A DNA stretch of 44,901 nucleotides, from NCBI GenBank assembly GCA_900317555.1, contig ONHF01000022.1, forward strand, positions 1-44,901, read 5' to 3'. The translations under genes and the position numbers were made by a program. Positions within the stretch are counted from its first letter, which is position 1, and each line of letters begins with the position of its first letter. Below, piece after piece: positions 1-44,901 of this stretch. Below the pieces are notes generated by a model that was not told the origin of the DNA, did no database searches, and saw nothing but the letters and a program-made list of their open reading frames with translations. Origin of the DNA: an uncultured Lachnospiraceae bacterium. GTDB taxonomy: Bacteria > Bacillota > Clostridia > Lachnospirales > Lachnospiraceae.

Positions 1-36
1 CGTTCATCAGAAGACGAAGAGCATGTCACTGCTGTG

Positions 37-66
37 ATTATAGCATAGATGCATCCTATCGGTGAA
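37..66 (-). promoter_or_regulatory. Predicted promoter reading leftward out of the window
   Basis: On the minus strand TTCACC (complement of 61-66) and TATAAT (complement of 37-42) are separated by 18 bp, and the -10 box is preceded by TGC, an extended -10 form. It lies beyond the 3' end of the chloride-channel-family gene and points off the left edge, so it probably drives a gene outside the window. The call rests on consensus match only. Confidence 0.4.
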
Positions 67-152
67 GAAAATAAGAGCGAGCCGGGCCGAATAAATCAGG
101 CCACGCGGCGAATTTCCCGGAGAGCCGGAGAGTACCGCCGCACGGACAATTG

Positions 153-1430
153 TCAGTGTGTAAATTTGTCGATAAGTCCGGTGCCGTACTTGTCGTACCG
201 GATCAGCTGATCCTTGTAAAGCCCGTAATTTCCGGAGAAAATGTAGGAAATCGCGAGCGCGTATAGAAAGTAGGGCATTGCCTTGAAACCGAACATCTCA
301 AAGCACAGAAGAAGCGCTGTCATCGGCAGATTCAGAACCGCGCAGAAGCAGCAGCCAAGGCCGATGCAGGAAGCGAGCATCGGATCAATCCCCGCAAATA
401 CGCCGAACGCATGCCCCAGCGTGGCGCCGATAAACATCGTAGGAACCAGCTCACCGCCCTTGTATCCGACGCTGAGCGTAATCGCGGTGAACAGGATTTT
501 CAAAAGAAACGCGTAACCGGGAAGCGATCCTTCCATCACAGTTCCCGAGATGCAGGCGGCAATAATGTCAGAGCCGGTGCCGTTATAGGTCTGGCTTCCT
601 ACAAGGAATGTCAGGAGAACAATGACCGCGCCGCCGGCAAAAACGCGTACATACGGATTCTTGATCAGTTTTGGCATATATTGGTTTGCACGGTGCATGC
701 TGACACAGAATAAAACACTAACAATCCCGCTGAGTGCTGCAAGGATCGTGATGAATGCAAACAGACGCAGATCGAATGCAGGCAGATCGAGGCTGACCGC
801 TTCTGATTTCAATCCGAACAGACCTGCAATGTAATGCGCGATTAAGGACGCAATCGCACAAGGCATGAAACTTGAATAGTAGACAATGCCGACAGTACTG
901 ATTTCGAGCGGCAGAATTGTAGCCGCGAGCGGAGTGCCGAACAGGGCGGAGAAGGAAGCGGACATGCCGACCATAATCGAGCGGCGTCTGGCGCTTTCCG
1001 CTGATGTCATTTTCAGTTTTTCTGCAAGAAAGTTTCCGAGGCTCCCACCGATCTGCAAAGCCGCACCTTCACGGCCGGAAGAACCGCCGAACAGATGCGT
1101 AATGACCGTAGATACAAAGATCAGCGGAGCCATACGAAAAGGAATCGGCTCATCGTGGCGGATCGAATGAATGACAAGATTTGTGCCGCGGGATGTCACA
1201 ACATTTGCTTTGTGATAAATGAAGATAATCAGAAGACCTGCCAGAGGCAGGAAATAAATGATTTCTCCGTGCGCCATCCGAAAACCGGTTGCCAGAGCAA
1301 TCAGTTTTGCGAAGGCTGCGGAAACCGTGCCGATGAGGGCACCGCACAGAACGCTGAAAAGAAACCATGTAACTGCGCTTTTCGTGGTATGGAGCACGTG
1401 ACGCGCATAAGCTTTGAATTCCTGCATCAT
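153..1430 (-). CDS. CLC-family anion/proton antiporter, fluoride (CLC-F) type
   Basis: A polytopic inner-membrane protein of 425 residues. The CLC signature regions are visible: GTNLV (about residues 82-86) where ordinary CLCs have GSGIP, GREGAALQ (about 119-126) with the gating glutamate, and GGELVPT (about 325-331). From memory, a GNNL-like first motif together with GREG marks the fluoride-exporting CLC-F branch, so the likely role is proton-coupled fluoride efflux. I start it at the ATGATG at 1430 because AGGGGAG lies 8 nt upstream; an in-frame TTG at 1466 has no comparable site. It is divergent from purA. No fluoride riboswitch is recognisable upstream. General chloride transport is the alternative. 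Confidence 0.85.
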   Translation of the reverse strand: MMQEFKAYARHVLHTTKSAVTWFLFSVLCGALIGTVSAAFAKLIALATGFRMAHGEIIYFLPLAGLLIIFIYHKANVVTSRGTNLVIHSIRHDEPIPFRMAPLIFVSTVITHLFGGSSGREGAALQIGGSLGNFLAEKLKMTSAESARRRSIMVGMSASFSALFGTPLAATILPLEISTVGIVYYSSFMPCAIASLIAHYIAGLFGLKSEAVSLDLPAFDLRLFAFITILAALSGIVSVLFCVSMHRANQYMPKLIKNPYVRVFAGGAVIVLLTFLVGSQTYNGTGSDIIAACISGTVMEGSLPGYAFLLKILFTAITLSVGYKGGELVPTMFIGATLGHAFGVFAGIDPMLASCIGLGCCFCAVLNLPMTALLLCFEMFGFKAMPYFLYALAISYIFSGNYGLYKDQLIRYDKYGTGLIDKFTH

Positions 1431-1567
1431 TAAGTATTCTCCCCTCATAACGTAATACTTATACAATACCGCGAAAAGCGGTCTGCCGCCAAGTTCAGAT
1501 GAAAAAACTTTGCGGCTGTGTTTGCCCGCAGAAGTGAGGTTTTTATGGGAAGAAAGGAATTATTGAT

Positions 1568-1596
1568 TTTACAACTTTGATGAAATAACGTATACT
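1568..1596 (+). promoter_or_regulatory. purA promoter
   Basis: TTTACA (1568-1573) and TATACT (1591-1596) are separated by 17 bp, each one mismatch from the sigma-70/sigma-A consensus. They lie about 75 bp upstream of purA. No PurR-box-like or riboswitch-like structure was recognised between this promoter and the gene. Confidence 0.6.
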
Positions 1597-1670
1597 GACT
1601 GATGGTCTGGCAGACAGTTTCATGCAGAAGCTGCTGCCTTGTAACGGATTGATTACAGGAGGATCACGAA

Positions 1671-2966
1671 ATGGTTAAAGCAGTAGTCGGTGCCAACTGG
1701 GGCGACGAAGGAAAAGGGAAGATCACGGATACGCTGGCAGACAGCGCAGACGTTGTCATCCGCTTTCAGGGAGGCGCGAATGCCGGCCATACAATTGTGA
1801 ACAAGTATGGCAAGTTTGCGCTTCATACGGTTCCGTCCGGTGTTTTTCATCAGAACATCATGAATATCATGGGCTCCGGCGTAGCATTTGATATTGAAAA
1901 ATTCATGGCTGAACTCAGGGACATTATGAGCAAGGGCGTTCCGCAGCCGCAGATCATGATTTCCGACAGAGCACAGGTCATGATGCCGTATCATGTTCTT
2001 TTTGATACGCTTGAGGAGGCAAGACTTGCCGGGAAATCCTTCGGTTCGACCAAGTCGGGCATCGCGCCGTTCTATTCCGATAAATACGCGAAAATCGGCT
2101 GGCAGATCAATGAGTTTTATCAGGACGACGATGTTTTGATGGAAAAGATCAACCGGGTTGCCGATATCAAGGACGCTCTGCTTGTCAACCTTTACCACAC
2201 GGATCCGATTGACAGAGAAGGATTACTGAACTGGATCAAAAATGTTCGCGAAGAAGTAAAGCCCTATCTCGGCAATGTTTCTGAATATCTGTATCACGCG
2301 ATCAAGGAGGACAAAACAATTCTGCTCGAAGGTCAGCTCGGCACGATGAAAGACCCGGACAACGGAATTTATCCGATGGTAACCTCCTCCAGCCCGCTTG
2401 CGGCTTTCGGCGCGGTTTCCTGCGGTATTCCCCCGTATGCGATCGGACAGATCGTCGTTGTTTCGAAGGCATATTCGTCCGCGGTCGGCGCAGGAGAGTT
2501 TGTCTCCGAAATTTTCGGTGATGAGGCTGTATCGCTTCGCAACCATGGCGGCGACGGCGGAGAGTACGGCGCTACGACCGGCCGTCCCAGAAGAGTCGGC
2601 TGGTATGACTGCGTCGCTTCCAAATACGGCTGCAGAGTTCAGGGCGCTACAGATGTCGCTTTCACTGTTCTGGATGACCTCGGATATCTGGATGAAATTC
2701 CGGTCTGCGTCGCGTATGAACTGGACGGAAAACAGATTACAGAGTTCCCTGTAACGAAAGATCTTAAAAGATGCAAGCCGGTTTATAAGACCTTCAAGGG
2801 CTGGAAGTGCGATATCCGCGGCATCCGCAGATTCGAGGATCTTCCGCAGGAAGCGAAGGACTATGTCAACTTCATCGAACAGCAGATCGGTTTCCCGATT
2901 ACGATGGTTTCCAACGGACCCGCGCGGGAAGATATCATTTACAGAGAGTCTCCGCTGAAGAAGTAA
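1671..2966 (+). CDS. purA: Adenylosuccinate synthetase
   Basis: Catalyses the GTP-dependent joining of IMP and aspartate to adenylosuccinate, the first committed step to AMP. The N-terminus carries the phosphate-binding motif GANWGDEGKGK (about residues 6-16) with the catalytic Asp, and the 431-residue length is normal for the family. A good Shine-Dalgarno, GGAGG, precedes the ATG. The gene appears monocistronic: its own promoter lies upstream and a strong UUCG-loop terminator follows the stop. Together with guaB and purL in this window it covers purine synthesis and both sides of the IMP branch point are represented. Confidence 0.97.
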   Translation: MVKAVVGANWGDEGKGKITDTLADSADVVIRFQGGANAGHTIVNKYGKFALHTVPSGVFHQNIMNIMGSGVAFDIEKFMAELRDIMSKGVPQPQIMISDRAQVMMPYHVLFDTLEEARLAGKSFGSTKSGIAPFYSDKYAKIGWQINEFYQDDDVLMEKINRVADIKDALLVNLYHTDPIDREGLLNWIKNVREEVKPYLGNVSEYLYHAIKEDKTILLEGQLGTMKDPDNGIYPMVTSSSPLAAFGAVSCGIPPYAIGQIVVVSKAYSSAVGAGEFVSEIFGDEAVSLRNHGGDGGEYGATTGRPRRVGWYDCVASKYGCRVQGATDVAFTVLDDLGYLDEIPVCVAYELDGKQITEFPVTKDLKRCKPVYKTFKGWKCDIRGIRRFEDLPQEAKDYVNFIEQQIGFPITMVSNGPAREDIIYRESPLKK

Positions 2967-2982
2967 GCAGTAAAAGGAATCT

Positions 2983-3017
2983 GCGCGCTGCCTTCGGGCA
3001 GCGCGCTTTCTTGTTTT
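2983..3017 (+). terminator. Intrinsic terminator of purA
   Basis: A perfect 10-bp stem, GCGCGCTGCC paired with GGCAGCGCGC, is closed by a UUCG tetraloop (2993-2996) and followed by the T-rich tract TTTCTTGTTTT. Confidence 0.9.
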
Positions 3018-3087
3018 CCGGAGTGCAGTAGAACAGGACAGAACCCGCAGGTGCCGCATTAGACCTCTGCGCCGAAACAGGTGAAAC

Positions 3088-4314
3088 GTGAAACAGAAAG
3101 ACTTTATCAATAACAGAATCATGTTCTACGGCAGCAGGATCAACCATCTTCCGACGCCGCTTTTTGTGCTGTTTCACCGAATCGCGCAGGAGTACGGAAA
3201 GCCCGGCAGATGCAGCGAAAGACTGTCCGGGACCACGCTGATTTTCGATGAAGAAAAATCGGTGTATTATGACAGCCGGAATCCGGACGAAATTATTTTA
3301 ACGCCTGCCAATGCGGTTCTGAGCGTCAGCCGCTTCAGGGACCCGCTCAACGGGGAGTATGTGTTTTTTCTGGGACTGGACGGAAATGACCTGCATATGG
3401 ACATGCCTTGCGGTATCAATCATATTGTGATTCCGGCCAATCCTTCTCTTGACAGAGTGTACAGGACGCTGAAGAGCTTCCGCGCTTCCAACAGAAACAA
3501 ATACATGCTCCCGTCTTCGGCCGCGGTGCGGGCAAGGCAGGCGGAACAGGAAGCCGAAGAGCCTTTGCGGGACCCCGCGGCAGACCGGAAATTGACCGGA
3601 CGTCTTCCGGGGTGTGACTGCATGGACGAATGGAAGAAGATCGCTGTCTTTGACACGGAAATGCTCTTCGTGTATCCGACACAGTTTGCCGGCATTCTCC
3701 TTGAAAAACGGGGAACGGAGTATGTCCGGACAGGGGCGCTGGATATGTACATCCGTCTTCCCAAGGGGAAGAAACTGACGAAAAATGTAAAGAGAGTCAC
3801 CGGGCAGACCGATGAAATGCTGGAAGCGCTGGGTATCTGCGAGGAAGAGGCACTGCGAAAGATTGCTGCCTTTTTAAAGGAAGCCGACATTGTGTGCGGC
3901 CAGGCAGTGAACGGGGATATCGAGATGCTGCGGCAGCGCTATAATCACGCGGATGCTCCGGACATTCAGGAGCCTCCGGTACTGCGCAGGCAGCGGATCA
4001 TCGACACCGAAGTGATGCTGCAGGGCGTTTTCGAACTGGATAATCCGACGAGTCTCGAGAAAGCGGCAGATATCGCGGGAATCCAATGCCCGGCGGACCC
4101 GTTTCACGACGCGCGGACGGATGCGGATGTGACGGCGGAGTTGTTTTGCAGGCTGCTTCCGGCGTATCAGAAAAAGTTCGGCTCGGCACCGGTCATCGAT
4201 CCCGCAATCCTGCATCATGCGAACAACCTGCAGCTTCTGCGGGGGCTCGGAAATATTCATGATCCGGGCAAAAAGGGAAAACATGGAAAAAGACACGGAC
4301 AAGGATATGAATGA
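3088..4314 (+). CDS. DEDDh 3'-5' exonuclease (DnaQ-like) with an extra N-terminal region
   Basis: A 408-residue protein whose C-terminal half carries the DEDDh exonuclease motifs: FDTE (Asp189, Glu191), NGD (Asp277) and HDARTD (His340, Asp345). These should bind two metal ions and degrade DNA or RNA 3' to 5'. Residues 1-175 match no domain I recognise; they are followed by a charged, Ala/Glu-rich stretch that looks like a linker. The start is the GTG at 3088, with AGGTG 4 nt upstream. The 3' end overlaps the CapA-like gene, suggesting translational coupling. Whether the role is proofreading, repair or RNA turnover cannot be told from sequence. Confidence 0.75.
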   Translation: MKQKDFINNRIMFYGSRINHLPTPLFVLFHRIAQEYGKPGRCSERLSGTTLIFDEEKSVYYDSRNPDEIILTPANAVLSVSRFRDPLNGEYVFFLGLDGNDLHMDMPCGINHIVIPANPSLDRVYRTLKSFRASNRNKYMLPSSAAVRARQAEQEAEEPLRDPAADRKLTGRLPGCDCMDEWKKIAVFDTEMLFVYPTQFAGILLEKRGTEYVRTGALDMYIRLPKGKKLTKNVKRVTGQTDEMLEALGICEEEALRKIAAFLKEADIVCGQAVNGDIEMLRQRYNHADAPDIQEPPVLRRQRIIDTEVMLQGVFELDNPTSLEKAADIAGIQCPADPFHDARTDADVTAELFCRLLPAYQKKFGSAPVIDPAILHHANNLQLLRGLGNIHDPGKKGKHGKRHGQGYE

Positions 4315-5485
4315 AACGTCATTGATCTTTACCGGGGATATCGGTTTTGACAAATATATGGATGGAAAGTGGGAGGATGAAAATCTTCTCTCACCGGAGA
4401 TCCTGCACTTTTTACACAGCGCGGACCATGTGATCGCAAATGTCGAAGGACCGCTTCTGAAGGCTGCGCCGTCCGGCCTTTCCTCACCCGCCGGAATGGC
4501 ACAGGGTACGGCACAGCTTCTGCATACCATGAATCCCGCCGCGGTGAAGGTACTGAAGGCGATGCGCGCGGACATCTGGAATATCTGCAACAATCACATC
4601 ATGGACGCGGGGGAGAAGGGACTCGCCGCGACGATCAGGCAGGCGCAGGAAGCCGGGGCTTCCACCATCGGCGCGGGCATGAACATCTATGAGGCGCGGG
4701 AACCGAAAATTCTGCGGGAAGCGGGCGGCATCGGCCTTTTCGGCGTCGGATATCAGAGAGGCTGCAAACCGGCGGGAGAAGAAAAGGGCGGCTGTCTTAA
4801 CTGGAATGACATGGAATCGATTCAGCATTCCATCAACCTGATCAGGTCGAAATGCCGCTGGTGCATCATCGTCGCGCACGCGGGGGAGGAATTCACCTCG
4901 CTTCCCTCGCCTTATACCAGAGACCGCTATCTGCAGTATCTGCGGATGGGGGCGGACATCGTTGTGGCGCATCATCCGCATGTCCCGATGAATTATGAAC
5001 TGGCAGGAGAAAAGGCGATCTTTTATTCTCTCGGGAATTTTATCTTCGATACGGATTATCAGAGGGCGCAGTACAATACGGAACGCGGTGTTTTACTGAA
5101 ACTCCGGCTGTCACCGGAAGGCTGGTCTTTCGAACCTTTCGGCATCCGGATTGACAGGCAGAACGAGCGGATTGTGAAGGAAGCAGTACCGGACATTTTC
5201 GAGAATGTTCCCGAAGGAGAATACCGGCTGCTGGAGCCGCTCGCCGCCAAAATGTTCATCGCGGCGACAAAACGGCAGCAGATTTATCTGCATCCGGAGG
5301 AATTTGAGAACGCGGACGAGGCCAAATGGAAAGAGCATTTTGCGAACCCCCGAAGGAGCGGAAGGGTGGAAGGCGAGGCACTGGACTTTAAGATCATAAC
5401 AGAAATCGCCGCTGAAGAAGCCAAAGGCGACTGGAAGCAGAGCCGCCTCGAAAAAGTGAAAAAGTATATTCTGGATCAGATGTAA
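4283..5485 (+). CDS. CapA-family (PGA_cap) metallophosphatase-like protein
   Basis: A 400-residue protein of the CapA/PgsA metallophosphatase-like family, whose members take part in poly-gamma-glutamate capsule synthesis or act as uncharacterised phosphoesterases. Visible motifs are TGDI (17-20), NVEGP (53-57), NNH (103-105), AHAGEE (198-203), HHPH (230-233) and SLGNFIF (249-255), the usual metal-site landmarks. There is no signal peptide or membrane segment, so it is probably cytoplasmic, unlike membrane-anchored PgsA. I start it at ATG 4283, with AGGG 5 nt upstream; a second ATG at 4307 overlaps the exonuclease stop as ATGAATGA. No capB or capC gene is nearby, so a capsule role is doubtful. 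Confidence 0.75.
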   Translation: MEKDTDKDMNETSLIFTGDIGFDKYMDGKWEDENLLSPEILHFLHSADHVIANVEGPLLKAAPSGLSSPAGMAQGTAQLLHTMNPAAVKVLKAMRADIWNICNNHIMDAGEKGLAATIRQAQEAGASTIGAGMNIYEAREPKILREAGGIGLFGVGYQRGCKPAGEEKGGCLNWNDMESIQHSINLIRSKCRWCIIVAHAGEEFTSLPSPYTRDRYLQYLRMGADIVVAHHPHVPMNYELAGEKAIFYSLGNFIFDTDYQRAQYNTERGVLLKLRLSPEGWSFEPFGIRIDRQNERIVKEAVPDIFENVPEGEYRLLEPLAAKMFIAATKRQQIYLHPEEFENADEAKWKEHFANPRRSGRVEGEALDFKIITEIAAEEAKGDWKQSRLEKVKKYILDQM

Positions 5486-5523
5486 CATTTGTTACGGATC
5501 CCTGTCTGTGTCTACGCTATGAT
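5482..5523 (+). promoter_or_regulatory. hcp promoter with FNR/CRP-type operator at -41.5
   Basis: GTAAC-ATTT-GTTAC (5482-5495) is a perfect 5-4-5 palindrome, the geometry bound by FNR/CRP-family dimers, and it overlaps the stop codon of the preceding gene. TATGAT at 5518-5523 is a 5/6 match to a -10 box. With the start site placed 7 nt past that box (5530), the palindrome centre falls at -41.5, the class II activator position that replaces the -35 element; no good -35 is visible. From memory, similar palindromes have been proposed for HcpR regulators upstream of hcp. Confidence 0.7.
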
Positions 5524-5564
5524 GTTATCCGTAAACGAAAAACAACACAATAAAAGAGGTCGTT

Positions 5565-7211
5565 ATGGATAACAAAATGTTTTGCTTTCAGTGTCAGGAA
5601 ACAGCAAGAGGGACAGGCTGTACGGTAGCCGGCGTCTGCGGAAAGTCAGCGGAAGTCGCGGCAATGCAGGACCTTCTCGTCTATGTGACAAAGGGATTGT
5701 CTTTTGTAGCAACAAGGCTCCGCGAAGAGGGAAAAACAATTCCCGCCGAAGTCAACCACTTAGTGACAGTCAATCTGTTTACGACAATCACAAACGCGAA
5801 CTTCGACATCGAAGCGATTGAAGATGATATTGAACAGACTCTGTCAGTCAAGGCACAGCTTCTTGAAAAGCTCGGCAATAAGGACAATCTGCCGGATGCA
5901 GCGGTATGGAGCGGGGACAGAATTGTTTTTGCTGCGAAGGCTGCTTCCGATGAGGTGGGCGTCCTTTCCACGAAGGATGAAGATATCCGTTCTCTCCGGG
6001 AACTGATCACGTATGGCCTGAAAGGTCTTTCCGCTTATTCCAAGCACGCAAACGCCCTGCTGCAGGATGACCCGGAAGTAGATGCATTTATTCAGAGCGC
6101 ACTGGCAAAGACGCTGGATGATTCGCTGACTGTAGACGACCTTGTTGCTCTGACCCTTGAAACCGGTAAATACGGCGTTCAGGGCATGGCGCTTCTCGAC
6201 AAGGCCAATACGCAGGCTTATGGAAATCCTGAAATCACAAAGGTTGATATCGGCGTCCGCAAGAATCCCGGTATCCTTGTTTCCGGCCATGATCTGCGCG
6301 ACCTCGAGATGCTGCTCGAGCAGACACAAGGTACCGGCGTTGATGTTTACACGCACTCCGAAATGCTGCCCGCGCACTATTATCCGGCATTCAAGAAATA
6401 TCCGAATTTTGCCGGCAATTACGGAAACGCGTGGTGGAAGCAGACAACAGAGTTTGAAAGCTTTAACGGCCCGATCCTGATGACGACCAACTGTGTTGTT
6501 CTGCCGAAGGCAAGTTACAAAGACAGACTCTGGACAACCGGTGCTGTCGGCGTTCCCGGCTGCCGTCATATTTCGGCTGCATACGGAGAAGTCAAGGATT
6601 TCAGCGGGATCATCGAGCAGGCAAAACAGTGCGAGCCGCCGAAGGAAATCGAGCACGGTACGATCGTCGGCGGCTTTGCGCATGAACAGGTCTTCGCGCT
6701 CGCAGACAAGATTGTTGACGCCGTAAAGAGCGGTGCGATCCGCAAGTTTGTCGTTATGGCAGGATGTGACGGCAGAATGAAGAGCCGTTCCTACTATACG
6801 GATTTCGCGAAGGCTCTGCCGAAGGACACGGTAATCCTGACAGCCGGCTGCGCAAAGTACAAGTACAATAAGCTTGACCTCGGCGATATCGGCGGGATTC
6901 CGAGAGTCCTTGACGCGGGCCAGTGCAATGATTCCTATTCGCTTGCGCTGATTGCGCTCAAGCTCAAGGAGATTTTCGGCCTCTCCGATGTCAATGAGCT
7001 TCCGATCGCGTACAACATCGCATGGTATGAGCAGAAGGCGGTCATTGTTCTGCTTGCTCTACTGTATCTTGGCGTAAAGAACATTCATCTGGGACCGACA
7101 CTGCCCGGGTTCCTTTCCCCGAATGTTACGAATGTCCTTGTGAAAAACTTCGGTATCGCCGGCATTACGGATGTTGACAATGATATGAAAATCTTCTTCG
7201 GAGAAGCTTAA
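5565..7211 (+). CDS. hcp: Hybrid cluster protein (hydroxylamine reductase), anaerobe type
   Basis: A cytoplasmic iron-sulfur protein that reduces hydroxylamine and, in studied bacteria, detoxifies nitric oxide. The N-terminal cysteines 7, 10, 19 and 25 follow the C-x2-C-x8-C-x5-C spacing of strict-anaerobe Hcp and bind the cubane cluster. All expected hybrid-cluster ligands can be located: His242, Glu266, Cys310, Cys401, Cys429, Cys454, Glu489 and Lys491. Length, 548 residues, is normal. The gene stands alone between a promoter with a Crp/Fnr-type operator and a strong terminator. No hcr-like reductase is adjacent, as is usual in clostridia. Confidence 0.97.
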
Positions 7212-7267
7212 TAAGGCTGCGCTGACTGCGCGCCATCAGGACAATTCTTCATAGAAAATACCCCGCG

Positions 7268-7320
7268 CTGCCGCGGCAGGTGAACGGCTTTGTTCCGTAC
7301 ATCTGCTGCGGCAGTTTTTT
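7268..7320 (+). terminator. Intrinsic terminator of hcp
   Basis: A 15-bp stem with two G-T pairs (7268-7282 with 7300-7314) is followed directly by six T residues. A short ACGG/CCGT stem extends into the loop. Confidence 0.85.
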
Positions 7321-7337
7321 CTGTCCTGCTTTCCTCA

Positions 7338-7366
7338 TTTCAAGAACGCATCCGCTATGCTATAAT
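7338..7366 (+). promoter_or_regulatory. purL promoter and leader
   Basis: A perfect TATAAT at 7361-7366 has only a weak -35 (TTTCAA at 7338-7343, 17-bp spacing). The roughly 100-nt leader contains a GCCGC/GCGGC hairpin with an ACTGAA loop and three tiny overlapping open frames (7437-7464) ending just before the purL Shine-Dalgarno. No known purine, PRPP or guanidine riboswitch was recognised. Confidence 0.5.
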
Positions 7367-7474
7367 CAATTGAAATCGCCCGGGCTGCCCCTGCGCCGCA
7401 CTGAAGCGGCAAGGCGGAAACAGGCGGAGCACTGGAATGACTTAATGCGATGAACGTATCATAAAGGAGAGAGC

Positions 7475-10400
7475 ATGAGCGGAGTCAGACGAGTCTACGT
7501 AGAGAAAAAGAAGCCATATGCGGTCAAGGCCGCGCAGCAGCTGGAGGAGATCAGGACATTCCTCGGAATTACGGGAATCCGCGATCTGCGGCTTCTCATC
7601 CGGTATGACATTGAGAATATCAAAGAGGATGTATTTGAGACAGCTGCCCGCTGTGTCTTCTCGGAACCGCCGGTGGACATTCTGTACAGGGAGACAGTGG
7701 AGATTCCGGAGGGGGCGCGCGTTTTCAGCGTGGAAGCGCTTCCGGGACAGTTTGACCAGCGCGCAGACTCCGCGGTGCAGTGCATTCAGCTGTTAAACCC
7801 GGATTCCAGTGTCGTTATCCATACCGCACAGACGTATATCATCACGGGTGATATAACCGATGCGGAATTTGAAAGAATCAAGGCAGATATCATTAACCCT
7901 GTGGATTCCAGAGAAGCTGCCGCGGAAAAGCCGGAGACGCTTACGGAGTCTTATCCGGAGCCCGCGGATGTCGTCATTTTTGAAGGCTTCCACACAATGC
8001 CGGAAGATGCGCTCAGGGAGCTTTATGATTCGCTTGGTCTCGCGATGACCTTTGCGGATTTCCGCTGGATCCAGGACTATTTCGCAGGCAGATTCGACGG
8101 AAGCGCACCCAGAGATCCTTCGATGACCGAAATCCGCGTGCTGGATACCTACTGGTCGGATCACTGCCGCCATACAACATACAATACGGAATTAAAGAAC
8201 GTAACCTTCGAGGACGGATACTATAAAGTCCCGATGGAAACATCCTATCAGAGTTACTGTGACACCAGACAGGAGCTTTACAAAGACCGCCCGGATAAAT
8301 TCCCGTGCCTTATGGACCTTGCGATCATCGGCATGAAGAAGCTCAAGGCGGACGGCAAGCTGACAGACCGGGAGGAGTCACATGAAGACAATGCCTGCAC
8401 GGTCATCGTGCCCGTTGAGACAGATTACGGCAATGGCCCCGAGCGCGAGGAGTGGCTGATTTTCTTCAAGAACGAGACACACAATCATCCGACGGAAATC
8501 GAGCCGTTCGGCGGCGCGGCGACCTGCCTTGGCGGCGCCATCCGCGATCCGCTTTCCGGCAGAGGCTACGTTTATCAGGCAATGCGCGTGACAGGCGCGG
8601 CGGACCCGACAGTCCCGGTATCGCAGACGCTGGAGGGAAAGCTTCCACAGAAAAAGCTGGTTACAGGCGCTGCACAGGGATATTCGAGCTATGGCAACCA
8701 GATCGGGCTTGCGACCGGTGAAGTCAGGGAAATCTATCATCCGGGCTATGTCGCAAAGCGCATGGAGATCGGCGCTGTCATGGGCGCGGCACCCAGAAAG
8801 AATGTTGTCCGGGAAGATCCCGTGCCCGGCGATGTGATCATTCTGCTCGGCGGACGCACCGGCCGTGACGGCTGCGGCGGCGCGACCGGTTCTTCCAAGG
8901 TTCATACCGAGCAGTCACTGGAGACCTGCGGCGCCGAAGTGCAGAAGGGCAATGCTCCTACAGAACGCAAGCTCCAGCGCCTTTTCCGCCGTCCGGAAGC
9001 CGCGCATCTGATCAAGAAATGCAATGATTTCGGCGCCGGCGGTGTCTCCGTCGCAATCGGAGAACTGGCAAGAGGTCTTGATATCAACCTTGATCTGGTG
9101 CCGAAAAAATATGAAGGCCTTGACGGAACAGAGCTTGCGATCTCCGAATCACAGGAACGCATGGCCGTTGTTGTCGCACCGGAAAACAAAGACCGTTTCC
9201 TTGCTCTTGCCGCGCAGGAGAATCTGGAGGCAACGCATGTTGCCACAGTAACAGAATCTGCCCGCCTTGTGCTCCGATGGAGAGGCAAGGCGATTGTCGA
9301 TCTTTCCAGAGACTTCCTCGATACCAACGGTGCGCATCAGGAAAATGATGTAGATGTACTTGCGCCGAAGCAGGAAGACTGCTATCTGTACAAGATTGCT
9401 TCCGAAGGCGCAGCGAAATATATTGATCCCCTCGAAAATACGGCGGTGGAGCCGGCGGTATTTCCGGAAGCGTTCAAGGCGGTTTTGTCGGATCTGAACG
9501 TCTGCTCGCAGAAGGGGCTTGTAGAACGCTTCGACTCCTCGATCGGCGCGGGGACGGTCACAATGCCCTACGGCGGCCGCTATCAGCTGACGGAAACGCA
9601 GGCTATGACCGCGAAGGTTCCTGTTCTGCACGGACATACGAATGCCGTTACAATGATGAGCTTCGGCTTTGATCCGTATCTGTCTTCATGGAGCCCGTAT
9701 CATGGCGCAATTTACGCGGTGACACAGTCGATCGCAAAAATCATTGCTTCCGGCGGTGACTTCGACAGGCTGCATTTTACGTTCCAGGAATTCAATCCGA
9801 GAGTTTCGAAGGATCCGAAGCGCTGGAGCTCGCCGTTCTGCGCGCTCCTCGGCGCCTATGATGCGCAGATCGGATACGGCATCGCATCGATCGGCGGCAA
9901 GGATTCGAGCTCGGGAACCTTTGACGAAAAGGACGGAACCGTAATCGATGTTCCGCAGACACTGGTTTCGTTCGCGGTTGATCTGGGCGAACAGGTCGAA
10001 GTCCTGACACCGGAGCTTAAGCGCGCAGGAGACGTTCTTGTCCGCTTCTATATGCCCAGAGATGAGTATGATATCCCGGTGTATGACAAGGTCATCGACC
10101 TGTACCGGAAGGTTACAGGGCTCATCCGTTCGAAAGTCGCACTTGCCGCTTACGCGCTGGATGCGTACGGCGTTGCGCCGGCGGCTGCGAAGATGGCGTT
10201 TGGCAATAAACTGGGCGTGGCATTTGAAAAGACGGTTCCGACCAGGGCGCTTTTCGAGAACGCGACGGGAGATCTTCTCGTGGAGGTCGCGGCAGATGAC
10301 GTGGAAAGCCTTGCATCGCTCGAAGACGTTGACTATGATGTTGTCGGCGCGGTTACGGATGACGGGCAGTTTACCTATGGCGGCGCTTCGGTTTCTGTTT

Positions 10401-11329
10401 CCTGCGCGCTTGACGCCTGGAAGAAGACGCTGGAGTGTGTTTTCCCGACAGTTTCTGCGGATTCCACGGAGCCTGTTCCTTCTCCGCTTTATGACTTGAA
10501 GGAAGTGCATGTATGCACGCATAAGATCGGACAGCCGACTGTATTTATTCCTGTTTTCCCCGGAACCAACTGCGAATATGATTCGGCAGCGGCCTTTGAG
10601 GAAGCGGGCGCGAGAACGATTGTGCGGGTATTCCGCAATATTACGCCGGAGGGTATCCGCGAGTCGGTGGATTCCTTTAAAGAGGCTATCGAACAGTCCC
10701 AGATGATCATGTTCCCGGGCGGCTTCTCTGCAGGCGATGAACCGGACGGCTCGGCAAAGTTCTTCGCGGCAAGCTTCCGGAACGAGAAGATGAAAGAGGC
10801 GGTCACAGATCTTCTGGAGAACAGAGACGGACTGGCTCTGGGCATCTGCAACGGCTTCCAGGCGCTCATCAAGCTGGGACTTGTCCCGAACGGACGCCTC
10901 TGCGGACAGGATGAGAACGCGCCGACTCTGACGTTTAATACGATCGGCAGGCATATTTCGAAGGAAGCCTATATCAAGGTTGTCAGCAACAAGTCACCAT
11001 GGCTTGCCGGGGCAAAGCTTGGCGGCGTTTATGTCAACCCTGCTTCCCACGGAGAGGGCCGTTTTGTAGCGCCGAAGGAGTGGCTGGACAAGCTGTTTGA
11101 AAACGGTCAGGTTGCCACACAGTACTGCGATCCCGAAGGAAATGTGTCAATGAATGAAGAGTGGAATATCAACGGCTCTTATCGGGCGGTTGAAGGTATT
11201 ACGAGCCCGGACGGAAGAGTGCTGGGCAAGATGTGCCATTCGGAAAGACGCGGAGACCACATCGCGGTCAATATCTACGGCGAGCAGGATCTTGGGATCT
11301 TCGCTTCCGGCGTGCGTTATTTCCAATAA
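7475..11329 (+). CDS. purL: Phosphoribosylformylglycinamidine synthase, single-chain form
   Basis: Converts FGAR and glutamine to FGAM with ATP in purine synthesis. At 1284 residues this is the large fused form, with a PurS-like N-terminus, tandem AIRS-type ATPase domains and a C-terminal class I glutaminase, rather than separate PurS/L/Q subunits. Visible landmarks are SDHCRHTTYNTEL near residue 230, the ATPase stretch HNHPTEIEPFGGAATCLGG, and the glutaminase segment with PGTNCEYD and the nucleophile in ALGICNGFQ. The ATG has AAAGGAGAG upstream. It has its own promoter and is followed about 130 bp later by carA. Confidence 0.96.
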   Translation: MSGVRRVYVEKKKPYAVKAAQQLEEIRTFLGITGIRDLRLLIRYDIENIKEDVFETAARCVFSEPPVDILYRETVEIPEGARVFSVEALPGQFDQRADSAVQCIQLLNPDSSVVIHTAQTYIITGDITDAEFERIKADIINPVDSREAAAEKPETLTESYPEPADVVIFEGFHTMPEDALRELYDSLGLAMTFADFRWIQDYFAGRFDGSAPRDPSMTEIRVLDTYWSDHCRHTTYNTELKNVTFEDGYYKVPMETSYQSYCDTRQELYKDRPDKFPCLMDLAIIGMKKLKADGKLTDREESHEDNACTVIVPVETDYGNGPEREEWLIFFKNETHNHPTEIEPFGGAATCLGGAIRDPLSGRGYVYQAMRVTGAADPTVPVSQTLEGKLPQKKLVTGAAQGYSSYGNQIGLATGEVREIYHPGYVAKRMEIGAVMGAAPRKNVVREDPVPGDVIILLGGRTGRDGCGGATGSSKVHTEQSLETCGAEVQKGNAPTERKLQRLFRRPEAAHLIKKCNDFGAGGVSVAIGELARGLDINLDLVPKKYEGLDGTELAISESQERMAVVVAPENKDRFLALAAQENLEATHVATVTESARLVLRWRGKAIVDLSRDFLDTNGAHQENDVDVLAPKQEDCYLYKIASEGAAKYIDPLENTAVEPAVFPEAFKAVLSDLNVCSQKGLVERFDSSIGAGTVTMPYGGRYQLTETQAMTAKVPVLHGHTNAVTMMSFGFDPYLSSWSPYHGAIYAVTQSIAKIIASGGDFDRLHFTFQEFNPRVSKDPKRWSSPFCALLGAYDAQIGYGIASIGGKDSSSGTFDEKDGTVIDVPQTLVSFAVDLGEQVEVLTPELKRAGDVLVRFYMPRDEYDIPVYDKVIDLYRKVTGLIRSKVALAAYALDAYGVAPAAAKMAFGNKLGVAFEKTVPTRALFENATGDLLVEVAADDVESLASLEDVDYDVVGAVTDDGQFTYGGASVSVSCALDAWKKTLECVFPTVSADSTEPVPSPLYDLKEVHVCTHKIGQPTVFIPVFPGTNCEYDSAAAFEEAGARTIVRVFRNITPEGIRESVDSFKEAIEQSQMIMFPGGFSAGDEPDGSAKFFAASFRNEKMKEAVTDLLENRDGLALGICNGFQALIKLGLVPNGRLCGQDENAPTLTFNTIGRHISKEAYIKVVSNKSPWLAGAKLGGVYVNPASHGEGRFVAPKEWLDKLFENGQVATQYCDPEGNVSMNEEWNINGSYRAVEGITSPDGRVLGKMCHSERRGDHIAVNIYGEQDLGIFASGVRYFQ

Positions 11330-11347
11330 TATTGTTATCACCTGCAG

Positions 11348-11371
11348 CCGGAGCGCACGGAGTGCGCCCGG
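11348..11371 (+). terminator. Weak hairpin after purL
   Basis: CCGG-A-GCGCAC / GTGCGC-CCGG forms a 10-bp stem with one bulged A and a GGA loop, followed by GCTTTC. The T tract is short, so partial read-through into carA is likely if it terminates at all. A TATATAAG box at 11382-11389 could be a -10 for carA, but no convincing -35 was seen. Confidence 0.35.
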
Positions 11372-11461
11372 GCTTTCGGTGTATATAAGAACCCATGAGT
11401 TTTTCACAGTTATGAGCCCGTCCACAGAGTGTCCGGGTCATCATATGCAAAGGAGAAGCGA

Positions 11462-12706
11462 ATGAAATCATTTCTGATACTGGAAGACGGAACGGTCTTC
11501 GAGGGGAAAAATTTCGGGTCACAGAAAGAAGTCGTGAGCGAGATTGTTTTCAATACCTCTATGGCCGGCTATCCGGAAGTTCTGACGGATCCCAGCTACG
11601 CGGGGCAGGCTGTCTGCATGACGTATCCGCTCATCGGCAATTACGGCGTATGTACGGAAGACATGGAATCGCAGCGCCCCTGGCCGGACGCGCTCATTGT
11701 CCGGGAAGCCTGCGCGGTCCCCAGCAATTTCCGTTCGGATATGCCGCTGCATACGTTCCTTGAGAAATACGATGTGCCCGGGATTGAAGGAATTGATACC
11801 CGCGCGTTGACCAAACTCCTGCGGGAGAAGGGCACGATGAACGGTATGATCACGACCGATGAAAACTATCAGATGGACGAGATCCTGCCGAAACTCAAGG
11901 CGTATACCTGCGGAAAAGTAGTGGCAAAGGTCAGCTGCCGCGAGAAATATCTGGTTTCCGGATCAAAGAGCCTTTCGCAGAACGGACCGCTTTCCGGGCA
12001 TGCTGTCTTTGACGAGGAAAGCTATGAAGCGTATCGGGAGGGCGACAAGGGACGCAAGGAGAAAAGGCCTTCTCTTGTAACTGCCCTGAACGGCACCGGA
12101 CTGAAGATCGCGCTTCTCGATGTCGGCGCGAAGAAAAACATCGCGCTTGAGCTCGCACACCGCGGCTGTGATGTTACTGTATGGCCTGCCATGACAAGAG
12201 CGGAGGACATTATTGCCTCGAACCCGGATGGCATCATGCTCAGTAACGGCCCCGGAGACCCGAAGGAATGCACCTCGGTCATCCGTGAAGTCAGAAAGCT
12301 CTATGACAGCGATATCCCGATCTTCGCGATCTGTCTCGGACACCAGCTGCTTGCTCTCGCGACAGGTGCTGATACATACAAGCTCAAATACGGTCACCGC
12401 GGCGGCAACCACCCGGTCAGGGACCTTTCGAGCGGACGCGTTTACATTTCCTCTCAGAACCACGGCTACGCGGTAGATGAAAAATCGCTGGATCCATCGG
12501 TCGCGGTCCCGCTTTTTGAAAATGTAAATGACAGGACGAATGAAGGCCTGCTATATAAGAACAAGAATATTTTCACGGTGCAGTTCCATCCGGAAGCCTG
12601 CCCCGGACCGCAGGACACAGGATTCCTCTTTGACAGATTTATAGACAGCATCCGGCAGGGGAAAAGCGTATTCGCGAATCCGCAGGCCGGCAGGAAGGAG
12701 GCCTGA
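11462..12706 (+). CDS. carA: Carbamoyl-phosphate synthase small (glutaminase) subunit
   Basis: Hydrolyses glutamine and channels ammonia to CarB for carbamoyl phosphate, the precursor of pyrimidines and arginine. Cys291 in FAICLGHQ is the nucleophile, with His376 and Glu378 in FHPEA completing the triad. The start is ATG 11462, behind AAAGGAGAAGCGA. At 414 residues it is longer than the usual 360-385: an additional segment at about residues 163-212 lies between the N-terminal CPSase small-chain domain and the glutaminase domain. carB follows after 2 bp, so the two are surely co-translated. Confidence 0.95.
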   Translation: MKSFLILEDGTVFEGKNFGSQKEVVSEIVFNTSMAGYPEVLTDPSYAGQAVCMTYPLIGNYGVCTEDMESQRPWPDALIVREACAVPSNFRSDMPLHTFLEKYDVPGIEGIDTRALTKLLREKGTMNGMITTDENYQMDEILPKLKAYTCGKVVAKVSCREKYLVSGSKSLSQNGPLSGHAVFDEESYEAYREGDKGRKEKRPSLVTALNGTGLKIALLDVGAKKNIALELAHRGCDVTVWPAMTRAEDIIASNPDGIMLSNGPGDPKECTSVIREVRKLYDSDIPIFAICLGHQLLALATGADTYKLKYGHRGGNHPVRDLSSGRVYISSQNHGYAVDEKSLDPSVAVPLFENVNDRTNEGLLYKNKNIFTVQFHPEACPGPQDTGFLFDRFIDSIRQGKSVFANPQAGRKEA

Positions 12707-12708
12707 GT

Positions 12709-15700
12709 ATGCCGAAGAATAAAGATGTACATAAAGTCATGGTGATCGGTTCCGGGCCGATTGTCATCGGACAGGCCGCCGAATTCGATTACGCGGGCAC
12801 GCAGGCGTGCCGCTCCCTCAAGGAAGAGGGCGTGGAAGTCTGCCTGGTCAATTCCAATCCCGCGACGATTATGACCGACAAGGACATCGCGGACGAGGTC
12901 TATATCGAACCTCTGGCGGTGCCTGTTCTGGAAAAGATCATCGAGAAGGAAAAACCGGACAGCCTTCTTCCGACACTGGGCGGGCAGGCAGGCCTGAACC
13001 TTGGCATGGAGCTTGCGGAATCCGGCTTCCTTGACGCACACGGCGTAAAGCTTCTCGGGACAACGGCACTGACCATCAAAAAGGCCGAAGACCGCGAAAT
13101 GTTCAAGGAAACCATGGAGAAGATCGGAGAACCGGTCGCGGCTTCCGAGGTTGTGGAGAATGTCGAGGACGGCGTGAAATTCGCCGAAAAGATCGGGTAT
13201 CCGGTTGTGCTTCGCCCGGCTTACACGCTTGGCGGCTCGGGCGGCGGTATCGCGCATTCCGTGCAGGAACTTCGCAAGATTCTCGAAAACGGCCTCCGTC
13301 TTTCCCGCGTCGGACAGGTGCTGGTGGAACGCTGCATTTCCGGCTGGAAGGAAATCGAATACGAGGTGATGCGCGACAGCGCCGGCAACTGCATCACCGT
13401 CTGCAACATGGAAAACATTGATCCGGTCGGCGTGCACACCGGCGATTCGATTGTCGTCGCACCTTCACAGACGCTCTCCGACAAGGAATATCAGATGCTG
13501 CGTACTGCGGCGCTCAACATCATCAACGAGCTGCAGATCACGGGCGGCTGTAACGTGCAGTTCGCGCTTCATCCGACAAGCTTTGAATACTGTGTTATTG
13601 AGGTAAACCCGCGTGTGTCTCGTTCTTCCGCGCTGGCTTCTAAGGCGACCGGCTATCCGATCGCGAAGGTTGCGGCCAAAATCGCGCTCGGATTTACGCT
13701 GGATGAGATCAGAAACGCCGTTACCGGCAAAACATACGCGTCCTTTGAGCCCGCGCTCGACTACTGCGTTGTCAAGATGCCGCGGCTGCCGTTCGACAAA
13801 TTCATCACCGCCAAGAGAACCCTGACGACACAGATGAAGGCGACAGGCGAGGTCATGGCAATCAGCTCCTCTTTTGAAGGCGGACTGATGAAGGCGATCC
13901 GCTCGCTCGAGCAGCATGTTGACGCGCTGGACAGCTATGATTTCAGCCATCTGTCCAAGGAAGAGCTCTTTGTTCGGCTGACAGTTGTGGACGACCAGAG
14001 GATCTGGGTCATTGCGGAAGCTCTGCGAAAAGGAATTTCCAAATCGACGATCCATGAAATCACGATGATCGACGAGTGGTTTATCGACAGAATCCACACA
14101 CTGGTCCGTATGGAAGAAAAGCTCCGCAAGGGGAAGCTGACGGACGAACTGCTTGCGCAGGCAAAGAGACTCGAGTTTCCTGACAACGTGATCGCTCGTT
14201 ATACCGGCATTTCCGAAGAAGAAATCGCGAAGAGACGCTATGCCTGCGGCATTACCGCCAGATACAAAATGGTAGATACCTGTGCCGCGGAGTTCGAGGC
14301 GAAGACGCCGTACTTCTATTCGGTTTATAACAGAAATGACGTGGACGAAGCCGCGGAAAGAGTGACGAAGCGCAGGAAGATTCTGGTTCTCGGCTCCGGT
14401 CCGATCCGCATCGGCCAGGGCATCGAATTTGACTACTGTTCTGTTCACGCGACCTGGGCTTTTTCGAAGGCTGGGTTCGAGACAATTATCATCAACAACA
14501 ACCCCGAGACGGTTTCCACGGACTTTGACATTGCGGACAAGCTGTATTTTGAGCCGCTGACGCCCGAAGACGTGAAAAACGTCATTGACATCGAGCACCC
14601 CGACTACGCTGTTGTGCAGTTCGGAGGACAGACGGCCATTAAGCTGACCGCGGCTCTGACAAAATTCGGTGTGCCGATTCTCGGCACGGATGCCAAGGAT
14701 GTGGACGCGGCGGAAGACCGCGAAATCTTTGATCAGGTTCTGCAGAAAACCGGCATAAAGAGAGCGGAAGGCGCCACTGTTTTCACAGCGGAGGAAGCAA
14801 AGGCAGTTGCTCACCGTCTGGGTTATCCCGTGCTTGTACGTCCTTCCTACGTACTTGGCGGCCAGGGCATGCAGATCGCGATTTCCGACGAGGAAATCGA
14901 ACAGTTCATGGCGGTCATCAACCGCTATACGCAGGAGCACCCGATCCTTGTCGATAAATATCTGCAGGGTACCGAAACCGAAGTTGATGCTGTCTGCGAC
15001 GGCGAGAATATTCTGATTCCCGGTATTATGGAGCATATCGAACGCTCTGGCGTACATTCGGGAGACTCGATTTCCGTTTATCCCGCACAGTCGCTTTCAG
15101 CGAAGGTGAAGGAGACGATCGCCGAATACACGAGACGGCTGGCAATGGAACTGCATATCGTAGGTCTTATCAACGTGCAGTTCATCGCGGTCGGCGAAGA
15201 GGTTTACATTATCGAGGCAAACCCCCGCTCGTCGAGAACCGTGCCATATATCAGCAAGGTGACCGGCATTCCGATCGTGGATCTTGCCGCGCGCTGCATG
15301 CTGGGCCATAAAATCACGGAGTTCGGTTATAAGCCCGGCCTCGCGCCGGAGGCAGGTACAATCGCAATCAAGATGCCTGTTTTCTCTACGGAAAAGATCC
15401 GCGGCGCGGAGATTTCGGTCGGCCCCGAGATGAAGTCCACCGGCGAATGCCTTGGCATTTCCAGGGACTTCAACGAAGCTTTATATAAGGCGTTTATGGG
15501 TGCCGGTGTCGATCTGCCGAGGCACAGACAGATGATCATTACGGTGAAAGATGCTGACAAGGGAGAAATCATCGATATTGCGAGACGCTACGCGAACCTC
15601 GGGTACATTATTTACTCGACCCTCGGCACAGCTGCGGTTCTGCAGGACAACAATATTCCCTGCAGAAGAGTCAACCGTATCGATCAGGAGTCTCCGACTG

Positions 15701-15951
15701 TCATGGACCTGCTTCTTGGGCATAAGATCGATCTGGTCATTGATACGCCGACGCAGGGACGCGACAAGAACCGCGACGGCTTCCTGATCCGGCGCACGGC
15801 GATCGAAACCGGCGTTACAACGATCACATCGCTGGATACGGCGAAGGCTCTTGTTTCTTCGCTTGAGCATCAGGCCGAGGAAACCAGCCTGTCCGTGATC
15901 GATATCGCGAAGCTGGACAGCAAGATAGAGAAAGCAAAAGGACTTGAATAA
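12709..15951 (+). CDS. carB: Carbamoyl-phosphate synthase large subunit
   Basis: Makes carbamoyl phosphate from bicarbonate, ATP and ammonia delivered by CarA. The 1080-residue protein shows the internal duplication of the family: GSGPIVIGQAAEFDYAG near the N-terminus is repeated as GSGPIRIGQGIEFDYCS in the second half, each heading an ATP-grasp half (carboxyphosphate and carbamate kinase). The C-terminal MGS-like domain carries the allosteric region. It begins 2 bp after carA, and queH overlaps its stop by 8 nt. Long open frames on the opposite strand within this gene are codon-bias shadows. Confidence 0.97.
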   Translation: MPKNKDVHKVMVIGSGPIVIGQAAEFDYAGTQACRSLKEEGVEVCLVNSNPATIMTDKDIADEVYIEPLAVPVLEKIIEKEKPDSLLPTLGGQAGLNLGMELAESGFLDAHGVKLLGTTALTIKKAEDREMFKETMEKIGEPVAASEVVENVEDGVKFAEKIGYPVVLRPAYTLGGSGGGIAHSVQELRKILENGLRLSRVGQVLVERCISGWKEIEYEVMRDSAGNCITVCNMENIDPVGVHTGDSIVVAPSQTLSDKEYQMLRTAALNIINELQITGGCNVQFALHPTSFEYCVIEVNPRVSRSSALASKATGYPIAKVAAKIALGFTLDEIRNAVTGKTYASFEPALDYCVVKMPRLPFDKFITAKRTLTTQMKATGEVMAISSSFEGGLMKAIRSLEQHVDALDSYDFSHLSKEELFVRLTVVDDQRIWVIAEALRKGISKSTIHEITMIDEWFIDRIHTLVRMEEKLRKGKLTDELLAQAKRLEFPDNVIARYTGISEEEIAKRRYACGITARYKMVDTCAAEFEAKTPYFYSVYNRNDVDEAAERVTKRRKILVLGSGPIRIGQGIEFDYCSVHATWAFSKAGFETIIINNNPETVSTDFDIADKLYFEPLTPEDVKNVIDIEHPDYAVVQFGGQTAIKLTAALTKFGVPILGTDAKDVDAAEDREIFDQVLQKTGIKRAEGATVFTAEEAKAVAHRLGYPVLVRPSYVLGGQGMQIAISDEEIEQFMAVINRYTQEHPILVDKYLQGTETEVDAVCDGENILIPGIMEHIERSGVHSGDSISVYPAQSLSAKVKETIAEYTRRLAMELHIVGLINVQFIAVGEEVYIIEANPRSSRTVPYISKVTGIPIVDLAARCMLGHKITEFGYKPGLAPEAGTIAIKMPVFSTEKIRGAEISVGPEMKSTGECLGISRDFNEALYKAFMGAGVDLPRHRQMIITVKDADKGEIIDIARRYANLGYIIYSTLGTAAVLQDNNIPCRRVNRIDQESPTVMDLLLGHKIDLVIDTPTQGRDKNRDGFLIRRTAIETGVTTITSLDTAKALVSSLEHQAEETSLSVIDIAKLDSKIEKAKGLE

Positions 15952-16663
15952 AAGAAATTACGCGAAGGAACTGGATTCGATCACGGAAGGACTGCAGAAA
16001 GAGGGAAGGGTTCCGACCCTCCTTCTGCAGTGCTGCTGCGCACCCTGTTCCAGTGCCTGCCTCGAGCGGCTGCGCGAGGATTTCCATGTTACGGTTTTCT
16101 TCTATAACCCGAATATTTCGGAGACTCTCGAATATGAGAAACGAAAAGCCGAGCTCGTGCGGCTGATCCATGCGTATAACCGTCAGGTCGATGAAGGAAG
16201 CTATGACGGCATGCTTTCCACGAAGCGGGCAAACCGGATTGAAATCCGGGACTGTAATTACGACGGAGCTGTTTTTGAGGCTGCTGCCAGAGGAATGGAA
16301 AACATTCCGGAGGGCGGCGAGCGGTGTACCAGATGTTTTGTGCTGCGCCTTGAAAAAACCGCTGCGGAGGCGAAGAAACAGGACTTTGATTACTTCACCA
16401 CAACGCTTACGATTTCACCCTTAAAGGATGCGGACAGGCTGAATAAGATCGGCGAAGCGATGGGAGAAAAGTACGGCATCCCGTTTCTGCCGTCAGATTT
16501 CAAGAAGAAAGACGGATACAAAAGGAGCATTGAGCTCTCAAAGCGGTTCGGGCTGTACCGGCAGGACTACTGCGGCTGCAGATTCAGTAAGGCGGAGTCG
16601 GAGAGAAGACGTAAAGAGAGAGCGTCCCGAGAAAGCGGCGTGACAACAGGAGAAAAGGCATGA
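15944..16663 (+). CDS. queH: Epoxyqueuosine reductase QueH
   Basis: Performs the last step of queuosine tRNA modification, reducing epoxyqueuosine to queuosine with iron-sulfur chemistry. The 239-residue protein has the QueH (old DUF208) cysteine sets: CCAPC (residues 31-35), CTRC (128-131) and a C-terminal YCGC, plus YNPNI and SDFKKKDGYKRS. The start is a TTG at 15944 that overlaps the carB stop as TTGAATAA; I prefer it because the encoded MNKRNYAKEL matches the usual family N-terminus and no downstream ATG would preserve it. The next gene overlaps its stop by 4 nt. No other queuosine genes are in the window. Confidence 0.9.
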   Translation: MNKRNYAKELDSITEGLQKEGRVPTLLLQCCCAPCSSACLERLREDFHVTVFFYNPNISETLEYEKRKAELVRLIHAYNRQVDEGSYDGMLSTKRANRIEIRDCNYDGAVFEAAARGMENIPEGGERCTRCFVLRLEKTAAEAKKQDFDYFTTTLTISPLKDADRLNKIGEAMGEKYGIPFLPSDFKKKDGYKRSIELSKRFGLYRQDYCGCRFSKAESERRRKERASRESGVTTGEKA

Positions 16664-16995
16664 AAGATTTTAAGGAATTGCAGGATCTTGTCGGAAGAAG
16701 GGGATTTGGCACTGCACTGTACGGGAATATCAACGGAGATCCGGTGTATCTGTCGAGGGGAATCCGGGAATTCTTCCTTGACGGGGACAACATTCAGAAG
16801 ATAATTGCCGCGGTAGACGGATTTCAGAAGGGAGAGTTCGGCCTTGCGCAGAGCCGGGGCAAACTGGAGGTCAGAGGCCATGAGTACGGCTGCTATGATA
16901 TCTGCGGTCTGCCGGCACAGGACGGCGAGGACAATACCGTCTGGATTCACCGGGATGATGATGCTGTCATTGTTTATTTCCGGTTTGAAAGATAA
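16660..16995 (+). CDS. Small hypothetical protein in the carAB-queH-argS run
   Basis: A 111-residue protein I do not recognise. It starts at an ATG overlapping the QueH stop (ATGA), with AGGAG about 8 nt upstream, so it is very likely translated. It has no signal peptide, no membrane segment and no cysteine cluster beyond two scattered Cys; the C-terminal half is rich in Asp, Gly and aromatic residues with alternating hydrophobics, suggesting a small beta-rich cytoplasmic fold. Its position between queH and argS hints at a translation-related role, but that is only context. Confidence 0.6.
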   Translation: MKDFKELQDLVGRRGFGTALYGNINGDPVYLSRGIREFFLDGDNIQKIIAAVDGFQKGEFGLAQSRGKLEVRGHEYGCYDICGLPAQDGEDNTVWIHRDDDAVIVYFRFER

Positions 16996-17025
16996 TGACG
17001 GCTGGACCAGAAAGAAAAGGAATTT

Positions 17026-18804
17026 ATGAAACAGTTTTTAGATTACTTATCAGAGGAAACGGGAAAGGCGTTTGCCGCTGCAGGTTATGACGCTGCGCTC
17101 GGCAAGGTGAGCGTATCCGCAAGACCGGATCTTGCGGAGTATCAGTGCAACGGCGCGATGGCCGGCGCGAAACAGTATCACAAGGCGCCGTTTATGATTG
17201 CACAGGAGGTTACACAGAAGCTGCAGGGCAGTGATGTTTTTGCGGACGTAAACGTCGTAAAGCCCGGCTTCATCAACCTGAATGTAAAGGGGAGCTTCCT
17301 GCGGTCATGGCTTCTGCAGATGCAGAAGGAACAAAAGTTCGGCATGGAGCAGCCGGAAAAGCCCCGCAAGGTCATCATTGACTACGGCGGGCCGAATGTC
17401 GCAAAACCCCTCCACGTAGGGCATCTCCGTTCGGCAGTGATCGGGGAGGCGGTCAAGAGAATTGTCCGTTATCACGGCGATACGGCGATCGGCGACATAC
17501 ACCTCGGCGACTGGGGACTGCAGATGGGACTTGTCATTACCGAGCTGCAGCACCGGCATCCGGAGCTGCCTTATTTTGACGAGAATTATACCGGCGAATA
17601 CCCGCAGGAGGCGCCGTTTACCGTCAGCGATCTCGAGGAAATCTACCCGTACGCGAGCGGAATTTCCAAGACCGACGAGGCGTATCACGCGGAGGCGCTC
17701 GCGAACACGCACGCGCTGCAGGAAGGAAAACGCGGCCTGCGTGCTCTCTGGAAGCATATCATTAATGTTTCCGTCGCGGATATGAAGCGCAATTATGCCG
17801 CATTAAATGTTCATTTCGATCTATGGAACGGTGAGTCCACGGTCAATGACATTATTCCCGTCATGGTGCAGCAGATGAAGGACGGCGGCTATGCGCATGA
17901 AAGTCAGGGGGCTCTTGTTGTCGATGTCAGCGAGCCGGACGATACAAAGGAAGTTCCGCCCTGCATGATATTAAAGTCCGACGGCGCCGCGCTTTATACG
18001 ACGACGGATCTGGCTACGATCAAGATGCGCGAGGACGTGGACGACCCGGATCAGATCATCTACGTCGTTGACAAGCGGCAGGAGCTGCATTTCGTGCAGA
18101 CCTTCCGCGCGGCGAGAAAGTGCGGTCTGATCGGAGATGATGTGAAACTCACGTTCCTTGGCTTCGGCACAGTGAACGGCAAGGACGGAAAGCCGTTCAA
18201 GACAAGAGACGGCGGGGTCATGCGTCTCGAAACGCTGATCCGGGACATCGATGAACAGATGCTGGAAAAGATCCGCACAAACAAAGATATCCCGGAAGAG
18301 GAGGCAGAGAAAACCGCGAAACAGGTAGCCCTTGCCGCCATCAAATACGGTGACCTCTCCAATCAGGCGTCGAAAGATTATATCTTCGATACGGATAAGT
18401 TTACATCTTTTGAAGGGGATACAGGCCCTTACATACTTTATACGATTGTCCGGATCAAATCCATCCTGAAGAAATATCAGGAGTCCTTGCAGGGTGCAGC
18501 AGGGGCGGCTCTGCCGGATGCGATCGCGGAGCCGAGGAGCAGTGCGGAAAAGGCACTGATGCGTGATCTTGCGGGCTTTGGCGCCATGATGGAAAACGCG
18601 TATGAGGAACTGGCTCCCCACAAAATCTGCGCCTATATCTATCAGCTGTCCAATGATTTCAACAGCTTTTATCATGGCACAAGAATTCTCCAGGAAGAGG
18701 ATGAGAACACGAAGAAAGGCTGGATCGCCCTTCTTGCGCTCACGGAGCGGATTCTGAACACCTGCATTGACGTTCTGGGATTCAGCGCCCCGGAGCGCAT
18801 GTAA
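17026..18804 (+). CDS. argS: Arginyl-tRNA synthetase
   Basis: Charges tRNA-Arg. The 592-residue class I synthetase has an N-terminal additional domain (about 1-90), the HIGH-type motif HVGH (130-133) within GGPNVAKPLHVGHLRS, and the C-terminal DALR anticodon-binding domain. The ATG is preceded by AAGGAATTT. It ends the run carA-carB-queH-unknown-argS and is convergent with the minus-strand pair at 18833-20955; no strong terminator was seen in the 28-bp gap. Confidence 0.96.
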   Translation: MKQFLDYLSEETGKAFAAAGYDAALGKVSVSARPDLAEYQCNGAMAGAKQYHKAPFMIAQEVTQKLQGSDVFADVNVVKPGFINLNVKGSFLRSWLLQMQKEQKFGMEQPEKPRKVIIDYGGPNVAKPLHVGHLRSAVIGEAVKRIVRYHGDTAIGDIHLGDWGLQMGLVITELQHRHPELPYFDENYTGEYPQEAPFTVSDLEEIYPYASGISKTDEAYHAEALANTHALQEGKRGLRALWKHIINVSVADMKRNYAALNVHFDLWNGESTVNDIIPVMVQQMKDGGYAHESQGALVVDVSEPDDTKEVPPCMILKSDGAALYTTTDLATIKMREDVDDPDQIIYVVDKRQELHFVQTFRAARKCGLIGDDVKLTFLGFGTVNGKDGKPFKTRDGGVMRLETLIRDIDEQMLEKIRTNKDIPEEEAEKTAKQVALAAIKYGDLSNQASKDYIFDTDKFTSFEGDTGPYILYTIVRIKSILKKYQESLQGAAGAALPDAIAEPRSSAEKALMRDLAGFGAMMENAYEELAPHKICAYIYQLSNDFNSFYHGTRILQEEDENTKKGWIALLALTERILNTCIDVLGFSAPERM

Positions 18805-18832
18805 AAACAGCACATCCCCGGGCTGCAGGCCT

Positions 18833-19144
18833 TTAAAAGTGAAGCTGGTTTTCTCTTTTCACGTAAGGCTTGTAGTCCGGGAGCAGCGATTTTACAATGC
18901 TGCCGGCTGCTGCCTCGTCTTCCTTCCGCACCCGGATGGTATAGATGTCGCGGTCAATTCTGCCATTTGGCCCGAAGTCGCGGTTGTCGAGCTTCGCTCC
19001 GCACCCGCAGACCGGCGGCTCATCCTGCCAGACCGATCCGTAGCAGCGGATTCCTTTTTCTCTGAGTGCCTTTTTCACTTCTTTGTACTGATTCTTTTGT
19101 CCTTTAGCTTCAAACACTTTTACTTTTTCAGCGAATAACCGCAT
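18833..19144 (-). CDS. Small hypothetical protein, coupled to the upstream membrane protein
   Basis: A 103-residue protein not recognised. AAAGGAGG lies 6 nt upstream of the ATG at 19144, and the start lies inside the last 25 nt of the upstream gene, so translational coupling is likely. The N-terminal 35 residues are very basic (VKVFEAKGQKNQYKEVKKAL), followed by a CGCG motif near residue 48 and an acidic stretch. The CGC pair could be half of a metal site, but there is no second pair, so no zinc ribbon can be claimed. No membrane segment. Confidence 0.6.
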   Translation of the reverse strand: MRLFAEKVKVFEAKGQKNQYKEVKKALREKGIRCYGSVWQDEPPVCGCGAKLDNRDFGPNGRIDRDIYTIRVRKEDEAAAGSIVKSLLPDYKPYVKRENQLHF

Positions 19145-20955
19145 GGGATTCCTCCTTTACATGTGTATACGATAAACAGCGGGGATACCAAAACGACAGG
19201 GAGTTCATAGCGGAACTCCGATGCGGATGGCACCGCGATAAACAGCGTAAGCAGAAGCGCAAAGCAGGGAAGGAACAGGAGCAGTCCTTTCTGCCTTGCG
19301 GTACGCGTTCTATTCATTTCAAACAGCAGCGCTGCGCAGATGATCAGAAGCCACGTATAGGTTCCCGCGCTCCATAGCAGCGAATAAACCGGAACAAAAT
19401 TGCCGAGCTTTAAAGAAATCTCTTTGAACTTTACAAACGGTCCGCCGAGTTTCGGCTGCCAGGAAAGTCCGATATCATTGCCGAAAACCCCGTCAATGGT
19501 GACAGTTTCATAATTGTTTTCCGGAAACCAGTACCCTTCGGTCAGGTCCGCGAGTGCGCAAAGATAAGTGCCGGGATAACGACGTCCGAGATCCAGCCAG
19601 AGCCGGAAAAATTGCGCTTTATGTTCATCAAGGTATTCTTCATGTCCCGCGCGCACAAGCTCTTTCATGTTGTCGGCAAATCCCGCGTTGTAGAGAGAAG
19701 GAACTGCATCGAGATCAATGACGCAGGAGAGCAGCTCTTTCTGTTCCTTTGAGATTTCCTTTTTGTCAGCAAGGACGCGCGATACCTGCTGCAGCGGAAC
19801 ACAGAGGGATTCGATTGTATCCGGCTGTATTACCCCGGCGGCACGCATGACGGGACCGCGGAGGATGCCTGCAAGAAGAATGACCGGCAGGATTGTCAGA
19901 AGAAGCTTTTTCCGCTGCCCCTTCATGCCGGCGATCAGAAACGGCGTCATGACAAGGAAAGCGTACCAGCCGTTGGAGCGCAGAAGGCAGATCGAAAATG
20001 AAAGGATGCCGAAAACGATCCATGCGATGATGTTTTTACGAACGCTCTCCCCGCGATCTTGCAAAAGCTGCAGCAGACTGCAGCAAAACAGCAGGAATAC
20101 GCCGGAAAAGAACGAATCCTTCAGCACATAGACCGAAAAGACGTTCATAAACGGCAGTACACTGAAAAAGAGAATGCAGGGAATCAGGACGCGCAGGCGC
20201 TGCGTAAACTGCCGGATCGTCTGCATAGCCACGCCGCCGCAAAAAGCCAGAAAGAGCATCTGAAACAGCGTGTAAAAACTGATGGCTGTGTTGATATCAG
20301 CCGTAAAAAGTCTTCCCAGATGGTAAAACAGCGAGATCACCAGTGTATGCGTGACAGGATGATGATTGGACCATGGCGATACGCCGACGATCTGCATGAT
20401 CTGGTTGACGCCGTCCGGTGAGATGATGCCCGGATACTCGTAAAGAAAATAGGGAAGATCGAAGAGCACGCAGAGAACGAACGTTATGCCTGCGATATGC
20501 TTCCGGACAAATTCTTTCGGGGAGCTTCCGGCGGGCGCGGCGGCTGTCTCGTCTTTCGCGCCGCTCAGCCAGAGGGAAAAGAGCAGCAGAAGCAGTACCC
20601 GCACAAGAAGAAACATGCCCGCAAAAACAATACCGAGCGCTGCTCCCCTGAAAAGCGGGGAACGAAAATTTCCGGTATAGCGTGTTCGCCCGTACGTACA
20701 GAAAAACGCAGCGAACAGAAGGCTTACGAGATCAAAAGAAACAATTTCATGATCTTTGGAAAACGCGGAACCTCCGGCTGCGGCAGAGTGTCCGAAGAAA
20801 CCGTATACGGAATAAAAAAGCAGAATCAGTGCCGGCAGAACCAGCGCAGGGACAAGGCTCCTGCTGCTCATTTGTCCGGCGATGGAAACTGCGCACGCCG
20901 AAAGAAACGCTTGCAGAACGGAATGAAATTTTATATGAGATTTCACGAACAACAT
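19120..20955 (-). CDS. Large polytopic membrane protein, DUF6020-like (GT-C glycosyltransferase fold candidate)
   Basis: A 611-residue protein with about a dozen predicted membrane segments. The stretch YPGIISPDGVNQ followed by SNHHPVTHT in the first loop resembles the DUF6020 family and the acidic first-loop motif of GT-C (PMT-type) glycosyltransferases, which use polyprenyl-phosphate sugars; the reaction here is inferred only. I start it at ATG 20955, where GGAGGT lies 4 nt upstream; an ATG 24 nt further upstream has no such site. The gene overlaps the small downstream gene. It could modify cell-wall polymers or proteins at the outer face. Confidence 0.65.
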   Translation of the reverse strand: MLFVKSHIKFHSVLQAFLSACAVSIAGQMSSRSLVPALVLPALILLFYSVYGFFGHSAAAGGSAFSKDHEIVSFDLVSLLFAAFFCTYGRTRYTGNFRSPLFRGAALGIVFAGMFLLVRVLLLLLFSLWLSGAKDETAAAPAGSSPKEFVRKHIAGITFVLCVLFDLPYFLYEYPGIISPDGVNQIMQIVGVSPWSNHHPVTHTLVISLFYHLGRLFTADINTAISFYTLFQMLFLAFCGGVAMQTIRQFTQRLRVLIPCILFFSVLPFMNVFSVYVLKDSFFSGVFLLFCCSLLQLLQDRGESVRKNIIAWIVFGILSFSICLLRSNGWYAFLVMTPFLIAGMKGQRKKLLLTILPVILLAGILRGPVMRAAGVIQPDTIESLCVPLQQVSRVLADKKEISKEQKELLSCVIDLDAVPSLYNAGFADNMKELVRAGHEEYLDEHKAQFFRLWLDLGRRYPGTYLCALADLTEGYWFPENNYETVTIDGVFGNDIGLSWQPKLGGPFVKFKEISLKLGNFVPVYSLLWSAGTYTWLLIICAALLFEMNRTRTARQKGLLLFLPCFALLLTLFIAVPSASEFRYELPVVLVSPLFIVYTCKGGIPCGYSLKK

Positions 20956-21180
20956 AGAGACCTCCGTATCTTTTCCCATTTTAACGGCTGCGTCCTCGAA
21001 AGTCCACAGGTGCCCGGCACCACATTGTGTGCCATCAGGACTCCTCCGCCGGAATCGGGAATCCTGCACTGCGGCGACGCTCCGGCTTCCTGTTTTGCCG
21101 CTGCAAATCACGGTCCCCGTAATTTACAATCCCCGTAAAAAGTGATAAGTTAAACTAAATATATACTGCGAGGTGACGAT

Positions 21181-22074
21181 ATGTCAGTATTCAAGGGCGC
21201 CGCGGTTGCCATCATTACACCTTTTCATGATGACGCGGACAAAACGATAAATTATGATGTTTTTGCGGATCTGATTGATTATCAGATTGAACACGGAACG
21301 GACGCGATTGTTGTCTGCGGATCTACAGGAGAAGCGGCGACCATGACCGAGGAAGAGCATCTGGCTGCCTGCCGTTTTGTGATTGATTATGTGAAGAAAA
21401 GAGTCCCGGTCATCGCGGGAACCGGTTCCAACTGCACGAGAACCGCGATCGAACTTTCCCGTGAAGTTGCAGGATACGGCGCTGACGCGCTGCTCCTTGT
21501 GACGCCCTACTATAATAAGGGGACACAGGAGGGCATGTACCGGCATTTTCGCACAGTGGCGCAGGAAGTACCCGGCACAGACATCATCCTTTACAACGTG
21601 CCGTCGAGAACAGGCGGAAACATTCTGCCGGCAACGGTCGCAAGACTTGTCAGGGATGTGCCGAACATTACAGGAATCAAGGAAGCGTCCGGCAACATCA
21701 GCCAGATTGTCGAACTGATGACGGATACGGATGGTAAGATCGAGCTTTATTCTGGCAACGATGATCAGGTTGTGCCTCTCATGTCGATGGGCGGTCTCGG
21801 CGTGATTTCGGTTGTTTCCAATATTGCTCCGCAGGCGATGCATGATCTTTGCGCGAAGTTCTTCGCAGGGGATATTGCGGGAGCCGCGAAGCTGCAGAGA
21901 GATACGCACGCTTTGTTTAAGAATCTGTTCAGTGAGGTTAACCCGATTCCGGTCAAGAAAGCAGTCAATCTCCTTGGCTTCAATGCGGGCCCTCTGCGCA
22001 TGCCTCTAACGGAAATGTCCGAGGAAGCCGCGCTGGAACTGAAAAAGGCGATGGAGGCGTTCGGCCTGATTTAA
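21181..22074 (+). CDS. dapA: 4-Hydroxy-tetrahydrodipicolinate synthase
   Basis: Condenses pyruvate and aspartate semialdehyde, the entry step to lysine and diaminopimelate. The 297-residue TIM-barrel enzyme has Lys167 in GIKEASGN for the Schiff base, Tyr138 in YNVPSRTG, and Thr49 in GSTGE. GAGGTG lies 5 nt before the ATG. A TATACT box at 21162-21167 could be the -10 of a promoter, though no good -35 was found and it would leave almost no leader. CCCCGTAA occurs twice just upstream (near 21116 and 21131). No lysine riboswitch was seen. dapB follows after 73 bp. Confidence 0.96.
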   Translation: MSVFKGAAVAIITPFHDDADKTINYDVFADLIDYQIEHGTDAIVVCGSTGEAATMTEEEHLAACRFVIDYVKKRVPVIAGTGSNCTRTAIELSREVAGYGADALLLVTPYYNKGTQEGMYRHFRTVAQEVPGTDIILYNVPSRTGGNILPATVARLVRDVPNITGIKEASGNISQIVELMTDTDGKIELYSGNDDQVVPLMSMGGLGVISVVSNIAPQAMHDLCAKFFAGDIAGAAKLQRDTHALFKNLFSEVNPIPVKKAVNLLGFNAGPLRMPLTEMSEEAALELKKAMEAFGLI

Positions 22075-22147
22075 GGGCTGCTGACGCGGAATGCCAGGGC
22101 CGGTTGGGAGCAGCCGGTCTGCCCGGAAAATGAATTATGGAGTGAAT

Positions 22148-22903
22148 ATGACGAAAATTATACTGCATGGCGCCTGCGGCCGCATGGGCCGTATGATCAC
22201 AGATATTGTAAGGAAGGATGAAGACGCGGTTATTGTCGCGGGAGTCGATGCGTTTCAGAACGCGCCCTCTGACTTTCCGCTTTACAAAACACTGGAGGAA
22301 GTCACAGAACAGGGCGATGTCCTCGTGGATTTCTCGAACAGCAAGGTGACGGATCAGGTGATCGACTACTGCGTCTCCAAGAAGCTTCCTGCAGTCATCT
22401 GCACAACGGGCCTTTCGGCAGATCAGCTGACGCATCTGCGCGATGCATCGAAGGTTATTCCGGTGCTGCGCTCTGCCAACATGTCCGTCGGCATCAACCT
22501 GCTTCTGAATATTCTGAAGGAAGCGGCGCCGAAGCTGGCAGCTGCCGGTTTTGATATTGAAATTCTGGAAAAACATCACAATCAGAAGCTGGATGCGCCC
22601 AGCGGTACGGCGATTGCGCTGGCGGATGCCGTAAACGAAGCGCTTCCGGAGCCTTACGCGTATGTCTATGACCGCAGCGGCAGAAGAGAAGCACGCCCGC
22701 AGAAGGAAATCGGCATTTCCGCGATCCGCGGAGGCACGATTCCTGGAGACCACGACGTGATTTTTGCCGGGGAGGACGAAGTTGTGACTTTCTCCCACAG
22801 AGCGTACAGCCGCGCAATTTTCGGAAAAGGGGCGGTTGCTGCAGCGAAATTCCTTTCGGGCAAGCCTGCGGGACTCTATGACATGCAGGATGTTCTTGCA
22901 TAA
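22148..22903 (+). CDS. dapB: 4-Hydroxy-tetrahydrodipicolinate reductase
   Basis: Reduces the DapA product with NAD(P)H in lysine and diaminopimelate synthesis. The 251-residue protein opens with the nucleotide-binding motif GACGRMGRM and carries the active-site region EKHHNQKLDAPSGTA. The start at ATG 22148 is supported by TGGAGTG upstream and places the Rossmann motif at the expected N-terminus; an upstream open frame would add 19 unrelated residues. It is co-oriented with dapA and hisA, and a hairpin separates it from the latter. Confidence 0.95.
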   Translation: MTKIILHGACGRMGRMITDIVRKDEDAVIVAGVDAFQNAPSDFPLYKTLEEVTEQGDVLVDFSNSKVTDQVIDYCVSKKLPAVICTTGLSADQLTHLRDASKVIPVLRSANMSVGINLLLNILKEAAPKLAAAGFDIEILEKHHNQKLDAPSGTAIALADAVNEALPEPYAYVYDRSGRREARPQKEIGISAIRGGTIPGDHDVIFAGEDEVVTFSHRAYSRAIFGKGAVAAAKFLSGKPAGLYDMQDVLA

Positions 22904-22905
22904 AG

Positions 22906-22935
22906 CATCTGCCGGTACAGCCTGCCGGCAGCATG
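22906..22935 (+). terminator. Hairpin between dapB and hisA
   Basis: CAT-CTGCCGG and CCGGCAG-c-ATG pair with one bulged C. The following bases, TAATTTG, make a poor T tract, so it is more likely an attenuating or mRNA-processing hairpin than a complete terminator. Confidence 0.35.
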
Positions 22936-22949
22936 TAATTTGATTGCGT

Positions 22950-23822
22950 ATGAAAATCAGACCTTGTATTGATATTCACAACGGGAAAGTGAAGCAGATC
23001 GTCGGCGGTACGCTGCGCGACGGAAATGCATCTCTGAGCGGTGCGGAATCCGGGAGCTGTGCGCAGCAGAATTTTGTATCCGGAAAAGATGCCGCATGGT
23101 ACGCGGATCTTTACAGACAGAAGAAGCTATCCGGCGGACATATCATACTTTTAAACAGCGCCTCCACGGATCCGGCCATGTATGAGCTGGACCGGCAGCA
23201 GGCGCTTTCTTCTCTGCGCGCCTATCCTCAGGGAATGCAGGTCGGAGGCGGCATTACGCCCCAAAACGCGGGCAGTTTTCTGGATGCCGGCGCCTCGCAT
23301 GTCATTGTCACTTCATATGTTTTCCGGGACGGAAGGCTGGATGAAGAGCGCCTTGCGGAAATGCTTGCTGCTGTTGGCAGGAAAAGGCTGGTTCTGGATC
23401 TTTCCTGCAGAAGAATCAGCGCGCCCTTTGCCGGGGAGAACTGCGCGGATGAAGATGCGCCGCGCTATGCCGTCGTGACAGACAGATGGCAGAAGCTTAC
23501 GGAGCTGATCCTTTCAAGGAGAACAATCGAAGACGGGCTGCTGGACAGGCTTTCGCGGAAGTGTGATGAGTTTCTGATTCATGCCGCGGATGTGGAGGGG
23601 AAACGCTCCGGCATTGAGAAGCCGCTTGTTGCGATGCTCGGAGAATGGCAGAGAAAGAGCGGTTTTCCGGTTACTTATGCCGGAGGCGTACATGCGGTTT
23701 CGGATCTGGATGAAATCAAAAGGCTCTCATCGGGGAGAATGGATGTCACGGTCGGCAGCGCTCTGGATATTTTCGGAGGAAATCTGTCACTGGACGCGCT
23801 GGTCCGCCGGGCGGGCAGCTGA
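22950..23822 (+). CDS. hisA: ProFAR isomerase (HisA), long/eukaryote-like form
   Basis: Isomerises ProFAR to PRFAR in histidine synthesis. The 290-residue TIM-barrel shows RPCIDIHNGKVKQIVGG at the N-terminus, GGGIT near residue 100 and YAGGVH near 245, as in HisA and yeast HIS6-like proteins. It is longer than the usual 240-residue bacterial HisA. The ATG at 22950 has no convincing Shine-Dalgarno; a TTG two codons upstream is equally possible. No other his gene is in the window, so this is an orphan hisA next to dapB. A degenerate HisA-like paralogue is less likely. Confidence 0.8.
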   Translation: MKIRPCIDIHNGKVKQIVGGTLRDGNASLSGAESGSCAQQNFVSGKDAAWYADLYRQKKLSGGHIILLNSASTDPAMYELDRQQALSSLRAYPQGMQVGGGITPQNAGSFLDAGASHVIVTSYVFRDGRLDEERLAEMLAAVGRKRLVLDLSCRRISAPFAGENCADEDAPRYAVVTDRWQKLTELILSRRTIEDGLLDRLSRKCDEFLIHAADVEGKRSGIEKPLVAMLGEWQRKSGFPVTYAGGVHAVSDLDEIKRLSSGRMDVTVGSALDIFGGNLSLDALVRRAGS

Positions 23823-23828
23823 ACGCGC

Positions 23829-23933
23829 GGCGCAGCCGGTGCTGTGAGACGGCTCAGTTTCCCGGCGCGGCCGGTGCTGCGAGTCAGCTCAGTTTCCCGG
23901 CGCGGCCGGTGCCGCGAGACGGCGAACCGCTTC
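23829..23933. repeat. 35-bp tandem repeat, about 2.7 copies
   Basis: Units begin at 23829, 23864 and 23899. Units 1 and 2 share GCCGGTGCTG and GCTCAGTTTCCC with few mismatches; unit 3 diverges after about 24 bp. The stop codon of the minus-strand HAD gene (23889-23891) lies inside unit 2 and its last dozen codons lie in units 2 and 3. The unit length is not a multiple of three. Confidence 0.85.
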
Positions 23934-24563
23934 GGGCAGTTCCCGGATATCACTTATGACAGCTGCCGGGTGCTGCGCACTGCCAAAGCCGTAGGAAGCG
24001 TGGATAAAAGGAATCCCCGCCCTGTCAGCGGCAATTTCATCCATCTGTGTATCGCCGAGGTACAGGCAGGTGTTTTGACGCAGATGATTGCGCTCCATCA
24101 GGATGCGGATGGTGTCCCCTTTCGGCAGCTTTGTCCTGCCAAAACAATCGTAATCCGTAATCAATTCCGCCATCCTCTTATTTGCGAGCATTGCCTCGAT
24201 ATATCCTTCCTGGCAGTTGCTGACGATGTAGAAGCGGCAGGGGTTTGTTCTGGATAAGATCATGGCACGCAGTGTATCTTCCAATCCGGGGTAAATTACG
24301 CCGGGGTGCGCCGAAAGATATTCATTTTCATGCGACATGCACTCGTCCATGAGGCGCGCGCGGTCCGCTTCAGAGACGGAAGGGAAAAGGCTGTGTGCAA
24401 TGTCGGTCATGGTTTTGCCCATCTGGGAATATGTATCATCGACGGTAAGTACAAGATCCGTGAGGTCTCTGTGCGCGGCGAGTACTTCGTTCCAGGCATT
24501 TGTAACCTGCGGCGCGCTGTCCCAGATTGTACCGTCAACATCGAGTATAATATTGCTGATCAT
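23889..24563 (-). CDS. HAD-superfamily phosphatase (phosphoglycolate phosphatase-like)
   Basis: A 224-residue haloacid-dehalogenase hydrolase. Motif I is DVDGT with nucleophile Asp8 and acid/base Asp10; motif II is IVSN; a lysine in RTKLPKGD serves motif III; GDTQMDE forms motif IV. The helical cap inserted after motif I places it near Gph/phosphoglycolate phosphatases, but the substrate cannot be read from sequence. The C-terminal RRLAAPAAPGN is encoded within a tandem repeat and is probably not part of the ancestral protein. It is divergent from the glutaredoxin-like gene. Confidence 0.85.
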   Translation of the reverse strand: MISNIILDVDGTIWDSAPQVTNAWNEVLAAHRDLTDLVLTVDDTYSQMGKTMTDIAHSLFPSVSEADRARLMDECMSHENEYLSAHPGVIYPGLEDTLRAMILSRTNPCRFYIVSNCQEGYIEAMLANKRMAELITDYDCFGRTKLPKGDTIRILMERNHLRQNTCLYLGDTQMDEIAADRAGIPFIHASYGFGSAQHPAAVISDIRELPEAVRRLAAPAAPGN

Positions 24564-24686
24564 AGGTGTCCTTTCGCTTTTACAGCTCTGTTTCTGACCA
24601 TCATAGTAAAAGTGTCAGGCAAACGCAAGAAATTATTGGTAATTTAACAATTGGCTTCTGAAAAAAACGGAAAGAGGTAGAAGAGT

Positions 24687-24965
24687 ATGAAAAAGGTTAC
24701 AGTATTTGTCATCACAGGATGCCCTTACTGCGCGCAGGCAAGAAAGGCGCTGAAGGAGCTGGTTTCGGAAAACCCGGAATACGCAAAGGTGGAATTTGAA
24801 GAAATCAATGAGATGGAGCACCCGGAAATCGCGAATGAGTATGACTATATGGCTTGCCCGTCCATGTTTATCGGGAAAGAAAAGATCTATGAAGCACATG
24901 TCGGTGAGAAGTATGACGAGTGCAAGGCGCATGTGAAACAGGTGCTGGAAGCTGCGATGGCGTAA
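24687..24965 (+). CDS. Glutaredoxin-like thioredoxin-fold protein
   Basis: A 92-residue thioredoxin-fold protein with the dithiol motif CPYC (residues 12-15) and the cis-proline segment ACPSMFIG. It probably reduces disulfides or mixed thiols in the cytoplasm. AGAGG lies about 10 nt before the ATG. It is a single gene between a divergent HAD gene and its own terminator. No Crp/Fnr-type palindrome was found in the 123-bp upstream region. Confidence 0.85.
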   Translation: MKKVTVFVITGCPYCAQARKALKELVSENPEYAKVEFEEINEMEHPEIANEYDYMACPSMFIGKEKIYEAHVGEKYDECKAHVKQVLEAAMA

Positions 24966-25020
24966 GCCGCAGTGCAGCCGCAGCGTTGCAATACTACTTT
25001 ATACAGACGAATTGGCGAAG

Positions 25021-25058
25021 CTGCCGCTTTGGAGAGATGTTTCCGGAGCGGCAGTTTT
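25021..25058 (+). terminator. Intrinsic terminator of the glutaredoxin-like gene
   Basis: A 13-bp stem, CTGCCGCTTTGGA with TCCGGAGCGGCAG including two T-G pairs, is followed by TTTT. The remaining gap up to the next operator shows nothing else I can name. Confidence 0.75.
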
Positions 25059-25166
25059 CGTGATTTGACGTGCGGTAGAAATGTCTTGAATTCAGTACAA
25101 TGCTATGCAGTTATGGCGTATTGCATAAACCGCGGCCCGGTACACAAAATCAAGTTATTCGTACAA

Positions 25167-25210
25167 ATGTTGTCCTGACAACATATTTGCCGGACATCCC
25201 ATGGTATAAC
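25167..25210 (+). promoter_or_regulatory. Promoter of the DUF438 gene with FNR/CRP-type operator at -41.5
   Basis: ATGTTGT-CCTG-ACAACAT (25167-25184) is a perfect 7-4-7 palindrome with the half-site spacing of FNR/CRP-family operators. TATAAC at 25205-25210 is a 5/6 -10 box. A start site 7 nt further (25217) puts the palindrome centre at exactly -41.5, as at hcp. No usable -35 is present, consistent with activator dependence. The Crp/Fnr gene at 26959-27627 is the obvious candidate binder. Confidence 0.7.
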
Positions 25211-25241
25211 ACTTTCAGAACGTAAGAAGGAGGACGAAGAA

Positions 25242-26843
25242 ATGGCAAAGAAAATTGATCTTACCCGTACCGTTTATGAACTTACACAGGAGTATCCTGA
25301 ACTGATACAGATTATGGAAAAGCTTGGCTTCACGGAAATTACGAAAAAGCCCATGCTGATGTCCGCCGGTAAAATAATGACAATTCCCAAAGGAGCGAAA
25401 CTGAAGAATATCCCGATGACGGATGTTGTCACGGCGCTTCTCTCCAATGGCTTTGAGCTGACAGGGGAAATGCCTGCTCATCAGATACCGGACAAGAAGC
25501 CGGTTCCTATGCCCCGCGCAAAACTGCAGGACGATCCGGAATCCCGGGAACGTCTGGAACAGCTTAAAGCGTACCTTCGCCGGCTCGCGGATGGTGAAGA
25601 TCTTGAAAGTGTCCGCGCCGACTTCGTGGAAAAGTTCCAGTCGGTTGATGCAGCCGAAATTATGAAGGCCGAGCAGGCACTGATGCAGGAAGGCACGCCT
25701 ATTACAGAAGTGCAGAAGCTCTGCGACATTCATTCCGCTCTGTTCCATGGAGCAACGAAGCAGGAACAGATTGATAATGCGGAAAAAGCCGTGCAGCAGT
25801 CGCTGTTGATGCAGAGACTGAAACGGAAAGACAAGGCGGAAGCTTCTGCGCCTGTTCAGGGGAATGCGAGCCCGGCAGCGGGCCTGCAGGCAGACAAGAG
25901 CGCGAGCCCGGCGGCGAACCCATACGCGGACAAGAACGCGAAGGCAGCTGCGCTGGAAGCTGTGCAGGGACACCCGCTGCAGACATTCACGCGTGAAAAC
26001 AACGCCCTTACCGCGCTTCTGGACGAGTATAGGAAGACAAAGGATCTTTCGCTTGTTTCAAAGATCCGCGATCTGTCCGTCCACTACGCAAAGAAGGGAG
26101 ATCTTCTCTACCCGCTTCTGAAAGTGAAATATGACATTTCCGGGCCGTCCAACGTCATGTGGTCTGTAGACGACGAGATCCGGGATGAGCTGGGAGATTT
26201 GTGCAAGAGGGCGGATCATGACGACGCATGGTTTGAGAGACTGGATGCAGTTTTAACACGCGCCGGCGAAATGATTTATAAAGAGCAGAATATTCTGTTC
26301 CCGATCTGCGCGGTCTATTTCTCGGAAGAGGAATGGAAGGAGATTTACCGGGATGCGAAGGATTATGCGGTATGCTTTGGCGTGACCGGGGAAGTCTGGA
26401 GTGAAGCGGAGAATGCGGGATCTTCTGCTGCTGTTTCCGCGACTTCGGGCAGCGGCGAGATTGTTTTGCCGGGCGGGCACATGACGCCGGAGCAGCTGCG
26501 GGCTCTGCTGAACACGATCCCGATGGAGATCAGTTTTATCGACGCGGGCAATATCAACCGTTTCTTCAATGAAGGACCGAAGGTATTCAAACGCCCCGGC
26601 ATGGCAATTGACCGCGAAGTCTTTTCCTGCCATCCGCCCAAAATCGAGCCGATGGTCCGCCAGATTATTGAAGATTTCCGGGAAGGCAGAAGAGACAGCG
26701 TTCCGGTCTGGATGGAAAAGGGCGGAAAGACGATGCTTGTAACCTATATGGCGGTCCGGGACGCGGATGGAAACTATGTTGGCACCGCCGAGTTCGTACA
26801 GGATATGGAGTTTGCCAAAGAGCATTTTCTGAAATCCGAGTAA
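25242..26843 (+). CDS. DUF1858-DUF438-hemerythrin-like-PAS protein
   Basis: A 533-residue cytoplasmic multidomain protein. In order: DUF1858 (about 4-70), DUF438 (about 97-170), an Ala/Lys-rich linker (about 195-240), a hemerythrin/HHE-like helical domain (about 242-385; HPLQTF, HYAKKGDLLYP, KEQNILFP) and a C-terminal PAS domain (about 412-530). Such a build suggests sensing of oxygen, nitric oxide or redox state by iron and a PAS ligand, with no obvious output domain. GGAGG lies 8 nt before the ATG. It is convergent with a Crp/Fnr regulator and has an operator of the right type at its own promoter, so the pair probably forms one circuit. Confidence 0.85.
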   Translation: MAKKIDLTRTVYELTQEYPELIQIMEKLGFTEITKKPMLMSAGKIMTIPKGAKLKNIPMTDVVTALLSNGFELTGEMPAHQIPDKKPVPMPRAKLQDDPESRERLEQLKAYLRRLADGEDLESVRADFVEKFQSVDAAEIMKAEQALMQEGTPITEVQKLCDIHSALFHGATKQEQIDNAEKAVQQSLLMQRLKRKDKAEASAPVQGNASPAAGLQADKSASPAANPYADKNAKAAALEAVQGHPLQTFTRENNALTALLDEYRKTKDLSLVSKIRDLSVHYAKKGDLLYPLLKVKYDISGPSNVMWSVDDEIRDELGDLCKRADHDDAWFERLDAVLTRAGEMIYKEQNILFPICAVYFSEEEWKEIYRDAKDYAVCFGVTGEVWSEAENAGSSAAVSATSGSGEIVLPGGHMTPEQLRALLNTIPMEISFIDAGNINRFFNEGPKVFKRPGMAIDREVFSCHPPKIEPMVRQIIEDFREGRRDSVPVWMEKGGKTMLVTYMAVRDADGNYVGTAEFVQDMEFAKEHFLKSE

Positions 26844-26864
26844 TACAGTCTGGCATCTGCACAT

Positions 26865-26918
26865 GCACAGCGCAGACACCCGGAACAGCATGCGGCACAG
26901 CGAAGACACCTGGAGCGG
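26865..26918. repeat. 30-bp imperfect tandem duplication
   Basis: GCACAGCGCAGACACCCGGA recurs 30 bp later as GCACAGCGAAGACACCTGGA, in the gap between the convergent DUF438 and Crp/Fnr genes. No terminator-like hairpin was recognised in this gap. Confidence 0.6.
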
Positions 26919-26958
26919 AGGGAGCAAGGGCAGGGTCGGAACTGCAAGCAGGTAAAAG

Positions 26959-27627
26959 TCAGAACGGCGGGCGGACCCGGAGCGTAAATTCGTTTTTACG
27001 GCAGAGAATCAGGCCTTCCCGCTGCATTTTGCCGAGTTCACCGGACAGTGCGCTGCGATCGACGCCAAGATATTCGGCAAGTTCTCTGCGGTCAAATGGA
27101 ATCCGGAAATGCGGGCTGCCGTTTTCCAGCGCCTGTGCCGAAAGATAGGACAGAACCCTGTCGCGGATGGTTTTCGGAGCGATGTGCATCATGCGGGTTG
27201 AGAGTCCCAGATTTTTGCGCGCAGAAATCCGCAGCATGTTGCGGATCAGCTGCTGGTGGAAGGCACAGCCTTTTTCACAGGTTGTCATCAGCCTGTTCAT
27301 GTTTAAAAACAAAACCGACGTATCCTCCGCCGCCACGACATCGCACAGGAGTTCCTGTCCCTGAATTGCCGCGTAATTTTCGGCAAAGATCGACCCCTGA
27401 TCTACACGCCCGAGGATATGGCTGCTGCCCCAGTAGAAATTGAGCACAATGTTGACGCTGCCGGATAAAACAAGCCCGATATCCGCCACGGTATTGCCAG
27501 CGGACAGAATGATTTCTTCTCTTTGATACATGTGTTCCCGCGCCTGCAGGCAGGGGAGAAGAAGCCTGAGTTCTTCTTCCCGGATTCCCTGAAACAAGGC
27601 TGTGCCGGTTATAAATGTCAGATCCAT
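26959..27627 (-). CDS. Crp/Fnr-family transcriptional regulator
   Basis: A 222-residue regulator with an N-terminal cyclic-nucleotide-binding-like beta-barrel (about 15-120), a long dimer helix and a C-terminal winged helix-turn-helix whose recognition helix reads VDRSALSGELGKMQREG. Cysteines at about 26, 94, 115, 119 and 211 include a CEKGC pair conserved, as I recall, in this clostridial subfamily; they are not arranged as the classical FNR cluster set. AGGAT lies 8 nt before the ATG. Its neighbour on the opposite strand carries a perfect palindrome for this class at -41.5. The signal could be redox, NO or haem; none can be proven here. Confidence 0.88.
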   Translation of the reverse strand: MDLTFITGTALFQGIREEELRLLLPCLQAREHMYQREEIILSAGNTVADIGLVLSGSVNIVLNFYWGSSHILGRVDQGSIFAENYAAIQGQELLCDVVAAEDTSVLFLNMNRLMTTCEKGCAFHQQLIRNMLRISARKNLGLSTRMMHIAPKTIRDRVLSYLSAQALENGSPHFRIPFDRRELAEYLGVDRSALSGELGKMQREGLILCRKNEFTLRVRPPF

Positions 27628-27654
27628 AAATGCTTATCCTGTAAAAACATGTGA

Positions 27655-27696
27655 TAAAAAGTCTCCCCCGGGCAGCTGCCTGCACCGGGGGAGACT
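27655..27696 (-). terminator. Strong hairpin/terminator between csp and the Crp/Fnr gene
   Basis: A perfect 12-bp stem, AGTCTCCCCCGG with CCGGGGGAGACT (27660-27671 and 27685-27696), is followed on the minus strand by a run of T residues. It is an intrinsic terminator for transcripts coming from csp. Only 32 bp separate it from the Crp/Fnr start codon, so it lies in that gene's leader unless a promoter overlaps the hairpin. Confidence 0.8.
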
Positions 27697-27837
27697 TCTT
27701 TACTAATCAGCTCATGTACGAAACTGCGATACTCTATATAAGTCTGACGAAAAAGATCTGTTCAATCTATCGTTTGTTAATCTATATAAAAGAAAAGGCA
27801 CTTTGCACTTGATCTATTAGTGCGTAACCGGCTCGAA

Positions 27838-28038
27838 TCAGAGCTTTGTTACGTTAACGGCCTGCGGTCCCTTCTGACCCTGAATTACATCGTACTCAAC
27901 AGCCTGGCCCTCGTCGAGAGACTTGAAGCCTTCCATGTTCAGTCCGGAGTAATGAACGAATACATCGTTTCCTTCAGAATCGGAAATGAATCCATAGCCC
28001 TTCTGGTTGTTAAACCACTTAACAGTACCCTTGTTCAT
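27838..28038 (-). CDS. Cold-shock protein, CspA family
   Basis: A 66-residue single cold-shock domain that binds single-stranded RNA and DNA. RNP1 is KGYGFIS (about 13-19) and RNP2 is VFVHYSG (about 26-32). GGAGG lies 6-7 nt before the ATG. It has the length and sequence of constitutive or cold-induced Csp proteins. An 8-6-8 inverted repeat sits in the region just upstream and a strong terminator about 140 nt downstream. Confidence 0.95.
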
Positions 28039-28081
28039 TCTAATACCTCCAAATGCATGAATGAAGAATTTCTTGGTATCT

Positions 28082-28103
28082 GTACTTTAGAGTATTAAAG
28101 TAC
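28082..28103. repeat. 8-6-8 perfect inverted repeat upstream of csp
   Basis: GTACTTTA-GAGTAT-TAAAGTAC, about 45 bp upstream of the csp start codon. It could be an operator or a 5'-leader hairpin; csp leaders are often structured. No clean -35/-10 pair was found around it. Confidence 0.5.
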
Positions 28104-28155
28104 CTATACACATCAAATTTAACATACGTTTTTTTAAAAGTAAAGCAATTCTGCT

Positions 28156-30871
28156 CTAATTTTCAGTCTGTTTTGCTTTCCACGCAAGAATCGCAAGGAT
28201 CAATGCCGCGACTGCCGAAATTCCGATGCAGACCTTCATACCTGCCGGGAAATACCGGAATTCAATGTTGTGCTCTCCCGCCGGAACATCAATTGCCATC
28301 AGGCCGAAATCTGCGCGGATGAGCGGTGTTTTGACGCCGTCGACGTAAGCGGTAAAGCCCTTGTCATACGGCACCGAGAAGAAGACAAGATTCTCCTTAT
28401 CAAGTTTAGCTGTGGCGGTAAAACCGTTCTTCGTGAAGGAAAACTCAGTGCAGGCGGTCCCGGCGCGGGCCGTGCAGTTGTCCGCAAACGCCTGATCGGA
28501 TACGGGAAGATCCGGACTGCCTTTTCGCAGCAGATGGCCGTAGGTCTCCGCATCGTCTGCACTTAGAATCAGTTCTCTTGTCAGAATTCTGTCCGCGAGC
28601 GTTCTGTCCGCAATCTCCGCGTATTCGTCCTCGGTGATATACGAATCAAACGTAAAGCCCATCGGAATGAAATTCGTATTTTCGTAGATATTGAAGCCGT
28701 TCGAATTACCGGCATAGACATAACCCTTGATGCCGCCTTTGTCTGTGTAACTGTTTTTCTGGCTGATTTGCGCGTTTTCGAGGTAATAGCGGCCGGACAG
28801 CAGCGCCCGCGCGCCTGCCCTCGACAGATCCATCTTGGAATCCACGGTTCTGGAAACACCGATCGCTTCATAGAAGCGGAAGATGGACGGATTGACCGTA
28901 CTTTGGAAACAGTGCAGCGTAGGATATCCCCAGACCATCTCGTAGTTGGTCGAGGAGCCGTCTGCTTCAGCCCTTGCGAAAACACCGCCTTCCGAAGGCT
29001 CCGTACTTACCGGCAGAACCGGTGCATTGGAAAGCTGGTCGTGCCATTTTGTGCCGCCCGAGCGCGCGATCAGTGTATTCCCGTTGAATACCACGCCCAT
29101 CGTTGTGATCAGGCACATGAGAGCGGTCAGAGCAACGAAGCGGCGGGGCAGAAGGGAATTGCTGTCCTGCACCGGGTTTGCCGGGGCTGTTCCGTCCGCC
29201 GGCGCCCCGCCGGCAGGCATTTCGCCGCCTTTCTCTGCCGCAGCATTAGCGGCGGACGCAGTGCTTTCGGCACCCTCTTCTCCGGCTGCATCAGCCTGCG
29301 GCTGCTCTGCCGCCGCTCTTTCCGGAACCTGCCTGTGCAGCGGATAAATCCAGATCAGATAAACGACAAACGGTACCTGCACCAGCGTGAAAATCATCCC
29401 GACCCAGAACAGCTCCGGGTATTCCATGATCCTGAACCATGCGACGGTACCGTCCTTTACCTTGGAAGGCAGAATGGCAATCAGCGCGAAAATCAGATCC
29501 GCGGCAAAACAGACCGCGGCGCCTGCCCGCAGTTCCCTGTAATCCTGTTCTTCCAGCTCGATGGCAGTCGCAAGCGCCATAAAAAGAAGCGGCATGAAAA
29601 ACCACCTTGCGTAGTATTCGGAGTTGAACGCGGAGAAGACCGAGTTCAGGACCGGAACAAACGAGATGACAAGACAGGTCAGAAGGAGCCTCCGCAGGCG
29701 GTCACTGCGCCGCGGACCTGCTGTCCTTCGAAGATAGGCAATCACCCCCGTAAGGGCAAAGCCCGGCAGATACGCGGACAGCGAACTGTTGCGGATCTGT
29801 TCGCTCGCGAACATGGAAGCGCGCCCGACGATATCCGGAACCATAAACATGGAGCGGATGATCGCCAGCGGCGTCACCGGCTCGGAGTAAGCCAGCATGT
29901 CATAACCCAGAAGCACATCGGATAGCCGCGTGTTGCCGGAAACCGTATCGAAAACCTGAATCAGGAAAAAGGCCGCAAGACAGAGCCCGAGCGCGCCATA
30001 TAAAAGAAGCGACAGGATTTCGGGAAGCACCGCGCGGAGGTTTTCACCAAAACGGGGCGCGGCTTCTTCCACGGCGCTCGCATTGATGGCAGTGCTATCC
30101 GCGGCGAGTTCCCGGCCGGCTGCCCCGCCCGCAGCAGCGCTCTGCGCGGCAGGCTCCTCCACGTCGCACGCCTGCGGCGCTGTACCGCAAATAGCGCGCC
30201 TTCGAAGCCCGGCGTTACCCGCATAGTAAATAAAATAATAGATGATAATGAATACAACTTCCCCGTAAAAGAAGAAATAGTTGAGCACCGCCATGAACGC
30301 TGTCATGAGAGCAAAGGGAATCCGGCGTTTCTTCTGAACAAAATCGTCAAATGCCAGAAGGTACAGCGGGAAGAAAGCGATCGCCTCATGAAAATGCTGG
30401 AAGACGATGTTGCAGGCGCTGAAGCCGGAAAAGCTGTACAGGAGGGCGCCGAGGAGTGCGGCGCGGTTTGTTTTGACGCGGCTGCGGAGCCATGCGAAAG
30501 AACATGTGAGCGCTGTCCCGTACTTGAGCGACATCAGAAACGGAAGAATGTACGGGATCGCCTTCTCCGGAAACAGGCAGGCCAGCCAGAAGAACGGGCT
30601 GCCCCACAGATAAAACGCGAAGGAGCCGCCCATGCTCGAGCCGAGGTCAACCTTCGGATTCCAGAACAGCATGCCGTTTCGCACAGCTCTTGTTGCAAGA
30701 ATGTAAAACGGAACCTGCTGTACGTTATAGTCGCCGTAATAGAAGAAATATCCGCCGTGATAAATAATAAAAGGGAGTACCGCTATCAGGTACAGCTATC
30801 AGGTACAGCAGTACTCCGGTGAAAAACACCTTTCCGAAAGTGATCTTATGCTTGTTTGTCTGTGTTCTCAT
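28156..30871 (-). pseudogene. YfhO-family membrane protein broken by a 13-bp tandem duplication
   Basis: YfhO-like proteins are large polytopic membrane proteins of the GT-C type, linked in Bacillus to glycosylation of lipoteichoic acid. The start is ATG 30871, overlapping the yerC stop region. A duplicated 13-bp unit (30782-30807) shifts the frame, and translation stops after about 48 codons. Removing one copy gives a 900-residue protein with a basic N-terminus, a first membrane helix (VLLYLIAVLPFIIYHGGYFF) and the loop YYGDYNVQQVPFYIL, as expected for the family. The rest of the frame is open to 28156, with many membrane helices and an Ala/Gly/Pro-rich loop near codon 550. Either a phase-variable gene, a recent pseudogene or a sequencing error. 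Confidence 0.8.
30782..30807. repeat. 13-bp perfect tandem duplication (frameshifting)
   Basis: GCTATCAGGTACA is present twice, back to back, within codons 24-32 of the yfhO-like gene on the minus strand. Thirteen is 1 modulo 3, so each gain or loss of a unit changes the reading frame. Confidence 0.95.
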
Positions 30872-31154
30872 TTTCCATCCGGTCCAGTACCATATCGTAT
30901 CCATCGTTGCCGTAATTGAGCGAGCGGTTAACGCGGCTGATCGTAGCGGTCGAAGCGCCGGTTTCCTCGGCGATCTTCAGATACGTCTCGTGTGCGCGCA
31001 GCATGGTTGCGACCTCAAAACGCTGCGAAAGCGACAGCAGCTCGTTCACGGTGCACAGGTCCTCGAAGAACTTGTAACACTCTTCCTTATCCTTGAGCTC
31101 GAGGACCGCGCCAAAAAGGTGGTCCACGGCGTCTGTTCTGATCTTTTTATTCAT
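30846..31154 (-). CDS. yerC: TrpR-like repressor, YerC/YecD family
   Basis: A 102-residue protein of the Trp-repressor fold. The helix-turn-helix is ETGASTATISRVNRSLNYGNDGY, the YerC/YecD hallmark, and the upstream helices match the dimerising part of TrpR. I start it at ATG 31154 with GGGAGA upstream; an upstream frame adds 17 unrelated residues. The regulon of YerC proteins is not established to my knowledge. It is divergent from the ACT-hom-lysC genes, and its end overlaps the yfhO-like start by 26 nt. Confidence 0.9.
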   Translation of the reverse strand: MNKKIRTDAVDHLFGAVLELKDKEECYKFFEDLCTVNELLSLSQRFEVATMLRAHETYLKIAEETGASTATISRVNRSLNYGNDGYDMVLDRMENENTDKQA

Positions 31155-31266
31155 ATGCAGTCTCCCTGTCTGATAACCACTGTCATGAAAACCTTCCGAC
31201 GGCATATTTTAGCATTTTAACGTAAGAAAGTAAAGCTCCGGCGGAATCGTTTGTACATATTCACGG

Positions 31267-31321
31267 ATTTGCGCAAATACACAGACTCCCGGTTGCGCGC
31301 GCCGCCCATTAATGTTAAGAT
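31267..31321 (+). promoter_or_regulatory. Promoter of the ACT-hom-lysC genes with a palindrome
   Basis: TTGCGC (31293-31298) and TAAGAT (31316-31321) are 17 bp apart, and the -10 is preceded by TGT as in extended promoters. Upstream lies a perfect 12-bp palindrome, ATTTGCGCAAAT (31267-31278), centred near -55. It lies in the divergent region with yerC and could be an operator for either direction. Confidence 0.45.
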
Positions 31322-31410
31322 ATCCGCTATGAGCGTACAGATGTCCGCCGTAAAAAGACTTTCATCTGCCGCCCGTCATGATGAAACAGGAACAGGGAAC
31401 AGAGGCACGC

Positions 31411-31857
31411 ATGAGCACAGAGTATTATCTGATCCGGAAGAATGCGGTACCGGAAGTCCTCCAGAAAGTCGTGGAGGTCAATAAGCTTCTTGAAAGCGGC
31501 CAGGTCAGAACGGTCGGAGAAGCGGCTTCCAGAATCGGTATCAGCAGGAGTTCTTATTATAAATTCAAAGATGATATTCAGGAATTTCACGACAGCATCG
31601 CCGGTAAAACATTGACGCTCACCATGGATATCAACGATGAGCAGGGCGTCCTCTGCGATATATTAAAGATCATTGCGGATGGCGGCGCGAATATCCTGAC
31701 GATTCATCAGTCCATTCCGATGAGCGGAATTGCCAATGTTTCGATCAGTGTGCAGATCATCGGCGGCACAGACAATGTTTCCAACATGATGCTGGACAGC
31801 CTTGAACGGCTTCCCGGCGTACGCAAATTAAGAATTACAGGAAGGCAGGGATTTTGA
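31411..31857 (+). CDS. ACT-domain protein, PheB/UPF0735 family
   Basis: A 148-residue protein. The N-terminal half has a small helix-turn-helix-like stretch (VGEAASRIGISRSSYYKFKDDI) and the C-terminal half an ACT domain (TLTMDINDEQGVLCDILKIIADGGANILTIHQSI) that typically binds amino acids. I start it at ATG 31411, with AGAGG 5 nt upstream. One base separates it from hom, so the two are co-translated; this pairing suggests it senses an aspartate-family amino acid, perhaps threonine, but that is inference. Confidence 0.88.
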   Translation: MSTEYYLIRKNAVPEVLQKVVEVNKLLESGQVRTVGEAASRIGISRSSYYKFKDDIQEFHDSIAGKTLTLTMDINDEQGVLCDILKIIADGGANILTIHQSIPMSGIANVSISVQIIGGTDNVSNMMLDSLERLPGVRKLRITGRQGF

Positions 31858-31858
31858 C

Positions 31859-33073
31859 ATGGTTGAGATAGCTATTCTGGGTTTTGGCACCGTTGGCAGC
31901 GGCATAGCGGAAGTCATAGACAGAAATCAGGATGCCATCCGGCGGGATTTTCCGGTCGGCATTCATGTGAAATATATTCTGGATCTGCGCGATTTTCCGG
32001 ATAGTCCGTACGCGGACCGCGTCGTACATGACATCCATGTCATTATTAATGACCCGGAGGTTGAGGTCGTCTGCGAAACCATGGGGGGCAAGAAGCCTGC
32101 CTATGAATTCTCCAAGATGGCCCTTGAAGCCGGAAAGAGCGTCTGCACATCCAACAAGGAACTGGTCGACGCGCTCGGCGGAGAGCTTGCGGTGATCGCA
32201 AAACAGCACAACTGCAGCTACCTTTTCGAGGCGAGTGTCGGCGGCGGCATCCCGATTCTGCGTCCTCTGCGCACTTCGTTCTCCCAGGAATTCATTACCG
32301 ATGTCATCGGTATTCTGAACGGCACGACGAACTATATTCTGACGAAGATGGAGACGGAAGGCCTTGACTTCGAAACCGCGCTCCGGCAGGCGCAGGAGAA
32401 CGGCTTCGCGGAAAGAAATCCCGAAGCGGATATCGAAGGCTATGATCCCTGCCGCAAAATTGCGATTCTGGCTTCTCTTGTCACCGGCGGAAACGTCAAG
32501 TACCAGCAGGTTCCGTGCGAAGGGATCACAAAAATCGACCGTGAAGATTTTGCATATGCGGAAAGACTCGGCCGCGCGGTCAAGCTTCTGGGCGTCTGCC
32601 ATCATGACCAGAAGACAAATAAAGTCTATGTGCGCACAGCGCCGTACCTGGTGCCGAAGGGGCATCCGCTGTACAGCGTGAGCGATGTTTTCAACGCGAT
32701 TCTGGTCCGCGGCAACATGGTCGGCGATCTGATGTTCTACGGCAGCGGCGCAGGCAAACTGCCAACGGCGAGCGCAGTAGTGTCGGATGTGATTGAGTGC
32801 ATCCAGAACAGAGGCCGCAACATCGACATCGGCCTCAAAAACACGGACGCGATACTCGAGGATCCTTCGGAAGTTATGAATCAGTTCTTTGTCCGCGTTA
32901 GCAGGAGTGAACGTGAGAAGGCCTGCAGGCTCTTTGGCGACGGCATCCTGGAAGTCGAAAATGATGAGCTGCCGGATGAGTTCGCGTTTGTAACGCCCAT
33001 GATCAGCGCGTCCGCGTTTGAGTCGAAGGTGCGTGAGCTTTCCACATATGAGCACAGCATCCGTCTTCTGTGA
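31859..33073 (+). CDS. hom: Homoserine dehydrogenase
   Basis: Reduces aspartate semialdehyde to homoserine, the branch toward threonine and methionine. The 404-residue protein opens with GFGTVGSG for NAD(P), has FEASVGGGIPI and GILNGTTNYILTKM in the catalytic domain, and EADIEGYDPCRKIAIL near the active site. The C-terminal 80 residues form a short, degenerate ACT-like tail, as I recall for clostridial members. It is flanked by the ACT-domain gene upstream and lysC downstream, all on one strand. Confidence 0.95.
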   Translation: MVEIAILGFGTVGSGIAEVIDRNQDAIRRDFPVGIHVKYILDLRDFPDSPYADRVVHDIHVIINDPEVEVVCETMGGKKPAYEFSKMALEAGKSVCTSNKELVDALGGELAVIAKQHNCSYLFEASVGGGIPILRPLRTSFSQEFITDVIGILNGTTNYILTKMETEGLDFETALRQAQENGFAERNPEADIEGYDPCRKIAILASLVTGGNVKYQQVPCEGITKIDREDFAYAERLGRAVKLLGVCHHDQKTNKVYVRTAPYLVPKGHPLYSVSDVFNAILVRGNMVGDLMFYGSGAGKLPTASAVVSDVIECIQNRGRNIDIGLKNTDAILEDPSEVMNQFFVRVSRSEREKACRLFGDGILEVENDELPDEFAFVTPMISASAFESKVRELSTYEHSIRLL

Positions 33074-33096
33074 AGAATTTTCCGGGGAATCAGATT

Positions 33097-34416
33097 ATGA
33101 TCAAAGTAGTTAAATTCGGCGGCAGCTCCCTTGCCGACGCAAAACAGTTCCGCAAAGTCGGCGATATCATCCGCGCGGATGAATCCCGCGTATATGTAGT
33201 CCCTTCCGCTCCCGGCAAACGCTTTTCCGGCGACACGAAGGTGACGGATCTGCTGTACCGCTGTTATGACGCGGCGAAGGAAGGGAAGAGCTTCCGCGAT
33301 CCGCTCAATGACATCCGTTCCAGGTACAATGAGATCATCAAGGGTCTCGGCCTTACCGTTTCGCTTGACGACAAGTTCGCTGAAATCGAAAAAAGCCTGG
33401 CCTCCAGTCCGGACAAGGATTACACGGCTTCCCGCGGCGAGTATCTCAACGGCATTCTGATGGCCGCGTACCTTGGATATGAATTCATCGATCCGTCGGA
33501 AGTGATCTTCTTTACGGAAGAGGGCTCTCTGGATGCCCGTAAAACAAAACAGATTCTGGGACAGCGGCTGCAGCAGGTGAAGAAGGCGGTAATTCCCGGT
33601 TTCTTCGGGCAGGGCTTTGACGGCAGGGTCAAAACATTCTCGCGCGGAGGCTCCGATATCACCGGCTCGATTGTTGCCGGCGCTTGCAGAGCGGATGTGT
33701 ACGAGAACTGGACGGACGTTTCGGGCTTCCTTGTCGCGGATCCCAGAATTGTGGACAATCCGGCGGCAATCAAGACGATCACCTACAAGGAACTGCGTGA
33801 GCTGTCTTATATGGGCGCGGGTGTTTTGCATGAAGATGCGATTTTTCCTGTCCGCAGAGAGGGAATTCCGATCAACATCCGCAATACGAACCGGCCGGAA
33901 GACGACGGCACCTGGATTGTGGAAAGTACCTGTCAGAAATCCGGTTACACAATCACAGGCATCGCGGGCAAGAAAGATTTCTGCGCGGTCCTGATCTCCA
34001 AGGATATGATGAACTCGGAGGTTGGCTTTGGCAGAAAAGTGCTGCAGGCCTTTGAGGAAAGTGGAATTTCCTTCGAACACATGCCTTCCGGCATTGATAC
34101 CATGACGGTCGTTGTGCATGAGTCGGAATTTATGGACAAAGAGCAGCAGGTCGTCTCCACGATTCACCGGCTTGCGGATCCGGACGCGATTGAAATCGAG
34201 TCCGATCTGGCGCTCATCGCAGTTGTGGGCCGCGGCATGAAGGCGCAGCGCGGCACGGCCGGCAGGATCTTCGCGGCACTTGCGCACGCGCATGTCAATG
34301 TCCGTATGATTGATCAGGGCTCTTCCGAGCTCAATATCATCATCGGTGTGGAGAACAGGGACTTCGAGACAGCGATCCGCGCGATCTATGACATCTTCGT
34401 TGTGACGCAGCTGTAA
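33097..34416 (+). CDS. lysC: Aspartokinase
   Basis: Phosphorylates aspartate, the first step for lysine, threonine, methionine and diaminopimelate. The 439-residue protein starts MIKVVKFGGSSLAD, has the kinase region SRGGSDITGSIVA and DPRIV, and two C-terminal ACT domains that bind the feedback amino acid. I start it at ATG 33097; a GTG at 33070 overlaps the hom stop but lacks a ribosome site. It ends the ACT-hom-lysC run. No lysine riboswitch precedes it, so regulation is probably allosteric or by the upstream promoter. Confidence 0.95.
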   Translation: MIKVVKFGGSSLADAKQFRKVGDIIRADESRVYVVPSAPGKRFSGDTKVTDLLYRCYDAAKEGKSFRDPLNDIRSRYNEIIKGLGLTVSLDDKFAEIEKSLASSPDKDYTASRGEYLNGILMAAYLGYEFIDPSEVIFFTEEGSLDARKTKQILGQRLQQVKKAVIPGFFGQGFDGRVKTFSRGGSDITGSIVAGACRADVYENWTDVSGFLVADPRIVDNPAAIKTITYKELRELSYMGAGVLHEDAIFPVRREGIPINIRNTNRPEDDGTWIVESTCQKSGYTITGIAGKKDFCAVLISKDMMNSEVGFGRKVLQAFEESGISFEHMPSGIDTMTVVVHESEFMDKEQQVVSTIHRLADPDAIEIESDLALIAVVGRGMKAQRGTAGRIFAALAHAHVNVRMIDQGSSELNIIIGVENRDFETAIRAIYDIFVVTQL

Positions 34417-34460
34417 TGCCCGCGCCCGCCCGCGGTCAAAATCCGTCGCACGACAGATCC

Positions 34461-34566
34461 ATGCAATAGCGAAGAATTTTCCGGCATTGCATGAAAAATT
34501 CAAGACGAATTACAAGCATCCCCTCATATTGCATGAAAAAATGAGATTTTCAGGCAATATGAGGGG
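34461..34566. repeat. Cluster of inverted and direct repeats after lysC
   Basis: CCCCTCATATTGC (34520-34532) pairs perfectly with GCAATATGAGGGG (34554-34566), and TGAAAA/TTTTCA extends the stem inward, giving a 47-nt hairpin. TTGCATGAAAAA occurs twice (near 34487 and 34529). ATGCAAT (34461-34467) and ATTGCAT (34486-34492) form a further inverted repeat. There is no clean T tract, so a simple terminator is not proven. Confidence 0.8.
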
Positions 34567-34635
34567 AATTGTTGCTTTTCTCCCAGAATCAATTATCATG
34601 GAAATGACAGATGAATTTCCGGGGAGGACACAGGA

Positions 34636-35427
34636 TTGAACGAGCGCGTGCGCAATGCCAGAAAGCAATGGAACAAGCTGAAAGGAAAAGGAGTCAGAGC
34701 GCATCTTGACTATATCTTCGAGTATTATAAAGGCTGGCTGTTCGCCGCGGCCTGCGTGATTTTCCTTGTCGCATACATCATCAACATGGCAGTTACCAGA
34801 AAAGAAAATGTGCTGAATGTCTTCATGCTCAACGCTTCCGGCGCACAGTATAATACCGATGCCGAAGCCGGAAAATTCATGGAAGAGAATGGCTTCGACG
34901 AGAAGAAACAGCAGGTTATTATTGACGATATCGCTTATCTGACACCGGGCGGAATCGCAAATTCGAACGATATGGCGGCAGTCGAGAAGATTACCGTATA
35001 TGCAGCAAACGGAGACATTGACGTAATGATCGCCGATGCCTACAATTTCTATTATTATTCGGATACCAATCTGTTTGCGGATCTGAGAGATGTTCTGCCG
35101 CAGAAGGAACTGGACCAATTCAAAGACACCATCTATTACGTCGATCGTAAAGACATGGAAGAAAGACAAGCGTACGCGGAAACCGACGATGCCGTGAACG
35201 CGAAGCCGGATTATGAAGCGGCGGCTGTTTATGAGAAGAAGGACAGCTTCAAAAGACCGGACCCGTCGAAAATGCAGGATCCGGTGCCTCTTGGCATCAT
35301 CGTGACCGACGCGCCCTATATACAGAAAAATGAACTGTATCCGGAGACGGTGGCAATACTCGGCTTTGCTTCGCAGGGGAAAAACAAAGACAACGCGCTC
35401 CGTTTCCTTGAATATCTATATAAGTGA
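34636..35427 (+). CDS. Single-pass membrane protein of unknown function
   Basis: A 263-residue protein with a basic cytoplasmic N-terminus, one membrane helix (about 35-53, WLFAAACVIFLVAYIINMAV) and an extracytoplasmic remainder rich in Asp, Lys and Tyr. The C-terminal part (PLGIIVTDAPYIQ ... ILGFASQGKNKDNALRFLEYLYK) reads like the last lobe of an extracellular solute-binding protein, but the fold is not certain. It starts at TTG 34636, with GGGGAGG 8 nt upstream. I do not recognise the family. It precedes another unknown membrane protein in the same orientation. Confidence 0.65.
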   Translation: MNERVRNARKQWNKLKGKGVRAHLDYIFEYYKGWLFAAACVIFLVAYIINMAVTRKENVLNVFMLNASGAQYNTDAEAGKFMEENGFDEKKQQVIIDDIAYLTPGGIANSNDMAAVEKITVYAANGDIDVMIADAYNFYYYSDTNLFADLRDVLPQKELDQFKDTIYYVDRKDMEERQAYAETDDAVNAKPDYEAAAVYEKKDSFKRPDPSKMQDPVPLGIIVTDAPYIQKNELYPETVAILGFASQGKNKDNALRFLEYLYK

Positions 35428-35477
35428 GCAGGCCGCGGAAGGCCCGCCGCTGATCCGTAAAGACACTGCAATTCGGT

Positions 35478-35509
35478 TTGCATTATCCTTTCTTCTGGGA
35501 TATTATAAT
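35478..35509 (+). promoter_or_regulatory. Predicted promoter of the second unknown membrane gene
   Basis: A perfect TATAAT at 35504-35509. The only -35-like hexamer, TTGCAT at 35478-35483, is 20 bp away, so strength is doubtful. Confidence 0.4.
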
Positions 35510-35550
35510 CAAAAACCGTACAAATTCATAAATTAGGGGAGGGGACAGCT

Positions 35551-36063
35551 TTGGATTTCGGCTGTATAGAAGTAGTTGCGAAAAGGCAGAAGAACAAGGC
35601 GCTTTCTGCTGTTAAGACAATCCTTGTCGCCGTTTCCGCAGCCTGCATTCTGCTGGGCATCGGAAACTTCATTCTGCTGATTCCGGGAGTGGCGGCTGCG
35701 GCAGGCGCGTATTTCGCGGATCTCTATACATATGTTGATTATGAGTACGCGCTCGTGGACAAAGAGCTCCGTATAGCGAGAATCCTGAAAAAATCCAGGA
35801 GAAAACATCTTGCGACCTACGACCTTGAAAAGATGGAAATGCTCGCTCCTGCGGATTCAGATGATATCGCGTATCTGAAAAACCGTCAGGATAACGTCAT
35901 GGATTACTCGGACGGGAACACAGACAATAAGAAGGACACATGGTATCTGTTTCTTGCGGGCAATACGAGACTTATATTAACGCTTCCTGCGGAAAGTGCG
36001 GAAGCGCGCAAACTCCTTACGGCAGTCCGGACGTTCGCACCCCGTAAAGTCGCGTCCGTCTGA
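35551..36063 (+). CDS. Small membrane protein, DUF6106-like
   Basis: A 170-residue protein with two close membrane segments (about 24-42 and 44-60) followed by a soluble domain: EYALVDKELRIARILKKSRRKHLATYDLEKMEMLAP. This arrangement resembles DUF6106 proteins of Lachnospiraceae as I remember them, with a PH-like soluble domain; the function is unknown. The start is TTG 35551, behind GGGGAGGGGA. Its 3' flank before guaB (36064-36186) holds a GC-rich palindrome but no clear terminator. Confidence 0.65.
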   Translation: MDFGCIEVVAKRQKNKALSAVKTILVAVSAACILLGIGNFILLIPGVAAAAGAYFADLYTYVDYEYALVDKELRIARILKKSRRKHLATYDLEKMEMLAPADSDDIAYLKNRQDNVMDYSDGNTDNKKDTWYLFLAGNTRLILTLPAESAEARKLLTAVRTFAPRKVASV

Positions 36064-36132
36064 AAGGATACCGGGCCCGGGAGGGACAGGCGGCAGCTTT
36101 TTACAGCAGCCCGCCTCATTTCTTACGCGTGA

Positions 36133-37644
<1,512 letters not shown>

Positions 37645-37662
37645 TCAGAACATAGGAACAAT

Positions 37663-39372
37663 ATGAGTACAGATGCAGTAAAGCGGGACGAGAACGGCAC
37701 TGCCGCGCCCCTGAACGGAGAGAACAAGAATTTCATCGAGCTGGAGATCGACAGGGATCTTGCGGAGGGCGTGTACGATCATGTACATACACGTTTTCCG
37801 CCGGAACCGAACGGCTATCTTCATATCGGCCACGCCAAGAGCATTCTCTTGAACTACGGCCTTGCCAAAGAGTATGGCGGGAAGTTCAACCTGCGCTTTG
37901 ACGATACAAATCCGACCAAGGAAAAATCAGAATTCGTCGATGCGATTATCGACAACGTGCGCTGGCTTGGCGCGGATTTCGGAGACAGGATTTATTATGC
38001 CAGCGATTATTTTGATAAGATGTATGAGATCGCAGTCAAAATCATCCGAAAGGGCCACGCTTACGTCTCCGATCTGACAGCGGATGAGATGCGGGAATAT
38101 CGCGGCACGCTGACAGAGCCCGGCAGAAATGATCCGAACAGGGACCGCTCCGTCGAAGAAAATCTGGATCTGTTCGAACGCATGAAGAACGGTGAGTTTG
38201 CCGACGGCGAAAAGACACTTCGCGCCAAAATCGACATGGCCTCGCCCAACATCAACATGCGCGATCCGATCATTTACCGCGTTGCCCACCTGTCCCACCA
38301 GAGAACCGGCGACAAGTGGTGCATTTATCCGATGTATGATTTCGCGCATCCGATTGAGGATGGCATTGAGCATATCACACATTCGATCTGCACACTGGAA
38401 TTCGAGGATCACAGGCCGCTCTATGACTGGGTTGTGCGGGAAGCGGAATTCGAAATGCCGCCCCGTCAGATTGAGTTTGCGAAGCTCTATCTTAACAACA
38501 TTGTGACCGGCAAGCGCTATATCAAGAAGCTTGTCGAGCAGAACATCGTCGACGGCTGGGACGATCCCCGGATCGTGTCAATCTCGGGCCTTCGCCGCCG
38601 TGGCTTCACACCGGAATCAATCAAAATGTTTGTCGAGATGGCAGGTGTTTCGAAGAGTCAGGCAGTCAACGACTACGCGGCTCTGGAATACTGCATCCGT
38701 GAGGATCTGAAGCCGAAGGCACCACGGATGATGGCGGTGCTCGATCCCGTGAAGCTCGTCATTGACAATTATCCGCAGGGACAGAGCGAAGAGCTGGAGG
38801 CGCCGAACAACCTTGAGAATGAAGCTCTCGGCAGCAGAAAACTGACATTTGGCCGTGAGCTTTACATTGAGCGCGATGACTTCATGGCGGAGCCGGTGCC
38901 GAAGTACAAAAGGCTTTATCCCGGCAACGAAGTGCGTCTGATGTACGCGTACTTCGTGACCTGCACTTCGTATGAAACCGATGAGACCGGAAAAGTAACC
39001 GTGATCCACTGCACCTACGATCCTGCAACGCGCGGCGGAGACGCGCCGGACGGCCGGAAGGTGAAAGGAACGATTCACTGGGTAAACGCAGCTGATGCAG
39101 GAACTGTGACTGCAAGACTGTACGAAAACATCATCGACGAAGAAAAGGGCGTTTACGATCCGGAGACCGGAGAGCTGAACCTGAATCCGCACTCCCTGAC
39201 CGAAGTCAGAGCGTATGTGGAACCGGCGCTGCTTCAGGTGAAGCCGTTCGACCGTTTCCAGTTCATCCGGAACGGCTTCTTCTGCGTTGACTGCAAGGAT
39301 TCGAAAGACGGCGCACCGGTTTATAACAGAATTGTATCTTTGAAGAGCTCGTTCAAACTGCCGAAGAAGTGA
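37663..39372 (+). CDS. glnS: Glutaminyl-tRNA synthetase
   Basis: Charges tRNA-Gln directly. The 569-residue class I enzyme has [15 protein letters not shown] with HIGH at 54-57, the GlnRS-typical segment DGWDDPRI, with VTGKR as the KMSKS counterpart, and the beta-barrel anticodon-binding C-terminus. Glu-specific synthetase is excluded by the GlnRS-type motifs. Many Firmicutes lack GlnRS and use GatCAB; clostridia often have it. It lies 18 bp after guaB and 7 bp before the regulator. No T-box is visible in the short gap. Confidence 0.95.
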
Positions 39373-39379
39373 CTGCTTC

Positions 39380-40957
39380 ATGGATCTGAACATTCAACTG
39401 AATTTGTCGGAGAAGGAGCATCTCTACCTGCAGATTTACGACTATATCCGCAGTGAAATCAGAAGCGGAAGTCTTACGGCAGGAGAGAGGCTCCCTTCGA
39501 CAAGATCTTTAGCTTCCTATCTGAACATTTCCAGAAGTACGACCCAGCTGGCTTACGATATGCTTGCGGAAGAGGGATATATCGAACTGCGGCGCGGGAG
39601 CGGCGCTTACGTCTGCGAAATCGCGGACCTCCTGCCGCCGGAAAACAGCCGGCCAGCTGCCGCCGTGTCGTCTGGCTCCGGCCAGCTGCGCGCCGCTGCT
39701 CTGTCGTCTGCAACCTGCCTGCCACCTGCCGTTGAGCTGCCAGATGTTTCAGCATCGCAGCCGGCAAAAGAGAGCGGGCTGATTGATTTTTCACCCCGCA
39801 GCATCGACATGCGATCTTTCCCTTATGCGACCTGGAGAAGAATTGTCCGCGGGATTATGGCGTATGGGAACGCGGATGTTTTTACGCGGGGAGATCCGCA
39901 GGGCGACCTTCCGCTCCGCCGGACGATTGCGCACCATCTGCATCTTTCACGAGGCGTTCAATGCTCGCCGCAGCAGATTGTTATAGGTGCTGGAAACGAC
40001 TATCTGCTGATGCTTCTCCGCCAGATCCTCGGGGATAGCCGGAAGATCGCGATGGAGAATCCGACTTACCTGCGCGCGTATCATATTTTTCATTCCATGG
40101 AATATGAAGTCGTGACCGTTCCGATGGACAGCGCCGGTATCGATGTGCGCGCTCTGTCGCAGACGGACTGCACGCTGGCCTATGTGATGCCCGCTCATCA
40201 GTATCCCTGCGGCATACGGATGTCGTATCCGAGACGGACGGAACTGCTGCAGTGGGCGCAGTCTGAAAGGGGCGGGCAGGAACGTTATATCCTTGAGGAC
40301 GACTACGATTCCGAGTTCAAATATACCGGAAGACCCGTAAAATCACTGCAGTCGCTCGACTCAAAAGGAAATGTCATCTATATCGGGACCTTTTCCAAAT
40401 CGATCGCACCGGCAATCCGTATCAGTTTTATGATTCTTCCTGTAAGGCTCCTGTCCCGTTATCACGAAACCTGCCGCTACCTTTCCTCTACTGTTTCCCG
40501 GATTGATCAGAGTATTCTGGACGAGTTTATCAGGGACGGTTTTTATGAACGCTATCTGAACAGGATGCGGAAAATCTATAAGGCAAAACATGACCTTGCG
40601 CTTTCCCTTCTTGCCCCCTGCAGATCGCGGTTTGCTGTACTTGGCAGCGGCGCCGGCCTGCACGTTCTGCTGCGGGAACGGACAATGCTCAGCGGAGATG
40701 AAACGCAGAAAGAGTCTGCAGGCCGCAGGGACTGGCCGCCCGGACAGAATTCGAGGGAAAGCAGGATTATAGACAGGGAACGGGAATTGTGCAGAGAGGC
40801 CGCGGCCGCAGGCATTAGAATCTACCCGTTATATGAACAGTGTATTCCGGGGCTGCCACTGCCGTACGATGCGCCGACATGGATGATCGGCTACGCGGCA
40901 CTGACGGAAGATGAGATCCGGGACGGGCTGCGGAGACTGCCGGGCGTCTGCCGGTAA
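39380..40957 (+). CDS. MocR/PdxR-family regulator (GntR HTH fused to aminotransferase-like domain)
   Basis: A 525-residue regulator with an N-terminal GntR winged helix (about 10-78, ERLPSTRSLASYLNISRSTTQLAYDML) and a class I aminotransferase-like domain. The PLP-binding lysine is Lys340 in GTFSKSIAPAIRISF, with EDDYDSEF upstream. Such proteins often respond to PLP and control vitamin B6 or GABA genes. A Ser/Ala-rich linker (about 88-132) is coded by an imperfect DNA repeat, and a hydrophilic stretch near residues 435-465 is an unusual insert. It lies 7 bp after glnS, with no pdx gene beside it. Confidence 0.9.
   Translation: MDLNIQLNLSEKEHLYLQIYDYIRSEIRSGSLTAGERLPSTRSLASYLNISRSTTQLAYDMLAEEGYIELRRGSGAYVCEIADLLPPENSRPAAAVSSGSGQLRAAALSSATCLPPAVELPDVSASQPAKESGLIDFSPRSIDMRSFPYATWRRIVRGIMAYGNADVFTRGDPQGDLPLRRTIAHHLHLSRGVQCSPQQIVIGAGNDYLLMLLRQILGDSRKIAMENPTYLRAYHIFHSMEYEVVTVPMDSAGIDVRALSQTDCTLAYVMPAHQYPCGIRMSYPRRTELLQWAQSERGGQERYILEDDYDSEFKYTGRPVKSLQSLDSKGNVIYIGTFSKSIAPAIRISFMILPVRLLSRYHETCRYLSSTVSRIDQSILDEFIRDGFYERYLNRMRKIYKAKHDLALSLLAPCRSRFAVLGSGAGLHVLLRERTMLSGDETQKESAGRRDWPPGQNSRESRIIDRERELCREAAAAGIRIYPLYEQCIPGLPLPYDAPTWMIGYAALTEDEIRDGLRRLPGVCR
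39651..39710. repeat. Imperfect direct repeat in the linker of the MocR-like gene
   Basis: GGCCAGCTGC ... TGTCGTCTG occurs at 39651-39674 and again at 39680-39710, the second copy being 7 bp longer. It encodes part of the Ser/Ala-rich interdomain linker, a place where length change is tolerated. Confidence 0.6.
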
Positions 40958-40989
40958 TCAAGGAAGTGCGTGCGGCATTCTGTAGAAAC

Positions 40990-41035
40990 AAAGCGGGCAG
41001 ACAGCCGGCATCATAACCGGTTGTCTGCCCGCTTT
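40990..41035. terminator. Bidirectional terminator between the MocR-like and TetR genes
   Basis: AAAGCGGGCAGACAGCCGG (40990-41008) pairs with CCGGTTGTCTGCCCGCTTT (41017-41035) over 19 bp with one G-T. The A and T ends give T tracts on both strands, so it serves both convergent genes. Confidence 0.92.
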
Positions 41036-41068
41036 ATCAAGAGCCCGCCCTGTGCGGATTCCGTTGCA

Positions 41069-41674
41069 TCAGAGGTTGCTCGCAAGATGCCGCAGCTGCG
41101 AAAGTACAGCCTGCATCTTTTTCGTATAATCCGAAACCTTGCCCTTGCGGCCGGTCAGAGTTTCCCGCATGGTGCCTGTTTTGACGAAATGGATGATATC
41201 CGACACACTTTGTGCGTCATCAATGCGCAGATAGCCTGCAATATCAGCGTTCCCAAGCATCTCGTCGTAATATGCCGTCACATTTTTCCCCTGCCCCAGA
41301 AGGACTGTAAGCCCCTCCGGATCATCCTCGAGCCTGACGGACTCCAGAAACAGGAAAAGAAACGGATATTGCTCCATCAGATCGGCTTCCACCTCCAGAA
41401 TCTCCTTCTGCAGGTCAAAGTAGTCAATAGCTGTGTCCCTGATTTCGCTTGTCAGTTCCAGAATCGTGAATCGGGTGATATAATCGTACAGGAAAGCATA
41501 GTAGCCTGCCTTGCTGACAAAGTAATGAAAGAGCAGGCCTTTGCTGATGCCGGCCTCTTTAACGATCTCGTCGGTGCTGGCATGGCGGTAGCCGTTCTGT
41601 GCGAATACTTTAAGGCCGGCATTGATCATGCGGTCTTGTTTTTCCTTCTTTAAATCAAAAAACTTTTCGTTCAT
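41069..41674 (-). CDS. TetR/AcrR-family transcriptional regulator
   Basis: A 201-residue regulator with an N-terminal TetR helix-turn-helix (about 12-58, NAGLKVFAQNGYRHASTDEIVKEAGISKGLLFHYFVSKAGYYAF) and a helical ligand-binding C-terminal domain of unknown specificity. GAGGGG lies only 2 nt before the ATG, so translation may be weak. A likely self-operator lies just upstream. No transporter gene is divergent from it; the permease at 42715 is a kilobase away, so the target is unclear. Confidence 0.9.
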   Translation of the reverse strand: MNEKFFDLKKEKQDRMINAGLKVFAQNGYRHASTDEIVKEAGISKGLLFHYFVSKAGYYAFLYDYITRFTILELTSEIRDTAIDYFDLQKEILEVEADLMEQYPFLFLFLESVRLEDDPEGLTVLLGQGKNVTAYYDEMLGNADIAGYLRIDDAQSVSDIIHFVKTGTMRETLTGRKGKVSDYTKKMQAVLSQLRHLASNL

Positions 41675-41684
41675 AACCCCTCTT

Positions 41685-41700
41685 TGACCAAATCAGTCTA
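41685..41700. promoter_or_regulatory. Possible TetR operator
   Basis: TGAC-CAAATCA-GTCTA is an imperfect inverted repeat 10 bp upstream of the tetR start codon. On the minus strand TTGTCG and TAAAGT, 17 bp apart, lie just upstream as a possible tetR promoter, so a repressor bound here would block its own transcription. The rest of the gap to 41958 is AT-rich. Confidence 0.35.
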
Positions 41701-41821
41701 TTTATAACTTTAACATAAATAAAATTATCCGACAATATCATTTATAGATTTTCATCTTGTCAAAATAACGAAAAAAATATCCGAAAGTGCTCATATTGCA
41801 CAGTCAGCAGATAAACCACAT

Positions 41822-41851
41822 GCGGCAGCTGCAGTGCCGCCGCAGTTTTTT
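41822..41851 (+). terminator. Terminator-like hairpin without an upstream gene on the same strand
   Basis: GCGGCA (41822-41827) and TGCCGC (41835-41840) form a short stem, followed by CGCAG and six T residues. No plus-strand gene lies directly upstream. It may end an unseen small RNA or be a chance structure. Confidence 0.35.
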
Positions 41852-41958
41852 CTTCCTTTTTCCATGTAAACGGAGTAATATACTGCTTAAGTGTCCGTGC
41901 ATCCGTGGAACGATGTGGATGCGCGGAAGGTACAATGATTATTCGCGGAGGTATGGAG

Positions 41959-42582
41959 ATGAGTGCATTCGGTAAGGCATTATTCGGGGCTGCCCTGATC
42001 GGTGCTGCAGCTGCAGGGGTTTACTATTATCTGGAGAAGACTTCCAGAGAATCTGCAGAAGAAGGCGAAGAGAACGGCGGCGCATTTGATCCCGAGAACG
42101 TGAAGAAGGCCGCGAACAGAGCCTATACAACGATTAAGCATGGCACAGATCAGACGTGGTCAAAGGTAAAGGACGCGATTACCCCCAGGAACGATGAAGC
42201 GGATGATGACGAAGACATCGACATTGAGGTTGAGGGGAACGAAGACGAAACGTCTGCGGAAACAGTGCCGGAAGAGGCAGCAGCTGCAGCGGTGAATACA
42301 CCGGAAGAGGCAGCAGCCGCAGAGGAGAAAACTCCGGAAGACACGGCAGCGGCAGAGGCTCCTTCAGAAACGGAAGAAAGTAATGCGGTAACGGCAGATG
42401 TGCCTGTGGATAATCCTGAATCGCCTTCGGACGATGCAGCTCCCGCTGAAGGCGGAAAACTGCAGGATGAAGAGGAACCTGCGGATGCGCAGCAGTGTGA
42501 AGACGCTTCCGAAGATACAGAATTTGTAAAGAAAGCGGAGGAAGTCGAAAAGTTCTTCGATGATACCGACAGCAGCCGGTAA
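41959..42582 (+). CDS. Acidic membrane-anchored protein with low-complexity tail
   Basis: A 207-residue protein with one N-terminal hydrophobic helix (about 6-24, LFGAALIGAAAAGVYYYL), a short basic/helical region, and a very acidic Ala/Glu/Pro-rich tail with repeats such as TPEEAAAAEE and KTPEDTAAAE. The start is ATG 41959, 6 nt after GGAGGT. It looks like the YtxH-type small anchored proteins in layout only; no function is known. A TATACT at 41879-41884 may be its -10 box. Confidence 0.65.
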   Translation: MSAFGKALFGAALIGAAAAGVYYYLEKTSRESAEEGEENGGAFDPENVKKAANRAYTTIKHGTDQTWSKVKDAITPRNDEADDDEDIDIEVEGNEDETSAETVPEEAAAAAVNTPEEAAAAEEKTPEDTAAAEAPSETEESNAVTADVPVDNPESPSDDAAPAEGGKLQDEEEPADAQQCEDASEDTEFVKKAEEVEKFFDDTDSSR

Positions 42583-42595
42583 TACATATGTTTAT

Positions 42596-42635
42596 AAGAT
42601 GCTGGGAGTGCAGTGACTGCCTTCCGGCATCTTTT
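42596..42635 (+). terminator. Terminator after the acidic membrane protein
   Basis: GATGCTGGGAG and CTTCCGGCATC pair over 11 bp with two G-T pairs, the loop folds further as GCA/TGC, and TTTT follows. Confidence 0.75.
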
Positions 42636-42649
42636 GCGTGACGCAAAGG
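42631..42649. promoter_or_regulatory. Palindrome upstream of the permease gene
   Basis: TTTGCGT-G-ACGCAAA is a perfect 7-1-7 palindrome, extendable by one G-T and one C-G pair, about 70 bp before the permease start and abutting the preceding terminator. An operator for a dimeric repressor is a plausible reading. CTTAA-GTGGT-TTAAG at about 42680-42694 is a second, weaker inverted repeat. No PyrR-type or purine riboswitch element was recognised. Confidence 0.45.
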
Positions 42650-42714
42650 AAAGATCAGCGCCGCGCTGGAAGCTTTTGTCTTAAGTGGTTTAAGAAAGGG
42701 TGGAAATTGTAAGT

Positions 42715-44106
42715 ATGAGTAAATCAAAGTCATCTGTCGGCGATCATGCGATTTATGACGCCAGAAAAGAACTGACAGCCGGCCAGATCGGAATCCTCGG
42801 GTTCCAGCATGTTTTTGCGATGTTCGGAGCTACGGTACTTGTACCGATTCTGACGGGACTCAGCGTTTCGGCGACCCTGCTTTGGGCAGGTCTCGGCACA
42901 CTGCTGTTTCATCTGATTACAAAGAAAAAAGTGCCGGCATTCCTGGGCTCGTCTTTCGCGTTCCTTGCGGGTTATGCGGCAATTGCGCCGAATAAGGAGC
43001 CGGAGCTGCTGCGGTATGCGTGTTTTGGCGTAGCGGTCGCGGGCCTTGCCTATCTGGTGCTTGCGGCACTGTTCAGAGCTTTTGGCGCGAACAAGGTCAT
43101 GAAGTTTTTCCCGCCGGTCGTCACAGGACCGATCATCATCGCAATTGGTCTGAACCTTTCGACATCGGCAATCAATAACTGCGAGACAAACTGGTTCGTC
43201 GCGCTAGTAGCGATCGTGGTTGTCATTATCTGTAACATCTGGGGCCGCGGAATGGTCAAAATCGTCCCGATCCTTCTCGGTGTCATTGCCTCCTATGTTG
43301 TTGCTGCTTTTTCCGGACTGATCGATTTCACACCGGTGAAGGAAGCTGCCTGGATCGGACTTCCGCTTTCTTATAACAGAACTGTCTTTTCGATCTTTAC
43401 GGAGGGAGCGAACACCGGCCTTCTGATAACAGCGGTGATTACGATCGTACCGATCGCGTTCGCGACTATGATGGAGCATATCGGAGATATTTCCGCGATT
43501 TCATCGACAGTTGGTGTCAACTATATTCAGGACCCCGGCCTGCACAGAACACTGACTGGCGACGGCCTTGCGACAACGCTCGCTTCCCTGTTCGGCGCGC
43601 CTGCGAATACAACTTACGGCGAAAACACCGGTGTCCTCACCCTCACAAAAGTATATGATCCGATGGTGATCCGTCTTGCGGCGGTGATCGCGGTTGTTTT
43701 ATCGTTCTGCCCGAAGTTTGCCGCAATTATTGAAGTCATGCCGGCTGCGACAATCGGCGGTATCTCGCTGGTCCTGTATGGTATGATTTCCGCGGTCGGT
43801 GTCAGAAATCTGGTTGAAACGCACTGCGATTTCTCCAAGAGCCGTAATGTCCTTATCGCGGCGCTGATTCTTGTTCTGGCGATTGGTCTGAATTTCTCTG
43901 CGGATGGAGGCCTCGTGTTCCATGTCGGCGCGGCAACAATCACTTTTTCCGGCCTTGCGACAGGATCTCTGGTCGGTATTCTGCTGAACGCGATTCTGCC
44001 GGGCAAAGATTATCATTTCTCGGAGAATGAGCCGAATGATACCGGCGTAGATCTTGAACTTCATCAGGGCGAAAACTTTGCGGATGAAGCTGACAAGAAG
44101 GCGTGA
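42715..44106 (+). CDS. Uracil/xanthine permease, NCS2 family
   Basis: A 463-residue polytopic transporter of the nucleobase/cation symporter-2 family, close to UraA and PyrP. The N-terminal GFQHVFAMFGATVLVPILTG is the family signature; the middle segment has the conserved MMEHIGDISAISS with the substrate-binding Glu region, and the GAPANTTYGENTGVLTLTKVYD motif is the UraA-like one, pointing to uracil rather than xanthine. The start at ATG 42715 has AAAGGGTGG somewhat far upstream (11 nt). It is a single gene with its own terminator. Confidence 0.92.
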   Translation: MSKSKSSVGDHAIYDARKELTAGQIGILGFQHVFAMFGATVLVPILTGLSVSATLLWAGLGTLLFHLITKKKVPAFLGSSFAFLAGYAAIAPNKEPELLRYACFGVAVAGLAYLVLAALFRAFGANKVMKFFPPVVTGPIIIAIGLNLSTSAINNCETNWFVALVAIVVVIICNIWGRGMVKIVPILLGVIASYVVAAFSGLIDFTPVKEAAWIGLPLSYNRTVFSIFTEGANTGLLITAVITIVPIAFATMMEHIGDISAISSTVGVNYIQDPGLHRTLTGDGLATTLASLFGAPANTTYGENTGVLTLTKVYDPMVIRLAAVIAVVLSFCPKFAAIIEVMPAATIGGISLVLYGMISAVGVRNLVETHCDFSKSRNVLIAALILVLAIGLNFSADGGLVFHVGAATITFSGLATGSLVGILLNAILPGKDYHFSENEPNDTGVDLELHQGENFADEADKKA

Positions 44107-44133
44107 TCCGATAGAAAGAAGAATAATAGAATG

Positions 44134-44168
44134 GAGCGGCCGGGCTTTAGAGTCCGGCCGCTCTTATT
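44134..44168 (+). terminator. Intrinsic terminator of the permease gene
   Basis: A perfect 10-bp GC-rich stem, GAGCGGCCGG (44134-44143) with CCGGCCGCTC (44154-44163), followed by TTATT. Confidence 0.85.
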
Positions 44169-44244
44169 AGTGTACCCTGTGGTGTGGTGTGCCCGGCGGT
44201 TCATTTGCGTTTGCTGCCGCATTTAAATTGGCTATTTAAGACAC

Positions 44245-44276
44245 TGCGGCCGGCAGCATTCAGAAAGATTCTGCTC
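44245..44276 (-). pseudogene. Decayed fragment of an Rpn-family gene
   Basis: This 32-bp stretch matches 44649-44680 within the neighbouring Rpn gene at 30 of 32 bases. On the minus strand one frame reads SRIFLNAAGR, exactly as in the intact gene, then continues with unrelated codons to a stop. It is the scar of a lost or recombined paralogue located just past the 3' end of the present gene. Confidence 0.6.
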
Positions 44277-44289
44277 GTCAGACATCATC

Positions 44290-44901
44290 TTAAACATTCT
44301 TCGATTGCAGAATTTCGGAAGCCCTGCGCATCGCCTGCTCCATCGTAAGAGAGTCATCCAGAGATTTCAGATAAGCGGCAAGGATTTTAATGTTTTCAGC
44401 AAGATTTTCAGCCTTGCCTTTTGCTTCGCCTTCAGCGAGTCCCTCGGCTCGCCCCTCCTTACGGGCTGTCCACTCGATCTCTTTCTTCTCCATTTCCCAA
44501 TCCATATATTGTTTCCTCCAGACAGCATTTTTCTTAGCTCTTCGGACCGCCCTGTCAATCTGCTGGACATAGGAATCGTCTGATCTGCTGGCCGGTTTTC
44601 CGCCTACGTAATCGAGAAATGCGCGCAGATCCGGAGGGACATCGTCCATGCGGCCGGCAGCATTCAGGAAGATCCTGCTCTGCCCGTCGCCAAGTTCCAG
44701 ATCCGGGCAGCCGACACAGGTGGAGCGGAAGACATATGCGTACTTGCCCTTTTTAAACGGGTCGAAAGAACAAAGGAAGATCACATATGAATCCGCCAGC
44801 TCCTTATACATCCCGCTGTGCTGCAGCTGCATTTCATCCATCATCGAGCTGTAGTAGCGGCTCCTTTTCGGCAGTTCCCCGGTATCCTGCGCCTGCATCT
44901 C
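44290..44901 (-). CDS. Rpn/YhgA-type recombination-promoting nuclease, C-terminal part (cut by window edge)
   Basis: The visible 203 codons match the PD-(D/E)XK nuclease/putative transposase family: EMQ at the very edge (the E-x-Q catalytic strand), LPKRSRYYSSMMDEMQL, ELADSYVIFLCSFDPF, LGDGQSRIFLNAAGR and DLRAFLDYVGG. A C-terminal coiled, charged part with EGRAEGLAEGEAKGKAENLAEN follows. The reading frame continues past the right edge, so the N-terminal Asp/Glu residues are not seen. Rpn proteins promote RecA-independent recombination and are often multicopy; a paralogue fragment lies 15 bp beyond the stop. Confidence 0.85.
   Translation of the reverse strand, partial: EMQAQDTGELPKRSRYYSSMMDEMQLQHSGMYKELADSYVIFLCSFDPFKKGKYAYVFRSTCVGCPDLELGDGQSRIFLNAAGRMDDVPPDLRAFLDYVGGKPASRSDDSYVQQIDRAVRRAKKNAVWRKQYMDWEMEKKEIEWTARKEGRAEGLAEGEAKGKAENLAENIKILAAYLKSLDDSLTMEQAMRRASEILQSKNV

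Follow-up and report, generated by a model that had tools for sequence, protein, structure and literature searches.

Locus and duplication

The region analyzed here is a 44,901-nt stretch of DNA (the window) from an uncultured Lachnospiraceae bacterium whose genome is a draft, 87% complete and in 32 contigs; the relatives used for comparison are recorded mostly as Lachnospiraceae. On the minus strand of the window, a gene of the YfhO family (yfhO) lies directly downstream of a gene for a TrpR-family protein (Table 1). The product of the upstream gene was identified as YerC by a match to TIGR02531, and YerC has been described as the histidine repressor HisR (PMC9413887). A pattern for the HisR operator has 20 matches in the window, 19 of them with one mismatch.

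Within yfhO, the 13-bp unit GCTATCAGGTACA is present twice in exact tandem, the identical run at the tandem is 15 bp, and the additional 13 bp shift the frame of the gene. With two units, the frame that begins with the ATG at 30871 has 48 codons (translated by eye) before its stop at 30725, and this yfhO has no intact frame in its own genome. Downstream, the other frame stays open to 28156; the first ATG, GTG, or TTG codon in it is the GTG at 30684. The motif TGATAG within the 13-bp unit supplies two stops in that downstream frame. Both the exact doubling and the stop after about 48 codons had been reported in a preliminary description of this DNA and were confirmed.

Table 1. Features at the duplication site, in window coordinates
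Feature	Position	Strand	Remarks
Upstream hisR (yerC), TrpR-family	30846..31205	-	Stop inside first yfhO codons
Truncated yfhO frame	30725..30871	-	Native ATG, 48 codons and stop
Stem-loop region	30774..30817	-	11-bp arms (one G-T) at 30807-30817 and 30774-30784
Two exact 13-bp units	30782..30807	-	One unit in sister species; yfhO frame shifted
T-rich tail after stem	30759..30773	-	PFIIY codons in sister species; other half of terminator-like element
yfhO remainder	28156..30684	-	842 codons from GTG, without first helix and without invariant Asp loop

Exact tandem units of 10–80 bp are otherwise absent from the window, and one (12 bp) occurs in a 241,710-base sample of the remaining genome. Two longer tandem arrays occur in the window at 42268–42358 (33 bp × 2.8) and 23828–23923 (35 bp × 2.7). 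The first of these sits in a gene whose dN/dS (0.25) exceeds that of all other window genes compared with the sister species described below.

The YfhO protein

The 842-codon body of the gene matches Pfam PF09586 with 200.4 bits (cut-off 28.5), which supports its assignment to the YfhO family; the NCBIfam matches, PgfM1 and PgfM2, are both far under their cut-offs. A structural model of the orthologue from the sister species has a mean pLDDT of 83.4 and a pTM of 0.86. Its best match is the arabinofuranosyltransferase AftD (E value 4.9e-06), followed more weakly by the oligosaccharyltransferases STT3 and PglB, at TM-scores that are low (about 0.25–0.37). We take AftD, STT3, and PglB to be GT-C enzymes. 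The aspartate of the YYGDYNVQQ loop, which follows helix 1, is invariant in all 28 aligned relatives, and it occurs in 79 of 79 rows of a wider alignment, although one of these rows (L113) starts within the gene and is best disregarded. By its predicted GT-C-like fold and its Asp loop, the intact orthologue fits the family, and the broken gene is a probable cell-surface sugar-transfer gene. YfhO proteins are needed for the sugar decoration of teichoic acids in Bacillus subtilis and Listeria (PMC5836110, PMC8035078).

Two more YfhO genes without stops were identified in the same genome, which therefore has at least three yfhO genes in total, along with three GtrA-like genes. One of the stop-free paralogues (L129, on contig C8) adjoins an apparent transposase gene at 4666–6027, named by eye.

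Comparison with related genomes

The nearest species compared (the sister species, genome G023) has about 90% DNA identity to the window, the same gene order, a single copy of the 13-bp unit, and an intact yfhO. Its contig (JAQXUQ010000010.1, the sequence also used as L036 and L007) is collinear with the window, and long pieces are about 88%–93% identical. Because the sister species has one unit, the second copy in the window is an extra unit relative to it, and a chance repeat was ruled out. The preliminary description was supported in its reading that the duplication breaks a YfhO-family gene. The preliminary description was right that the one-unit frame is continuous and encodes the expected first membrane helix and YYGDYNVQQ loop, but its length of 900 codons was slightly high: the sister orthologue has 868 amino acids from its ATG.

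Compared with the sister species, the body of yfhO has a dN/dS of 0.140 over 810 aligned codons, a sign of purifying selection. For 34 window genes the median is 0.049; the higher value of YfhO comes mostly from two variable stretches. A second lesion in the body was not found against the sister sequence. Of 35 window genes compared with the sister species, yfhO alone was judged to be broken. Apparent frame shifts in 23889–24563 and 35551–36063 were set aside as false open-frame extensions; on our reading, the mismatched pieces, which are 69%–71% identical, fall outside these two genes, one of them partly opposite another conserved gene.

Comparison with close relatives, as the preliminary description had proposed, extended this result beyond the sister species. 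Of 79 related loci, 78 reach the site (L113 has its start within the gene), and none of these 78 showed a break there; the duplication is absent from all related species' loci that reach the site. A search for both alleles in 397 genomes of the family returned one match, the genome itself, from a draw that excluded the sister species and is therefore little informative, and a search for alleles of the duplication site in viral contigs gave no matches. The only other break in the YfhO set, in Firmicutes CAG:791 (L051, around 6146–6163, on the same contig as L031 and L119), was rejected as a parallel since it is a run of N and hence an artefact. We judge the duplication to be recent because the body is under purifying selection and has no second lesion, which rules out an old pseudogene. 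So far as is visible in these sequences, the duplication looks both recent and private to its own genome.

Two other features were observed in the alignment with the sister species. A region at 27820–28098, named by eye as a cold-shock gene, has no nucleotide differences over 92 codons, while dS in the other compared window genes is 0.26–0.56. Positions 1–149 of the window match the sister contig beside the match of the window's other end, as if the two ends adjoin in the sister species or the piece is repeated.

A stem-loop at the duplication site

The duplication lies in an inverted repeat. Its loop is 9 nt long in the one-unit sister allele and 22 nt in the two-unit window allele, the difference being the duplication. 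Folded as DNA, the sister hairpin has a z-score of −4.15, and none of 200 shuffled sequences was as stable. Inverted repeats of equal strength number 63 in 241,710 bases of the window's own genome, an estimated 1% or so of the sequence. The chance that one duplication would land in such a repeat is likewise estimated at about 1%, for a question framed after the site had been seen. The site also contains an imperfect direct repeat, GCTGTAC/GCGGTAC (6 of 7 positions), with a spacing of 13 bp, the size of the duplication; among spacings of 6–30 bp, this repeat is the longest, tied with one at a spacing of 21 bp.

Related genes have stems in the same place. Stems of at least 10 bp were found within the 120 nt leading up to the Asp codon in 16 of 76 loci versus 10 of 395 control blocks, and 14 of the 16 share one distance from the Asp codon. 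When sequences were resampled synonymously with each gene's own codon usage, 27 of 82 distinct regions folded below a z-score of −1.64 (mean z, −1.00). For the 33 closest relatives, defined as those rows among the 82 that are at least 44% identical to the sister protein, the mean z at the site was −1.74. By comparison, 4,249 control windows had a mean z of −0.10 (SD 1.02), with 7.3% below −1.64. In 20 of the 33 relatives, no other 39-nt window anywhere in the gene is as stable as the site, which ranks third in the sister species; by z-score it is first in 4 of 33 genes and among the ten best of about 130 windows in 21 of 33.

Codon choice at the site is also constrained. For pair counts, two groups of sequences were chosen by eye once the hairpin was known: group A with 8 rows and group B with 18. 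They came from 40 distinct rows, after removal of 4 near-copies and of 10 rows that lack the element. Among all scored columns, synonymous sites at the stem-loop show the highest conservation in the joint set and in group B; in group A taken by itself, the GDY region ranks just ahead of the site. Across 15 genes of group B, the codons GGA, GTC, CTT, and TTT are each used in all 15, with an intervening proline codon that takes all four forms. The T content of the 9 nt after the stem averages 6.38 in 21 stem-bearing genes (4.88 expected) and 5.08 in 12 other genes (4.70 expected). The stem and its T-run are conserved beyond amino-acid demand and are not accidental. No Rfam family matches positions 30500–31400 at E values up to 1. 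The preliminary description, correct on the duplication, had missed this conserved terminator-like hairpin around it.

Pairing within the stem was examined for compensatory change. In group B, 13 cells show changes at both positions of a pair, and the covariation score, a measure that kinship can inflate, was reached by none of 500 shuffles. On measures robust to kinship it is unexceptional, with pairs changed on both sides matched in 341 and pair types in 496 of 500 shuffles. The corresponding shuffle counts for group A are 38, 259, and 462 of 500. Columns 11 and 33 of group A are CG in four rows, UA in three, and UG in one, across long branches. In a set of 30 rows, the left base agrees with its partner in 29. 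Only three independent pairs lie on well-supported branches; two agree and none opposes (p 0.5). A 38-row tree shows just two changes in the state of the site, so relatives are not independent evidence. Support for compensatory change in the stem is mixed, suggestive in these alignments and short of proof.

Terminator-like score and association with hisR

The site was scored as an intrinsic terminator using a standard formula (score D). Scores above zero were obtained at the site in 24 of the 33 closer relatives. A local scan gave 25 of 33, against 2.29 expected under synonymous resampling, so that amino acids alone do not make the terminator score; on a set of 38 rows, a local scan gave 30. 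Other hits on the sense strand are common in these genes generally: 79,779 bases contain 46 (49 with three shifted ones), compared with 7 antisense. Across relatives, scores at the site range from 8.9 to 47.1, and hits in the window reach 59.1 between genes and 14.9 inside genes. In several species, including the sister species (9.7), the score is weak and inside the range of other intragenic hits. The two-unit allele of the window scores below zero, at −10.2 versus +9.7 in the sister species.

Presence of the element goes together with the position of hisR. It occurs in 21 of 26 loci in which hisR ends less than 300 nt upstream, in none of four loci in which hisR is opposite or far, and in all three loci for which the available stretch omits the upstream gene. 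Among the five exceptions with hisR close, two (L041 and L042) lack the stem-loop in the gene and instead have a strong hit right after hisR, one (L062) has a shifted hit, and two (L028 and L061) have none. The hits in L041 and L042 score about 42 and are located 134–158 nt ahead of the Asp codon, as though the terminator had been relocated. In five other loci (L053, L054, L055, L063, and L064), the hisR stop is the in-frame stop preceding yfhO, which has TTG starts (and one ATG, in L054); read-through of the stop would fuse both proteins there.

By these comparisons, the site is a conserved intrinsic-terminator-like element, whose stem and T-run keep a constant position within the first-helix codons. 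A putative role in termination is suggested because conservation, the T-run, and gene order coincide. Transcription of hisR would presumably be ended or attenuated at this element, limiting read-through into yfhO. Among the paper titles surveyed, none dealt with a terminator or hairpin inside yfhO. Where RNA polymerase outruns ribosomes, the composition of genes is reportedly shaped by avoidance of premature termination that depends on Rho (PMC13323073).

Interpretation

The account we consider probable is a recent, private loss-of-function slippage in a stem-loop that is itself a terminator-like element embedded after hisR. Before the event, the site would have resembled the sister allele, with an 11-bp inverted repeat, a 9-nt loop, and an imperfect direct repeat 13 bp apart. 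The hairpin would serve as the end signal of hisR, placed within yfhO because the two genes overlap or nearly do so. During replication, a polymerase pausing at the hairpin could allow the paused strand to realign by exactly 13 bp through GCTGTAC/GCGGTAC, giving the duplication; it is from this single event that slippage is inferred. Besides breaking the yfhO frame, the duplication lowers the terminator-like score, and the function of this YfhO protein is presumably lost.

About as likely as not, the event is simply a recent loss of function, whether neutral or under selection, for which reversibility is irrelevant; this reading is compatible with the slippage account. Such a loss has been described in Listeria, where two different nonsense mutations in the YfhO homologue lmo1079 arose in four of six isolates under selection of the palmitoleic-acid type and gave fatty-acid and acid tolerance (PMC9133914). 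The two further stop-free YfhO genes of the genome also count in its favour. On the other side, the body is still without a second lesion or relaxed selection, and a loss may be costly: in B. subtilis, loss of YfhO while its partner is active traps a lipid carrier and turns on SigM (PMC11081497). The preliminary description had gone further and suggested a phase switch through gain and loss of the unit. In its full form, the 13-bp unit would be gained and lost often enough to keep a standing mixture of on and off cells in the population, and this would be selected. A frame-shifting tandem unit does lie inside the gene and the remainder of yfhO is intact, and precedents have been described in reversible pneumococcal capsule-gene duplications (cited in PMC4022640, PMC4243769) and in Staphylococcus aureus icaC, where a 4-bp repeat switches by slippage (PMC4117637). 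No tract is kept or varies in length in relatives, however: the sister species has one unit, related loci are invariant, and there is no sign of repeated or selected switching. The reversion frequency for insertions of at most 9 bp has also been put at about 1e-5 or lower (PMC4022640). The two-unit allele may revert, since one 13-bp duplication can in principle be undone. A phase switch is nevertheless unsupported here, and we regard it as quite unlikely.

The remaining alternatives concern the hairpin, the assembly, and the downstream frame. A role of the hairpin in how the first helix is translated or inserted into the membrane, by slowing ribosomes, would fit its fixed place in the first-helix codons and the weak terminator scores of several species; the favoured T-run and the association with hisR directly upstream point to termination instead, and we consider a translational role unlikely. 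An assembly or binning artefact in an organism that really has one unit is conceivable in an incomplete, fragmented draft. The 28-bp structure is shorter than the usual assembly words, though, and a single unit would normally assemble singly; moreover, with one more exact tandem of at least 10 bp in the other sampled bases and no other window gene broken, we give an artefact little credence. Continued expression of yfhO, by +1 frameshifting or restart at GTG 30684, is the least plausible reading. The two frames overlap by about 80 nt containing CCC-TTT (by eye) and 842 codons remain open, but the overlap has no long slippery run (by eye), and a protein started at the GTG would be missing both the first helix and the Asp kept by aligned relatives.

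If the stem-loop does terminate transcription, one stretch of DNA would be doubly constrained, as a membrane helix and as the stop signal of the preceding gene, which would explain both the odd codon choice and why the duplication struck there. Low, conditional expression of yfhO would be predicted, and intragenic hairpins could seed reversible knock-outs of surface genes without a visible simple repeat. A stronger form of this idea, a dual-use element that meters hisR read-through and also, because terminators are inverted repeats, makes yfhO a hotspot of reversible slippage, is speculative and in our estimate improbable. If true, embedded terminators would be hidden contingency loci, with no visible repeat tract before firing.

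Comparison with known systems

The gene resembles those for YfhO and Lmo1079 in family, size, and a shared GT-C-like predicted fold (PMC5836110, PMC8035078). Unlike those systems, no CsbB-like glycosyltransferase was found among the six neighbouring proteins scanned.

Tandem duplications in the pneumococcal capsule genes cap3A, cap8E, and tts are reportedly spontaneous and reversible, in work by Waite from 2001 and 2003. The present duplication is likewise short, in tandem, within a probable surface-glycan gene, and reversible in principle. Variation and reversion have been reported for the pneumococcal capsule, whereas one state in one genome is seen here. As in S. aureus icaC (PMC4117637), the frame of a surface-glycan gene would have been shifted by slippage; icaC has a standing repeat tract, whereas the sister allele at our locus has no tract but just a hairpin and a 7-bp direct repeat that is imperfect. 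The site may also be compared with the RNA 3′ ends internal to open reading frames in Escherichia coli (PMC7815308), as a candidate termination or RNA element within coding sequence. It differs from the E. coli cases in that it is predicted from conservation and stands at a gene start, after hisR.
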